DNA of 64,000 nucleotides from an uncultured Chloroflexales bacterium (GTDB lineage Bacteria > Chloroflexota > Chloroflexia > Chloroflexales > Chloroflexaceae): NCBI GenBank assembly GCA_937967405.1, contig CALCJV010000029.1, positions 1 to 64,000 on the forward strand, given 5' to 3'. This document shows, piece by piece, positions 1 through 64,000 of this stretch; within the stretch, counting starts at the first letter, position 1; the number at the start of each line of letters is the position of its first letter. The notes under the pieces are model-generated. The model saw only the letters and a program-made list of their open reading frames with translations. It did not search any database and was not told the origin of the DNA. A program made the position numbers and the translations under genes.

Positions 1-1059
1 GCATCGAGCATCCACGCGGGTAAGCCCGCATCATCTGCCGCATCGAGTGGCGGAATCAGTCCGGCACTATCATCATCGAGCATCCACGCGGGTAAGCCCG
101 CATCATCTGCCGCATCGAGTGGCGGAATCAGTCCGGCACTATCATCATCGAGCATCCACGCGGGCACGTCCGCATCAGTCGCCTGCGGCGCACTGTCTCG
201 CACCTCACCCCAATCCGACTGACTAGCAGTGGTTGCTGTTTCAGTGGCAAGGTCGGCAGGTTCAATCTCAGCTTTGAGCCATGCTGGAATGCTTTCCTCG
301 CCCGGTTTCGCGGTACTCGATGCGTTCGCATCACTTGTCACATCCCGCAACCACGACGGCACACTATCAGCGGTGTCGGCTTCGTCAGCGTCTGCCGCCA
401 GTTCTGCCTTCAACCACGCTGGGAGCGAATCAGAGCTGGGCGGTGCAGTCGGTGTATTGACGGTATTCTGTATCCCAAGCATATCTGCTTCACTGGCCAA
501 CCAACTAGGGATCGAGTCATCCAGTGAAGGCAGCCCAGCTTCTAAGGAGCTATCAGTCGGCTCTTCCACATCGGCTGGAGCCGATTGGAGCCATGAAGGT
601 AGCTCACCGCCTTCCGTATACTTGTTCAGCAGATCGGGCACAGGGTCAGGCGGCAGATCGCGGGAGAGGTCTTCGGCGGAGACATTCAGCCAGTCGAGAC
701 TTTCTAGCGGATCAGGATCAACTGCTTCTGGGGCCGCACTGCTCGGCGTAGCGGCAGGTGCGTCGTCGTCATCCAAGCCCAAGCTGCGGAGCCAATCCGT
801 TGCGCCAGAAGGGAGATGCACGCGCAGCGTGTCGGATTGCGGCAGGCGCGGCGGCTCGTTGGCGACCGTATGACGTGGTGCAGTTTCATCGTCAGGATCG
901 TTCAAATCAGGCAAGCCAAGCGATGGCGCAAATGGCTCAGACGTATCCGCTTGCCGCGAGGCGGGCATCGGTGGCAGCGGGACTTCGCGCAGCCACGGGG
1001 GGAGATGATTTCGATTCTGAGCTGATGACCAACCGGTTGGCACGATACAATACCCTCAC
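1..1059 (-). CDS. Acidic low-complexity protein with repeated (L/I/V)P(S/A/P)WL motifs, C-terminus runs off window
   Basis: Minus-strand frame (not in ORF track because no stop inside window) reads ...SPPWLREVPLPP...ELPSWLQS...SIPSWLASE...SLPAWLKAE...SVPSWLRDV...SIPAWLKAE...DVPAWMLDDDSAGLIPPLDAADDAGLPAWMLDDD. In frame after the stop of the upstream gene at 1081; GTG at 1059 is a possible start. Confidence 0.7.
2..165. repeat. 72-bp tandem repeat (24 aa, in frame), at least 2 copies plus a partial third
   Basis: catcgagcatccacgcggg recurs at 2, 74 and 146 (exact 72-bp period). Confidence 0.95.
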
Positions 1060-1080
1060 TATAATCCGCTGAGACTGCGG

Positions 1081-1788
1081 TTAGCGGTCCAAATACGGCT
1101 GATCGAAACCGAGCAAGACACGCATGCTGGCGACCAAGGTACCAATTGCTACGCTGAGTAATAGGGCCCGTGCGCCCGCCAACACGAGATGGCTGTTGAG
1201 CCAGTTCACGCTTTCTGGAACGAGTGGCAGACTCGCAATGGGGGCGAACTGAACGATCAACAAGAGCATGGCCACCACTACCACCACAATCCCCTCGCGG
1301 TTGCGCTGGCGCACCGCCCGCAGCATGGCACTCAGGCTAAAGAAGGCAAGCAGGGCCAAGAGGCTACTTGCCAATGGTTCATAAAAGGTGCGGAAGAAGA
1401 TGCGAATCGGCTCTTCAGCAAGGCTCTGGGCCTCGATGCGCGGCGGCATCTGGCTGAAATCCGGAATACCCAGCGTGCCAAGCAGGATCACGCTGATCAT
1501 CCCACCTAACAGGATCATGCTGTATGGCCAATCTGCCTCGCGCTGGCGCATGCGCTTGAGATGATTGCCCACCACACCAACGAGACCGAGCAGCAAGGCA
1601 AGGGCAATGAGCACTGCGCCCCAATTGACTAACGTCAACGCGGCGGTACTGAGCACGACTGCCAGCGGCGTACCTTCCATAATCCGCACTGTATCAAGCA
1701 GGGCATCCATAATCACAATCAAGGCAACCGCCCCAGTGAAGACGGTTGGAAGGACCCGCTTAACATCGCGCAGAAGCGTGAGTCGCAC
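1081..1788 (-). CDS. Multi-pass membrane protein of unknown function
   Basis: 235-aa ORF with several hydrophobic segments; operon-like with flanking minus genes. Confidence 0.75.
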   Translation of the reverse strand: MRLTLLRDVKRVLPTVFTGAVALIVIMDALLDTVRIMEGTPLAVVLSTAALTLVNWGAVLIALALLLGLVGVVGNHLKRMRQREADWPYSMILLGGMISVILLGTLGIPDFSQMPPRIEAQSLAEEPIRIFFRTFYEPLASSLLALLAFFSLSAMLRAVRQRNREGIVVVVVAMLLLIVQFAPIASLPLVPESVNWLNSHLVLAGARALLLSVAIGTLVASMRVLLGFDQPYLDR

Positions 1789-1815
1789 CGAAATCGGTCT
1801 CCTTATAGCCTAGGC

Positions 1816-2616
1816 CTAGGGCAGTGCCGGTAGCCCAAGCAACGCAGCGAGCAAGCTATAGACAAACCCAATGATGAGGACAGCAATCATCAAAGCCCGT
1901 AGCACATCGTGGGTGCGTAGGCGGGCTTGGGCAGCAACATCATCAGAGAGGTAGGCATCAGCGGCAAACACTTCCTCACCGATCAACGTCTGGTTGGTGC
2001 TGAGCAGCATCACGGGCAGAGCAGCATTACTCACGGCTCCCCCCACCTGCGGTAAGTTGCGCTGTGCGCCTTCCTCACCGAGCAGCAGAAATTCCTGCCC
2101 AAAGTCGCCAATCAGTTGGCTGGCCTCAAGCGGTTGGCGGGCATACACCGTCATCACCCCAGTTGCATAAGCCGTCGGGTCTTGGTGGGCCAGCAACTGC
2201 ACACTGCCCGAGTCGAAATCCTGCGTTTGCCCGGCCCGCTGATACACTTGCCGCACAATGCCACGCAACGCCATGTGGGCCACCGCATCACCGCTGCTGA
2301 CTTGCAGCAGTGCGCCATTGCGGGCGGCTTCTGTGGCAACCCGCTCGGCAGCAAGCAAGCCTGCAATGGTGGCGGCGGTGGTGGTGCGGCTACCGAGTGT
2401 GCCAGAGCCGGGCGAAAGGTGTACCGCCCGCCCGGTCTCAGCACTGCGCCCCAACGCGGAGCGGATCACGTCTAGCCCCGGCAATGGGCGGCGCGATTGC
2501 AGCCGCCCCGCCAGAGCTTGGGCGTGATGGAGCCAAACCATTGCCGCGACAATGCTCAGGGCAACGGCTGGCACAAGGCCGATCAAGATGGTTGAATTGA
2601 TCAGCGAATCCAGCAC
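1816..2616 (-). CDS. Membrane protein, DUF6754-like
   Basis: 266 aa, N- and C-terminal TM segments, central soluble domain (TAATIAGLLAAERVATEAARNGALLQVSSGD...). Confidence 0.7.
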   Translation of the reverse strand: MLDSLINSTILIGLVPAVALSIVAAMVWLHHAQALAGRLQSRRPLPGLDVIRSALGRSAETGRAVHLSPGSGTLGSRTTTAATIAGLLAAERVATEAARNGALLQVSSGDAVAHMALRGIVRQVYQRAGQTQDFDSGSVQLLAHQDPTAYATGVMTVYARQPLEASQLIGDFGQEFLLLGEEGAQRNLPQVGGAVSNAALPVMLLSTNQTLIGEEVFAADAYLSDDVAAQARLRTHDVLRALMIAVLIIGFVYSLLAALLGLPALP

Positions 2617-2618
2617 AG

Positions 2619-3647
2619 CTATGCGTCTACCACTTCAATCTGATCTAGCCCACCATAGATCGAATACCACGCCTGCGCCCCTTGCGCGAGCACCTCATTC
2701 AGCAGGGTGACATTCTCCACCCCACGATCTGAGAGCCATGCCTCAAGCGCGGCTAAGCCCTCTTTGCCATAAATCGGGATGCCATCCTGCCACGTGGCCC
2801 GCCCACACAGCACACCACTATACGGTGTGCCAGACTCGGCCACTAGCCCCAGCGACTCGCGGAAGATTTCGTCGGTCACACCGGCACTGAGATAGATGAA
2901 TGGCTTGGTGGCCACACTCGCCGCCTGTTTGATCAAAGCCATCGCCTCACTGCGGGTGTATGCGGCTTCGCCACCCACAAACGAGGGCATACCTTCAACG
3001 TAGGCCACATTGATCGGGATTTCGACTTTGAGCACATCTACGCCGTAGCGATCTTTGGAGAACTCTTCCATGTAGCGTTGCACATACTCCGGCTTCTTTT
3101 TCGCAAAGGCGAGGCTATTCGCGTCGTAGTCATCATCATAGGCGATTGGCTCAAGGAAGAACGCAATATCATTGGCTCGGCACTCTGCGCCCACGCGCTC
3201 AATGAATGCATGCTTGATGCAATTAATGCTTTCATCATCAAAGGGGTTATAGTAGAGCAGAATCTTGATAACATCTGCGCCTGCTTCTTTCAGCCGGAGC
3301 ACACTCCATTCGGGCAGCAGGTCGGGTAGGCGGCCTTTGACTGACGCATCGTAACCCGTCTTCTCATAGGCCAGCAATAGCCCCGTGTTTTCGGCGCGGG
3401 CGGCCGCGGCCGGTAAGCCATATTCGGGATCGAGCAGGATCGCGGAGGCATGGGGGGTCAAAATACGTGAAACAGCGACTTTAAAATCAGACAGTTCGCT
3501 ATCACTCACCTCACTCCCTTTCGCTTTCGCAATCGCTTTACGCAGTGAACCGCGTTGATCCATTGCCGCTGCCGCAATCACCCCTCGCTCGTTAGCACAG
3601 CGTTGGATGCTCTCAAACTTTCCTCGAGTCATACGGATTGTTGCCAT
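2619..3647 (-). CDS. lacD: Tagatose 1,6-diphosphate aldolase-like (LacD family)
   Basis: MATIRMTRGKFESIQRCANERGVIAAAAMDQRGSLRKAI...ADVIKILLYYNPFDDE; start reassigned from 3713 to 3647 because of a strong SD (GAGGAGGC) just upstream. Confidence 0.8.
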   Translation of the reverse strand: MATIRMTRGKFESIQRCANERGVIAAAAMDQRGSLRKAIAKAKGSEVSDSELSDFKVAVSRILTPHASAILLDPEYGLPAAAARAENTGLLLAYEKTGYDASVKGRLPDLLPEWSVLRLKEAGADVIKILLYYNPFDDESINCIKHAFIERVGAECRANDIAFFLEPIAYDDDYDANSLAFAKKKPEYVQRYMEEFSKDRYGVDVLKVEIPINVAYVEGMPSFVGGEAAYTRSEAMALIKQAASVATKPFIYLSAGVTDEIFRESLGLVAESGTPYSGVLCGRATWQDGIPIYGKEGLAALEAWLSDRGVENVTLLNEVLAQGAQAWYSIYGGLDQIEVVDA

Positions 3648-4011
3648 ACGTGCCTCCTCTTTGTAGATGATCGCAAAAGTTCCATCTATCGGTTGTGTAC
3701 ATCTGCGTAACACTCTGGCGAGCGGTTGGCTTAACGTCTATTATAGACCATTCCGTTCGTTGCTGCATCAGTGTAATCTAATGCGACATTTTACCACACT
3801 GTTCCCGCCCTGTACAATCTGAGCCGCATCCGCTTGGGCATACGCCGAATCCCTACAGCCTGCGCGAGCCAGCAGAGGGGGTGCCACGGCGTGATTAGGC
3901 ACGCTAGCGTAAACTGCTAGTTACGGGTATACTACACATGTTTATGCAGATTGCTTGAGGGCCGCAATCCCTCTGGCACAGGGGTTGGCAGCCTTGTCTG
4001 AAGGAACGGTC

Positions 4012-4464
4012 GTGACCACGCACGAACAATCATACAATCAGCCGATGCTTGTCACTGAGCAAGCCTATCTTGAGTTATTGGCAGAGCTTGAACTAGTCAA
4101 TGCCACGAACCGCAAACTGCGCCGCCAGCTTCAGAAAGCGGAGCAGGCGGCCGCTGAAGCCGTCCGCGCTCATGCCAAAATGGTGGACACATTAACGGAG
4201 ACGATGCGCGAGAATACGGCCTTGACGCTAGAGCGCGATATGTGGAAAGGCCGTGCCCAACGTTTCGCCCACGATACGAGTACTGCCTCTGATCAGTCTG
4301 CATCAGATTTCCTGCGTGTGTTGTTTGGCATTGAAACGATCACCGAAGCCGAAGCCAGCGCAATCCGCAAGGCCATGGCTCGCTTGCACCACCCCGATGC
4401 AGGCGGCGATGCGGAACGCATGAAACGCTGGAACGCGGTGCTGGATCGGCTAGAGCAGCAATAA
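4012..4464 (+). CDS. Coiled-coil protein with C-terminal J-domain-like HPD segment
   Basis: GTG start after GAAGGA; coiled-coil centre; C-terminal ...IRKAMARLHHPDAGGDAERMKRWNAVLDRLEQQ. Confidence 0.65.
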   Translation: MTTHEQSYNQPMLVTEQAYLELLAELELVNATNRKLRRQLQKAEQAAAEAVRAHAKMVDTLTETMRENTALTLERDMWKGRAQRFAHDTSTASDQSASDFLRVLFGIETITEAEASAIRKAMARLHHPDAGGDAERMKRWNAVLDRLEQQ

Positions 4465-4467
4465 CGT

Positions 4468-6000
4468 ATGCCCCCGCTACCATCATCTCCCTCGTCGCTA
4501 GGTACATCGGTCTGGATTCTCGGTGATCAGTTGCTGGTTCAGCACCCGGCCCTGTCCTCTAACCGTACCGTGATTATGGTTGAGTCGCTGGAACGCCTGC
4601 GCCACCGCCGCTACCATGCCCGCAAGCTCGTGCTGATCCTTGCCGCGATGCGCCACTACGCTGATGCTCTGCGTGAACGGGGCTATACGGTCGAGCTACG
4701 CCAAGCTGCGTCGTTCTATGCGGGCGTGCGTGAGCATCTCGTGGCAACGGGCAATACGCACGTGATCACGATGGCGGCAGCGGAGTATGATACGCGCCAG
4801 ATGCAGCACCGCCTCGCAGATATGCTCAGTGCCGATCTGGGCTACCCGATTACAGTTGAGGTGCTCCCGAACACGCAATTCCTTGTGGCCATGTTTCCAC
4901 CCAAGCGTTCCCCCAAGCTGATGGAGCCGTTCTATCGCCACATGCGCCAGCAGACGGGGCTGCTGATGACCAGTGCAGGCGAGCCGGAAGGCGGCAAGTG
5001 GAACTACGATGCGGACAATCGCAAGCCGTTCGATGGGCGTAGCGTGCCGCCGCTACCAACCTTTGCGCCAGATGCCGTGACGCGCACGGCGATGCAGGAT
5101 GTAGCCCAGCACTGCCCACATGTCGTCGGTGATCCGCTTGATTTCGATCTCCCGGTGACCCACGCCCAAGCCCAAGCGGCCCTCGCTGATTTCATCACCC
5201 AGCGGCTGCCCAACTTCGGGCAGTTTGAGGATGCGATGGCGCACGCCGAACCGATCTTGTATCATTCGGTACTGGCGATGCTGGTCAATATCGGCTTGTT
5301 GGAGCCGCTGCCCATGGCCACCGCAGCAACGCGGGCCTACTATGCGGGCACGGCTCCGCTCAATTCGGTGGAGGGCTTTGTGCGCCAAGTGATTGGCTGG
5401 CGCGAGTATATCTACTATCGTTATTGGGAGCTGATGCCGGATCTGCGGAAGGTAAATGCGTGGGGGCACACCCGCGCTCTGCCAGAGTTTTTCTGGACGG
5501 GGGCGACGCACATGCGCTGTATGCAGCATACTCTTCGGCGCATTCTTGCGACTGGCTATACACACCACATCGAACGCTTGATGCTGCTGTGCAACTTTGC
5601 GCTGCTGGCAGAGTTAGAGCCGCAGCAAGTCAACGACTGGTTTATGGCATGCTTTGTGGATGCCTACGAGTGGGTGATGCTGCCGAATGTGTTGGGGATG
5701 GGGCTGAATGCTGATGGCGGCAAGACGGCTACTAAGCCCTATCTTGCAAGTGCCAACTATATCAACAAGATGAGCGACTTCTGCAAGGGCTGCGGGTACA
5801 ATCACAAAGCGCGGATCGGCGATGCGGCCTGCCCTTTTAATACGCTGTACTGGCACTTTCTGCTGAAGCACGAGCTGCGCCTGCGGGCTAACCCTCGCTT
5901 TGGGCCCGCCGTACTTGGGGTGAGCCGGATTGCCCCCGCCGAACGCGCCGCAATTGTGGCGCAGGCCCAAGCCCTGCTGACTAATCTTGACCAGCTCTAG
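4468..6000 (+). CDS. Cryptochrome/photolyase family protein of the FeS-BCP (DPRP) class
   Basis: SVWILGDQLLVQHPAL... N-terminus; C-terminal CKGCGYNHKARIGDAAC-type cysteines expected for the 4Fe-4S cluster. Confidence 0.9.
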   Translation: MPPLPSSPSSLGTSVWILGDQLLVQHPALSSNRTVIMVESLERLRHRRYHARKLVLILAAMRHYADALRERGYTVELRQAASFYAGVREHLVATGNTHVITMAAAEYDTRQMQHRLADMLSADLGYPITVEVLPNTQFLVAMFPPKRSPKLMEPFYRHMRQQTGLLMTSAGEPEGGKWNYDADNRKPFDGRSVPPLPTFAPDAVTRTAMQDVAQHCPHVVGDPLDFDLPVTHAQAQAALADFITQRLPNFGQFEDAMAHAEPILYHSVLAMLVNIGLLEPLPMATAATRAYYAGTAPLNSVEGFVRQVIGWREYIYYRYWELMPDLRKVNAWGHTRALPEFFWTGATHMRCMQHTLRRILATGYTHHIERLMLLCNFALLAELEPQQVNDWFMACFVDAYEWVMLPNVLGMGLNADGGKTATKPYLASANYINKMSDFCKGCGYNHKARIGDAACPFNTLYWHFLLKHELRLRANPRFGPAVLGVSRIAPAERAAIVAQAQALLTNLDQL

Positions 6001-6004
6001 CCCT

Positions 6005-6628
6005 ATGTCTAGCCGCTACCCAATCCCCGCCGCACCGGCCCGCATCGAGTTGCGCTTCAGCAATTCGCGCTTTATCGGTAGTGCCGCCTATACCGCTACG
6101 GTAGATGCAGCCAAAGCCTACATTGCCCAGATCCGCGCTGAGATGCCCGATGCGACGCACCACGTCTACGCCTACCTGATTGGCTACGGAGCCAGTGTGA
6201 CGGCGGGCATGAGCGATGCAGGCGAGCCTTCCGGTACAGCGGGGCGACCTGCGCTGGCCGTGCTGCGCGGCAGTGGTCTAGGCGATGTGACGCTTGTGCT
6301 AACGCGCTACTTCGGCGGCACGCTACTCGGCACGGGCGGCTTGGTCAAAGCCTACAGCGATACAGCGAAAGCGGTGCTAGCAGCCCTGCCGCGCACTGAG
6401 CGTATCCCCACCAACACCATCATCGTCAGCATTGCCTATGCCGCCTATACGCCCGTGCGCCACATCCTCGATGCACATCACGCCCAGCTTACCGATGAGC
6501 AGTTTGCCGCCGATGTGAGCCTGATCGCCGTGTTGCCAATAGAGCACGTTGCTGCCTGTGTCGCTGCCATCGAGACAGTCACGGCGGGGCAGGCGCAGAT
6601 CGTGGTGGGCGATAGCGACACGACGTAG
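6005..6628 (+). CDS. yigZ: YigZ/IMPACT family protein
   Basis: HHVYAYLIGYGASVTAGMSDAGEPSGTAGRPALAVL...LTRYFGGTLLGTGGLVKAYSDTAK signature. Confidence 0.88.
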   Translation: MSSRYPIPAAPARIELRFSNSRFIGSAAYTATVDAAKAYIAQIRAEMPDATHHVYAYLIGYGASVTAGMSDAGEPSGTAGRPALAVLRGSGLGDVTLVLTRYFGGTLLGTGGLVKAYSDTAKAVLAALPRTERIPTNTIIVSIAYAAYTPVRHILDAHHAQLTDEQFAADVSLIAVLPIEHVAACVAAIETVTAGQAQIVVGDSDTT

Positions 6629-6640
6629 GTGCTAGCCACA

Positions 6641-6661
6641 GGCGGGAGCCATGCTCCCGCC
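6641..6661. terminator. Perfect 9-bp hairpin between convergent genes
   Basis: GGCGGGAGC-cat-GCTCCCGCC; no T-tract, located between yigZ (+) and the micro-ORF (-). Confidence 0.4.
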
Positions 6662-6724
6662 TCCTAACTGCACCCTGACACCTGCAACCTAATCTCTACC
6701 CTCAATCACATGGGTTGCGCCGAT

Positions 6725-6877
6725 TTATTGTTGCTTTTGGTTGTTCTGGTCGTCGGTCAACTTAATCGGCCACCACGGCAGCACCTGCCCCGCACGCAAT
6801 CCCACCCATGCCCACAACACTGCTTGCCCAGCCATCAGCACAATCACGATAAACGCCATGTATGCAAAATCACCCAT
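6725..6877 (-). CDS. 50-aa small membrane protein
   Basis: MGDFAYMAFIVIVLMAGQAVLWAWVGLRAGQVLPWWPIKLTDDQNNQKQQ*, preceded by AAGGAG; below the ORF-track length cutoff. Confidence 0.65.
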   Translation of the reverse strand: MGDFAYMAFIVIVLMAGQAVLWAWVGLRAGQVLPWWPIKLTDDQNNQKQQ

Positions 6878-7130
6878 TGCCGACTCCTTGTCTACTATTT
6901 TGGTTCTTGCCGAGCACTTGCCAACATAAATAGTTAATACCTCTAGTATACCGCAGGCAGCATACTTTTTGCAAGCCCTGTGCAGACGGTGTTCACTTCA
7001 ATTTCAGTACCCCCAGCGCATCCCTGTGCCGCGCTTGTGCTACAATGCGCCAGAACACACGCAGGCGATGCGTTGCGCGGCGCAGGCTAGCGCAAGCATC
7101 CCGTCGCCGCCCTATGGATGAGGAGCCACC

Positions 7131-8291
7131 ATGCAGATTGCGATCAACGCGCACCTGCTCGCGCACACCCGCAGCTTTCGGCGAGCGGGCGTGTCGCACT
7201 ACATCGAGCAGGTGCTCCAGCATCTCGGTACGATTGACCAGCACAATGCCTACACGATCTACACCACGCGGGGGCTAGGTGCACGCGAGTTAGGCCTACC
7301 GCCCAACTTCCGCATCAAGCCGAGCCTGCTGCCAACGATCAACCCGCGCATCCGCATTCCGTGGGAGCAGCTGCTTGCGCCGTTGCTGTTGCGGGCAAGT
7401 GGCGCAGACCTGTTTCATGGCACGCTGAATGTCGTGCCACTGGCGTGCCCAGTGCCAACGGTGGTCACGGTGCATGATCTGGCCTTCATTCGGTTCCCGC
7501 AAACCTTCCGCGCCTACAATCGCACCTATCTCGATTTTGCCACCCGCACCAGCGTGCGCCGCGCTCGGTATATCCTCGCCGTCTCGGAGCATACGCGCCG
7601 CGAGGTAGCGGGCTTGCTCGGTGTGCCGCTTGAGCGGATCATCGTCACCCCGAATGCCGCCCGCGCTCACTTCCGCCCACCCGATCCAACCCGGCTCGCG
7701 CAGTTCATCCAGCAGCAGCAGTTGCCCGCCCAGTTCATGCTCTACGTCGGCACACTGGAGCCGCGCAAGAACTTGACCACGCTGCTGCACGCTTATAGCC
7801 AGATTGCGCGTGACACTGATGCGCCGCTTTTTATTGGGGGCGGCAAAGGCTGGCTCTATCAGCCTGTGTTTGAGCAGCTCGAAGCCTTAGGCTTGCGCGA
7901 GCGGGTACATTTTATCGGCTACATTGATGAAGACGCACTGCCACTGTGGTATGCGGCGGCGACGGTCTTTGTCTTTCCCTCCCTGTACGAGGGCTTTGGC
8001 ATGCCGCCGCTCGAAGCGATGGCGTGTGGCACGCCGGTGATCGCCTCGAACAGTACTAGCATCCCCGAAGTCGTGGGGGAGGCAGGGCTGTTGATTCCGC
8101 CCACCGATGCGAGCGCACTTGCGGCGGCGTTGCTGCGGGTGCTCCACGATGCGGACTTACGCCAGAGCATGCGCGAACGTGGCTTGGTGCAAGCGCAACG
8201 GTTTGCGTGGCACACCACCGCCGAGCGCACGTTGCAGGTCTACACGGCGGTAGCGCAGAATACGCCGCTGCGAGCCGCTAGTAAGCCGTGA
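7131..8291 (+). CDS. GT4-family glycosyltransferase
   Basis: VTVHDLAFIRFPQTF...YVGTLEPRKNLTTLLHAY...FPSLYEGFGMPPLEAMACGTPVIASNSTSIPEVVGEAG. Confidence 0.92.
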   Translation: MQIAINAHLLAHTRSFRRAGVSHYIEQVLQHLGTIDQHNAYTIYTTRGLGARELGLPPNFRIKPSLLPTINPRIRIPWEQLLAPLLLRASGADLFHGTLNVVPLACPVPTVVTVHDLAFIRFPQTFRAYNRTYLDFATRTSVRRARYILAVSEHTRREVAGLLGVPLERIIVTPNAARAHFRPPDPTRLAQFIQQQQLPAQFMLYVGTLEPRKNLTTLLHAYSQIARDTDAPLFIGGGKGWLYQPVFEQLEALGLRERVHFIGYIDEDALPLWYAAATVFVFPSLYEGFGMPPLEAMACGTPVIASNSTSIPEVVGEAGLLIPPTDASALAAALLRVLHDADLRQSMRERGLVQAQRFAWHTTAERTLQVYTAVAQNTPLRAASKP

Positions 8292-8377
8292 GGTATGGTA
8301 TAATTCAGGGGGTGTAGGCTACGCGGTAACCATCTCGCGACCGACTATGCCGTGACAGCAATAAGGCGCAACGAACC

Positions 8378-8479
8378 ATGCTTGGAATTTGGGAACTGCT
8401 GGTGATGGTCATGGTGATTATCCCCGCCGTATTTGCTGTTGGGCTGCTGATACGACTCGTGTCTGAGCGCAAGGAGTAA
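8378..8479 (+). CDS. 33-aa TatA-like N-terminal-helix micro-ORF
   Basis: [33 protein letters not shown]; resembles the [13 protein letters not shown] helix of the TatA that follows 4 nt later. Confidence 0.5.
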
Positions 8480-8483
8480 AACG

Positions 8484-8684
8484 ATGCCATTAGGACCGTG
8501 GGAATTGCTGATTATTTTATTGATTGTGGTTGCCCTGTTTGGCGCAGGCCGGATCGCCGGGATTGGCGGTGCGTTGGGCAGCAGCATCCGTGAATTTAAG
8601 AAAGCTGTCAACGACGACGATACGAAGCCCGCCATCACCACGACTGCCAACGAAACCAGCGAGACCAAAGAACAGAAAGCCTAG
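8484..8684 (+). CDS. tatA: Twin-arginine translocase subunit TatA/TatE family
   Basis: [42 protein letters not shown]. Confidence 0.85.
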
Positions 8685-8693
8685 CGGTACAGT

Positions 8694-8729
8694 GATGTGC
8701 AGTGTGCCGCTGGGGTACACCTGCACATC
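8694..8729. terminator. Stable hairpin downstream of tatA
   Basis: GATGTGCAG...CTGCACATC, 9-bp perfect stem with further pairing inside; no clear T-tract. Confidence 0.4.
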
Positions 8730-8823
8730 GGGCTACCCTACACGCCGAATCGCGTCAGGTGGAATAGCCGAAAGGCTACCACACTGGCGCATTCAGAGTT
8801 GATCAAGAACGTGAGTTGTTGTG

Positions 8824-10140
8824 ATGGGTGAATTTGTAGATCGAGCCAGCATTATTGTCAAATCGGGGCGCGGCGGGCACGGCTCGGCTTCGTTCCGGCG
8901 CGAGAAGTTTATTCCCCGCGGTGGGCCCGATGGCGGCGATGGTGGGCGCGGTGGGCACGTCTATCTCATCGCTGATCCGAGCCTGAATACGCTCTTACCG
9001 TTTCGCTACGATCAGGAGTTCGCAGCCGATGCGGGCGGCAATGGCGGCACCCGCAACCGCACCGGCAAGCAGGGCAAAGATTTGTATGTTCGGGTTCCGC
9101 CCGGCACCCAAGTTCGCACCACGATTAACGGGGTCGCGTATACGGTAGATTTGGAGCGGCCCGGGCAACGCCTGCTAGCCGCTCGCGGCGGGCGCGGCGG
9201 CTTGGGCAATGTCCACTTTGCCACCGCCACGCGCCAAGTGCCGCGCATTGCCGAATTGGGCGAGCCGGGTGAAGAGTTGCACCTTGAACTGGAACTGAAG
9301 TTATTGGCCGATGTGGGCTTAGTGGGCTTCCCCAACGCGGGCAAAAGCACGCTGATTTCGGCGATCTCAGCGGCACGCCCGAAAATCGCCGATTATCCCT
9401 TTACCACGCTACAACCGCATCTCGGTGTAGTCGAGGTGCACGACCAACGCTTTGTTGTCGCCGATATTCCCGGCATCATTGAAGGGGCCCATCGTGGGGT
9501 GGGCTTAGGCCTCGATTTCTTGCGCCACATTGAGCGTACACGGCTGCTGCTCCATATCGTGGATGCAGCAGGTGTGGATGGGCGTGATCCGCTTGAGGAC
9601 TACGAGCGCATCAATACCGAGCTACGCCTGTATCATGCACCGCTTGCCGAACGCCCCCAGCTGGTGGTGCTGAACAAACTTGATCTGCCCGCAGCCCAAG
9701 CCAATCTGCCGCGTTTGCGGACAGCACTGACAGCAGCTGGTGTGCCAGATAAGCTGATCGTTGCGATCTCTGCGGCTACCTCCACGGGGCTAGAGCTGCT
9801 GCTGACGCAGGTGGTGGCCCAGCTCGGCGAACTGCCCGCGCCGCAACGTGATCCCGTCGGGAAACACGAGCCGCCACTGACGTGGGGTGTGCCCGATGGG
9901 GAAGCGGAGCACTATACGGTGGAGCGTGAGGGCGAAGGTTGGCGCGTGCGTGGGGGCAAGATCGAGCGGCTGATCCGCATGACCAACTTTGCCCAACCGG
10001 AAGCTCTCGACCGGATTCAACGGGTGTTGGCAGCAACGGGCATCTCAAATGCCCTATTGCAGGCGGGGGTAGCGGATGGGGATACAGTCTATATTGCCGA
10101 TGCCGAGCTGCAATGGTCGAATACCGAAACATATGGTTAA
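8824..10140 (+). CDS. obg: GTPase Obg/CgtA with C-terminal OCT domain
   Basis: [41 protein letters not shown]...[11 protein letters not shown]...[16 protein letters not shown]. Confidence 0.97.
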
Positions 10141-10272
10141 GGCGGCGGGCTAGTTAGCATAATCATCGCTTGAAGCAATCCAAACACCCCGCTCAACTGC
10201 CCCACTACGAGATCCCCGCAGGAGCCTGCAAGCTGGAATTGCTGCGGCTCTGCGCCTCGCACACTAGCATCG

Positions 10273-11256
10273 CTACGATGCCCATCCCCACGCGGATAGA
10301 TCCATCACGGGACAGCGTGCATATGCTGCAAGTGGGGCAAGGGCCGCATTGGCGAGATTGAGATAGACGGCTTCGGTTGCCAGCAAGATGGGCAAGCCTA
10401 TCGCCCGCACATACGCTGGATCAGTGGTATGGTTGGTGGGTACGCCCGTCACGATGGCAACGCTACAGCGATTAAAGGGGAGACCATGCGTGAGGATGGT
10501 GTCTGCCTCTACGCCGAGAATCAGCGTATCGGCGGTGCGGTCGGCTAGGGCTGCATAGATTGCGGCAAGGTCGGCATCAGTATGGCTCCGCACCACGTTA
10601 CCCGACACTGCCTGCGTCACACGCGCTACCCACGCAGCTCGGTCTGTGCCTGTGACTATATAGAGCGGCACGCTGCCGAGTGCAGCCCAGTCTGGGATAG
10701 GTGGCGGAGTTGCGGGGACAGCTTCATCGTCAGCATCAGTGGGCGGGGTGAAGGCAACCGGATCAGCCAGCCAACTCCGGTTGCCCGTGCCGAATAACAC
10801 ACGTAGATCAGGCAGCGACGTTACGGGGATACGACGGGCAGTTGCCTCGGCAATCAGTTGCAGCAGGGCAACTGGCGGTTGTTGGCGGCGGCGTTGCTGT
10901 TGCAACGCAAACAGGGGTGTATCCCGATCCCACTCCTCGTCACCGCGCAGCTCCGCGCAGATACCCGCTACGATATACGTTGCCAATGCACAGCCTAGCT
11001 GTGGCTGCGGGGTGGTGAAATGGACCTGAAGCTGCCACGTTTGGTCAGGCAAGGGTTGCGCTTGGAGATTAAGATAGGCAAGCACCATGCCGATGGACTG
11101 GGCACCATCTTTAAAGGCAGCCCGAACCCGTTGGCTATAGTCATGCTGGCAGTGTAGCCGTACCAATACACCGGCCTGTGGGCTGTAGATGTTGGCTCCG
11201 ATAAGCGCGTGGCAGGCAATGATGCTGATCGGCTCTGGTGATATGGTGGCTAGCAC
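10273..11256 (-). CDS. Cyanophycin-synthetase-like protein: N-domain plus truncated Mur-ligase-like segment
   Basis: IAEATARRIPVTSLPDLRVLFGTGNRSW (CphA-like) and LILGVEADTILTHGLPFNRCSVAIVTGVPTNH (CphA/Mur-like); GTG start. Confidence 0.5.
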   Translation of the reverse strand: MLATISPEPISIIACHALIGANIYSPQAGVLVRLHCQHDYSQRVRAAFKDGAQSIGMVLAYLNLQAQPLPDQTWQLQVHFTTPQPQLGCALATYIVAGICAELRGDEEWDRDTPLFALQQQRRRQQPPVALLQLIAEATARRIPVTSLPDLRVLFGTGNRSWLADPVAFTPPTDADDEAVPATPPPIPDWAALGSVPLYIVTGTDRAAWVARVTQAVSGNVVRSHTDADLAAIYAALADRTADTLILGVEADTILTHGLPFNRCSVAIVTGVPTNHTTDPAYVRAIGLPILLATEAVYLNLANAALAPLAAYARCPVMDLSAWGWAS

Positions 11257-11307
11257 ACGGGCCTCTTGTATGGTGTGTATGAGCTTCGCATAACAAGCCT
11301 GCGCCTA

Positions 11308-12384
11308 CTAGTTGTAGCGGATGGCAAACGTGGGGCGGATCGCTGCGCCAATCCGTTCGCCCGCATGCCAGCCACTTTCGATAGCAAGGTGCACGCGCCC
11401 GCGCCCGAAGGTGAAGTCGCCCGCAAAAAATAGGCGGCTGTCAGGCAGATTGATCTGTTCGAAGCTGACTCCCGCTTCAGGCAGGGCATACTTCCAACGT
11501 TGCACATTGGCCCACAGCGGCTGCCCGAGATCAGTGCCCACAAGGGCTTGCACTAATGTATGCGTCGTGGTCACATAATCTGGGAGCGGTTCGCGGTATC
11601 TGCCATACGTGCCCTTAACGGCAGAGTCCCAGTGATGTTGTGTGAACTGGGGCGACATCTGGGCGATGAACAGCGCGTGTGGATCGGGCACATGCCCAGC
11701 CTTATCATGCTCGGCGGCCAGCCATGTGATCGGGTGCTGGCGATCCGTGTTGATCAGGGCGTACCAATCAAGGGCTGGACGCTGGGCATAGGCGAGGGCA
11801 ATCGAGAGGCACGGGCGATAGCTGATCGGGCGCAGGAGGGCGAGCAGCTGGTGTTGCTGGGCCGGGTCGAGTTGGCTAGCTTCGAGTAGCTCACAAATCT
11901 GGGGTGCCGGTGGCGTGAGCAGCACATAGTCTGCCTCATCGCGCAGTGTGCCGTCGCTATCATAGATACGATACCCCCCACGCGGGGTCTGTTCGATGCG
12001 CTGGATGGTCGTTTCGAGACGCACATCAAGCGGAGCCGCCAGTGTTTTCGCTAGGGTCGTCATGCCGCCGGGCCACGTCCATTTAGGGTCAGCATTTTGC
12101 ACCGGATCGCCCGTGTCAATTGTGCCATCGGCGGTGAAGGCCCACACGTCGCGCTCTAGATTACAGGCATGCGAGGCATGCATTAATTCGATCAGGGGCG
12201 CAGACGGAGCCTTAACATACTGTGCGCCATGATCGAAGATGAAGCGATCTACGCGGCGGGTGGCGGCGCGTCCCCCAACCCCGCGACTCTTCTCATACAG
12301 TGTGGCGCGAATCCCTTGCTGCTGCAAGCGTTGCGCGGCGGCGAGGCCAGCTACGCCGGCTCCAATGATGACGACCATTGTCAT
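11308..12384 (-). CDS. FAD-dependent oxidoreductase, renalase-like
   Basis: VVIIGAGVAGLAAAQRLQQQGIRATLYEKSRGVGGRAATRR; C-terminal FAGDFTFGRGRVHLAIESGWHAGERI. Confidence 0.85.
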   Translation of the reverse strand: MTMVVIIGAGVAGLAAAQRLQQQGIRATLYEKSRGVGGRAATRRVDRFIFDHGAQYVKAPSAPLIELMHASHACNLERDVWAFTADGTIDTGDPVQNADPKWTWPGGMTTLAKTLAAPLDVRLETTIQRIEQTPRGGYRIYDSDGTLRDEADYVLLTPPAPQICELLEASQLDPAQQHQLLALLRPISYRPCLSIALAYAQRPALDWYALINTDRQHPITWLAAEHDKAGHVPDPHALFIAQMSPQFTQHHWDSAVKGTYGRYREPLPDYVTTTHTLVQALVGTDLGQPLWANVQRWKYALPEAGVSFEQINLPDSRLFFAGDFTFGRGRVHLAIESGWHAGERIGAAIRPTFAIRYN

Positions 12385-13658
12385 ACGGTAAACTCCTCTA
12401 GCAACTGTTGTGTGCGTTTCAACTGCTTGCCGGGCCCAACCACCGCGAGGTGCATGGCCGCAGGTTGCACCACTTGCTGGAGTACCTGCTGCACATCGGC
12501 AGGTGTGACCGCATCAAGCTCTGCCATAATCTGTCCAAGCGGGGTGACCCTGCCGTAGCGCATGAACGAGCTACCGTTGCGCCCCGCAACTGACCACGTA
12601 TCTTCTAGGGAGAGGAAGATGCCGCCTTTGATCTGCTCGCGGGTGCGGTGCAGGTCGGCATCGGGGATGCCCTCGTGGGCAATGTGCTGGATCACCTCTA
12701 GCGTCACGGCTGTCGCTTCGGCTAAGCGGCGCGGGTCAACACTGGCGTAGATCACCCATAGCCCCGTGTCGGCGTATTTGCTGTAGTAGGTGCCGACATC
12801 GTAGGCGAGGCCGTGTTCTTCGCGCAGAGCCACGAAGAGGCGCGAGGACATGCCCCCGCCCATGTAGGTGTCGAGCAGTTCTAAGGGCCAGCGTTGGTCG
12901 GCGTGATACGACATGGCTGGAAAGCCGAGACAGAAATGAGCTTGTTCGCTGTTGCGCTTAACGGCATAGAGGGTACGTCCGGGCAGGGCCGGGGTGGTGG
13001 GGATGGGCGCAATGCGGGGCTGGAGCGGCAGATCGGCAAAGGCGGCGGCGGCGAGTGCAACAATCTGCTCCGTGTGGACATTGCCGGCCACTGATAGCAC
13101 GAGCGGTGCGGCGGCGTAGTGCTGCTGCCAGAACTGCACCAGATCGGCGTGGCGGATGGCGGCGACGCTCTCGATGCTGCCGCCTACGTCGCGCCCAAGC
13201 GGTTGCTTTGGGCCCCAGACAGACTGTTGCAGCAGCGTATGCACCCACTCATCTGGGCTATCTTGCGTGCCGCGCAGCTCCTCGATCACGACCCGCCGTT
13301 CTTTTTCTAGCTCACGCGGATCAAACAAGGGGAAGCGCACCAGATCAGTCAAGACCGTAAACGCCTGCTCCAGATGGGGTTGAGCCACTTTGGCCCAGTA
13401 GGTGGTCTGCTCATACGAGGTGGCGGCATCGAGGTAGCCGCCCACGCCCTCGACTGCGCTCGTGAGCAGTTGGGCGTTGGGGAAATGGCGCGTGCCCTTA
13501 AAACACATATGCTCAATCAAGTGTGAAATTCCACTTTGGGAGGGGTGTTCGTGGCGTGCGCCCACATTGAGTATGTAGCCGAGTGCAACGGAATAGGTAT
13601 GGGGCATTTCCTGTACCAGAATCGTTAGCCCAGTTGGGATCGTGTAGTGTTTCAGCAT
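12381..13658 (-). CDS. M16 family zinc metallopeptidase
   Basis: Start reassigned to MLKHYTIPTGLTILVQEMP; HLIEH (HXXEH) motif; stop overlaps next start by 4 nt. Confidence 0.92.
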   Translation of the reverse strand: MLKHYTIPTGLTILVQEMPHTYSVALGYILNVGARHEHPSQSGISHLIEHMCFKGTRHFPNAQLLTSAVEGVGGYLDAATSYEQTTYWAKVAQPHLEQAFTVLTDLVRFPLFDPRELEKERRVVIEELRGTQDSPDEWVHTLLQQSVWGPKQPLGRDVGGSIESVAAIRHADLVQFWQQHYAAAPLVLSVAGNVHTEQIVALAAAAFADLPLQPRIAPIPTTPALPGRTLYAVKRNSEQAHFCLGFPAMSYHADQRWPLELLDTYMGGGMSSRLFVALREEHGLAYDVGTYYSKYADTGLWVIYASVDPRRLAEATAVTLEVIQHIAHEGIPDADLHRTREQIKGGIFLSLEDTWSVAGRNGSSFMRYGRVTPLGQIMAELDAVTPADVQQVLQQVVQPAAMHLAVVGPGKQLKRTQQLLEEFTV

Positions 13659-13668
13659 GCTGCGATTA

Positions 13669-14133
13669 TTATGTGCGCTCAGTCTGTTTAGGCTGCAATG
13701 CCTCCCACCAGCGTTGCCAGTTGGGTTCAGTTGGGCGCACAGGCAGCGGGATTGCTTCAGGGGCAGGCTTTGATTCCGGCTCGACGGACGGGAAGCGGGG
13801 CAAGAGCACGATTTCGCCCTCGCGGGCCCAGCCAAGTTGCTCGCGGGCAGCTCGTTCAACATAGGCATCGGAGAGAGCGTAAGCGACGGCCTCTTGTAAG
13901 TGGCGGTTTTCACGCGCAATCCGATCCGCTTCTTCGGCTAGTTGGGCCTTGCGGGCTTCGAGGGCTGAGCTTTGGATGACTTGATTGATGAAGTTGAGCA
14001 TCAGGGAGAACGTAAGTAGCAGAAAGGCGAGGGTGATCGCGTGCACCATCAGCTGGCGCAACGTCAGCCCTGCTACTCCCTTGAGCGGGGCGGCAAGGAA
14101 GGCCCGAAACTGATTGGATGTCCGCTTGTTCAT
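13669..14133 (-). CDS. Septum formation initiator (FtsB/DivIC-like)
   Basis: One TM, short coiled coil, then YALSDAYVERAAREQLGWAREGEIVLL. Confidence 0.8.
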   Translation of the reverse strand: MNKRTSNQFRAFLAAPLKGVAGLTLRQLMVHAITLAFLLLTFSLMLNFINQVIQSSALEARKAQLAEEADRIARENRHLQEAVAYALSDAYVERAAREQLGWAREGEIVLLPRFPSVEPESKPAPEAIPLPVRPTEPNWQRWWEALQPKQTERT

Positions 14134-14163
14134 TTGGTGCAGGTCTGCTTGATCCCGCTGCTG

Positions 14164-14595
14164 CTATGAGGCTTCGAGTTGGCTCGCGCCGGGGCCTTCC
14201 AGCAGGAGCGGCTCATCAATCGTGCTGGACATGGTGCTTTGCCCACGGAACAACCCACCCGGCTCAATCTGCAAGGCAGCGGTGGTAATGTCGCCCCAGA
14301 CTTTGCCCGTTGGGGAGATTTCGAGCTTCTCGGTGGCGGTAATCTCACCTTTGACTGCCCCAGAGATGTGGATGTTTTGGGCTTTGATCGTGGCAATCAC
14401 ACGCCCGGTTTCCCCGACAATCAAGTTGCCGATCACTTCTATATCGCCTTCGACAGCACCGTCAATCCGCATATTGTTGTCTGAGTTGATTGTGCCAACA
14501 ATGCGGGTATTCGCACCAATCACGGTTTCAGGACGGCTACTGCCGCTTGCGGTGGGCACAGGTGCGCCGGGTTGCCGTTGTTTCTGACCAAACAT
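14164..14595 (-). CDS. Bactofilin (polymer-forming cytoskeletal protein)
   Basis: TVIGANTRIVGTINSDNNMRIDGAVEGDIEVIGNLIVGETGRVIATIKAQNIHISGAVKGEI beta-helix repeats. Confidence 0.9.
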   Translation of the reverse strand: MFGQKQRQPGAPVPTASGSSRPETVIGANTRIVGTINSDNNMRIDGAVEGDIEVIGNLIVGETGRVIATIKAQNIHISGAVKGEITATEKLEISPTGKVWGDITTAALQIEPGGLFRGQSTMSSTIDEPLLLEGPGASQLEAS

Positions 14596-14957
14596 GCCTT
14601 TCCTCCTGTTGGTGCTTATCTGTGCTGCGATCTGAACGGGGATCGCCGTTTACCATCTGAATGTCAGATAAGCCTAGTTGCATTATAAACGACGGGGTAG
14701 CTTCCGGCAAACGCCCGCCGCGGATACCAACAATCTAGAGATGATTGATCAATGATCTTCACCCAATTTGGTTATATCGCTTGTCGAAAGTTAATCTGGC
14801 GTGTACAATATACCCAGAGTGGCTTGTGAGGATGGTCTGCACCACCGCGTACCCCGCAGCCTACACCTTTGCTGGATCGGCATGTTGTGGCTCAACATTG
14901 GCTTGTGTAATGAAGCACAGGTGCAATGTTGCTTGGCATACCCTTCCGATGCAATGC

Positions 14958-14992
14958 AAGCCGATTGACCGAAAGAGCCGATTGACCGAAAG
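14958..14992. repeat. 17-bp tandem direct repeat, two copies, upstream of 15042 gene
   Basis: gccgattgaccgaaaga x2. Confidence 0.85.
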
Positions 14993-15041
14993 AATTGAAA
15001 GAAATTGATGGACGTAGTTGTGAGCGATCAAGCACAGAGAT

Positions 15042-15980
15042 TTGAGGCTCCATGTGGATAGCTGGACGGAACGGGCCATTGATGCAATTGCCCAGAATAC
15101 CATTGCCGGGGCCGCCGAGCTGGCTGAGCAAGGTGCAGATGTGCTCCTGCGCTGCGCCCGCGTAGATGAAACAGCTACCCTCGCCGACTTCAACGCGCAG
15201 GTCTTGCGGATTAGCATCGCCCTGATCCGCGCTCAGCCCGCAATGGCTCCGCTAGTCAATCTAGCGAATACGGCGCTGTGGGGGCTAGATGCGTGCCGCA
15301 CCCACGCCGATGCCCGCACGCGCCTTGCGGCGTTGGTGCGTGATTTTAAGCGTCGCTTGCGGATGCACGAGACCACGATTGCCGAAGCCGTGCTGCCGCT
15401 GATTCCTGACCGAGCCACCGTTCTCACGCATAGCCGTAGCGCAACGGTACGAGCGGCGTTACTGCTCGCGCAGCGAGCCGGGCGGCAGCTGACGGTGGTG
15501 TGTACCGAAGGTCGCCCGAACTATGAGGGGCGCGTGATGGCGACAGAGCTAGCCGCGCAGAATATCCCCGTGCGGCTGGTGATTGATGCGCTTGCGGCGA
15601 GCCGGGCGGCCACCGCCGATCTGGTATTGGTCGGGACGGATCATCTGAACCGAGATGGGCTTGCCAACAAAGCGGGCACATTTGGGGTTGTGATGACGGC
15701 GAAGTCAGTAGGTGTGCCCGTCTATGCGCTGTGCAGCAGCAGCAAGTTTTTGCCGCCCGGCTATGCCCGCCCCAAGCAGCACCATCGCCCCCCAGAGCAG
15801 GTGTGGGAGCAGGCTCCGGCGAGTGTGCAGGTTGAGAATTACTACTTTGACTACACCCCGCTCAATAGCATTGCGGGCATTGTCACCGAACGGGGAGCCT
15901 TGCCGCCGGCGGTCATTGAAGGCTGGCTGGCTGCGCTGCAACTGCATCCAGCTCTGGCGGCCAGCCAAGCGGGGGCGTGA
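15042..15980 (+). CDS. eIF-2B alpha/beta/delta-like protein
   Basis: VLTHSRSATVRAALLLAQRAGRQLTVVCTEGRPNYEGRVMATELAAQNIPVRLVIDALAAS...LVGTDHLNRDGLANKAGTF. Confidence 0.85.
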   Translation: MRLHVDSWTERAIDAIAQNTIAGAAELAEQGADVLLRCARVDETATLADFNAQVLRISIALIRAQPAMAPLVNLANTALWGLDACRTHADARTRLAALVRDFKRRLRMHETTIAEAVLPLIPDRATVLTHSRSATVRAALLLAQRAGRQLTVVCTEGRPNYEGRVMATELAAQNIPVRLVIDALAASRAATADLVLVGTDHLNRDGLANKAGTFGVVMTAKSVGVPVYALCSSSKFLPPGYARPKQHHRPPEQVWEQAPASVQVENYYFDYTPLNSIAGIVTERGALPPAVIEGWLAALQLHPALAASQAGA

Positions 15981-15983
15981 GGC

Positions 15984-17003
15984 GTGGACCACCAATTGAT
16001 CAAAGAAAGGCTCCGCGATCACATGCAACAGTCATTCCTTAACGAGGATACCCAACCTAGGTCTGCTCCGCGCATTGCCACCCAGTTTACTGCTGACGCG
16101 CCAATTACCTTGTATCATGGTGATTGTCTTGATGGATTGCGGCTGATCCCTGACGGAAGTGTCACGCTGATTATTACCTCACCGCCCTATAATCTTGGCA
16201 AACGGTATGAGGACCACCAGCAGCTTGACGCATATCGAGATTCGTATGAGCTGATCATTCGTGAACTTCGGCGCGTATTGTCCGAACAGGGTTCAATCTG
16301 CTGGCAAGTAGGCAACTATGTTGCGAATGGTGAGATTGTCCCGTTAGACATCGTGTTTTATCCACTCTTTAAGCGGCATGGCTTCAAACTTCGGAATCGC
16401 ATTGTGTGGCACTTTGCCCATGGACTGCATGCCTCCAAACGATTTTCGGGACGCTATGAAACGCTGTTATGGTTCACGAAAACTGACACGTATACCTTCA
16501 ATCTGGATGATGTTCGCGTTCCTGCAAAGTATCCCGGTAAACGGCACTTTAAGAAAGGCCCCAAATATGGTACTCCCAGTGGCAATCCGTTGGGAAAAAA
16601 TCCTTCGGACATATGGTCTATTGTTGTCCACGATTGGGAGACAGGGTTGTGGAACATTCCCAATGTCAAAGCGAATCATCCAGAAAAAACCATCCACCCC
16701 TGCCAATTTCCGATTGAGTTGGTCGAACGGTGTATCTTAGCCCTATCCAACAAAGGCGATCTTGTCTTCGATCCCTTTAGCGGTGTCGGGAGCGCAATCC
16801 TTGCAGCCCTGATGCATGATCGCCGTGCCGTTGGGTTTGAGAAAGAAGCTGAATACATCCAGATTGCCCATCAACGCATTCATGATTTGTACACAGGGGC
16901 ATTGAAATACCGTCCTTTAGGAAAACCTATTTATGAGCCTACAGGACGTGAAAAGGTTTCCCAATTTCCCCATGAATGGTTGCAAAATAGTGGTGATGTA
17001 TGA
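15984..17003 (+). CDS. Site-specific DNA methyltransferase (TSPPY type, beta-class motif order)
   Basis: YHGDCLDGLRLIPDGSVTLIITSPPYNLGKRYED ... DPFSGVGSAILAALMHDRRAVGFEKE. Confidence 0.92.
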   Translation: MDHQLIKERLRDHMQQSFLNEDTQPRSAPRIATQFTADAPITLYHGDCLDGLRLIPDGSVTLIITSPPYNLGKRYEDHQQLDAYRDSYELIIRELRRVLSEQGSICWQVGNYVANGEIVPLDIVFYPLFKRHGFKLRNRIVWHFAHGLHASKRFSGRYETLLWFTKTDTYTFNLDDVRVPAKYPGKRHFKKGPKYGTPSGNPLGKNPSDIWSIVVHDWETGLWNIPNVKANHPEKTIHPCQFPIELVERCILALSNKGDLVFDPFSGVGSAILAALMHDRRAVGFEKEAEYIQIAHQRIHDLYTGALKYRPLGKPIYEPTGREKVSQFPHEWLQNSGDV

Positions 17004-17593
17004 TTATCGCTGGACGCTATTCATTTAATCGTGGCGATGAAGTTGTGCAAAAGGAATATGCTGGTCTGTTACGCGAAGGAGAGGAAGCGATATGGCGCGT
17101 CAATGCAGAGAGTCATCGTACCAAAGCAAGTCAGGAGAAGACGAAGCGCGGGAAGTGGCTCTATAGCCCAATTAGTTTGAATGGAGCAATCAAAGAGCTT
17201 TTGCAGCAACGAGGCTGGCAACGGCAGCGTGTTGAGATTGAGTATTCGAGTGCATATTATACACCTGAATATCAAGGCCCTGTTGAGCGCAAAATTAGGG
17301 CTTATCGTGAAATGGATTTCGTAAAAGAAAAGTTAGGACTAGAGATACAGTTCGGGAAGTATGCTTTTATGGTATATAATGTTGCCGCGAAGATGACAAT
17401 ATTTCGTAATCTTGGACACATTGAAGTTGGCATAGAAGTTGTTCCAATTAAACAATTTGCCGAGCAGATGTCGTCTGGCGTGTCCTATTTTGAGCAGTTT
17501 GTCTGGGATTTGGAACAACGGGGAGTGTCAGATATTGACATCCCCGTCTTGATTTTGGGCGTTGATAGTGAGTCGAGTGTGCAACACCCATAA
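17000..17593 (+). CDS. Type II restriction endonuclease, BglII-like
   Basis: Overlaps MTase stop (ATGA). REMDFVKEKLGLEIQFGKYAFMVYN matches the remembered BglII active-site layout DFGKRDTLVEVQFSNYPF. Confidence 0.75.
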   Translation: MIIAGRYSFNRGDEVVQKEYAGLLREGEEAIWRVNAESHRTKASQEKTKRGKWLYSPISLNGAIKELLQQRGWQRQRVEIEYSSAYYTPEYQGPVERKIRAYREMDFVKEKLGLEIQFGKYAFMVYNVAAKMTIFRNLGHIEVGIEVVPIKQFAEQMSSGVSYFEQFVWDLEQRGVSDIDIPVLILGVDSESSVQHP

Positions 17594-17627
17594 GAAATCA
17601 GATGTTGTTGCTTTTCTGCGCTTTTGC

Positions 17628-19076
17628 CTAGCGTGCTCCCAATCCCAACGACGTGAGGAACCGTTGCATGGGTGATGTGCCTGCGCCCAGCACGATCTCA
17701 TCCGGTGGATTGAGCAGGCGTGTGCGGTAGATGGTGTGGTTACCATCCAGCCCCTTGAGGTTGACTTCTTGGCGGAGCGTGTCGCCGATCCGCACCGTAT
17801 CGAGCAGTTGCCGGAACGCAGGATCAGCATACACCTCTGCCGAACACGCGAGTTCGCCGCTACGAGCCAGCCCCTGTATCCGCGCTGCCTTGTTCACCGA
17901 TGAGCCGAAGTAGTCTAGCCGATCATTCAGCGTGACCAGAATCGCCGGGCCGCGATGGACACCGAGCTTCAGCCAAACCTGCTCTGAAATGTTGCGCTGG
18001 GCATTGTAGGCTTCGATCTGGGCGAGAAAAGCGGCAATCGCCCGCATCGCTTGCTCGTTGTTGAGGAACGAAGCCATCACTGCATCGCCGATAGTTTTCA
18101 GCACGCGCCCGCCGCAATCCTCAATCGCTCGAAACAGAATGTCGAAGTGGTCGCGCACGATGTTATACGCAACGGCATCGCCCAGCATCTCATACATGCG
18201 GGTTGAGCCGGTAATATCAGTGAAGAGGGTTGTCACCGATGAGATCAGCAGCCGCTCTCGATCCGATAGCACCTGATCGCTGAATAGCTCACGGAATACT
18301 GGATGGTGGCTCAGTTGCAGCCCAGTTAAGATCGGGGGGGGATGATCGAGAATGGTATCGGCATCGGCGGCACTCACCACCCACAGCAGCGAACGTGGTG
18401 CGGCCCGGTTGGTGTAGTGCAGGCGCACCCGCCCCGGCTGTGCTATAAGTGTGGCCGGGATCATGCCGGTTGCCGTCTCGGTGATGCGAAACTCCTGCAC
18501 CTCAGAGGTGGGCGCACCCGCCACCGTGAAATCGCCGTAGCTACCGGTGACGGGTGAGAAGAAGTGGTAGCTGCCTTCCACCATATCCGCTTCACCAGTG
18601 ACGCTTTGCCCATATCCCGCATCCAGCCCATATTGGGGCTGAAAGATCGCCAACGGCTTGAAGAAGTCCGTCGGGGCGGATTCGTTCTCAATCTCGGTAT
18701 TGAGCGAGAAGGTCACTTCGACGCGCTCGGCAAAATCGGCGGTGAAGTCCATCACACAGACGGAACAGTGGGTCAGCGAAGGAGCCTCGTTGAGCGATTG
18801 AAACTCCGTCGCAATGGTATTGCACATCGGGCAGTGAATATCCCAATGCAGATCGAGCAAGCCCACCCGAACAGCATACAGGCATTCGCCTAACACTGTA
18901 GATAGCGGGAAGCCAAGCTCAGTCGCAAGGCGCACGACATTGATGCGGTAGCGATCCGCGAGCGACGATTGGATCAGCCACGCTTGCAGCCCGTCGAGCA
19001 AGGCGTGGTTCGCAGCAGGGCGTTGCTTCAAGACGGTGATACGTTGCTGTAACCGTTCGGTATTCATAGGGGGCAC
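17628..19076 (-). CDS. Class III adenylate/guanylate cyclase with N-terminal DUF5939-like Zn-ribbon region
   Basis: CPMC...CSVC ribbon; FTDITGST, KTIGDAVMASF, LDYFGSSVNKAARIQ catalytic motifs. Confidence 0.88.
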   Translation of the reverse strand: MPPMNTERLQQRITVLKQRPAANHALLDGLQAWLIQSSLADRYRINVVRLATELGFPLSTVLGECLYAVRVGLLDLHWDIHCPMCNTIATEFQSLNEAPSLTHCSVCVMDFTADFAERVEVTFSLNTEIENESAPTDFFKPLAIFQPQYGLDAGYGQSVTGEADMVEGSYHFFSPVTGSYGDFTVAGAPTSEVQEFRITETATGMIPATLIAQPGRVRLHYTNRAAPRSLLWVVSAADADTILDHPPPILTGLQLSHHPVFRELFSDQVLSDRERLLISSVTTLFTDITGSTRMYEMLGDAVAYNIVRDHFDILFRAIEDCGGRVLKTIGDAVMASFLNNEQAMRAIAAFLAQIEAYNAQRNISEQVWLKLGVHRGPAILVTLNDRLDYFGSSVNKAARIQGLARSGELACSAEVYADPAFRQLLDTVRIGDTLRQEVNLKGLDGNHTIYRTRLLNPPDEIVLGAGTSPMQRFLTSLGLGAR

Positions 19077-19211
19077 GCTCCTTTATGAGTATACGATGAG
19101 AACTATCTACGGTAAAAAGTATCTCTAGCTCTTCCTGATTGTCTCACACCGAGCGTGGTACTACCGTAACCAATTGCACCGTTGCGAGCATCACTTGGTG
19201 TAAGCGTGGCG

Positions 19212-19796
19212 TTATGCGCTTGTGCCCGCCAAGCCAAGCCGCTCGGACTCAGCTTGCAGGGCGGCCAGCACCAGCTCGATCAAGGCTTCCAGCGACACGC
19301 CCAATTCGGCTGCACCCTGCTCAATATCTTCACGGCTGACCTTCGCCGCAAAGGCTTTGTCCTTCAGCTTCTTCTTGACTGATGAGACCTTCACCCCCGC
19401 CACATTCTTGTCGGGGCGTACCAGTGTGACCGCCGTGACAAAGCCGCTCAGCTCATCAACGGCAAACAGGGTTTTTTCCATTGGCGAAAGCCGCGCAACA
19501 TTGGCATAGTTGGCGTGGCTGAGAATAGCCCGGCAGACTTCTTCGCTCCAGCCGTGCTCACGCAGGTAGGCTACCCCAATAAACGGGTGGCCAGTCTCAT
19601 CGAGATTGGGGTTAGGGTATTGCTCATAATCCATATCGTGCAGCAAGCCCACCGCCTGCCACAGATCGGGGTCTGCGCCCTGCTGCTGGGCGGCATAGTG
19701 CATACTCGCCGCAACGGCCTCGCAGTGCTTGCGAAGGCTCTCGGCTTGCACCCATGCATACAGGATCGTGCGGGCCTGTTCAGTCAAGCTCATCAA
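19212..19796 (-). CDS. HD-domain hydrolase
   Basis: LRKHCEAVAASMHYAAQ...VGLLHDMDYEQYP...ILSHANYA. Confidence 0.82.
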   Translation of the reverse strand: MMSLTEQARTILYAWVQAESLRKHCEAVAASMHYAAQQQGADPDLWQAVGLLHDMDYEQYPNPNLDETGHPFIGVAYLREHGWSEEVCRAILSHANYANVARLSPMEKTLFAVDELSGFVTAVTLVRPDKNVAGVKVSSVKKKLKDKAFAAKVSREDIEQGAAELGVSLEALIELVLAALQAESERLGLAGTSA

Positions 19797-19895
19797 TCGT
19801 TACTCCTTTTCATTTACGGATACCTGCTGTGCATCATACCATGTTCTGGAGCCTATCTGGGTGCAGATTGCCGCCGTATTGCAGGGGGACAGTGC

Positions 19896-19901
19896 TATAA
19901 T
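19896..19901 (+). promoter_or_regulatory. Consensus -10 box (TATAAT) upstream of 19937
   Basis: agtgcTATAATagaac. Confidence 0.45.
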
Positions 19902-19936
19902 AGAACAGGAACGTACCATCGCAGAGGAGAAAGTTT

Positions 19937-20131
19937 GTGAGAGAGTTATCTGCTGTTCCCCCGACACCACCCAGCGTTGGGTTACATCCAGAGCTGGCTG
20001 AGGCTGCGGCTAGCGTTGCCCCCGTGACTGAGCATCTGCGTGCGCTGACCGCCAGTATGACCGATACGCAATTCAACTGGCACTCCAAAGGCATTGTTGC
20101 CGCAGCAGGTTATCCGGTAGGGACTGCCTGA
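19937..20131 (+). pseudogene. Truncated DinB-like N-terminal fragment, or leader cistron
   Basis: GTG start with GGAG; HLRALTASMTDTQFNWHSKG resembles the DinB N-terminus but stops; TGATG overlap with next gene. Confidence 0.4.
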
Positions 20132-20898
20132 TGCAGCTTACGTTTCTAGGAACGGGAACTTCGATGGGCGTACCCGTGATTGGCTGCACCTGCGCGGTGT
20201 GTACCTCTGCCGATCCGCGCAATCGGCGCACGCGGACTTCTGCCCTGCTTGAGTGCAGCGATCAAACCATCCTCATTGATGCCGGCCCCGATTTCCGCGA
20301 GCAAGCCTTGCACCAGAGGATCACGCACCTTGATGCCGTAGTGCTGACGCACTCACACTACGATCACGTAGGCGGGCTAGACGATCTGCGCCCGCTGATC
20401 CCGCATGCAACGTGCATGCCCGTGTATGGTTATGCCAGTACCCTGCGCGATGTGCGCGAACGCTTCAGCTATGCCTTTGCTACCGTGCAGGATGGCTCGA
20501 CCCGCCCTAGCCTTGAACTGCACGAAATCCACCCACTCACGCCCTTCAGCATCGGCAAAGTGACGTTGCTACCGCTTGATGTGCAGCATGGCACATGGAC
20601 GATAGCTGGCTTTCGGATCGGGCGGCTGGGCTACATCACCGACGCAAGCTACCTGTCACCCGAAACCCTCGCCCACCTCACTGGGCTGGATGTGCTCGTG
20701 CTGAATGCGCTGCGCTACACTGATCATCCAACTCACTTCAGCCTGCCCCAAGCCTTAGCCGTGATTGCACAGCTCCAGCCCCAGCGCACCTTTTTGGTGC
20801 ATCTGACGCATGCCTTCGATCACGGTGCAATGGGCGACGAGCTACCACCTAACGTTGCGCTGGCCTATGATGGGCTGTGCCTGACGATAGCGGAGTAG
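20131..20898 (+). CDS. MBL-fold metallo-hydrolase (PhnP-like)
   Basis: FLGTGTSMGVPVIGCTCAVCTSADPRNRRTRTSALL...LTHSHYDHVGGLDDLRPL. Confidence 0.9.
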   Translation: MQLTFLGTGTSMGVPVIGCTCAVCTSADPRNRRTRTSALLECSDQTILIDAGPDFREQALHQRITHLDAVVLTHSHYDHVGGLDDLRPLIPHATCMPVYGYASTLRDVRERFSYAFATVQDGSTRPSLELHEIHPLTPFSIGKVTLLPLDVQHGTWTIAGFRIGRLGYITDASYLSPETLAHLTGLDVLVLNALRYTDHPTHFSLPQALAVIAQLQPQRTFLVHLTHAFDHGAMGDELPPNVALAYDGLCLTIAE

Positions 20899-20903
20899 GG
20901 CAC

Positions 20904-22022
20904 GTGCGGGTTGGCTTTGATCTGCGCTTGAATGCCTATCGGCAGGGGGGTATCCCGCAGTACAATCGGCAACTGCTCGGCGCACTGGCAACGCTTGCGC
21001 CGGAAGTAGACTTTGTCGCTTTACAGCACCGCAAGCAACCGCAACCGGTGGTCACAGGTGCAAACATCACGCCGGTAACGCTGTTCACGCCGCCGCACCA
21101 TCGCTTTGAGCCGCTTGCGCTGCCGCTTGAGCTACTCTCGCAGCGGCTCAGCCTGCTGCACTGCCCAGATGTGATTGCCCCCCGCTGGCGCAAGATGCCC
21201 GCTGTAGTCACGATCCACGATCTGGCGTTTCTGTTATTTCCAGAGATTCTCGATGCGAATGCGCGGCAGTATTACGGTCAGGTGCGCGACACTGTGTGTC
21301 ACGCCGATGCGATCATTGCCGTCTCGCAGCACACCCGCACCGACATCTGCACGCTGCTGGATGTGCCCCCAGAGCGGGTAACGGTGATCTACGAAGCGGC
21401 AGCACCGCACTTCGCTCCAGTTGCGCTGCCGCCGCAGGCCACGCGCCAGATCAACCAGCATCGCCTAACTGCGGGAACCTTTGCACTGTTTGTCAGTACG
21501 ATAGAGCCGCGCAAGAATTTGACCACGCTGTTGCGTGCGCTGCGGCTGTGCCTTGATCGGGAGCCACAGCTCCCGTACCGGCTGGTGATTGCTGGGCTGC
21601 CCGGCTGGAACGATGGGCCGATCTACCAAGCGGCGCGTGATCTGCGCCTCGCCGAGCAGCTGACGTGGCTGGGCGGAGTCAGCCAAACCGATCTGCACTG
21701 GCTTTACAATGCTTGCCGCGTGTATGCGAATCCGTCGCTGTATGAGGGCTTTGGCTTGCCGGTGTTGGAGGCACTGGCGTGCGGTGCGGCGGTGCTGGCC
21801 GCAGATACCAGTAGTATTCCGGAAGTGGCGGGCGATGCGGCCATGCTCCTGCCCGCCACAGATGTGGAAGCATGGGCGGCTGCGCTGGCGCGGCTGTGGA
21901 CGGATGCGGCTCTACGGGAACAACTGGGCCAGCGGGGGGTGGCCCAAGCGGCGCGGTTCTCGTGGCGGCGAGCAGCCCACGAAACGCTGATGGTGTATCG
22001 GCAGGTGGTGGAGAAGCGGTGA
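20904..22022 (+). CDS. GT4-family glycosyltransferase
   Basis: Start reassigned to GTG at 20904 (VRVGFDLRLNAYRQGGIPQYNRQLL); FVSTIEPRKNLTTLLRAL; PSLYEGFGLPVLEALACGAAV. Confidence 0.92.
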   Translation: MRVGFDLRLNAYRQGGIPQYNRQLLGALATLAPEVDFVALQHRKQPQPVVTGANITPVTLFTPPHHRFEPLALPLELLSQRLSLLHCPDVIAPRWRKMPAVVTIHDLAFLLFPEILDANARQYYGQVRDTVCHADAIIAVSQHTRTDICTLLDVPPERVTVIYEAAAPHFAPVALPPQATRQINQHRLTAGTFALFVSTIEPRKNLTTLLRALRLCLDREPQLPYRLVIAGLPGWNDGPIYQAARDLRLAEQLTWLGGVSQTDLHWLYNACRVYANPSLYEGFGLPVLEALACGAAVLAADTSSIPEVAGDAAMLLPATDVEAWAAALARLWTDAALREQLGQRGVAQAARFSWRRAAHETLMVYRQVVEKR

Positions 22023-22111
22023 CAAGGGAAGCGGGATAGAGCTGCGGCCCAGAGCCGTGTCCCTATGACACGGCTGCATACGCTCCATCTGTACATCCTT
22101 GATTGGCTCGG

Positions 22112-23224
22112 CTAGAACGTAACCGATTGGTCACCGAGCGTCGTATTGGGCCAGATGCGGATCTGTCTATCAAGGCGGTTGTCGGCTCCAATCGTGCAGC
22201 CATCGCTCACGATAGCCCCGCCTACTACCTGTGTGCCCACGCCGATCTGATTGCCAGACCCCACCACGCACGAGCGGAGCACAGCTTTCTCAGCAATCTG
22301 GTTATTGTTCCACAGCACGGCTCCTTCGAGTGTAGCCTCAGCCCCGATGGTGCAGTTGTCGCCAATCACGGTTGGACCAATGATGCTGGCGCGGCGGGCA
22401 ATCCGCACGTTGTTGCCGATCATAACCGGCGGTACGATCTGCACGTCGGCTGCGATTTCGACGTTCTCACCGAGCCATACGCGGGTTTGGGTTTCGTGGC
22501 CGAGAAAGGGGTAGCTAGCTTTGCCAATCAGAATATCGTGGTTGACCTCAATGTAGTTGTGGGGTCGTCCAATGTCGGTCCAGTAAGCCCGTGAAGGATA
22601 GCCGTACATGGGGTCGCCGGTCTGGAGCAGGACGGGGAATAGCCCGCGCTCGAACATGAAGAATTGGCGCGGCGGCACGTAGCGCAGCACCTCCGGCTCG
22701 ATGATGTACGTTCCAGCATTGATCAGGTTGGTGGTGATCTCCTCTGGGCGCGGCTTCTCGGTGAAGCGCAAGATGCGCTGGTCGCGGTCTGTATCCACCA
22801 AACCAAACTGGGTAGGGTCTTCAACGGGGGTTAGCGCAATGGTGGTTTTGCTGCCTTTGCTGCGGTGGAAGGCGAGCATCTCGATCAGGTTCAGGTCGGT
22901 CAGCACATCGCCATTAAAAACAAAAGTGGTGCCATCGAGCAGGTGCTCGACGTACTTGATTGCGCCCGCCGTGCCGAGTGCTTCTGGTTCCTCGCTGATG
23001 TGCAGCTTGATGCCAAGCCGTGAGCCATCGCCGAGCGCGACGCGGAATCGCTCGGCGAGATACTGCACGGCCAGTACCACTTCAGTAATGCCCTGATCGC
23101 GGAGGCGGTGCAGCATATACTCGATGAAGGGGCGATTGGCAATCGGGATCATCGGCTTAGGGGTATTGCATGTCAGCGGGCGCAGGCGCGTGCCTAGCCC
23201 ACCCACCAAAATCACAGCTTTCAT
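22112..23224 (-). CDS. NDP-sugar pyrophosphorylase (mannose-1-phosphate guanylyltransferase-like) with left-handed beta-helix C-terminus
   Basis: MKAVILVGGLGTRLRPLTCNTPKPMIPIANRPFIEYML; hexapeptide repeats. Confidence 0.92.
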   Translation of the reverse strand: MKAVILVGGLGTRLRPLTCNTPKPMIPIANRPFIEYMLHRLRDQGITEVVLAVQYLAERFRVALGDGSRLGIKLHISEEPEALGTAGAIKYVEHLLDGTTFVFNGDVLTDLNLIEMLAFHRSKGSKTTIALTPVEDPTQFGLVDTDRDQRILRFTEKPRPEEITTNLINAGTYIIEPEVLRYVPPRQFFMFERGLFPVLLQTGDPMYGYPSRAYWTDIGRPHNYIEVNHDILIGKASYPFLGHETQTRVWLGENVEIAADVQIVPPVMIGNNVRIARRASIIGPTVIGDNCTIGAEATLEGAVLWNNNQIAEKAVLRSCVVGSGNQIGVGTQVVGGAIVSDGCTIGADNRLDRQIRIWPNTTLGDQSVTF

Positions 23225-23267
23225 ACGTGGCTCCTCTTTCGCATGCGGGACAACCGATCTATGCAGA

Positions 23268-24566
23268 TCAAATCCGATCTCCTTTTTTCAGATTACACTT
23301 GCGGCAGAGCAGTTGCACATTGCCGACCGAATTGTCTCCACCGCGACTAAATGGAATAACGTGATCAAATTCCAGATACTCGCTAGCCCCGCACTCCGCG
23401 CACTTGCCTTGATCACGGTTCCATACAGCTTTGCGAACATCATGCGGGATGCGCCGCGAGGCTTTGTCGCTCTGGGGCACGAGCATTTGGCGTTTCTCAA
23501 TTCGCACCAGCGCATCAATCACCGCCTCAGTCAATAGGGGATCAGGGGTGGTATATTTGCCTGCGCCACGCTTGACCGATAATTCGAGCTGAATCGTGTG
23601 CCCATCTTGCACCACGCGCAGGATATTCTTGAGCAGGATCGTCCAGCCTTCGCTATTGGCAACGAAGTGCAGCTGTTTGTTGGTGGCAATTATGCGTCCA
23701 CTGAGCGGGATTACATTGGTGCGGGTGGCACGGTGATAGATCGCTGGGGTTTCGAGGTGGGCGATCTCACCCGCATTGAGGTGGATCGAGGGCTTGATCG
23801 TGGGCAGGTGTCCGTGCCGGATGGCGGTGATGTATTTGAGACGGGCAAGGTGCTGGAGCAGGGGTTGGATCTGCTCATTCGGGACACACAGCATCTGTTG
23901 CGCCCTAAGGAAGTTCGTCTCTTCCGCTTCGGTGATCTCGCCATTGGCGTAGGCGAAGGTCAAGGCGCGTTCGAGCATGGCAATCGCATCGGGGCGGATC
24001 GAGGCAATCGCCTCAGCGTAGGGAATGCGTTGCGTCTGGCAGAACTTCTGGAGGGAATGTTGCTCTTCATCTGACAGCACATTATCGCTCGTGGCTTTGA
24101 GGAAGGCAACCCGAAAAAGGGCGAGACCGCTCTTGACTTCCTTCTCGCAGCTGCCGCACCGCTTAGTGCTCTGATTATAGGTGAAGCGGTCAAGGAAGCC
24201 AATCACGCGCTGGCAACGCTGGCACGCACGCTGATTGGGGTGGTTCGTAGGGGGCTGAGCGGGGTTCGTGAGGGTGATAGTGGCGTTCGTGTTGGCGTGG
24301 GCAGGTGGCGGGATCGGCACGTTCATAGCTTGCAAAGCCTTGGCAGCTTGTTGCCCATAGTTTGTCGTCGGGTTGAGCTGGTAGGCTTGCTCGGCGCACT
24401 GGCGTTTGGTGGCGAGGTCGGCACTACTTGCACCGAGCCATAGCCACGCCACTTGACTGGTGTTGTCGAGGTGAAGGGCCTGCTGAAATAGGCGTTGCGC
24501 GGTGGCTTTGTCGCCAGCGTTAAAAGCAGCAATCCCACGCTCAACCAGTTCCCGTATACTCTCCAT
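23268..24566 (-). CDS. Multi-domain HNH endonuclease (TPR-like + Zn-ribbon + TerB-like + PH/GRAM-like + HNH)
   Basis: MESIRELVERGIAAFNAGDKATAQRLFQQALHL...AWLWLGA; CQRCQ...CGSC; SDEEQHSLQKFC...ANGEITEAEE; RRIPHDVRKAVWNRDQGKCAECGASEYLEFDHVIPFSRGGDNSVGNVQLLCRKCNLKKGD. Confidence 0.85.
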   Translation of the reverse strand: MESIRELVERGIAAFNAGDKATAQRLFQQALHLDNTSQVAWLWLGASSADLATKRQCAEQAYQLNPTTNYGQQAAKALQAMNVPIPPPAHANTNATITLTNPAQPPTNHPNQRACQRCQRVIGFLDRFTYNQSTKRCGSCEKEVKSGLALFRVAFLKATSDNVLSDEEQHSLQKFCQTQRIPYAEAIASIRPDAIAMLERALTFAYANGEITEAEETNFLRAQQMLCVPNEQIQPLLQHLARLKYITAIRHGHLPTIKPSIHLNAGEIAHLETPAIYHRATRTNVIPLSGRIIATNKQLHFVANSEGWTILLKNILRVVQDGHTIQLELSVKRGAGKYTTPDPLLTEAVIDALVRIEKRQMLVPQSDKASRRIPHDVRKAVWNRDQGKCAECGASEYLEFDHVIPFSRGGDNSVGNVQLLCRKCNLKKGDRI

Positions 24567-24610
24567 CGCTGTTCCCCTTTGTGGATTACGTCCTAGACTA
24601 TTGTTTAGGG

Positions 24611-25573
24611 TTATGCTTGTGCGTCTGCTACGCGCCCGCGCCAATCTTCCAGAATATCGCGCATTGTCTGCTCAATCGGAATCTGCGGCTGCCAGCCCGT
24701 GAGCATGCGGAAGGCGGTGGCATCGCAGAAGACAACGGGAATGTTGACGGGGCGCATACGTTCGGGGTCAGGCTCTATCGCAAAGCGAGCGGTGCTAGCC
24801 GCAGCCAGCAGATCGAGCAGGCTTCGGATGCTGCGTGGTTGCCCAGAGCCGAGATTGTAGATTGCACCGGTGGGGGCATGCGTGATTGCCAATGCATAGG
24901 CGGCCACCATATCACGCACATCGGTGAAATCACGTTGCCCTTCAAGGTTGCCCACCTTGAGGACAGGCTCCTGCAAGCCGCGTTCGATGCGGGCGATCTG
25001 ATGCGCGAAGGCTCCGGTCACAAACCGGTCTGTCTGGCGTGGGCCAATGTGGTTGAAGGGGCGCACAATTACGACATCGAGGGCGTGGCTTCGGTGATAT
25101 TGCAAGCCGAGCAGGGTTTGGGCGGCTTTGCTCACGCCATAGGGGCTAGCCGGGCGGAGCGGGGTGGCTTCGGTGAGCGGCAGGTCGGCGGGCGTAATCA
25201 TACCATACTCTTCGTTCGAGCCAGTGATGAGCAGGCGGCACGGTTTGCCCAGCGTAAGCATCGCTTGAATAATATGTAACGTAGCGAGGATATTGGTTTG
25301 CAGTGTTCCTGCCGGATCACGGAACGATTCGGGCACGAAAGTTTGCCCAGCGAGATGCACGATCACATCTGGCGCAGCGGTATGGATTGCTATACGGGTT
25401 TGTTCAGCATTACACAAATCTGCTTGATATACCATTACGTGCTCGCGCAGCGACGGCAAGCTGAGCGTGCGTGCACGGCTGATTCCTGTTACCTGTATGG
25501 TCTGGGTGGCCAGCAGATACTCCGCCAAATGGCCGCCCACGAACCCATTGATACCGGTAATAAGTATGTGCAT
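24611..25573 (-). CDS. NAD-dependent epimerase/dehydratase (GDP-mannose dehydratase/reductase-like SDR)
   Basis: MHILITGINGFVGGHLAEYL; YGVSKAAQTLL (YxxxK). Confidence 0.9.
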   Translation of the reverse strand: MHILITGINGFVGGHLAEYLLATQTIQVTGISRARTLSLPSLREHVMVYQADLCNAEQTRIAIHTAAPDVIVHLAGQTFVPESFRDPAGTLQTNILATLHIIQAMLTLGKPCRLLITGSNEEYGMITPADLPLTEATPLRPASPYGVSKAAQTLLGLQYHRSHALDVVIVRPFNHIGPRQTDRFVTGAFAHQIARIERGLQEPVLKVGNLEGQRDFTDVRDMVAAYALAITHAPTGAIYNLGSGQPRSIRSLLDLLAAASTARFAIEPDPERMRPVNIPVVFCDATAFRMLTGWQPQIPIEQTMRDILEDWRGRVADAQA

Positions 25574-25656
25574 AACAGGCATACTATACCCCAAGCATTG
25601 CTTCTGTGCAAGTGGGGTGTACCGACAATCAATATCATTGAAAATTCAATAATTGC

Positions 25657-25707
25657 TGTTTTAACTTTGTGCATAGCTTTGACAAAGGGTGTGCAATGTG
25701 CTAAGAT
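25657..25707 (+). promoter_or_regulatory. Sigma-70 promoter TTGACA-17-TAAGAT overlapped by 11-bp direct repeats (candidate CarH operator)
   Basis: TGTGCATAGCT (25668) / TTGACAAAGGG (25679, contains -35) / TGTGCAATGTG (25690); weaker TGTTTTAACTT at 25657; -10 at 25702-25707. Confidence 0.6.
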
Positions 25708-25844
25708 AGAATCACACTAAATTTATTCTGCCTCATTGCAGTTGTCTGCTGCATCCCCTGCACCAAACATCGGCTAAGGCACAGGGTTCGTGCATTGTTC
25801 GGGTGGATGACAGACAAAGTGTCACCTTAGTAAGGAAGTGCCAG

Positions 25845-26792
25845 ATGGCAACACAAGGGTTCCTGACACAATTTTCGGATGTTCCGATCTACAATACAAA
25901 AGCGGTTGCCCAAGAAACGGGCGTGCCTGCGGATACCTTCCGGGCATGGGAACGCCGCTATGGTGTGCCGCGCCCGCACCGTACCGAAGGTGGGCATCGG
26001 CTCTACTCCGAGCGTGACATTGCGGTGATCCGCTGGTTGCGGGATCGCACGGCGGAAGGGATGACGATCAGCCAAGCTGTAGCCTTGATGGTCAGCGGCA
26101 GCGACTCCAACCTCGCGTGGCTCGATACAGCGGTAGATACTGAACCGCATAGCTGGGAGCGGCTGAATAGTCAATTGCTGGCCGCGTTGCTGGATTACGA
26201 CGAACGGCGGGCGGAGCGCATCATGGGTGAGGCGTTTGCCCTCTACCCACTCGATGATGTGTTCTCCAAGCTGATCCAGCCAACGATGACCGAGATCGGT
26301 GAGCAGTGGCATCAAGGCAAGATTACGGTGACGGTCGAGCATTTTGCGACGCAGTTTGTGCGCCGCAAGCTGTCCAGCATTCTGAATACCTACAGCATTA
26401 CCGAAGGGCGCGGCTTGCTCGTGGTGGGCTGTGCCCCCTCCGAACAGCATGATCTCGGTGCGCTGCTGCTGGCAGTGGCACTGGTGCGGCACGGCTGGCA
26501 GGTGATCTACCTTGGTCCACAAGTGCCGCTCAAAGACTTGCTCGATACGATCCAGCGTATCCAGCCGGATATGGTCTGCCTCTCGGCTTCAACGATAGAA
26601 ACAGCCCTAGAGCTAGTCGAGATTGGCAAAGTGATTACGCGGCTTACGCCACCCGCGCCCTACTTTGGCTTTGGCGGGCGAGCATTTACGGTGAACGGGA
26701 TGCTCAAGCATAAGGTGCCCGGTTTGTATCTCGGTGATACGGCTCAAGAAGGGATTGACGTAATCGCCGATACGCTCAACAACGGCAAGTAA
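25845..26792 (+). CDS. carH: MerR-family regulator with cobalamin-binding domain (CarH/LitR-type photoreceptor)
   Basis: MerR HTH FRAWERRYGVPRPHRTEGGHRLYSE; W-x9-EH (QWHQGKITVTVEHFAT); ExHxLG (SEQHDLGALLLA). Confidence 0.85.
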   Translation: MATQGFLTQFSDVPIYNTKAVAQETGVPADTFRAWERRYGVPRPHRTEGGHRLYSERDIAVIRWLRDRTAEGMTISQAVALMVSGSDSNLAWLDTAVDTEPHSWERLNSQLLAALLDYDERRAERIMGEAFALYPLDDVFSKLIQPTMTEIGEQWHQGKITVTVEHFATQFVRRKLSSILNTYSITEGRGLLVVGCAPSEQHDLGALLLAVALVRHGWQVIYLGPQVPLKDLLDTIQRIQPDMVCLSASTIETALELVEIGKVITRLTPPAPYFGFGGRAFTVNGMLKHKVPGLYLGDTAQEGIDVIADTLNNGK

Positions 26793-26823
26793 GCGTTAGC
26801 AATCAATTGTTCAGCCAAGAGTG

Positions 26824-26850
26824 ATGCGGGGCAATTGCCCCGCATTTGTG
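26824..26850 (+). terminator. Intrinsic terminator-like palindrome after carH
   Basis: ATGCGGGGCAATTGCCCCGCAT followed by TTGTGTT. Confidence 0.65.
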
Positions 26851-26919
26851 TTGATAGGCATCATCTATCCACTCCCACCACTGTTCTCAAGCCGATGTGC
26901 TGAGAGGCGTGCGCTGCTG

Positions 26920-28539
26920 CTACTCGCCAAGCACTGCGCTCAGCGGACGCAGTTCCAAGCCCATCGCCTGATAGGTGCTGATGATTGCGGGCAGCGCATC
27001 CGGCAGCGGCAGGTGGGCCGCGCAGCAGTGCGAGAGGGTGATCACACCCGGCATCTGTTCACGCGCAAAAGTGTTAACCATTCGATTATAGACGAATTCG
27101 GGTGACTTGGGCGGGCGCAGGGCATCCTGCGTATCAATCCCCCAGAAGAGCGTGAGGTAGCCTTGACTGGCCGCAAGCTGCAAAACGGCTGGAGTATATT
27201 CGCCGTAGGGCGGGCGGAAGTAGGGGCGGGTGGTGGAGCCGGTAATCTCATGCACGATGCGCTCTGTCTCGGCAAGTTCCCATGCCATTTCTTCCGCACT
27301 GAGGAAGCGAAAGTCGCGGTGCGTCGCTGAATGGTTGCCAAGTTCGTGCCCATCGGCGACCATTTGGCGGAGGTGATCGGGGTTGGATTTAGCCCAGCCC
27401 GCCGTGACAAACATCGTCGCCTGCACCCCATGTTGGCGCAGGACATTCAGCAGATAGGAGACATCGCCATACTCGACATCTACCGTGAGGGCAACATACG
27501 GCTGCTCGCGGTTGCCCCATTTGATAAGCTCGGCATAGCTCGGCAGGGTATTGAAGCCACCGGCAAGGATCGGGATGATCAGCGGGCGACCGACGACAAG
27601 CGGATCGGCAATGCGATTGAGCTGGGCAATTGCAGTTGCATCGCTGCCGCCCGCGAGCGCAATGCCTGCTAGGGTATCGCCTGCCTGCACGCGGTAGAAG
27701 GCATAGCCAAGCACATCGGCATAGTTGGGCAGGGTGCTCAAGTCGGTCTCGCCTAGCCCCAGAGCGGTGGTGGCAATCCAGTAGCTGCCATAGCCGGCCA
27801 CGTCCGCCTGCACCCAAGCGTGCTGGTTGCGCCCGTGAAGTTCATACGGTTCGCCGGCCGGAATGGTTCGCACCACTGCCTGTTCTGTGCCGGGTGCGAA
27901 TTGGGCTGCAACTGGTGCGGGGGTGCGCGGTGCAGTCTCATTGGGCTGCACCATGCCCGGCGGAAATACGATTGGTGGGGGCGGGGTCAAGTTGGGGAGC
28001 ACGGCAAGGTTGAGCACCGGATTGGCTAGATCAGCCGTCGCCACCCACACCGGACCAAAGGTATCGCCGTTGATCTGCACCCACGTCCAGCCTGCCCGTG
28101 CCACTGGGCTATAGCGTGTAGCTGGGAGCAACACAGCGGCGGGGGGACTGGTGGGATCGGGGGCAAAGTAGGCGGTGACAGTCGTAGGCAGGGTTGGGCG
28201 TGTATCTTCGGCGAGGATCATGTCGGCCAGCGCGATACTGGTGGCGGGGATAACTGTATCGCTACGCGAGGCGGTTTGTTTAGGGTGGTCTAAGCTGTGT
28301 TGGGCGACAGTGGCGTAACTGTCGGTATGCGGCGGCTGGCTTGCATTGTTGACATAACTGGGAGAGTGCTGGATTATACGGCGCGGCTGGAAGCTCTGCC
28401 CTAGGACTGGTGTGAGGAAGAGCAATGCACCGGCGAAGATCGCCACGCCTAGTCCTACCCGTTGCCAGCTCCACGCGGATGCAGGGGGAGCATGCCGGTG
28501 AGTTTCGGCCTGCTCAGCGTATGGTATTGGATCCTGCAT
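26920..28539 (-). CDS. Membrane-anchored polysaccharide deacetylase with LysM domain
   Basis: YRVQAGDTLAGIALAGGSDATAIAQLN (LysM); HELGNHSATHRDF and RPYFRPPYGEYT (NodB motifs). Confidence 0.88.
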   Translation of the reverse strand: MQDPIPYAEQAETHRHAPPASAWSWQRVGLGVAIFAGALLFLTPVLGQSFQPRRIIQHSPSYVNNASQPPHTDSYATVAQHSLDHPKQTASRSDTVIPATSIALADMILAEDTRPTLPTTVTAYFAPDPTSPPAAVLLPATRYSPVARAGWTWVQINGDTFGPVWVATADLANPVLNLAVLPNLTPPPPIVFPPGMVQPNETAPRTPAPVAAQFAPGTEQAVVRTIPAGEPYELHGRNQHAWVQADVAGYGSYWIATTALGLGETDLSTLPNYADVLGYAFYRVQAGDTLAGIALAGGSDATAIAQLNRIADPLVVGRPLIIPILAGGFNTLPSYAELIKWGNREQPYVALTVDVEYGDVSYLLNVLRQHGVQATMFVTAGWAKSNPDHLRQMVADGHELGNHSATHRDFRFLSAEEMAWELAETERIVHEITGSTTRPYFRPPYGEYTPAVLQLAASQGYLTLFWGIDTQDALRPPKSPEFVYNRMVNTFAREQMPGVITLSHCCAAHLPLPDALPAIISTYQAMGLELRPLSAVLGE

Positions 28540-28696
28540 ATGATTGGTTGATCCATTCGTATAGTGCTCGCGTGTATTTTTCAGATTATAGCATAGCTCG
28601 GCTGCTAGACAGAAATGAAAATTGCTTTACAATAGGAGCAATTCAATTGCGTGGCGTAGCAAGCGGGTGTTCCTTTGTAATGTGTGGGGAAGATGA

Positions 28697-30832
28697 ATGA
28701 GCGACGAGAATCAGTCAGCGAGTACAAACCTCGATGAACAGACTGCCGAGCTTGTGCGGCAGGGGGTGGATGCACTGAAATCGGGCAATACGTTGGTTGC
28801 CAGAGCATTGCTCTCGGAAGTAGTCCGGATCGCACCGGGCTATCAGGATGCGTGGCTGTGGCTGAGTGATCTCGCCGAGAGTGAAGCCGAACGTGAGGTG
28901 CATCTACGTCGGGCTATCGAGATTGATCCGCATAGCCCATCTGGGCAGATTGCCCGCCGCAAGCTGGATCAGTTGCTTGCCGAGGCGCACGCCGTGCCGC
29001 CGCCCACCGAGACCTTGCGCCCACAAACGGGACGGATCGCCGATGCTGATGCATTTGATGAGCCGGAGCAGAAGTGGTGGCAGAAGCTCACCCCGATCCA
29101 GCTCGGCCTCATTGGGCTTTCGACCCTCGCCTTGCTGGCCTTGTGTGGCATTCTCGGCATGAACCTGTTCGGGACGTTCTTTGGGCGTGGGCAACCAACC
29201 CCACCGCCGCCACCGCCCATTTCTGTATCGGCTACCGAGATTGTGGTGCGGCTCCAGCAAAACGGAGCTGAAGCGGCCGATGCCCGTCCCGCCGTTCCCG
29301 AAGATTTCGGTGGACTGACCCCGCGCTGCCTCGACAATTCACAACGCTTCTACACGCCGTCGCTGGGCTTTCCGGCGGGCGGGATTGTGCTGGTCTGCCC
29401 TACGGCGAATGAAGCCCAACTTGCTAAAGCCGAATTTGATGCGCTAGGAGTGCGTGATCCTGCACGGCGTTCGTGGACGTACCTGAACAACAACGTCTTC
29501 TTGCAGGTAGATGGCCGCTTGCCACCTGAAGCATCTGTGCGCTACGAGCAAGTGATTGCTTCCCTCAGTGGGGGTTCGATCCCGCCGGTTGTCCCCCCAA
29601 CTCCGTCACCGCCAAGCCAAGTAGTGGCTACACCACTGCCGTTCTCCGCCTTTGAGGTATACAACCGCATTGCCGCAACCGGAGTAGATGTGGCCAACCC
29701 ACGTGCGGCCGTACCCGAAGATTTCGGTGCAATTCCGCCCCGTTGTCTTAATAACAGCGTGCGCTACTTCATTCCCTCGCTGGGCGATCCGGCGGGCGGG
29801 ATCATCACGACGTGTCCGACGGCGGCCGAAGCTGAAGCCCTCAAAAATGCCTACGATCAACAGAGTGTGGCCAACCCACTTGCTGCATCGTGGCGGTTCA
29901 TTAATAACAACATCTTCGTGCAAGCCGATGGCCGCCTGCCCGCCAACCAAGCCAACAAATTCGCGGAAGTGGTCGCGGCTCTCAGCACCGGGCAAGCCGT
30001 CGCGCCGTTGCCCCCCACGCCCCCCCCGCCACCGCCAGATGCCACGCCAATCCCGATCTCGGCGTTTGACGTATTCAACCGCGTGGCGGCAGCAGGGGTT
30101 GAAGTGACGGAGCCGCGTGGGGCAGTGCCAGAGGACTTCGGCGCAATTCAGGCCCGCTGCCTCGAAAATAGCGTGCGCTATTTCACCCCATCACTCGGCT
30201 TCCCAGCTGGCGGGGTGATTGTCACCTGCTCGAATGCGGGTGATGCCCAAGCCCTGAAAGCCGACTATGATCGTCAGAGTGCAGCTAACCCGGGGGCGGC
30301 TTCGTGGACGTTTATTAACAATAACGTCTTTGCCCAAGCTGATGGGCGCATGCCCCAAAATCAGGCCCAGAAGTTCCAAGAAGTCATTGCCTCGCTCAGC
30401 ACCGGCGCACCCGTCCAGCCTCTGCCACCGACGGCCGTGCCGCCAACGGCAACGCAACCGGTTGAAGAGATTACGGTGATTCCCATCCCACCGACGAATA
30501 CGCCTGCACCGCCGCCCCCCACCGATACGCCTCCACCGCCGCCCCCAACGGACGTGCCGCCGCCGCCCCCTACCGATACACCTGCACCGCCGCCCCCCAC
30601 CGATACGCCTGCACCGCCGCCCCCGACGGACGTGCCGCCAACCAACACTCCGTTGCCAACCATCGTGATTCCGCTACCGGCAACGGCGACCCCGACGATT
30701 ACACCGACAATGATCCTACCCTATCCGCCGATCATCACGCCACTGCCGGGTGAGTTGCCCGCACCCTCGCCACGTACCAATGCGGCGCCGTTGCCCGGCA
30801 GCTTGAGCAACGTGGCGATCAAAGAAGAGTAG
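28697..30832 (+). CDS. TPR-like / TM / triple-repeat extracytoplasmic protein with Pro-Thr-rich tail
   Basis: AWLWLSDLAESEAEREVHLRRAIEIDP N-terminus, TM near aa 150, then three copies of ...VPEDFGxxxPRCLxNSxRxxxPSLGxPAGG.... Confidence 0.88.
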   Translation: MSDENQSASTNLDEQTAELVRQGVDALKSGNTLVARALLSEVVRIAPGYQDAWLWLSDLAESEAEREVHLRRAIEIDPHSPSGQIARRKLDQLLAEAHAVPPPTETLRPQTGRIADADAFDEPEQKWWQKLTPIQLGLIGLSTLALLALCGILGMNLFGTFFGRGQPTPPPPPPISVSATEIVVRLQQNGAEAADARPAVPEDFGGLTPRCLDNSQRFYTPSLGFPAGGIVLVCPTANEAQLAKAEFDALGVRDPARRSWTYLNNNVFLQVDGRLPPEASVRYEQVIASLSGGSIPPVVPPTPSPPSQVVATPLPFSAFEVYNRIAATGVDVANPRAAVPEDFGAIPPRCLNNSVRYFIPSLGDPAGGIITTCPTAAEAEALKNAYDQQSVANPLAASWRFINNNIFVQADGRLPANQANKFAEVVAALSTGQAVAPLPPTPPPPPPDATPIPISAFDVFNRVAAAGVEVTEPRGAVPEDFGAIQARCLENSVRYFTPSLGFPAGGVIVTCSNAGDAQALKADYDRQSAANPGAASWTFINNNVFAQADGRMPQNQAQKFQEVIASLSTGAPVQPLPPTAVPPTATQPVEEITVIPIPPTNTPAPPPPTDTPPPPPPTDVPPPPPTDTPAPPPPTDTPAPPPPTDVPPTNTPLPTIVIPLPATATPTITPTMILPYPPIITPLPGELPAPSPRTNAAPLPGSLSNVAIKEE
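30492..30650 (+). repeat. Pro/Thr/Asp low-complexity repeat tract (PPPTDTP/PPPTDVP)
   Basis: Imperfect tandem repeats of ccgccccccaccgatacgcctgca. Confidence 0.85.
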
Positions 30833-30901
30833 TGCTGAACCGACCTGCTACACAGGCAAGGACACAATGGCGTGTGCTTGCCCGCCCGATCTAACCCCAC
30901 A

Positions 30902-33900
30902 ATGCGCCACCGCTTTGCACGCCTGCCGCTAGCCCTACGCCTGCTGCTGCTCACCCTGCTGAATGGGGTGTTAGGGCTAGCACTGGTAGCAGTCATTTGG
31001 TTTGACAATAGCCTCAATCGAGGCATCACCTTTCGCCCCGATCCGCAGCCGATCCCACACAGCGCGGGTCCACTTGTAGGTGTGAACCTGTACCAGATTC
31101 ACCTTGAGCCGAACCCAGATGATGTTACCCGCACTCTTGCAATGGTCAAAGCACTCGGTGCAACCCACGTCCGCATGCAGTTGCCGTGGGAGGATGTCGA
31201 GATCCACGGGCGCGGCGATTTCGAGGATCGCCGCAATATCGAGACAGTCGGGGTGATCTCGGCATGGGATAAGTATGATCATATCGTCAACACCGCGCAC
31301 GAATTAGGCCTTGAGCTGATCCTTCGGATTGACCGCCCGCCGCTCTGGTCGCGTCCTATCAATGCGAATACGCCGTGGTTTGCGGAAGGGTTAGCCGAAG
31401 ACCCCAACTCGACCGGCCCGCCGGATGACTTCGCCGATTACCGCCGCTTTGTGGAGCAGGTGACCCGCCGCTATGCGGGCAAGGTGCGCTACGTGCAGCT
31501 CTGGAATGAGCCGAACCTCAAAAATGAGTGGAACTGGCACACGCCTAGCCCGCGCACGTTGGTGGCATTGTTGCGTGAGGGCTACATCGGGGCCAAGGAT
31601 GGCAACCCTGATGTGGTAGTCATATTCCCTGCACTTGCGCCCGTAGATGGTTTGGACAAACGTGCCCCCATCACCGAGATTGACTATCTCGATCAAGTCT
31701 ACCAAATGGGCGGCGCAGAGTTCTTCGATGTGATGGCTGTGCAGGCGTATGGCTTGGGCCAGCCACCCGACGAAAATCGTTACATCCGCCTGTTGCCGTT
31801 TGGGCCGACATGGCAGTGGCAACGTTGTATAGATAGCCGCGCCGATGTGAGTCGGCCGGTGCTGATCCGTGAGGTGATGGAGCGGCACGGCGATAGGCAG
31901 ACAGCCGTGTGGGTGGGCGAATTTGGCTGGAACAGTGCCCCTGATACGATCCCGCCCGAACGCCGCTTGACGTGGGGTGTACCCGTGACAGAGGAGCAGA
32001 AAGCCGCCTTCTTAATCGGGCATGTCGAACGCGCCCGCCAGCAGTGGGATTGGGTGGGGGTGATGAATATTTGGATGCTGCGCTACGGTGGTTTCCGTGA
32101 ACCGAACCCCGACGATCCGACGCAGTATTTTGCGATCATCAGCCGCGATTGGGAGCCGTTGCCCGCGTTCACCGCGATGCAGGCGTACCTTGCCCAGCCA
32201 CCAGTGGCGGGTGTGGGAGCGCATACGCTTGAACATCCGGCAGTGGTGCAGCAGGCGGGCAGGTGGACGTTGCGCTTCACGGGCGAACGGGTGTACGTGA
32301 CGGGTGCGGTGGGGCAGGTGCAGGCGATGCTTGATGGTGTACCAATTACGTTGGAGCCAAGCACCTATCAGGGTGTACCGGCCCTAGCCACGCCACCTCT
32401 GCCGCGCAGCGATGCGGTGCATACATTGGAGCTACCCGCTCCGTTGCCAGCCGATACGGTGCTGGTAGTGATCGCTGAGCCGCCACTACCCTATGCCCTG
32501 TGGCGGGTACTATGGGCCGCGTTGCCGTTGCTGGTGATTGGCATGCTGGGATTGAGTGGTGCGGCAACGCTACCCATCCTGTATGCCGCCGTTGCCGAAT
32601 TGCTCGGGCGCACCCCACCAGCGCGGATGGGGTGGCGGGTGTGGCTGGCTACGCCGAATGGCGAGCGGGTGGTGCTAGTGGGCATGGCACTGGCGTTGGT
32701 GTTCTTCTACAAGGGCTACACCACGCTGATCCCGTGCCTGATTGGGCTGACCCTCTTCGGGCTGCTTGCGCTGCTGCGCCCTGATCTCGCCGTGCTGTTT
32801 GTGCCCTTGACTGTGCCCCTGTTTTTCATTCCCAAAGGTATCTGGGATGAACGCTTCGGCTTGCCGCCAAACGGCATCCGCCTACCGTTGCACGAGTTAG
32901 CCTTGCTGATTACGCTGATGGCGGTAGCGGTGCGGGTGCTGTTGGGCTTGCGGGTGCGGGTGCGCCACGATGCGGCGGCGGTTGTGCGGCAGGTTCGCGC
33001 CCTCCTCACGCTGGCACAGGTGCGGGCGGCGGGGCAGCATTATGCGCCCCATCTGCTGTTCTTGGTGGCGGGTACACTTGGGGTGGCGGTGGCGTGGTCG
33101 GGTGGGCGCAGCGAGGCGGTGCGTGAGTGGCGGTGGCTGATTGTTGAGCCGCTGCTGTTTTATGCGCTGGTGCGCTGGCTGCTGCATCAGGCGCAGGCAA
33201 GCGCAAGCCTACCGCCCACGCCGTTCGGGTCGCGCTTGACCAGCGTGCGCCTGCTGACGTGGCTAGTGGCAGGTGGGGCAGTGGTGGGACTGGTAGGGGT
33301 GTTGCAGTGGGGGGGCATCAATCTTGCGCCCTCCTTTGGCGACAAAGTGACTTTCAGCGATGATCAGCTTGCTGTGGAGGGGGTGCGCCGCGTGAACAGT
33401 GTCTATGGACACCCGAATAACTTGGGATTGTACATAGGGCGGGTGTGGGTGATTGGGGCGGCGTTGGTGTATCTGGCGTGGCTGGCGCGGGCATATTGGC
33501 GCATGGCGTTGCTGACCCTTGCGGCGGCAGTGATGCTGGGCGGGTTGGTTGCATCCTTCTCGAAGGGGGCGTTGCTGGGCGTGCCGTTTGCGGCAGTGGT
33601 GTTGGTGGGGATGCTGTGGCGCACACGCCCGCAGGCGGCGGGGGCCCGTCCGGTTCCGGCGGCGTTGCTCGCTGCGCTGGTGGGGGCGGCTATTGTGCTG
33701 ATCCCGCTCGGCTTGATTGCATTGGCGAGTGTAGCTGGCTTGGAGCGGCTGAATCCGTTTGGCGAGACGGCTGAGGTGCGCTTGAAGCTGTGGGCAGCGG
33801 CACTGGCGATGATCCGCGACCACCCGTTGTTGGGGATCGGCTTGGATCAGTTTGGGCGGATCTACCCCGATTATATTCACCCAACTCTCGCCGCTACGAA

Positions 33901-34183
33901 TGAACGCTTCACCGCGCACCCGCACAATCTGGTGCTGGATGTGTGGCTCCGGCTGGGCGTGCTGGGCATGGTGGCGATGGCGTGGCTGTTGGTGCGGCTG
34001 TTCCGGCAGGCGTGGGTGCAACGCACGGTGGTGCAGGCGGGGCTGGCGGCGGCGATGGTGGCGGCACTGGTGCATGGCATGGTGGATAATGGGTACTTCG
34101 TCCCAGATCTGGCGTTGTTCTTCTGGCTGGCGGTAGCGGTGGGCGAGGTGGAAAGGAACACGGAGATTGCCGTTCGTTGTTAG
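30902..34183 (+). CDS. Fusion of glycoside hydrolase (TIM-barrel) and O-antigen ligase/Wzy-like polytopic domain
   Basis: VQLWNEPNLKNEW and VWVGEFGWNS (GH acid/base and nucleophile style motifs), then ~12 TM region with GHPNNLGLYIG, SKGALLG, HPHNLVLDVWLRLGVLG. Confidence 0.85.
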   Translation: MRHRFARLPLALRLLLLTLLNGVLGLALVAVIWFDNSLNRGITFRPDPQPIPHSAGPLVGVNLYQIHLEPNPDDVTRTLAMVKALGATHVRMQLPWEDVEIHGRGDFEDRRNIETVGVISAWDKYDHIVNTAHELGLELILRIDRPPLWSRPINANTPWFAEGLAEDPNSTGPPDDFADYRRFVEQVTRRYAGKVRYVQLWNEPNLKNEWNWHTPSPRTLVALLREGYIGAKDGNPDVVVIFPALAPVDGLDKRAPITEIDYLDQVYQMGGAEFFDVMAVQAYGLGQPPDENRYIRLLPFGPTWQWQRCIDSRADVSRPVLIREVMERHGDRQTAVWVGEFGWNSAPDTIPPERRLTWGVPVTEEQKAAFLIGHVERARQQWDWVGVMNIWMLRYGGFREPNPDDPTQYFAIISRDWEPLPAFTAMQAYLAQPPVAGVGAHTLEHPAVVQQAGRWTLRFTGERVYVTGAVGQVQAMLDGVPITLEPSTYQGVPALATPPLPRSDAVHTLELPAPLPADTVLVVIAEPPLPYALWRVLWAALPLLVIGMLGLSGAATLPILYAAVAELLGRTPPARMGWRVWLATPNGERVVLVGMALALVFFYKGYTTLIPCLIGLTLFGLLALLRPDLAVLFVPLTVPLFFIPKGIWDERFGLPPNGIRLPLHELALLITLMAVAVRVLLGLRVRVRHDAAAVVRQVRALLTLAQVRAAGQHYAPHLLFLVAGTLGVAVAWSGGRSEAVREWRWLIVEPLLFYALVRWLLHQAQASASLPPTPFGSRLTSVRLLTWLVAGGAVVGLVGVLQWGGINLAPSFGDKVTFSDDQLAVEGVRRVNSVYGHPNNLGLYIGRVWVIGAALVYLAWLARAYWRMALLTLAAAVMLGGLVASFSKGALLGVPFAAVVLVGMLWRTRPQAAGARPVPAALLAALVGAAIVLIPLGLIALASVAGLERLNPFGETAEVRLKLWAAALAMIRDHPLLGIGLDQFGRIYPDYIHPTLAATNERFTAHPHNLVLDVWLRLGVLGMVAMAWLLVRLFRQAWVQRTVVQAGLAAAMVAALVHGMVDNGYFVPDLALFFWLAVAVGEVERNTEIAVRC

Positions 34184-34238
34184 CTCAGATACAATGGATA
34201 GATAGTGTCCTATGGCTATGCTTTAATGTCTTAAGCTT

Positions 34239-34865
34239 ATGTGGAGCCAGCACATGCAGCCTGAGCGCGAATCGTTCGAGCGTCAACGCGAGGAGATTCT
34301 GGAGGCGTTGCACCTGATTGCGGAACAGAAGGCGAAGTTTGTTTCCGAAAGTGAGATACCGCTCCAGTGGCTGAGAGATGAAAAGGCCCTCCAAAAGCGG
34401 CTGGCTGCCATTGAGCAGCAGCTTGCACAGTTGAAGCCCCAGCCTAGTCCTGAACCGCCCCCGCCACAACCGAAGTCATCACGATGGCTCATCCCGTCCA
34501 TTTCCGTGATCGTTGCGCTGGTATTCATGGGATCTGGACTAGCGTGGATCGTGGGAGCAAATCAAATGGGTCTCATACCAGTGGAAGAAACTACGCCGTC
34601 GCCAGTAGACGTTGCGCCGTCGCCAGTAGACGTTGCGCCGCCACTGGTGGTTGGTCTCCAGATCGAAGAGGCACGAGCGATCCTCACAGCAGCGGGCTTT
34701 ACGGTCGTGGAAGTGCCGTATGTTGATAATCGCTTTCCCGATGGCTACGTAGGCGATCAGAACCCATTGCCAGATCAACTCACTCCCACTGGCGTGGTGA
34801 CCCTGAGCGTTGTCCTCAATGGGTTTCTCGACGATGATGATGATACTGGTAATCCGGATGGCTAG
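34239..34865 (+). CDS. Single-TM protein with PASTA-like C-terminal domain
   Basis: VVGLQIEEARAILTAAGFTVVEVPYVDNRFPDGYVGDQNPLPDQLTPTGVVTLSV. Confidence 0.75.
   Translation: MWSQHMQPERESFERQREEILEALHLIAEQKAKFVSESEIPLQWLRDEKALQKRLAAIEQQLAQLKPQPSPEPPPPQPKSSRWLIPSISVIVALVFMGSGLAWIVGANQMGLIPVEETTPSPVDVAPSPVDVAPPLVVGLQIEEARAILTAAGFTVVEVPYVDNRFPDGYVGDQNPLPDQLTPTGVVTLSVVLNGFLDDDDDTGNPDG
34597..34638 (+). repeat. 21-bp tandem repeat x2 in linker
   Basis: ccgtcgccagtagacgttgcg twice. Confidence 0.95.
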
Positions 34866-34970
34866 CGTATCGTAGTGCCCAGTAGTACAAGGCGCGATCC
34901 GCAACCGCGACATCACTCCAATGCGATAAGGCAAGAGCGTGTCAATGGCGATCATCTTGTCTTGTTGCCC

Positions 34971-36005
34971 CTAGCGGCGGTACTCGTCGCCACAATCGCC
35001 GATCCGGCGTAGCAGATCGCGCCCCTGTGCTTGCACCTCAGCGAGGGCATGGCGATCCGCGTCGGTCAATGCCAACTGGAACACCCGCGCTGTATCGTGG
35101 CGATGCTCGCGGATGCTCAGGCGGGCACCAACAATCACCCCCGCCACCGCCGGACGTTCGAGGATCGCTGCCACCGCAACATTGGCAATACTGACATCAT
35201 GGTCGCTAGCAATCCGGTGCAGGACATTGAGCAGCTGCTGGAAGAGGCTCCACCCTCCCCACAGATCAATCATCTGCTTATACTTCCGCAAGCTGGCCGT
35301 TCCCAGCTGACTCTGCGTCGGTTCGGGCTTGCCCAGCCATGCCGCACTCAGCAGCCCGCCACACAGCGTCCCGTAGGTCAGCAGATGGATGCCATGCTCG
35401 GCGCAGTAGGTGGCCATATAGTTCATCGGGCGCGTATCTACTAGCGAATACTGCACCTGATTGGAGACGATCCGAATGCCCAAATCGGTAATGATCCGCA
35501 AGTGTTCCGTATCGAAGTTGGTTAGGGCGAGGTGGCGAATCTTGCCCGTCTCGCGCAGCTCTGCGAGATGCTTAAGCGCATCGAGATAGGCCGGATTGGC
35601 GTAATCCCACCAGTGGAACTGAAGCAGATCAAGCTGCTCCACCTGCATGCGCCGCAGCGAGATATGTACGGCATCCTCCACCATCTGGCGGGTAATGCGT
35701 GTTGGGCGGGGCACCCATTTGGTGAAGGCTTGGACATGCTCCAGTGCCGCTGGGCCCTGCTGCTGGGCCAAGCGTTGGCGAAATACACCGATCAGGTCCT
35801 CGGCTGGCCCATAGTGGTCGGCAAGGTCCCACGTCGTAAAGCCACTCGCGTGATAGTTGAGCATCTCTGCCACTGCTGCTGGCGCATCTATGCGCCCGTG
35901 TGCGCCAGATACCTGCCACATGCCATTAAGGATGCGGCACATCCGCAGATCGGGAGCGAGGGACAGATAGGCGTGTGCAGGTAATGGCGTTCCGCGTTGG
36001 TTCAT
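34971..36005 (-). CDS. Aldo/keto reductase
   Basis: MCRILNGMWQVSG...TTWDLADHYGPAEDLIG...QLDLLQFHWWDYA...IVSNQVQYSLVD. Confidence 0.9.
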   Translation of the reverse strand: MNQRGTPLPAHAYLSLAPDLRMCRILNGMWQVSGAHGRIDAPAAVAEMLNYHASGFTTWDLADHYGPAEDLIGVFRQRLAQQQGPAALEHVQAFTKWVPRPTRITRQMVEDAVHISLRRMQVEQLDLLQFHWWDYANPAYLDALKHLAELRETGKIRHLALTNFDTEHLRIITDLGIRIVSNQVQYSLVDTRPMNYMATYCAEHGIHLLTYGTLCGGLLSAAWLGKPEPTQSQLGTASLRKYKQMIDLWGGWSLFQQLLNVLHRIASDHDVSIANVAVAAILERPAVAGVIVGARLSIREHRHDTARVFQLALTDADRHALAEVQAQGRDLLRRIGDCGDEYRR

Positions 36006-36253
36006 AAGCTCGTTCAATTCTTTATATCCATGCTTCGTTGCGCTAATCCTCTCTAGGTAGTATACCCAAAAACGGTACGCAGAGGAAACCAACCGAGACG
36101 GTTTTATCATCTATTTACCATCTATTTTTTAGCATAATCTATGTTACAATAAGACAAGGAGCATCTCGCGGGAATTCTTTATTTACAAAGCATAGAGTTA
36201 CATATCGTACTAGGGTGTGCAACACCGGGTATCGTTTGACGCAAATCAACTGC

Positions 36254-36276
36254 GTGGTGGCAACCCAAGCCACCAC
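36254..36276. other. 8-bp perfect hairpin in leader of histidine kinase gene
   Basis: GTGGTGGC-aacccaa-GCCACCAC. Confidence 0.55.
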
Positions 36277-36398
36277 CCCTCAGACGTAGACACATCGTTC
36301 TTGTTCGGTTTTCCCTCACCGACGAAATAGACAATACCTCCGCGTATGGTGGTCTTGGTAAAGCCGTGCTGTGTCCGGCTGCTACGAACATAGCACCT

Positions 36399-38735
36399 AT
36401 GAGGGCTTTTGATATGGTGAATGAATCGCTCGAACAAGAGGCTTTAGAACTCGATGAATATACACAAGCTCTGCAACTCAGCCAGATTGCACCAATTGCG
36501 CTGGCGGATGCGCCTGTGCCTGTGCCGACCACTCAATGCTATATTCTGCAAGCACCTGCGCCAGATACACTGTATTCCCATCTGTTTCAGGCAACCCCCC
36601 GCCTGTTACGGATTGAAGATTACACCGCGTTGCTACAGGCAGGCTTGCAGCACGCGCTATGGCTGCTGCCCGATTTCAGCGTAGCGATGATCTGGCTGTA
36701 TGAGCAACGCACGGGCAAACTTGCCCTTGCCGCCCATACGGGGCTTACGCTTGATGATCAAGAGGCGCGGATACTGCGCTCGAGCCAAATCTATCCGGGT
36801 GAGCCAGCGGCGGGGGTGGCCTTCCAGCGCAATGAGATCATCCTCTCGATCAACCACGCACCACCTCCCGACGAATTGCGTGAGGAGTTGGTGCCGATCA
36901 ATCGCATCCGCCAGAGCTACTGCGTGCCAAGCGTGCTAAGTCTGTGCATTCCCCTCTGTCTGCCCGATGAGACAGCCGTTCTGGGTGTGCTCGAACTGAC
37001 CTGCACGCAGGTGCAAGGTGCGCCCATCAGCGATGCCATGAGCTGTGAACTACCGCCCGAATTGCGGGCGGTGATCACGAGCTACAGCCAATTGCTCGCT
37101 ACAGCGATCCACAACAAGCGGCTCTACGATACATCCGAACGCCACTGCCGCCGCTTAGATGGCTTCGATGCCGTTGTGACGGCGATCAGCACGGCTACCG
37201 ATCTGCCCGACCTGCTGCGGAGTGTTCTTGGTGTCGTGATCGGCTTGCAGCCCTTCACCGGCGGCGCAATCCTGCTGCTCGATCCGGCACAAGCACGGCT
37301 CACGCTTGGCTTTGCTGAGAATCTACCCGAAGATTACTGCGCTGCGGTGCGTGCGCTGCCCGTAAGCGGTTCGGCTTTCGAGGAGGTAGTCCGCTATGGG
37401 CAGCCGGCCATGCGCCCCTTGATTGAAGAACGTTGCGAGGCCCAGCTGGTGGCGATGGGCTACGAGAGTGGCATGTACCTGCCCCTGCTCGCTGGCGGTA
37501 CGGTAGTGGGCGTGCTGGCATTGTTTGGGGATGCCAACATGTACCATCAGATCGAGATGCCCTATTTGATGCCGCTGATGAACCAGATCGGCTTTGCGAT
37601 TGCCAATGTGCGCCTTTATGAGGATAGCCAAATTGAGCGGCAACGCCTCAGCACAGTCATCAATAGTATTGCTGAAGGGGTGGTGGTGCTGGATCAGCAG
37701 GGGCGGCTTGTGCTGGCCAACGAAGCGGCAATGGAACTGCTCAGCCTTGATGCGATCCCCTACCAACAACCGATCAGCGAGATGCCCGATTTCTATGCGA
37801 TCCGTGATCTCAGCGGTGCACCCCTGCCCGTTGAGCAGTTGCCGATGGCCCGGGCCCTATCCGGCGAAACATTCTACGATTACCGCGTGCTGCTGCGCGG
37901 CGCAAGTGGGCAGAATAGTGTGATGAGCTTTAGCGGCGCACCAGCCCGCGCTGCCCAGCAGCCCATTGCGGATGGGGCGGTGGTGGTGTTCCGTGACATC
38001 ACTGCACTGCAACGCATCGAACGGGCCAAAGATGAGTTCCTCGCTGTTGCCGCACACGAGCTGCGTAGCCCCCTTGCGGCGGTGCACGGCTACACCGAGC
38101 AGCTCGTGCGCCGCGAACGGGATCGCCCAGAGCGAGACGAGCGTGATCTGCGCGGGCTGACGATGTTGTCTGAAGAAGTGGCGCATATGTTGCGGATGGT
38201 GGACAACTTGCTGGATGTATCCCGCTTGGATGCAGGTCAGCTTGATCTGCAACTGCAACAGGTGGATGTGATCCAGCTGGTGCAACGAGTGCTGGATCAG
38301 CAGCGCATGACTGCCAGCGCACGTGAGGTGCTGTTCCACTGTGTCTACACCGAGCTAAGGGTGCTGTGTGATCCGTTACGGATTCGGCAAGTGCTGACTA
38401 ACCTGATCGGCAATGCACTGAAGTACAGTCCAGCGGGCACGCCCGTCGAGGTGCGGATTGCGGTGCAGGATGGGCCACGCAGCATCAGTGAAGCAACTGC
38501 CGAGCCGCAGCGCGAGGTACTGTTTGCGATTAGTGATGCTGGCAGCGGGATTGAGCCGGAGCTGCAAGCGCGGCTGTTTGAACGCTTCTACCGCGTCAAA
38601 AACCGCCGCGAAGAGGGGCTAGGCTTAGGCCTCTATCTCAGCCGCGAATTCGTCCTTCTGCACGGCGGGCGCATCTGGGTGGATAGCACCGTGGGCAAAG
38701 GCAGCACCTTTTCTTTCACTCTGCCCCTGCGCTAG
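36399..38735 (+). CDS. Sensor histidine kinase with GAF and PAS domains
   Basis: AKDEFLAVAAHELRSPLAAVHGYTEQL H-box; LIGNALKYSPAGTPVEV N-box; ISDAGSGIEPE; GLGLGLYLS. Exact start uncertain. Confidence 0.9.
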   Translation: MRAFDMVNESLEQEALELDEYTQALQLSQIAPIALADAPVPVPTTQCYILQAPAPDTLYSHLFQATPRLLRIEDYTALLQAGLQHALWLLPDFSVAMIWLYEQRTGKLALAAHTGLTLDDQEARILRSSQIYPGEPAAGVAFQRNEIILSINHAPPPDELREELVPINRIRQSYCVPSVLSLCIPLCLPDETAVLGVLELTCTQVQGAPISDAMSCELPPELRAVITSYSQLLATAIHNKRLYDTSERHCRRLDGFDAVVTAISTATDLPDLLRSVLGVVIGLQPFTGGAILLLDPAQARLTLGFAENLPEDYCAAVRALPVSGSAFEEVVRYGQPAMRPLIEERCEAQLVAMGYESGMYLPLLAGGTVVGVLALFGDANMYHQIEMPYLMPLMNQIGFAIANVRLYEDSQIERQRLSTVINSIAEGVVVLDQQGRLVLANEAAMELLSLDAIPYQQPISEMPDFYAIRDLSGAPLPVEQLPMARALSGETFYDYRVLLRGASGQNSVMSFSGAPARAAQQPIADGAVVVFRDITALQRIERAKDEFLAVAAHELRSPLAAVHGYTEQLVRRERDRPERDERDLRGLTMLSEEVAHMLRMVDNLLDVSRLDAGQLDLQLQQVDVIQLVQRVLDQQRMTASAREVLFHCVYTELRVLCDPLRIRQVLTNLIGNALKYSPAGTPVEVRIAVQDGPRSISEATAEPQREVLFAISDAGSGIEPELQARLFERFYRVKNRREEGLGLGLYLSREFVLLHGGRIWVDSTVGKGSTFSFTLPLR

Positions 38736-38806
38736 CTGCCAGTGCGTCTGCTTCACCGATGACGCTGCGGGCGATGGGCGTGTCTTTCTGCTATAATATC
38801 GGTCAT
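38732..38806. repeat. Copy A of ~75-bp direct repeat flanking the 38835-39737 gene
   Basis: ctagctgccagtgcgtctgcttcaccgatgacgctgcgggcgatgggcgtgtctttctgctataatat. Confidence 0.85.
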
Positions 38807-38834
38807 AGTGGTGCACGACAAGGAGCGTCATTGG

Positions 38835-39737
38835 ATGAAATCAGATATCCCGCTCAAACGGCTCACCGCGTTACGTGGAGCTGATTTTCTGCCCTTGCTG
38901 GGCTTTCCTGATGCAACGTTGGTGGAGGTGGTGAGCCGTGAACTGCCGAGCAGTGCCACGCGATTAGACACGCTGCTCCGCCTGCGAAGTGTCCATGGTC
39001 AGCAGTTCCTGCATCTGTTGGAATGGCAACACTATCCTGATCCGCTGATCTTGTGGCGCACGGTCGGGTATCTCGCTTGGATTGGGCAGCACGAACCTGA
39101 CACGAGTGTGCTTGGGACGATTGCCTATCTGCATCCGGCGGCAGACATGGGCGATAGTCTGATCCAGCGCATAGATGGGCAGATCGTGCGGAATTGGCAC
39201 ATTGGGAGTATCCGGCTGTGGGAACAGGATGCACAGGTAGCACTTGCCACCACCAATATCGGCTTGGCTGTGCTCTCTCCGCTGATGCAGAACGCTTCCC
39301 CCAGCCTGATTGAGGCAGCAGCCCAGATTGTGCTGACCCACGCCCCAGCCCTCCAACAAAGCGATCTGCTCTCGATCTTAGGGGTGTTTGCCGAACCATT
39401 GTATGATGCATACCGCTTTACCAACTTCATAGGGAGGGATCGGCTGATGAGTTCAGGACTGTTTGAATATCTGATGAAAGAGCGCGAGGCGGAGTGGCAG
39501 GAGCGCGAGGCGGAGTGGCAGGAGCGCACGGAGATCATCCAGCGTGAGGCCATCCGCAGCTTGCAGCAGATTCTGGTTGAGACGATCCTGCTGCGTTTTC
39601 CGACCGCACCGATGGCCTTGACCCGTGACATCCAGCAGATACAGCGGAGCGACGCATTGAGCCACCTCATCATTGCGGTACAGCAAGCCCCCGATCTGGA
39701 TCGGGTCGCCCAGCTACTGCGTGAGGCGGCAAGCTGA
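38835..39737 (+). CDS. Rpn/YhgA-like PD-(D/E)XK family protein (DUF4351-like)
   Basis: TRLDTLLRLRSVHGQQFLHLLEWQHYPDPLILWRTVGYLAW resembles the D...LLHIEFQ...DP...R...Y pattern of Rpn-family proteins. Confidence 0.65.
   Translation: MKSDIPLKRLTALRGADFLPLLGFPDATLVEVVSRELPSSATRLDTLLRLRSVHGQQFLHLLEWQHYPDPLILWRTVGYLAWIGQHEPDTSVLGTIAYLHPAADMGDSLIQRIDGQIVRNWHIGSIRLWEQDAQVALATTNIGLAVLSPLMQNASPSLIEAAAQIVLTHAPALQQSDLLSILGVFAEPLYDAYRFTNFIGRDRLMSSGLFEYLMKEREAEWQEREAEWQERTEIIQREAIRSLQQILVETILLRFPTAPMALTRDIQQIQRSDALSHLIIAVQQAPDLDRVAQLLREAAS
39480..39521 (+). repeat. 21-bp tandem repeat x2 (EREAEWQ)
   Basis: gagcgcgaggcggagtggcag twice. Confidence 0.95.
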
Positions 39738-39792
39738 GCCAGCCAGAAAGCGGGCGCGGCTCTCTCCAGCTCCGTTCCCGCACATCCCTACA

Positions 39793-39866
39793 CTAGCTCC
39801 AGTGCGTGTGCTTCATCCACGACCCTGCGGGCGGTGGGCGTGTCTTTTGCTATGATAGTATGATTG
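39793..39866. repeat. Copy B of ~75-bp direct repeat
   Basis: ctagctccagtgcgtgtgcttcatccacgaccctgcgggcggtgggcgtgtcttttgctatgatag. Confidence 0.85.
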
Positions 39867-39934
39867 ACTACAAAGAGCGAGCTGTGCCAGTGGCACGGCT
39901 CGCTCCAAGTTAGTGTGGCTAAGTTCTGTCCGCG

Positions 39935-42900
39935 TTACTCGCTCAAGGCCCGTACAATGAGGGGCAGATAGACGCGGTTCTGCGGCTCGGCGACGGTAAC
40001 AATCAAGCTGCTACTGACGCTATTCACCCGATTTTGGGCCGTGACGCGCACCGTTTGCGTGCCGGTAGTGCTCCACGTATAGCTGACGTTGGGTGTGCCT
40101 TGTCCGGTTGTGGGAGTTGGCTCCCAAGTGTACGTGATTGGTGCTGTCGCGTTGGCTGGCATAAATGCTGCGCTGTAGCTACTCGTGCCACCGAGCAGGC
40201 CGGTGTTGCTGCCGTTGATCGTCACACTGGTCAAGCCAATCGGCACAGCCGTCACTTCGACTTGTAAAGTAGCCGTGACTGGCTTCGACAGGTCATTGAC
40301 ATTCTGGATGGTGGCGGTAATGGTCTGCGGGCCAGTGCTATTGAAGCGAAAGGTTGCCGTCCGTTGGCCCTGTCCGCTTTCCGGCACAGGCGACCAGCGA
40401 ATGCGGAAGGGGCGCGTCGCATTGATCGGTTGGATTTGATCCACCGCAACTTGGATTGGCGTACCTACAATAACACTCAGATCGCCGCGCAGGGTTGCGC
40501 CTGTGAGGGGCACACCCTCTGGAGCCGAGAGTTGGCCCTTGCCCGTGAAGATAGTCGTGCGTCCGGCGGGGTTGGCGGCTTCAACATAGAACAAGACATT
40601 ACTACCGCCAGCGGGCACTGGCACTTCACTGACCCATACATTCGGCACATCGGAACGGGTAAAGGTAACAGGTAGCCATGCACTGCCGGTGTTGTACACG
40701 CCAGTTACGGTGATTTGTTCCTGCGTAAAGTTGGTATCTGTCACCCGCGCCACGATCAGGTTGGTGCCTGCTTGGGCGAGTGCAACGTTGGGGCGTAGTT
40801 CGGATAGGTCTTTGACCAGTTGCACATTTTCGATCACGGGTGCCGTGCGGATCTTCTGCAATTCATCATCAGCGGCTTCTGGATCGAGGTACTTCACCCG
40901 CAACACAAGTTGCGAATACGTGCGGAGCCGCCCAGTGATCGCTGTCGGGGTATCATTAACGATAAATTGGGCCGGATTGACCGTAAGCTGGGCTAGTTGG
41001 CGCACTGCTCCACCACTGACGATCTCAGTAGTACTGAAGTTAAAGAACTTATCTGGATACCACGTCCCAATCAGTTCAGGGGCGGAGATCGGGCCGGTTG
41101 GGTCAGGCAGCAAGTTGGTGTCTTGCGAGATCACCTGCGACATCTTCATAGGGTAGTTGGGGATAGTTTGAAACTGCCCGCCAATCAAGGTCACATCTTG
41201 TACCCGAATCTGCGTATCCGCATCAGGGCTACGCAGGCTCAAGTCATAGACAAATTCGGGAAGGGCAGGTAAGCCATGTTGGGTTGCCGTGATGATGCGG
41301 GCTTGGGGCGGGATGCCTAGCCCCTGTTGTACGAAGCTGTCCTCCGCAGTGACGCTCTTTAGGAGCGGATACTTCGCACTGGTGCGCCCCACCGTATTCT
41401 CTGGATCAATCTGGATCGTGAAGGTAATCACGCGCTCAAACACCCCCGCAGGCGGAATCACAATCGCCGACGGCACTTCTTGCAGAGGTTGCTCCTCAGC
41501 GGGGAACGGCTGTGGGTTAGGTGTCTTGAACCGAATAAACGGCAAGCCATACAGGGTCATGATCTGCAAACTCTTCACATCATGCACATCCATAAAGGTG
41601 GCATTGCGGATGTAGCGTTGCTTGGCGCGGGCAAGGGCAGTGCCTACTGCTTGCCCGGCATAGGTGTAGGGACCTTGGGTTGCAATGATCTCACGGGCAA
41701 GCTCTTCGGTGAAGAAGATGGTTAGACGTTCGCCGTAGCCCACGAGATCGGCATCGCCATACCCATAGCCCGTGTTGCCAATCCAGATGCCGCCCTGTGT
41801 CAGATAGGCTTGCGGGAAGTCTATGGCATAGGAGACTGGGGTGGTATTGGCGAGTGCGCTTAGCTCAACATTCAGCCCACCGTGGCAGCCAACGGTGTAG
41901 CAGATCGTGTTGTGGAAGTAGCGGTAGTTGCGAGCTGCGACTGACGTACTTGGTACAGCATTGAGGATCGTTTCGGCAAAGAAGGTGCGATTTGGCTCGG
42001 TGGCTGGCTCGGCTTGCCAATGGTCGTAGTGGGCATTGGGCGATTGCAAGGCGAAAGGGCTGAGCCGGGTGTAGCCGGTGGGGTTGGTGAAGTCATTGAA
42101 ATCGTCGTTGAACCACGCGCTCTTAAATTCGTCTACATTCCATGTATTGCTATCGAGCAGACGAATGCGTGAGGCTGGCGTAATCCCAATCTGGAGAAAC
42201 GTGTCGCGCAACGCTCGGGCCTGATCTTGCAGGAAATCGTAGCCTGCGGCAAAGGCGGCCGGATCAGTGGTGTTGGGCACTTCGATAGTCAAGGGCACAT
42301 CGCCGTTGGCATATGGAGTCAAGTAGTTCAGGATTTCGGTCGGGGTCTCGACTAGCCGCCCAACACTCAGGTCGGGGATGTAGAGCGGGTGATACGAGAG
42401 CGCATAGGGGGTGCGCGTGCCGTAGATGTTATCGGTAAGGTAGGTGCCGAAGTTGAGTGCGCCGCCCAGTGGGGTGTTCAAGCCAATGATGCCGGAGGGG
42501 TCCTCGCCGCTCAGGTAGGGCAGGTATTCGAGTTCATTGGCGACGGTTGCCAGATCGGGCACGCGGTAGAAGGGAATCACCGCATCTCCCCCGACAATCA
42601 CGATATGCTCGGCGTTGGGGAACAGCGGCGATTGGGGGGCGACACTAGTGATGGGGCGCGAGGGGTTGCGAAACACTGCAGCGGTGAGGATTTCATGCAC
42701 CAGCTCGGCAACACGATTGGCATAGAACGGATTGTTTGGGTTGGCATCCCACGCGGCATAGGTGGCCGAGATGGGCTGTGCGCCTTCAAGGGTGGCGAGA
42801 TCGAAGACTACGCCTTTGACTTCATCGCGGGTGGCAAGCTGACTGATGGCCGTGATGATGGCATTGATCGCCGTTGCATCCTGCGGATACTGCTGGCGCA

Positions 42901-43657
42901 TACGGGCTGTGTTCAGCACAAACACGGTACGAACATTCGCATCGGCTTCGTCCGGCAGCAGGGCAGCTGGCACTTCGCCAGTGGGTTGCTCCAAGCCACT
43001 CCCGTTCACCTCGATTTGGAGCGTATACGGCTGGTCGGGATCAAATTCGCTGTTCGCTCCTTCAACACTCAAGTAGTACACGCCCGGCCGCCAGATCACG
43101 GTTGCAATGCGCTCATCGGTAGTACCGAGAGCGGTGCTGAAGCCGGTGATCGTTGCGCCTGCACCTTTGGCACGCGGCGCACCTTTGGCACGCGGTGCAG
43201 CTTTCGCGGCATCCTCCGCATCAAACACGTTTTCCAAACCAGTATTGCCCTCAATCGGGTTATCCGGTGCCGTTGCAAGCAGGATGTCATAGTCGGCAGG
43301 TAGGTTGGTAAGTGTTATCACCAACGTCGAGCCGGGTTCTTTGATCAAGAACTTGAACCAATCGAGGTCGTCTTCATTGTCAATCGTTCCGGTGATGACT
43401 TGCCGCCACGAAATGACAGCATCAGTCGTTCCGGCTCCAACAGAGTTAGCTTGATCAGGATTGGCGAGGTTATCATTCGGCTCACGTTCACTCATCATGG
43501 GTAGCTTGATCACGTCATTCTGGATGAGCAGGGGTGGAGTACGCGGCGCAGCCGGAGCCGCCTCCGCAATGTCGGACTGGATCGGGCGGGCGAGTGGGAC
43601 GAGCAAGACTAGTGCGATTACGAGCAGCAGCAGACTTCGCAAGAATGGGTGTTTCAT
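39935..43657 (-). CDS. Large secreted protein, peptidase C25 (gingipain)-like domain plus Ig-like domains, C-terminal YLPLIV motif
   Basis: N-terminal signal peptide; VKGVVFDL...NAEHIVIVGGDAVIPFYRVPD...TDNIYG...DLSVGRLVETPTEI...YTVGCHGG; ends NRVYLPLIVRALSE. Confidence 0.7.
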   Translation of the reverse strand: MKHPFLRSLLLLVIALVLLVPLARPIQSDIAEAAPAAPRTPPLLIQNDVIKLPMMSEREPNDNLANPDQANSVGAGTTDAVISWRQVITGTIDNEDDLDWFKFLIKEPGSTLVITLTNLPADYDILLATAPDNPIEGNTGLENVFDAEDAAKAAPRAKGAPRAKGAGATITGFSTALGTTDERIATVIWRPGVYYLSVEGANSEFDPDQPYTLQIEVNGSGLEQPTGEVPAALLPDEADANVRTVFVLNTARMRQQYPQDATAINAIITAISQLATRDEVKGVVFDLATLEGAQPISATYAAWDANPNNPFYANRVAELVHEILTAAVFRNPSRPITSVAPQSPLFPNAEHIVIVGGDAVIPFYRVPDLATVANELEYLPYLSGEDPSGIIGLNTPLGGALNFGTYLTDNIYGTRTPYALSYHPLYIPDLSVGRLVETPTEILNYLTPYANGDVPLTIEVPNTTDPAAFAAGYDFLQDQARALRDTFLQIGITPASRIRLLDSNTWNVDEFKSAWFNDDFNDFTNPTGYTRLSPFALQSPNAHYDHWQAEPATEPNRTFFAETILNAVPSTSVAARNYRYFHNTICYTVGCHGGLNVELSALANTTPVSYAIDFPQAYLTQGGIWIGNTGYGYGDADLVGYGERLTIFFTEELAREIIATQGPYTYAGQAVGTALARAKQRYIRNATFMDVHDVKSLQIMTLYGLPFIRFKTPNPQPFPAEEQPLQEVPSAIVIPPAGVFERVITFTIQIDPENTVGRTSAKYPLLKSVTAEDSFVQQGLGIPPQARIITATQHGLPALPEFVYDLSLRSPDADTQIRVQDVTLIGGQFQTIPNYPMKMSQVISQDTNLLPDPTGPISAPELIGTWYPDKFFNFSTTEIVSGGAVRQLAQLTVNPAQFIVNDTPTAITGRLRTYSQLVLRVKYLDPEAADDELQKIRTAPVIENVQLVKDLSELRPNVALAQAGTNLIVARVTDTNFTQEQITVTGVYNTGSAWLPVTFTRSDVPNVWVSEVPVPAGGSNVLFYVEAANPAGRTTIFTGKGQLSAPEGVPLTGATLRGDLSVIVGTPIQVAVDQIQPINATRPFRIRWSPVPESGQGQRTATFRFNSTGPQTITATIQNVNDLSKPVTATLQVEVTAVPIGLTSVTINGSNTGLLGGTSSYSAAFMPANATAPITYTWEPTPTTGQGTPNVSYTWSTTGTQTVRVTAQNRVNSVSSSLIVTVAEPQNRVYLPLIVRALSE
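43161..43196. repeat. 18-bp tandem repeat x2 (GAPRAK)
   Basis: gcacctttggcacgcggc/t twice. Confidence 0.9.
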
Positions 43658-43817
43658 TGGTGTGTTCTCCCTCTAAACACATACGCATGCAAATGACAAT
43701 AGTTCCCTGAACAGGTGCTTGGACAAGCGAGTTGTACGAACCATGTAGCCCGATCTTGCGAACGGACTACTTCCCCCAATGGTCTCTGATTACCGGAAAA
43801 CCGGCGGTGTAGCGTGG

Positions 43818-46800
43818 CTACGCCACTGCGGCATCGTGGAGCAGTGGCAGCTGATACTGCTCAGCCAATGCGCGAACACGTTCAAGATCGCGTTGGGCAT
43901 CGAGCTGGATAAAGGTCTGGGTCGCTTCGTGCAATAATTGTTGAGCGACATCCCGTTGGTTAAGGGTGGCGGCCAATTGGGCCTGCCAGTAGGCAACCTT
44001 GCCGACATCGTAGGGTGAGTCGGCTTCGGTTAAGGTTGCCCGCGCAAGGGCAAAGTAGGTATCTGCGCGGTGATATTCGCCTTGGGCAAACGCGATCTGC
44101 CCTAACACACGCTGGGCAATGCCCTGCTCCAAAGTCATGCTCATGCTCTCGGCTTCTTGCAATGATTGCTGGGCATACTGCTGGGCGGCGGCATAGTCCC
44201 CTAGAGCGAGGCTTGCTTCGGCTCCCAATCGTAATGTTTCTGGAATGAATGTCCGTGATTTGATCCGTTCGAGCGTTTCGAGGCTGTGGTGGACAATCTC
44301 CAAAACCGCCTGTGGCTGATTCTTTAGTTTAAGGATCTCGGCCCGATTGAGGTCAGTCATCACGACTCCCCATGCCGAGCCAATCTGATTGAAACGTTCG
44401 CCGCTATAGACGTAGAGATCATACGCCCGCTCAAGCTCATTACGGCCCACGAGTAGGTAGGCGATATTGTTGGCCGCATAGGCAATGCCTACCACATCGC
44501 CGATGCTTTCGCTGATCTCGATAGCTTGCTCATAGCAGGCAATCGCCTCGTGCCAGCGGCCCATTTGGTCATATACCGCACCGAGATCGTTGAGGATGCG
44601 GCTCTTGCCACTGATGTCGGCGTGCAGTTGCTCCCAAATTGTGCGAGCTTCCTCAAGGGCCTGAATACTCGCCCCAAGCTCACCAATATCGGATTGGATC
44701 ACTCCCTTCAAACGCAGCACATTGGCTCGGTCAGCTGTATCACCTTGCTCGTCGGTGATCTGGAGACTGTGGTTAATCCAATCAAGGGCCTCAGGCATAT
44801 CGCCCCGCCGGTAGTAAATCTTAGCTCCGAGCAAGTAGCACCGGGCCAGTTCAGCACGGGTGCTATCGTTGGCGAGAGCCATCCCTTGTTCGAGCCAGCG
44901 AAAGGCGGTTTCAAATTCGGAGCTTTGTTCCTCAACACTGGCCAGCAGGCGATGCAGCCGCACACGGGTTTCGCGGTAGGTTTCAACATGGACATCGAGC
45001 AAGCCGAGTGCCTCAAGGAAACATGCCACCGCATCATCCGTTTCACCAAGCAGGGCAAAGATCGTGCCGCGCCGCTCGTAGAGGTCAATCACCTGTTGAA
45101 TCCGCTGATCGGGGTCGGTGGGCATGGGCAGGTGCGGCACAATGCTCAGCGCATTGGCAAACAGGCTCAATGCCTCGCGGTTGGCGTAGCGTTGCTGCGC
45201 CTGCTGCCCCGCAAGGATGTGATAGGCAAAGGCTTCGGTCCACACTTCGGCAAGCAGGTAGTGGCGGGCAATCACCGAGAGTACATTCTGGCGGGCTTGC
45301 GGATCGTCGCTGGTGAGGGCTTCAAGGCGCAGGGCAACTTGGCGGTGCAACTCACGCCGCCGAGCATAGAGGATCGTCTCATATGCGACATCCCGCAGCA
45401 GGGCGTGGCGGAAGAGATAGCTCTGGTCGTTCGCTTGGAAATCGGGCTGGGTAATTTCGGCATGGATTAATGCTTCGAGCACACTATCGAGCAGGTTGTG
45501 GTGCGGGTAGATTCCCGCGACAATCGGCTGCTGGAAGCGTCGCCCAACAACCGAGGCGATCTGCACCATGTCATACTGCGGTTCGGGCAGCTTATCGAGG
45601 CGAGCGATCACCAAGCCCTCGATGCTACGGGGCAAGGTGGCTTCATCGAGCGGGCGCGTGAGATACCAATCACCGCGTGGATTGCGGGCGAGAATGCCCG
45701 ATGCGATCAAGGTGCGGATCAGCTCCTCGATGTAGAACGGGTTGCCCTGCGTGCGCTCCACAAGGCTCCGCATCGCGGGGGGCGGGTTGTGATCGAGCAG
45801 GGCCGCGAGCAGGGCTTCACCCTTCTCGTGCGATAGTTCGCGGACGGTGAGGCGCAGGGTGGTGGGTAAGGCTTGCCATGGCTCAGCTATCGGTGGGCTG
45901 GGGCGGTAGTTCAGGAGCATGAGGATGGGCTGATCCTGAATGGCCTGTGCCAAATCGCCGAGTAGTTCAAGTGATGATGCATCAGCCCACTGAATATCTT
46001 CTAGCACAAGCATAATCGGGGTGATTTGGGCTGCTCCAATGAACAGGGCAATAATCAGTTCATGCAAGCGATCATGGCGTTGCTCTGGCGTGAGGGCGCG
46101 GGTCAGCGGAGTCTCTTGCACCGCGACCCCAAGTGCGTCGCCAAGCAGTGGCGCAAAGCGCACCAATGTCGGTGCATAGCGCGTGACTGCGTGTTCGAGG
46201 GCATCCAGCATAGCCAATGCGACTACATCAGTATCGCCGCGATTGCTGCTGCGCTTAAGGCTAACCTCCAGCAAGGCACGCAACGGGAGCCGGATCGTGG
46301 CGTAGGGCGTACTTTGTTCGTAGCTCTGGCATTCGCCGGTGTAGAGCACGAAATTCTCGGCCGTGTCAGGCTCAAATGCTGGATCGCCCGCGAGCACCAT
46401 CTGATGCACGAGTTCGCTGCACAGGCGCGTCTTGCCAATCCCCGCCTCGCCGATGAGGGCAATCACGCGCCCAGCACCATTCAACGCCTGCCCAGCTGCG
46501 TCCAACATCTGCGCCAGTTCGGTATCGCGCCCCACGAGCTGGACGTGCGGCAGGGCCGTATCGGAACGCAAGGGGATGCGGCTCGCGGCATCCCCTTGCA
46601 CCACGCCGGGGGTAATCGGCTCCTTCAGCCCCTTGAGTTGCAAGGGTGCGTGGTCTATCACGTCCACCTGCTGCTCGACGATGGTGCGCGTGAACGGTGA
46701 GATCATGACCATGCCATCGGCAGCTTTGGCCATCAGGCGGGCCGACAGGTTCACCGTCGAACCCATCACTGTGTATTCATAACGTTGTGCACCGCCGACC

Positions 46801-48113
46801 CGCCCAGCAAACACCGTGCCGGTATTGATCCCGATCCGTTGGAGCAGGGCCGGCACCGTATTATATTGGGCGATATATGCATCGAGATACGGCGCAAACA
46901 GAGCGTGGATTTCGATGTTGGCTTCGTGCAGGGCTTGGCGCAGATCAAGCGCACAATGTACGACCCGCAGCGGGTCATCTTCGTGGGCCGTCGGTGCGCC
47001 AAACAACGCCATGAGCTTATCGCCGTGGGTGGCCATATCCACCTTGTTGACACTGCCGTCGTAATGATGGATGACCTGCTGAGCCCGCCGGAAGTAGGCA
47101 TTCAGGACATTCGCGGCGAGTTCGGGGGTATCCTTGAGGATTTCCAGCATATCGCTGAAGTTGTGGAAATTGGCAAACATCACCGAGACCGGACGAAACT
47201 CACCCATCTCGGTTGCCCGCGAATCGAGGAAGCGTTGGGGCAAGCCTCGCACCAAATACGGGCGCAACGCTGCAACTTGGTGGGCCAGCATCTCAAGCGT
47301 GGTGAAGTCGTGCCCGTGTGGAATCAGGAGGGCCTCAGTGTGGTGTGACAAGTCTGGTTCAGGCAGGGCAAGGATGCGTCGGAAACCACGATCTGCACTC
47401 CCAAACTGTGCGCCTTGCAGCAGCTGCGCGGTCTGATCGGTAACCACCACTTCACCGGGGGCAGCAATCTCTTGCGCGGCAGCCACTTGATTGACCTCGC
47501 GCCCCGTAATCACTAATTCAATGTGGGTTGTATCGCCCACCTCTGCCGCAAACAGTTGGCCACTGTGAACCCCGACGCGCAGGCGCAGCTTAAACGTTCC
47601 GGCGCGGGTCTGCAAATTGGCGAAGGTGGCCATGCGCCGTTGCATCGCAAGGGCGGCACTGCTGGCCGCGGCGGCATGCTGGCTTTGGAGTGTCTCCTCA
47701 TCGAAGAAGGCGGTCAGTGCATCACCCCCAAATTTGAGCAACATGCCTTGATGACAAGCAACCTCTTCAACTAGGGCATCAAACAGGTGATTGACAATCC
47801 CACTGACTTCTTCTGCGCCTTGCCGTCCAATCGTGCTGAGCTGCTCCGAAAGGGCGGTGAACCCGCTCAAGTCCGCAAACAGAAGGCTGCCCTGCCAAAA
47901 TGTGCCGGTGACTTCACCGGGGACTGGGTGGCTTAGCTGACGCTGCACGAGGCGCATGGGGATATACGCAGCATGCGCTCGGAGTAGTTCACGCAAATGC
48001 GTAGCAAGCTCGACTCGCACCCCTACAGGGAGATCGCCGGTTTGCTCGAACTGGGCCTGTAGCGCAGGCGAAAGGTGTTCAAGCAGCATGCTGTGCAGCA
48101 CAGTCACGGACAT
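43818..48113 (-). CDS. Tandem class III cyclase domains + AAA/NTPase + TPR protein
   Basis: FADLSGFTALSEQL...LKFGGDALTAFF; VMFANFHNFSDMLE...VMGSTVNLSARLM; LIGEAGIGKTRLCSEL (P-loop); multiple TPRs. Confidence 0.92.
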   Translation of the reverse strand: MSVTVLHSMLLEHLSPALQAQFEQTGDLPVGVRVELATHLRELLRAHAAYIPMRLVQRQLSHPVPGEVTGTFWQGSLLFADLSGFTALSEQLSTIGRQGAEEVSGIVNHLFDALVEEVACHQGMLLKFGGDALTAFFDEETLQSQHAAAASSAALAMQRRMATFANLQTRAGTFKLRLRVGVHSGQLFAAEVGDTTHIELVITGREVNQVAAAQEIAAPGEVVVTDQTAQLLQGAQFGSADRGFRRILALPEPDLSHHTEALLIPHGHDFTTLEMLAHQVAALRPYLVRGLPQRFLDSRATEMGEFRPVSVMFANFHNFSDMLEILKDTPELAANVLNAYFRRAQQVIHHYDGSVNKVDMATHGDKLMALFGAPTAHEDDPLRVVHCALDLRQALHEANIEIHALFAPYLDAYIAQYNTVPALLQRIGINTGTVFAGRVGGAQRYEYTVMGSTVNLSARLMAKAADGMVMISPFTRTIVEQQVDVIDHAPLQLKGLKEPITPGVVQGDAASRIPLRSDTALPHVQLVGRDTELAQMLDAAGQALNGAGRVIALIGEAGIGKTRLCSELVHQMVLAGDPAFEPDTAENFVLYTGECQSYEQSTPYATIRLPLRALLEVSLKRSSNRGDTDVVALAMLDALEHAVTRYAPTLVRFAPLLGDALGVAVQETPLTRALTPEQRHDRLHELIIALFIGAAQITPIMLVLEDIQWADASSLELLGDLAQAIQDQPILMLLNYRPSPPIAEPWQALPTTLRLTVRELSHEKGEALLAALLDHNPPPAMRSLVERTQGNPFYIEELIRTLIASGILARNPRGDWYLTRPLDEATLPRSIEGLVIARLDKLPEPQYDMVQIASVVGRRFQQPIVAGIYPHHNLLDSVLEALIHAEITQPDFQANDQSYLFRHALLRDVAYETILYARRRELHRQVALRLEALTSDDPQARQNVLSVIARHYLLAEVWTEAFAYHILAGQQAQQRYANREALSLFANALSIVPHLPMPTDPDQRIQQVIDLYERRGTIFALLGETDDAVACFLEALGLLDVHVETYRETRVRLHRLLASVEEQSSEFETAFRWLEQGMALANDSTRAELARCYLLGAKIYYRRGDMPEALDWINHSLQITDEQGDTADRANVLRLKGVIQSDIGELGASIQALEEARTIWEQLHADISGKSRILNDLGAVYDQMGRWHEAIACYEQAIEISESIGDVVGIAYAANNIAYLLVGRNELERAYDLYVYSGERFNQIGSAWGVVMTDLNRAEILKLKNQPQAVLEIVHHSLETLERIKSRTFIPETLRLGAEASLALGDYAAAQQYAQQSLQEAESMSMTLEQGIAQRVLGQIAFAQGEYHRADTYFALARATLTEADSPYDVGKVAYWQAQLAATLNQRDVAQQLLHEATQTFIQLDAQRDLERVRALAEQYQLPLLHDAAVA

Positions 48114-48433
48114 AGGTCAGCACCTCAGTAACGGCAGACAGGTTTTGTTGCGGTGACGTGCAGTGCATTTCCCCCGCACTGCAACTTGTCAGACTTCCAT
48201 TATAGCATATCACAACGTGCTTCTCCTGTGCATAAAGAACTGGTTATAATATGAGCGAACCACCAATAACAGCTCACAAGCCGACTCGCCCTTGCACAGG
48301 GTACATACAGAAACGAAACAATGCGGTTATCTTGCATACCTATCCGCAGGAATAACATCACGAGCTTGGTCATGCTGATCCTGAACCCTGCCTCGATCAC
48401 AGGTGCAGATACACCTGATCGAGCGTAGTTGCC

Positions 48434-48796
48434 TTGAAGGTGTGCGTGGGGGCGCAGGTGTATCGCTTCTGGGTGCGGCGGGGCACGAATCTGCGGCGCG
48501 TGCTGCTGGCACTTGGCTTGTCCCGCTATGCCCCTCTCACGCGCCAGCGCAACTGCGGCGGGCGCGGGCTGTGTGCCACGTGCGGCGTGGGGCTAGAGCA
48601 GGGTGGGCCGCCGCCTACCCACTGGCACGATGCGCTTGCCGCGCAGTATGGCTACCCGCGCCGGTCGTGCCAGATCACGCTGGAGGCCGATCTGACCATG
48701 CGCCTCCTCACGGATAAGCTGATCTGGGGAGCGCGTGCTCCGCAGCAGCGCAGCCGTGTGTGGGCTGAGGAAAGCCCTTCCGATAACGTTGAGTAA
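48434..48796 (+). CDS. 2Fe-2S ferredoxin-like protein
   Basis: RNCGGRGLCATCGVGLE...RRSC cysteine pattern; exact start uncertain. Confidence 0.78.
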   Translation: MKVCVGAQVYRFWVRRGTNLRRVLLALGLSRYAPLTRQRNCGGRGLCATCGVGLEQGGPPPTHWHDALAAQYGYPRRSCQITLEADLTMRLLTDKLIWGARAPQQRSRVWAEESPSDNVE

Positions 48797-48905
48797 TTTG
48801 ACCGAGCGGGCTAGATCGGCGGACTCCTCCGCCTGCGCGTCCGATGTCCAATGGATCGCATCCAATCTAGGCTGATTGTAGCCTCAGTAAAGGATAATAG
48901 TGCCA

Positions 48906-50729
48906 ATGACACACCGCGAACAAATATTTACATGGGAGTGGGAACTTGAGTCGGAGCCGGAACAGATTTGGCCCCTCATCAGTGATGCCAATCGCTTCAA
49001 CCGTGATATTGGCTTCCCCGATATTGAGGAGCTAGAGATCACTGCCGATGGGCATAAGCTGTATCGCTACCGCACCGATACGCCCGGCATGCAGATTGTG
49101 TGGGAAGAGGAGACGTATGAGTGGATTGAGCCATTCTATCAGCGCAATGTGCATCGCTTTCGCAGCGGCATCTGGGCCTATGGCGAGGCGGTGGTGCAGC
49201 TCACCCCGCGCCTGCCGAGCGGCTCACACTTGATCTATACCTTTCGCATCATCCCTAGCAACCTTTTCGGCTTGGTCTACACACCATTGCAGATGCGGCT
49301 AGTCAATGGAGCCAAGATGGATCAGGTGGTGCGCCGCTATGATCTGATGGCACAGGTGCGCGGCATGCAGCATACCGTCACGGATGCCCAATTTGGGGCG
49401 GGGGGGCAGGAGCGGCTCGCGCAGCTGGGTGAACGCCTGCTGGCGCAGGGACACGCGCCAGACTTGGTTGAACGCCTGATCACCTTCGTGCGGACAGCAA
49501 GTGAGTATGATCTGGTACGTGTGCGTCCCTACAAGCTTGCTGATTTATGGCAGCAGCCGCGCCGCACGGTGCTAGAGCTGTTTCTGCATGCCACCCGCAT
49601 CGGCATGTTCCAGTTGCAGTGGGAGATGCTCTGCCCCATGTGCCGCAACGCCCAAGAACACCGCTCGACGCTGCGTGATGTGACGCAGCAGGGGCACTGC
49701 GATTTCTGTGAGGTGGATTTTACAGTCAACTTCGATCAGTCGGTTGAACTTGTGTTTCGGCTCGATCCGCAGCTTCGCCCCACCCCCGATCAGAAGTTCT
49801 GCACGGGGGGGCCCCAGTTCACCCCGCACATTCTGATGCAGCAGATCATCCAGCCGGGCGCGGAATTTGTGTGGCAGCCGTTGCTCCTAGAGTATGGGCG
49901 GTATCGCTTGCGGAGCTTTCGCAAGCCCGGTGCGCTACTGGTTACGGTGAGTGATGCGGGTGCAACCCAACCCACGCTTGACCTGCCAGATACGGAGTGG
50001 CAATTTGCGCCGCTGGAGCTTGCGCCACAGCCAATCTTCACGCTCCGCAATGTGGGGAGGAGCGTGCAGACGGTGCTGTTTGAGCGTATGGCGTGGAGTG
50101 ATCAGGCGGTGACGGCGGCGGAAGTGACCGCCCTGCAAACCTTCCGCGATCTGTTCAGCAGCGAAGCCTTGCGCCCAGATGAGCAAATTTCAGTTGGGAC
50201 GCTGACGATCATGTTCACCGACCTGCGCCAATCTACGGCTCTCTATCAGGAGATTGGCGATGCGCCAGCGTTTGGCTTGGTGATGCGCCACTTCGATCTC
50301 CTGCGCGAGATTATCCGCGAGGAGGGCGGCGCAATTGTCAAGACGATTGGCGATGCAGTGATGGCGGTATTTCGTGCGCCCGCTGCGGCTCTCCAAGCCG
50401 GCGCACGTATGCAGCACGCCCTCGCGCAGCCCACCGATCCGCAGCAGCGGGTGCTGATGCTGCGGGTGGGCATCCACACGGGAGCGTGTATTGCGGTGAA
50501 CTTGAATGATCGCCTTGACTACTTCGGCTCAACCGTGAACATGGCTGCCCGCTTGACGGGACTTTCGAGCGGCAGCGATTTGGTGATTTCGGGCATGCTC
50601 TACCGCGAGCCGACCGTGCAGGCATGGCTTGCCGCACGTGGTATGCAGGCAGAAGCCTTTACAGCAACGTTGCGTGGCTTCGAGGGGCAGGCATTTCAGC
50701 TTTGGCGGGTGGTTGCGCCTGCATCCTAG
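48906..50729 (+). CDS. Class III cyclase with SRPBCC-like and DUF5939-like N-terminal regions
   Basis: WEWELESEPEQIWPLISDANRFNRDIGFP (SRPBCC-like); CPMC...CDFC; FTDLRQST, KTIGDAVMAVF, LDYFGSTVNMAARL. Confidence 0.88.
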   Translation: MTHREQIFTWEWELESEPEQIWPLISDANRFNRDIGFPDIEELEITADGHKLYRYRTDTPGMQIVWEEETYEWIEPFYQRNVHRFRSGIWAYGEAVVQLTPRLPSGSHLIYTFRIIPSNLFGLVYTPLQMRLVNGAKMDQVVRRYDLMAQVRGMQHTVTDAQFGAGGQERLAQLGERLLAQGHAPDLVERLITFVRTASEYDLVRVRPYKLADLWQQPRRTVLELFLHATRIGMFQLQWEMLCPMCRNAQEHRSTLRDVTQQGHCDFCEVDFTVNFDQSVELVFRLDPQLRPTPDQKFCTGGPQFTPHILMQQIIQPGAEFVWQPLLLEYGRYRLRSFRKPGALLVTVSDAGATQPTLDLPDTEWQFAPLELAPQPIFTLRNVGRSVQTVLFERMAWSDQAVTAAEVTALQTFRDLFSSEALRPDEQISVGTLTIMFTDLRQSTALYQEIGDAPAFGLVMRHFDLLREIIREEGGAIVKTIGDAVMAVFRAPAAALQAGARMQHALAQPTDPQQRVLMLRVGIHTGACIAVNLNDRLDYFGSTVNMAARLTGLSSGSDLVISGMLYREPTVQAWLAARGMQAEAFTATLRGFEGQAFQLWRVVAPAS

Positions 50730-50761
50730 CTCCGCTGGCGCAGGTGTAGCCCCCGTTGCTT

Positions 50762-51592
50762 TCACGGCTGCACCTGCACCACTACGGGCATACCCACGCC
50801 GATCTGGTAGGTGTGGCTGGCATTTCCTGCCCGGATCGCCACTTCTAGCGTATCGTCACTGCCAATGACGGCTACCCCACAGCCGATGGGTACATCGGCG
50901 TAGGTGTGCTGGATCGGCAGGTGCAGGGGCGGATCGCCTATCGTGACCCGTAGCGTGTCTCGTGCCCCAAGCTGATCGAGCATGCGGGCCGGAATGTTGC
51001 TGATGCAGTTGCCGAAGTGATCTACCGCAATGATTGTGCCCGTGATTGCCGTAGCTGTGCAGGTAGGTGGAGGCAGATCGAGGTGGTGGGGAGCCGCCAA
51101 CGGTTCGCCGAGCACCGCTAAATCTACACCATTGGCGAGGTGCGCGGCAACAGGCGCAAACAGATCGCGCCCGTGAAAGGTTGCGCTGAGGCGCGGCCGC
51201 CAGAAGGCTGGCACATTAAGCTGCACGCCGCGCACCGCTCCAAGACTTTGCCCGTGCTGCCACACTGAACCGAATAGCCCATTGTCGGGGCCAACGAAGC
51301 GGCCTTGCGCCGTTTCCAGTGCAATTGGTCGGCGCGTGGTGCTGCCCACCTCTGGGTCGACAACAACAAGGTGAATCGTAGTGGGGGGGAAGTAGGGCAC
51401 GGCTTGGGCGAGAACCCGCACGGCGGCGTGGATCTGTTGGGGGGCGATGCTGTGGGTTATATCTACGAGCTGGACGTGCGGGCAGATGCTCAGGATCACG
51501 CCTTTCATTACCCCGACATAACTATCGTGCAAGCCGAAGTCGGTCGTTAAGGTGATGATCGGCGGGGGGACGTAGCGGCGCGTAGGCGGCAT
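50762..51592 (-). CDS. SAM hydroxide adenosyltransferase (DUF62 family)
   Basis: ITLTTDFGLHDSYVGVMKGVI...DITHSI...VVDPEVGS...GPDNGLF. Confidence 0.92.
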   Translation of the reverse strand: MPPTRRYVPPPIITLTTDFGLHDSYVGVMKGVILSICPHVQLVDITHSIAPQQIHAAVRVLAQAVPYFPPTTIHLVVVDPEVGSTTRRPIALETAQGRFVGPDNGLFGSVWQHGQSLGAVRGVQLNVPAFWRPRLSATFHGRDLFAPVAAHLANGVDLAVLGEPLAAPHHLDLPPPTCTATAITGTIIAVDHFGNCISNIPARMLDQLGARDTLRVTIGDPPLHLPIQHTYADVPIGCGVAVIGSDDTLEVAIRAGNASHTYQIGVGMPVVVQVQP

Positions 51593-52617
51593 CAGCTTCC
51601 TACGGCAGAGGGCGTGGTTGGCTCAGTTGGCTCGGTGGGCGTGCTGCTCGTTGGGCGGCCTTTGAACCACCACTGCCACTCACGGTTTTCCCAAACGACG
51701 AGCAGTTGCGCGGCGGTGAAGATCGAGGAGTACGTCCCCGCAATCAAGCCAATCATCAGGATAATCACAAAGTTCTGGATCGTTGGCCCGCCAAAGAGCA
51801 ACAGTGCAACGAGCGTAAAGAGCGTGGTCAGTTGGGTATTGATCGAGCGGGGCAAGGTCTGCACAAGGCTCAGGTTGACGATCTGCTCGAAGGTCTCACC
51901 GGGTCTCCGCACCAATAGGTTTTCGCGGATACGGTCAAACACGACAATCGTATCATGCACCGAGAAGCTCAAGATCGTGAGCATTGCCGTGAGGAACAGG
52001 GCATCCACCTCTAGCCCAAAGAACGTGCCCATGAATGCAGCAATGCCGATGATCAGGATGACATCGTGCAGCATGGCGATGATCGCGCAGATGCCGTAGC
52101 GCACTGGATGCGGGGCCAGCCGGAACGCCCATGTGAGGTAGAGCAGGATCGCTATCGTGGCGGCGAGCACGGCCAGTACGGCACTGCGGGTTGCCTGTTG
52201 GCTAATAGTTGCCCCCACGGAGGTGATTTGTTCACGCTGCACCGTGCCAAACTCAGCGGAGAGATTAGCAATCACGCGCTCTGGGTCACTTTGGATATTA
52301 GCCAACTCAGCGGTACGGACAATCACATTCGTACCGGGTCGCTCGCCCTGCTGATCACTGATCTGCACTTGGGCATTGGCGAAGCCACTCTCCGCAAAAA
52401 CTTGGGCAATCTCGGTGCTATTGAGCTGATCGGGGGTGCGCTCCGTGAATTGCAAATCCCAGAGCGTGCCACCACTGAAGTCAATACCGAGCTGTAGCCC
52501 TAGCTTCGGCTGCCCAGTGGTGATCAGTGGGTGCAGCAGGAGGAAGTACAAGCCCGGCAAAATGAAGATGCCCGATAGCAGGAACCACCAATACCGCCAC
52601 TGAACTAATTTATCCAT
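51592..52617 (-). CDS. secF: Protein translocase subunit SecF
   Basis: LQLGIDFSGGTLWDLQF...FSVHDTIVVFDRIREN. Confidence 0.95.
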   Translation of the reverse strand: MDKLVQWRYWWFLLSGIFILPGLYFLLLHPLITTGQPKLGLQLGIDFSGGTLWDLQFTERTPDQLNSTEIAQVFAESGFANAQVQISDQQGERPGTNVIVRTAELANIQSDPERVIANLSAEFGTVQREQITSVGATISQQATRSAVLAVLAATIAILLYLTWAFRLAPHPVRYGICAIIAMLHDVILIIGIAAFMGTFFGLEVDALFLTAMLTILSFSVHDTIVVFDRIRENLLVRRPGETFEQIVNLSLVQTLPRSINTQLTTLFTLVALLLFGGPTIQNFVIILMIGLIAGTYSSIFTAAQLLVVWENREWQWWFKGRPTSSTPTEPTEPTTPSAVGS

Positions 52618-52647
52618 TATCGTCTCCTACTTTTGAGCATGCGGCTG

Positions 52648-54081
52648 TTAGACGCGGGCTTCGGCGGCTTGTCGCGCTTCAAGATCACGTTGACTCACTT
52701 CAAAGAACCAGAGATTGTGGGCAAGCGGTGTAGCGACCGTGAGGCGGAGGAAGGTGCGGGTAATCACGACAGAGGTGAACAGGCTGATCACGATGCCTAA
52801 GCCCAAGTTGAGCGCAAACCCTTTGATGATACTCACGCCGAAGCTGTTGCCAAACATCCAGAGGATGGTGCAGGTAATCAGTGTCGAGACGCTTGAGTCA
52901 CGGATTGCCGACCACGATTCGCGCACGCCCTCATCAATCGCAAGGCGCAACGATTTGCCGCGCCGCAACTCTTCCTTGAGGCGCGAGAAGATCAGCACGT
53001 TGGCATCTACGGCTAGCCCAATCGAGAGGATGAAGCCAGCAATGCCCGGCAGGGTCAAGGTGATCGGAATGAGTTGGTAGAGGGCGAAGGTCAGCGAGGT
53101 GTAGATCATCAACGCCAGCACGGCCAGCACGCCCGGCAAGCGGTAGTAGACGATCATAAACAGGGCCACAAAGCCTAGCCCGATTATCCCCGCGATGAGG
53201 CTTGCTTCAACGGATGCCTGCCCCAATGTCGCCGAGATCGTGCGACTCAGCTCAACCTGCAATGCCACTGGTAATGCGCCATACTTGAGCTGATTGAAGA
53301 TGCGGTCACGGTCTTCGGGGGTGTTGGTGGTAATGATGCCGCTCCCGTCGGTGAGCGGGGACTGGATTACAGGGCAGCTAATGACGCGATGATCGAGCAC
53401 AATACACATCGGCTTGCCCACATTGTTAGTTGTGAAGGTGGCCAGTTGGCGCGAAGATTCGCCGCGAAAGGCGAACGCGACAGCAGGCTGGTTGAGGCCA
53501 GTGGCACTTTGGCCAAAGGCAGGCTGAACCTGATTGGTATCCAGATCAGCACCGCGAGTAATGCTGGGGAAGATGGTGGGCGGGATCAGCGGCTGCCCGA
53601 AGGCGTTGGTGGCGGTGAGGTTGGTTGTGTCGGTAATGCCCGCCGAGAGCAGCACCGATTCAGGAATATCGGGCGCGTTGCTTGTCCGCACTAGTTGTCC
53701 ATCGGGGAAGAACTGCCCCTGTGGATCAATGAACTCAAGCTGGCCCGTGCCGCGCAGGGTTTCAATCGCTTGTTCTGGATCGGCAACACCGGGTAGCTCA
53801 ACCGCAATGCGCTCATTGCCAAGCTGCTGCACGACGGTTTCACCAACACCAAGCGCATTGACGCGGCGTTCGATCACGCCTGCGGCCGTGGCCATTTCTT
53901 CAAAGGTGACATTCTCATTTTCGGCCCGCAGCAGGACTTGGATCCCGCCTTGCAGGTCAAGCCCCAAACGCGGCGACACGTCGCGCCCTAGAAAGATGTA
54001 ATTGGGCGCAAAGTTGATCCACAGCGATACAGCTGTGAGCAGGATGATAAACAGTAACGAATACAGTTCTCGGTTCCGCAC
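52648..54081 (-). CDS. secD: Protein translocase subunit SecD
   Basis: LGLDLQGGIQVLLRA...ERRVNALGVGETVVQQLG...GLAVDANVLIFSRLKEE. Confidence 0.95.
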   Translation of the reverse strand: MRNRELYSLLFIILLTAVSLWINFAPNYIFLGRDVSPRLGLDLQGGIQVLLRAENENVTFEEMATAAGVIERRVNALGVGETVVQQLGNERIAVELPGVADPEQAIETLRGTGQLEFIDPQGQFFPDGQLVRTSNAPDIPESVLLSAGITDTTNLTATNAFGQPLIPPTIFPSITRGADLDTNQVQPAFGQSATGLNQPAVAFAFRGESSRQLATFTTNNVGKPMCIVLDHRVISCPVIQSPLTDGSGIITTNTPEDRDRIFNQLKYGALPVALQVELSRTISATLGQASVEASLIAGIIGLGFVALFMIVYYRLPGVLAVLALMIYTSLTFALYQLIPITLTLPGIAGFILSIGLAVDANVLIFSRLKEELRRGKSLRLAIDEGVRESWSAIRDSSVSTLITCTILWMFGNSFGVSIIKGFALNLGLGIVISLFTSVVITRTFLRLTVATPLAHNLWFFEVSQRDLEARQAAEARV

Positions 54082-54236
54082 AGTGGCGCACCGCTCCTTT
54101 CTCCGCCATCTTCACTATGGCCACGTAGTTGTAAGTTGGTTTCCATGCAAGTTGAAACAGAGCCGAAACGGCCCTGCTGCCCTTGAAAATTCTCTGCTTG
54201 TAGATTGTACCACAGGATAGCGCAGTAGGGTACGGC

Positions 54237-54968
54237 TTATTGCCCACTCGTTGCGAGTGCCGCCTGAATTGCGGCTTCAAGTTGGGTGGCACTCACCTGC
54301 TGCCCATTGACAACGAAGGTCGGAGTGGCGGGGATACCAGCGGCTTGCGCGGCTTGGTAGGCTCCGGCCACATGGGCGCGGAACTCACCGGTGCCAAGAC
54401 AGCCCCTAAACGCCGTCTGATCCAGCCCCAGCCCCCCCGCAAGGCGGGTGAAGTAATTGCGTGCGCCATCATTGCTCAGCTGCGACCATTCCGGTTGGGT
54501 ACGGAAAATCTGGTCGTGCATCTGCCAAAACTGCCCCTGTGCGCTGGCACAGTAGGCTGCTTCGGATGCGACCGGCGCATTGGGGTGCATCGGCAGCGGG
54601 AAATCATGAAAGATCATCTGCACCTTCCCCGTCTCAACAAACTCACGGTCAATCCGCTTGGAGACGGTGCTGGTCGCAAAATTGGCGCAGGCGGGGCACT
54701 GATAGTCAGCATATTCAATCACGGTCACAGGGGCTTCAGGCACGCCCTTGTAGAAGAACCCCTTGTCAGTCTGGCCAACGTTAAACGCAATCTCGATTGG
54801 CTCAATGGGTACGGTAGCGGCAGGCTCATTGCCGCGCCCACCCAATATCGCAAACGTGACAGTTATGCCAATGATGGCTACGACGGCTAGCACAATGTAA
54901 AGGATTCGGGCTGAATGCTGTGGTTGGGCAACTTGGACTTTGCGTCCACGACGCGGTGCGGTACTCAT
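54237..54968 (-). CDS. DsbA/thioredoxin-fold membrane-anchored protein
   Basis: VTVIEYADYQCPACANFATSTV; AGIPATPTFVVNG. Confidence 0.9.
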   Translation of the reverse strand: MSTAPRRGRKVQVAQPQHSARILYIVLAVVAIIGITVTFAILGGRGNEPAATVPIEPIEIAFNVGQTDKGFFYKGVPEAPVTVIEYADYQCPACANFATSTVSKRIDREFVETGKVQMIFHDFPLPMHPNAPVASEAAYCASAQGQFWQMHDQIFRTQPEWSQLSNDGARNYFTRLAGGLGLDQTAFRGCLGTGEFRAHVAGAYQAAQAAGIPATPTFVVNGQQVSATQLEAAIQAALATSGQ

Positions 54969-55192
54969 AATCGGTTCATGCTCCATCATTGGGTGGGATC
55001 CTGCGTGTTGCTGGAAGCCCTGTTTTCAGCGTGTAAGTTTGGCAATCGGTGTACAATAAGGATAGTTTTGGGTTGCTCCCCCACACAACCATCCGCAAGC
55101 TGTGAAGGGAACGGGCCAATATCGGGTATTATAGCGATGGACATACGAAGCGTCAACCGTTCGGATTGCCCGGCATAACCTATGCTAACGCT

Positions 55193-55244
55193 TACGGAGC
55201 GTGTATCCGTAGCCTGAGCAGGTTGCCTAAAACGGCAATGCTCA
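55193..55244 (+). ncRNA. Structured leader upstream of recJ: two adjacent hairpins
   Basis: TACGGA-gcgtgta-TCCGTA (55193-55211); TGAGCA-gg-TTGCC-taaaac-GGCAA-TGCTCA (55215-55244). Confidence 0.45.
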
Positions 55245-55321
55245 TAGCTTCTTCATTCTTTGGAAGTGCCCTGAGAGAAACCGCAGCCAGCGTGCTGTTG
55301 ATAGTGTGAAGGACATGTCCT

Positions 55322-57145
55322 ATGACCACCCGCCGCCGCCCGCGCTCAGCCCGCGACAAGCAATGGCAGCTTCGCCCAGCCGCCGCGCTTGGGCCGGATG
55401 CAACCCTTGCATTGGCAGAGGTGCTCGATCAGCACCCCGAAGCCCTGCACAATCCGGCTGCGCTTGATCTGCTGGCTACCTTAGTGGCCCAACGTGACCT
55501 AACTACCCCAGCGGCAATCAAGGCCTTTTTCACGGCGACTTATCCGCATGGGCTACACGATCCCTACTTGATGCTCGGCATGCAAGCCGCTGCCGAGCGC
55601 ATTGCAGCGGCGATAGCGCACGGTGAGCCGATGGCTGTTTACGGCGATTTCGATGTGGATGGGGTGACGGCGGTGACGTTACTGATGCAGGCGATTACGG
55701 CACTGGGGGGCACGATCCAGCCCTACATCCCCCACCGCGAGCGTGAAGGCTACGGGCTGAATATGGCTGCGATTGATGATCTCTTGGCCCAGCATGTCAC
55801 GCTGCTGATCACGGTAGACTGTGGCATCACCAATGCAGCCGAAGTGGCCTATGCCCAACAGCATGGGCTAGCGGTGATTGTCACCGATCACCACACGCCG
55901 CCGCCCGATCTGCCGCCTGCGTTAGCGGTAGTCAATCCGAAGCAGCCCGGCTGTACCTACCCGTTTAAGCAACTGGTCGGGGTAGGCATTGCTTTCAAGT
56001 TGGTGCAAGCCTTGGTGCAGCACTGCCGCCTGCGCCCGCGCAACGGTATGCGCCTGCAAGATGTGTTAGATGTCGTCGCCCTCGGTACAGTTGCCGATCT
56101 GGGCCCTCTACAGGGCGAGAATCGGCTGTTGGTGCAGCATGGGTTGAGCATGCTGCATACCTCGCAACGGCCGGGCTTGCAAGCCCTGATCCGCAAAGCT
56201 GGCTTGCAGCAGCACCAGATCACCGCTAGCGACATCGGCTTTCTGCTAGGCCCACGCATCAATGCCGCCGGACGCTTGGATGATGCGATCCGCGCCTATG
56301 AGCTGCTGCTGGCAGATGATCTGGCCACTGCCGAACGGCTCGCGGATGAACTGAATGTTGCCAACCGCGAACGCCAGAAGCTCACGAGTAGCGTCTTTGC
56401 GGCGGCAGCAGAAGCGTTTCAGGTGGAACTGGACACATGCGAAGCGGCCGATCAGCTGCCGCCACGGATCATCGTGCTGGACGATGCGGCGTATCCGAGC
56501 GGCGTGGTTGGCTTGGTCGCAGCGCGGCTCGTCGAACGCTTTGCCCGCCCAGTGGTGCTGATTGCCCGCGGCACGGAGCATTCACGCGGCTCAGCTCGCT
56601 CGATAACAGGAGTGAATATCCACGCCTTGCTAACCCATGTGCAAGACCTGTTCGTGCGCTTTGGGGGCCACTCACAGGCGGCTGGCTTCACACTCCTCAC
56701 GGACGATCTGCCGGAACTGCACACCCGCCTGCGGGCACTGGCGGCCGAACACATCACCGAGGCCATGCTCGTGCCGCTGCTGCACACCGATGCCGAAGTG
56801 CCCTTGAGCGTGCTCTCGTATGACCTATTGCGCGTCCTAACCTTGCTCGAACCCTTTGGCCAAGCCAATCCGCAACCGGTGCTGGTTAGTCGGGCAGTGC
56901 TTGCCCACGACGTGCAGGCCATCGGCACAGAACGCAAGCACCTGCGCCTGAAGCTGGCCGCACGTGCTGATCCGGCAACCCCCGCGCTCGATGCGATGGC
57001 CTTTGGCTTGGGGCATCTGGCGGATGCGCTGCAACGCTACCCCTTGATTGACGTGGCGTATACGCTGGATGAGCGCGTGTGGAATGGGAACCGTTCGTTG
57101 CAGCTCAACCTGAAGGACTTACGCAGTGTGCGGGCAGCCGACTAG
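55322..57145 (+). CDS. recJ: Single-stranded-DNA-specific exonuclease RecJ
   Basis: VYGDFDVDGVTAVTLL...ITVDCGITN...VTDHHTPP...GGHSQAAGFTL. Confidence 0.95.
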   Translation: MTTRRRPRSARDKQWQLRPAAALGPDATLALAEVLDQHPEALHNPAALDLLATLVAQRDLTTPAAIKAFFTATYPHGLHDPYLMLGMQAAAERIAAAIAHGEPMAVYGDFDVDGVTAVTLLMQAITALGGTIQPYIPHREREGYGLNMAAIDDLLAQHVTLLITVDCGITNAAEVAYAQQHGLAVIVTDHHTPPPDLPPALAVVNPKQPGCTYPFKQLVGVGIAFKLVQALVQHCRLRPRNGMRLQDVLDVVALGTVADLGPLQGENRLLVQHGLSMLHTSQRPGLQALIRKAGLQQHQITASDIGFLLGPRINAAGRLDDAIRAYELLLADDLATAERLADELNVANRERQKLTSSVFAAAAEAFQVELDTCEAADQLPPRIIVLDDAAYPSGVVGLVAARLVERFARPVVLIARGTEHSRGSARSITGVNIHALLTHVQDLFVRFGGHSQAAGFTLLTDDLPELHTRLRALAAEHITEAMLVPLLHTDAEVPLSVLSYDLLRVLTLLEPFGQANPQPVLVSRAVLAHDVQAIGTERKHLRLKLAARADPATPALDAMAFGLGHLADALQRYPLIDVAYTLDERVWNGNRSLQLNLKDLRSVRAAD

Positions 57146-57256
57146 CCGTGTGTGAAATTTCGTACAAACTTCCCAATCATGGCATAAACTCATTGCAATG
57201 GGGCGCAGGTTTCGTAAGCATCGGTAAAGCTGCGCGAAAAACCGTGCCAAAAGGGG

Positions 57257-57285
57257 TTGACTTTAACTGTTGTCTAATGTATGAT
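57257..57285 (+). promoter_or_regulatory. Sigma-70 promoter TTGACT-17-TATGAT upstream of rpoD
   Basis: TTGACT 57257-57262, 17-nt spacer, TATGAT 57280-57285. Confidence 0.6.
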
Positions 57286-57291
57286 ACCAAC

Positions 57292-57449
57292 AAAGCGTGC
57301 TGAATTTCGTGACCGTGCATGTCGCACAACGTAACAGGCAGTTCTGTGCCATACATACGATTGATGTGGAATATCTTACGCTGTTGTTCTAGCTTAGGCT
57401 AGGTCAAAAGCAGGCAGAGAATCAACCTGAGTCTTGTGCCTGTTTTTTT
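57292..57449 (+). ncRNA. Candidate ~158-nt leader/sRNA with internal hairpins, ending in an intrinsic terminator before rpoD
   Basis: Promoter just upstream; hairpins GTGC/GCAC 57315-57327, GGCA/TGCC 57337-57350, CTAGC/GCTAG 57389-57402; terminal stem CAGGCA/TGCCTG + T7. Confidence 0.45.
57406..57449 (+). terminator. Intrinsic terminator inside rpoD leader
   Basis: aaaagCAGGCA...TGCCTGttttttt. Confidence 0.6.
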
Positions 57450-57609
57450 CGTGGATAATCAACATCAACGGAGGCCGCGCCGGTTGCCGAGCCGCCGTGA
57501 GCGAATTGCGAAATGTTCACACGTATGACTATCAACCTTTCATAATACGCTCGCCCGCAGGCTACCATGCGCTAGCTTGCGTCACGGACGAAGATAGGAG
57601 TTGGATGTA

Positions 57610-58752
57610 ATGATGGAGCAGTTGCTAGAAATTGCTCGCACTCAGGGTTATCTAACCTACAATGACATCTTTGCGACTTTCCCCCAACCCGAACGACACC
57701 TCGCTGATATTGATCAGCTCTGTGCGGATCTCCAAGCGGAGGGAGTCAGAGTCATTGAACCCCACACCGAACATGTTCAGCCCCACGCTGAAGCCGATGA
57801 AGACGAAGCTGCCGCTGATCTCCCCGAACTTGCCGATATTGCCCTTGATGACCCAGTGCGAATGTATCTCCAGCAGATTGGGCAAGTGCCCCTGCTAACC
57901 GCCGAACAAGAAGTTGAGCTGTCCCGTGCGATGGAACAGGGTGACTTTGCGCGGCGGCAGATGGATGAATTGGGCAGTGAGCTGCCCCGTTGCGACTATC
58001 TCCAGCTTGAAATGATTTGGATGCAAGGCCGCGAAGCTCGCCAACGCCTGATCCAAGCCAACCTCCGCCTCGTTGTCTCGATTGCCAAGAAGTACACCTC
58101 GTATGGCTTGACCATGATGGACTTGGTGCAAGAAGGGAATATCGGCTTGATGCGGGCCGTCGAGAAATTCGACTACACCAAAGGCCATAAGTTCTCGACC
58201 TACGCGACGTGGTGGATTCGTCAAGCGATTACTCGTGCGATTGCTGATCAGAGCCGCACCATCCGGCTGCCCGTGCATATGGGCGAGGCTATCAGCCAAG
58301 TCAAGCGCACTTCGCACAAGCTGCAACAGTCTATGCAGCGTGAGCCAACCCCAGAAGAGATTGCCGATGCGATGGGCATTAGCCCCAATAAAGTGCGCCG
58401 CACCCTCGAAGCCTCGATGCACCCGCTCTCGCTAGAGATGCCGGTTGGTCAAGACGGTGAGGGGCGCATGGGCGACTTTATCGAGGATGACCGCGTGGCC
58501 ACTCCCGCCGAAGCAGCAGCGGCTTCGATGTTGCGTGAGCAGATCGAGGAGGTGCTGCAAAAGCTGCCCGAACGTGAGCGCAAGATTATCCAGCTGCGCT
58601 ATGGGCTAAAGGATGGGCGTTACCGCACCCTTGAAGAAGTCGGCGTGGAGTTTGGGATTACCCGTGAACGCATTCGCCAAATCGAAGCCGTTGCGCTCCG
58701 CAAGTTGCGCCACCCCCATCTAGGCAAGAAGCTGCGTGGCTATCTCGATTAG
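57610..58752 (+). CDS. rpoD: RNA polymerase primary sigma factor
   Basis: Region 2 [65 protein letters not shown]; region 4.2 HTH. ORF-track start 57601 is TTG; ATG 57610 sits 9 nt after AGGAG. Confidence 0.95.
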
Positions 58753-58897
58753 GTGCGTGCCATTATATATATTCTGTGCAGGGGACGACACCGTCTAAAA
58801 CTACCGCACTACGTCTGACATACGTGTGCATTTCTATGGTAGAATATGCAAAACATTCACACCCTCGGTATCCTGCTTTGAATAGGGAGAAACACGT

Positions 58898-60256
58898 ATG
58901 ACCGACCCCGATAGCATTTTACAACTGGGGATCGAAGCGGCAAAAGAAGGTAATAATCGTGATGCGCGGGAACTGTTTCGCTTGCTTGTGAAAGAAGACC
59001 CGTGTAACGCTCGTGGCTGGCTATGGTTGGCAGGTGTGGCCGAGACCAACGAAGAACGCATCAACGCGCTGCGGCAGGTGTATGCGTTAGAACCAGATAA
59101 CCAGCTTGCACGCGATGGCTTGCGTGCGCTTGGCGTAGATATAGAGGCTGAGGTAACCCCTGCCCGTGTTCCGGCTGCGCCGCCACCACCGCCACCGGCC
59201 GCGCCGCCACCACCGCCATCAACCACGCCTACACCTGCACCAGCTGCGGCCGACACCGATTTCGATGATCCCTTTGCTGAGCTAGATAGCCTCTCAGATG
59301 CGTTTGAGCAGGACCCGGGTGCAGTCCGCCGCGAAGATGCTGTCGCTTCCCCTAACCTTACTCCGCGTGATGAATCTAAAGCCGCCGAAGCCAGTGCTGT
59401 GGCAAGTAGCCGCCCGCGCACCCTCAGCAGTACCAGTACCAAGAAAGATAGCAGTAGTTCGCGCAAGACGAGCAATCTGAGTAGTTCATCCAAGAAAGAT
59501 GCTGCACGGAGTAGCACGGCGAGTTCAAGCCGCACAGCCAATATCCCCAACAAAACCAACAATGATATTCGCAAGCATAAATATTACCCGCTCCTGCTGT
59601 TTCTCACAGCGATGGTTGTGCTGTGTGGAGCCTTCGCCGTCTTCGATGGACCCGGACGGATTCGCGCCCTATTCGGTGGTGGGCAGCAAATAGCACAACA
59701 ACCCCAGCCAGAGCCGCAGCCGCCGGTAGACCCGAACGCCCCCCAGCCGGAGCCGCAGCCGCCAGTGGAACCGAACACCCCACCGCCAGCCCAGCCCGAC
59801 CAACCCGCACCGCTTCCGCCCGTTGGCGATCCGGCTACGGCGAATCCGAGCCTGAACAATCCAAATACGATCCTACAGTCGAATGGGTGGTTCTACAACT
59901 TCCCGACAGCCACGTATGCCGTGCGTTTGCCCTCACCTCTCGGTGGTTTGGATGCACGCGGGCGGTTTGCACTCGTGCTGACTTTCGTCTCAAACGGGAC
60001 CGGGCAGGATCAACCCTTGCCTGCCGATTTCTTCGTGCTACGCGATGCACAAGGGCGGGTCTACTTCCCATCCCCCGAAGCCTCTGCCGCCTATCGGGCG
60101 AGTGGTGGCGTAGCCGATATTAGCTTAGGCGATGTGATCCCAGCCGACGGGGTAACCCGTAGTGTCCCCCTCGTCTTTGACACTGCGCCGGACGCAAGCG
60201 GCTTGCTCTTCTTTGCACCCAGCAATCCCGATCAGGGGTGGTTGGTATTGCCATAG
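58898..60256 (+). CDS. TPR-like / Pro-rich / TM / DUF4352-like protein (paralog 1)
   Basis: ILQLGIEAAKEGNNRDARELFRLLVKEDPCNARGWLWLAGVAETNEERINALRQVYALEPDN; C-terminal domain shared with next gene. Confidence 0.82.
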   Translation: MTDPDSILQLGIEAAKEGNNRDARELFRLLVKEDPCNARGWLWLAGVAETNEERINALRQVYALEPDNQLARDGLRALGVDIEAEVTPARVPAAPPPPPPAAPPPPPSTTPTPAPAAADTDFDDPFAELDSLSDAFEQDPGAVRREDAVASPNLTPRDESKAAEASAVASSRPRTLSSTSTKKDSSSSRKTSNLSSSSKKDAARSSTASSSRTANIPNKTNNDIRKHKYYPLLLFLTAMVVLCGAFAVFDGPGRIRALFGGGQQIAQQPQPEPQPPVDPNAPQPEPQPPVEPNTPPPAQPDQPAPLPPVGDPATANPSLNNPNTILQSNGWFYNFPTATYAVRLPSPLGGLDARGRFALVLTFVSNGTGQDQPLPADFFVLRDAQGRVYFPSPEASAAYRASGGVADISLGDVIPADGVTRSVPLVFDTAPDASGLLFFAPSNPDQGWLVLP

Positions 60257-60269
60257 TCACGCCGCGCCT

Positions 60270-61343
60270 GTGACGGTTGAAGCATCAGACGGAACATCCC
60301 CACGAGGACAATCGGAACCAGCGAAACCGGATCCGATTGTCCTCGAACGGCTGCTACGTCGCTGTGCCAAAATTGCGCCGACCAATCCGCAGGCTGCATT
60401 GGCCCTTGCCCACCTGCTGCACCGCAGCTATCCCGATGACAGGCGCGTGCAACAGGTTATCATCGTACTAGAAACCCGCCTTGCTGCGTCGCCCCGTCCC
60501 GTTCAGCCTGCGCCACCACCTGCCCCCCCAACACCGCCGCCCTACAACCTACCCCCGATTCACACGCTCCCGCCCACTCCCAATCGGCATGCCTCTACCC
60601 CCTCAACACCGCCGCCCTACAACCCACCCCCGATTCACACGCTCCCGCCCACTCCCAATCGGCATGGCAGGGCGGGCACTGCACTCGTGGCGCGACGACG
60701 ACAACCATCGTTCTGGCAACTGCTCGTGATTGGCGGCGTGATTGTTGCGCTACTGGGCGTGGCGATTACCAATGGCGCACTGCCCAATCTGAGCCTGAGC
60801 AGCGACTCGCGGCGCACGGTGGGCGACCTGTTCAACCCCGCCCCAACTGCCCTGCTGCTCCCGACGCTGAGTGTGCCGCCCATGCCACCCGCGCCGCCGC
60901 CCACCCCTGCGCCGCCCTACCAGCCCACCCCCGTGCCGATTGGCAAAGTGCAGACCTATGGGCTGTGGCAGGGCAGCGTGACCCTACCAGAGCATGTAGT
61001 GTGGCTCGACGAGCCGCTTGCGGATGTGTCTCCACAAGGCCGTCTGCTGGTAGCGATCATGACGATCAGCAACTTGACGAGTGAAGCCCGCCCGATCCCC
61101 CCTGATCTGTTTGTGTTGGTTGACGCGCAGCTGAACTTCTACCGCCCGCTTACAGGCGCATCAACCCGCTTGCTGGAGCAGTATGGGCGAGGCACAGTGG
61201 GTGATCTGGCATTGGAAGAAGCTATTCCGGGCGGGGGCACATTGGTCAGTGTGCCGCTTGTATTTGATGTGCCTGCCGAGCAAGCGAGCTTTGTGTTGAT
61301 GATGGGCGAATTTGCCGATACCGGCTGGCAGTTGCAGCCGTGA
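60270..61343 (+). CDS. TPR-like / Pro-rich / TM / DUF4352-like protein (paralog 2)
   Basis: GTG start 14 nt after previous stop; PIPPDLFVLVDAQLNFYRP...VPLVFDVP...FADTGWQLQP aligns with paralog 1 PLPADFFVLRDAQGRVYFP...VPLVFDTA...NPDQGWLVLP. Confidence 0.8.
   Translation: MTVEASDGTSPRGQSEPAKPDPIVLERLLRRCAKIAPTNPQAALALAHLLHRSYPDDRRVQQVIIVLETRLAASPRPVQPAPPPAPPTPPPYNLPPIHTLPPTPNRHASTPSTPPPYNPPPIHTLPPTPNRHGRAGTALVARRRQPSFWQLLVIGGVIVALLGVAITNGALPNLSLSSDSRRTVGDLFNPAPTALLLPTLSVPPMPPAPPPTPAPPYQPTPVPIGKVQTYGLWQGSVTLPEHVVWLDEPLADVSPQGRLLVAIMTISNLTSEARPIPPDLFVLVDAQLNFYRPLTGASTRLLEQYGRGTVGDLALEEAIPGGGTLVSVPLVFDVPAEQASFVLMMGEFADTGWQLQP
60530..60666 (+). repeat. 75-bp period direct repeat x2 in Pro-rich linker
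   Basis: aacaccgccgccctacaacc(t/c)acccccgattcacacgctcccgcccactcccaatcggcatg at 60530 and 60605. Confidence 0.92.
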
Positions 61344-61388
61344 AGGGGGAGGAAGTGGCAGGGGCTAGGTCTCAGAGAAGTCCTTCGC

Positions 61389-62399
61389 TCAGGCGGGGGG
61401 AGCGACAGGTGCATCATTGTGTGGCCCGCCTGCTACCTGTAGCTGAGACTGTTGCCACTGCGCCACCTGCTCACGGAGATCGCTCCCGTCGCGGGCTTGC
61501 TGATGCTCCTGATAGAGCAGCGTCATCCAGATTGGTAGCGGCGGGAGAGCAAGGATCAGCCCGCACACCCACGCGAAGGCACTGATGCCCTGTGCCAGTG
61601 GCGATTCGCTGCCGAGCACAAAGAGTATTGGCAATGGCAATAGCGTGCCCACCGCAAGGCTGACAACTAACACCAGCACCCCAAACAGCGTCGCCGTAAT
61701 GATCCACACCAGTATGTTATAGCCCAAGCGATAGCCCAACAAAGCGATGCTTTCTTGGAGGGCTTGCCCAAAGGTGTGCTCGCCCTGCATAAACGGCTGC
61801 ATGGCATAGACCATGCTGGTCAAGGTTGCGCCGGTTAACACAACGGAGAACAAGTAGGTGGCGAGCAGCAGGATGCTCCCAAGCACCACACCCACCACCG
61901 CAACCGCTGCCCCAAACACTCCGCCGCCCGCTCCAACAGACCCTGCACTCGCCAAAAAGACAAAGCCAAACATAGCTGGGCAAATGCAGACGAACGAGAT
62001 CGTTGAACTAGCGGTCTGGGCGACAATTTGGAACCCCAAGCTGTAGATCAGCATCCCGATCAGGCGCACCGGATTGATCCAGAGCGTGCGCCACACATTG
62101 AACGGTGTGCCTTGCTGCAAGTTGAGGGTGATCTGACTCAGCGATTGCAGGAACATAAATGGCAGCGGCAGCCAGAGCAGCAAGAGCAACAGGAGCAGCA
62201 AGAAATTCTCACTGATGATCGCCGCGCCAGTTGCCATCGCAAGCGGCACGATCAAGATTGCAGTGGGCAACAGGAAGCTGACGAAGCCGCGCCGATAGAG
62301 CAGCAAACCGGCATCTACGAGGCGCAGCGCGGCGGCGGAATCGGTGGCGAGGCTGTGCCTGCGTGCGTTACGGCTTGCGCTAGCGTTCGGGGATGGCAT
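61389..62399 (-). CDS. Polytopic membrane protein (DUF4013 / glycerophosphodiester phosphodiesterase membrane-domain-like)
   Basis: Start reassigned to MPSPNASASRNARRHS; about 6 hydrophobic segments. Confidence 0.65.
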   Translation of the reverse strand: MPSPNASASRNARRHSLATDSAAALRLVDAGLLLYRRGFVSFLLPTAILIVPLAMATGAAIISENFLLLLLLLLLWLPLPFMFLQSLSQITLNLQQGTPFNVWRTLWINPVRLIGMLIYSLGFQIVAQTASSTISFVCICPAMFGFVFLASAGSVGAGGGVFGAAVAVVGVVLGSILLLATYLFSVVLTGATLTSMVYAMQPFMQGEHTFGQALQESIALLGYRLGYNILVWIITATLFGVLVLVVSLAVGTLLPLPILFVLGSESPLAQGISAFAWVCGLILALPPLPIWMTLLYQEHQQARDGSDLREQVAQWQQSQLQVAGGPHNDAPVAPPA

Positions 62400-63549
62400 C
62401 GGCAGTGGTGACAAGGTGCAATAGCTCCTGTTCGGTAAGGTTAGTGCGCTGCAAGGCGTGCAGCACATGCAGCAGCGCATCTGCATCTAGCTCACGGTAG
62501 CGGCGCAGATTGGCGACAAACTCCGCATCCGCGAGGCGCGGGTTCAGTCCATATGGGCGGGCGAGGCGACGCTTGAGCGTGGTATAGTAGTGTTGGGCAA
62601 TGAAGCGACGCTGCCTGCCCCGCTGCATCAAGTCAGCCATACTCTCGACATACTCGGCACTACTGCGTTGGGCTACGTCTTCGCGCAGCGGGATCGGTGT
62701 GCCGAAGCGTCTGCCCGTTGCCAGCAGATATAGCCCGACCACCCCCACGCCATACAGCAACGCCCACCCCCACGTACTGGTGAAGATCGCATGCCGGAGC
62801 GATGGCTCGGTGACAAAGCCGTGATGATATTCATCGAAGAGGATGGTTGCATTGCGGGGCAGGCGATTGAGTATATTGAGCACGAAGCCCGCACTGCGTT
62901 CATCGCGTAGCCCCGCATTGGTGAAGGGATAGCCACTGGCACTGACGTAGATGTAGCCCAAGCCATAGCGCATGCCCGCCACGACCACACCATCGGGGAC
63001 ACCCGCCAGTGCCACAAGTTCGGTACGCGGGCTACGGATGACCTGATCGGCTTGCACGGGGATGGTTGCAAGCGGCGGTTGATCGAACACCGGTTGCAGG
63101 ATCGGCACTTCTGGCAGTGCAGGCGACATGCCCGTGTTACCCGCGTTGCCGCTATAGCGCACTACTTCCACATCAAGCTGCTCCAGCAACAGGTTGCTGC
63201 TGGCAAAGGCTCGGTTGCGCTCATCAGCAAGGATCAGCGTGCCGCCCTGCTCCACCCACGCCAGCACCGTATCGGCTTGCTCACGCAGCACCGGGCGGCT
63301 CGGATTGAGCATAAACAGCGCGTCAGTTTGGGAGCTAAGGGCAAAGTCGGTATACTCAAGGCGTTGGGCCTCATACCCCAGCTGACGTGTCCAGCGCAGC
63401 AGAGCTAGCGCACCATCGGGGCTGCTTGAGTGGGTGGTGGTGATGGTGCGGGTGCGCTCCTGCTCAGCCTGATCAGGCATCAGCACGATAAACAGAGCCA
63501 GCCCAGCAAACAACCCTAGTATAAGCAGCAGATCGCGCTGGCGTGTCAT
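62380..63549 (-). CDS. DUF4350-domain membrane protein
   Basis: N-terminal TM, SSSPDGALALLRWTRQLGYEAQRLEY...FMLNPSRPVLREQADTVLAWVEQGGTLILADERN. Confidence 0.8.
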   Translation of the reverse strand: MTRQRDLLLILGLFAGLALFIVLMPDQAEQERTRTITTTHSSSPDGALALLRWTRQLGYEAQRLEYTDFALSSQTDALFMLNPSRPVLREQADTVLAWVEQGGTLILADERNRAFASSNLLLEQLDVEVVRYSGNAGNTGMSPALPEVPILQPVFDQPPLATIPVQADQVIRSPRTELVALAGVPDGVVVAGMRYGLGYIYVSASGYPFTNAGLRDERSAGFVLNILNRLPRNATILFDEYHHGFVTEPSLRHAIFTSTWGWALLYGVGVVGLYLLATGRRFGTPIPLREDVAQRSSAEYVESMADLMQRGRQRRFIAQHYYTTLKRRLARPYGLNPRLADAEFVANLRRYRELDADALLHVLHALQRTNLTEQELLHLVTTADAIPER

Positions 63550-63552
63550 AGC

Positions 63553-64000
63553 TTAGGCTGCACTCAGGAAGCTACGGGCAAACGCCAGCACATCGGGATC
63601 ATCGAAGTAGGCGTGGTGATGCACCCCGCTCTGCAAGATGCGCCCGCCCAAGAGTGGGCTGCGTGGCTCATCTACGCGGATCATGCTATCGGTACGCACG
63701 ACCAGATCATTGGGGGCTTGCAGAAAGACTTGCACCGCCAGTGATTGCAACGCCTCGCGGAAGTTCGGCTGGGGGATCGTTAGCGGGTTAAAATCGGCCG
63801 TGACTGCCGCATAGCGTGTGCCGGAGACATTGGTGGGGGCATTCAGGCGGAAGAGGAAATCGCTGGTCGGCGACATCGCCTCCAATCCCGGCAGATCAAA
63901 CAGGAGTTGGGCACTGGCCCGCAAGACCAAGCCTAGGCCCTGAATGGTAAAGGCGGTAGCCACGCCCGCATCGGCTATCGCAGTGAGCCAACTGATTGTG
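63553..64000 (-). CDS. Alpha/beta-hydrolase/lipase-like protein, C-terminal part; N-terminus outside window
   Basis: Frame stays open to window edge (TISWLTAIADAG-VATAF...); APNDLVVRTDSM...SGVHHHAYFDDPDVLAFARSFL. Confidence 0.6.
   Translation of the reverse strand, partial: TISWLTAIADAGVATAFTIQGLGLVLRASAQLLFDLPGLEAMSPTSDFLFRLNAPTNVSGTRYAAVTADFNPLTIPQPNFREALQSLAVQVFLQAPNDLVVRTDSMIRVDEPRSPLLGGRILQSGVHHHAYFDDPDVLAFARSFLSAA

Follow-up and report, generated by a model that had tools for sequence, protein, structure and literature searches.

The gene and its predicted domains

The window, the whole 64,000-nucleotide stretch of DNA analysed here, carries on its minus strand a gene for a 432-residue protein between two sugar-nucleotide genes. 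The sequence-only reading had proposed that the open reading frame at 23268-24566 encodes a protein of about 432 residues with five domains, and all five domain calls are supported by one or more of Pfam, an alignment of 11 sequences (A1), the relatives, AlphaFold2 and Foldseek. The features of the locus are:

22112-23224, minus strand: downstream neighbour, NDP-sugar nucleotidyltransferase with hexapeptide repeats (Pfam)
23268-24566, minus strand, stop codon included: gene for the 432-residue TPR, C4 ribbon, TerB-like, PH-like and HNH protein (open reading frame; ortholog L009)
23271-23459, minus strand: HNH nuclease domain, residues 370-432 (PF01844, E=1e-12; conserved H402, N416 and four cysteines)
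23493-23783, minus strand: PH/GRAM-like domain, residues 262-358 (seven strands and a helix in the model; PH-like Foldseek matches)
23817-24134, minus strand: TerB-like helical domain, residues 145-250, or about 138-250 (six model helices; relatives match PF05099)
24138-24230, minus strand: C4 zinc-ribbon-like segment, residues 113-143 (conserved C115, C118, C137 and C140)
24327-24557, minus strand: N-terminal TPR region, residues 4-80 (TPR_2, E=2.8e-4; low-confidence helices in the AlphaFold2 model)
24573-24578, minus strand: probable ribosome-binding site AGGGG (sequence 5' of the ATG)
24611-25594, minus strand: upstream neighbour, NAD-dependent sugar epimerase/dehydratase (Pfam; conserved partner of the nucleotidyltransferase across the bacterial family)

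Translation starts at the ATG at 24566, with the AGGGG 8-12 bases 5' of it. By its sequence the C-terminal domain is certainly an HNH domain. Residues 389-431 match PF01844 with 48.4 bits (E=1e-12) against a curated cut-off of 21.4, and its metal-binding and catalytic residues C389, C392, H402, N416, C421 and C424 are invariant in A1, as are C115, C118, C137 and C140 of the ribbon. The HNH domain would probably act as a DNase.

AlphaFold2 predicts with high confidence that residues 262-358 form seven strands and a C-terminal helix, the topology of the PH/GRAM fold, in which such a helix caps a barrel of seven strands. The Pfam scan of the window protein gave no PH-type match; bPH_3, YcxB and GRAM weakly match its relatives. 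Foldseek ranked the PH-like domain of Lam6 first for this region (E=1.9e-5), and most of the matches that followed were PH/GRAM proteins. As a multidomain model was compared, the TM-scores were low, and we therefore relied on topology and on the concordance of the matches.

A TerB-like identity for the preceding helical segment is supported through the relatives. The window protein matches Pfam TerB (PF05099) with E=0.012 and 16.4 bits, the curated cut-off being 24.4, and relatives aligned over the same segment exceed that cut-off (G556, 4.7e-14; G518, 2e-9; L047, 1.3e-8). In G556 and G518, both of which have several TerB-like units in tandem, the TerB segment is spanned by the family profile, which also matches a solved tellurite-resistance protein of COG3793, 2ou3 (E=0.02). 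Foldseek found no significant match for the TerB part.

At the N-terminus, the TPR_2 match lies under the Pfam cut-off. Several other, unrelated proteins of this genome begin with a comparable TPR module; they are encoded in the window at 28697-30832 and 58898-60256 and elsewhere at L002, L004, L006 and L008.

The ortholog in the same genus is 81% identical to the window protein (dN 0.11, dS 0.67, dN/dS about 0.16), and the 432-residue architecture is therefore no chance product. The HNH domain is the most conserved between the two (92%) and the linker, ribbon and TerB segments the least; the two flanking genes evolve more slowly (dN 0.018 and 0.047 in the same-genus comparison). A nuclease that is retained while the sensing part diverges faster than the neighbouring genes would fit a conflict gene, without proving it. 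The ribbon-TerB-PH-HNH core is a real and rare family under purifying selection, of which the window copy is intact.

A rare family with exchangeable ends

Of 82 genomes of the order, 6 carry a family member, and 8 of 158 genomes of the class carry a full-length one. Members also occur in 3 of 297 genomes from the phylum that includes a Desulfatirhabdium-assigned MAG. Two Deinococcus replicons and eight viral-contig loci also carry them, one of the viral-contig loci sharing its protein with G042, a genome of the same order. The range of the family is Chloroflexota, Deinococcus, the Desulfatirhabdium-assigned MAG and viral or prophage contigs.

The TPR N-terminus of the window protein recurs in G022 and G019, with a TPR-like one in G445. 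Five relatives (L010, L017, L018, L044 and L048) begin with TerD instead. Scans of four of them gave TerD matches with E values between 2e-26 and 2e-37, and for the protein of D. radiophilus the assignment comes from the record annotation. TerB repeats form the N-terminus in G556, G518 and L047, a hydrophobic segment is found there in L049, and some relatives have nothing in this position. At the other end, a MTES_1575/DUF559 nuclease replaces HNH behind the ribbon-TerB-PH-like segment of G352 (L038, G352:C2:2380000-2396690, at 8640-9857 on the minus strand), and no nuclease domain is visible in the relative from G005. The family profile has twenty matches in the 3.4-Mb Bdellovibrionales MAG G505 (the genome of L011), nearly all to the HNH part only; this MAG has many HNH genes.

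The core of the window copy is 54% identical to that of the Desulfatirhabdium MAG copy, which suggests, without proving it, gene transfer between phyla; we put it no more strongly because support for the tree branches near the window copy is weak. G556 was omitted from the second tree, and the Desulfatirhabdium naming of the MAG contig was accepted as given.

Known relatives and genomic surroundings

Plasmids and islands widely carry Ter genes. The D. radiodurans member of the family, WP_162177623.1, lies near bphP on a 412-kb replicon. It has the ribbon-TerB-PH-HNH core in common with the window protein (44% identity over residues 88-432), but its N-terminus is TerD where that of the window protein is TPR. 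It is apparently DRA0057, going by the gene order near bphP and not by a locus tag. In DRA0057 an endonuclease domain is joined to one of the TerDEXZ/CABP family, and the protein has been discussed with the stress response (PMC10614293). The window protein is a variant of this already-known TerD-endonuclease architecture and is not wholly new.

The sequence-only reading had recognised no described system in this combination of domains. That holds for the TPR version and for the ribbon-TerB-PH-HNH core as such, neither of which we found described in a limited search of the literature, and has to be given up as far as the core is common to the D. radiodurans TerD-endonuclease. The same limited search found no experiment on any family member. 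In PADLOC no model matches the whole window protein, and a known PADLOC system was rejected as its identity. The PADLOC matches are to the HNH region and, in part, to PDC-S48, a phage-defence candidate for which the library gives no function. The PDC-S48 match is limited to the TerB segment (residues 148-253, E=4.1e-4; 7.7e-13 in one relative).

TerB and TerD may be the parts with which the Ter system senses signals (PMC7824862), and Ter systems have been considered threat-sensing or tied to an anti-phage function (PMC7824862, PMC3710099). The window protein would have a TerB-like domain in common with these tellurite/stress systems, and some of its relatives are fused to TerD and lie within Ter clusters. 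In contrast, the window genome (88% complete) has no TerD gene, no Pfam TerB and no Ter operon adjoining the HNH gene. As the TerD gene is absent, there is no Ter pathway for the window protein to join. TerD is likewise absent from 11 of the 12 other genomes with relatives.

The D. radiophilus copy opens a Ter cluster with three more TerD genes, a VWA gene and a DUF475 gene; ATP-grasp, phosphoribosyltransferase and HAD genes run divergently from it. Behind the copy of the Desulfatirhabdium MAG (L010) comes a TerF-like vWA gene (3.6e-67), and behind that of G042 come a Z1 helicase gene (PADLOC Helicase_II, 4.7e-86) and, in convergent orientation, a C5 DNA methylase gene. At the G042 locus (L033, 5005-9459) methylase, helicase and family gene lie abreast with a NUMOD3-HNH gene adjoining, possibly as an R-M-type locus. 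Two copies, L048 and L049, lie amid phage head, tail, lysozyme or antirepressor genes. The prophage-borne, TerD-bearing gene of L048 (7362-8891) runs opposite to the surrounding tail genes in the manner of a moron, and the prophage-borne relative of L049 (7812-8855) has a phage DNA methyltransferase close by. The genes next to most Chloroflexota copies are metabolic or unassigned. G445, also of the Chloroflexota, has a Ter cluster (L109, G445:C498) that comprises several TerD genes, a protein-kinase-like gene and a P-type ATPase, the family member of that genome being on a separate contig.

When 75 neighbour proteins from 17 loci were scanned with PADLOC, the methylase and helicase of G042 were the assignable strong matches among the 25 of 58 families listed. 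Enrichment in defence islands around homologs did not clearly emerge, with one clear case in the 17 loci for the families listed. Homologs are not confined to housekeeping contexts: that in the window comes from an insertion. The nucleotidyltransferase is present in 40 of 41 genomes of the bacterial family, and in all 28 other family genomes with the locus retrieved it is adjacent to the epimerase (gaps below 400 bases) without the HNH gene. Even G019, with its own relative on another contig, has the empty site. The HNH gene was therefore most simply gained in this genus and its sugar-gene context is incidental.

A proposed sensor-gated nuclease and its alternatives

The best explanation of the window protein, to which we give a probability of about 0.5, is a stand-alone DNase of the stress or phage-conflict kind, related to the Ter systems, whose HNH domain would be gated by a sensor. 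The TerB-like and PH-like middle would sense a signal, which may be a metal, a membrane change or a small ligand, and the N-terminal TPR would bind a partner in the position held by TerD in relatives. The HNH domain would then cleave DNA, either that of an invader or the cell's own as a suicide response. We infer the DNase activity and a possible anti-phage activity, and likewise what the signal might be and whether foreign or own DNA would be the target. A small protein that joins a TerB sensor to a nuclease would permit a direct test of the signal sensed and of whether DNA is cleaved in response.

The conserved HNH domain, the low dN, the swapped N-terminal and nuclease modules, the patchy distribution and the gain inside a conserved operon all support a gated DNase, as do the Ter, prophage or methylase genes that surround some relatives. 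The missing TerD gene, in the window genome and in 11 of 12 others, the mostly metabolic or unassigned contexts in Chloroflexota and the lack of a PADLOC model for the whole protein speak against it. The original proposal, a sensor joined to a nuclease in a stress or phage-conflict system, is plausible and draws support from the relatives found in Ter operons, in prophages and next to a helicase and methylase of R-M type. Because defence islands are not clearly enriched around the relatives, we use the label 'defence effector' for the window protein as a hypothesis.

More tentatively, the core may define an unrecognised family of one-gene membrane- or ligand-sensing DNases, with swapped sensor ends (TerD, TPR or TerB repeats) and nuclease ends (HNH or DUF559-type), each of which would act against phages as a single protein and without the Ter operon.

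The main rival to a sensor-gated DNase, though in our view rather unlikely, is a stress-response enzyme in which the TerB and PH parts sense metal, oxidative or radiation stress and HNH processes the cell's own damaged DNA, with no anti-phage role. Named relatives in radiation-resistant Deinococcus, one of them within a full Ter operon, would suit such an enzyme, as would the discussion of the D. radiodurans TerD-endonuclease in terms of stress response (PMC10614293). Against it are the two prophage-borne relatives and the one that adjoins an R-M-type helicase and methylase, and the rarity and single-gene gain are unlike a core repair function.

The clean gain of one gene between two conserved genes, with relatives inside prophages and close to a NUMOD3-HNH gene, might also be the mark of a selfish HNH gene of the homing type, which would spread by cleaving sites that lack it and whose accessory domains would be borrowed. 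We think this improbable: the relatives occupy unrelated sites with no common target, some copies lie within Ter clusters, and the TerB-PH part is retained even where the nuclease fold differs, as in G352. Least probable is a partner or regulator of the surrounding sugar-nucleotide operon. The shared strand, the 44-45 bases to each neighbour and a gene order that the two genomes of the genus have in common suggest such a role; it was rejected on the site that is empty in 28 of 28 other family genomes, G019 included, and on the remaining relatives, which are not adjacent to these sugar genes.

Near the sugar genes, at 25803-26792, the window also carries a gene for a MerR-type regulator with B12-binding domains, possibly a light or cobalamin sensor.
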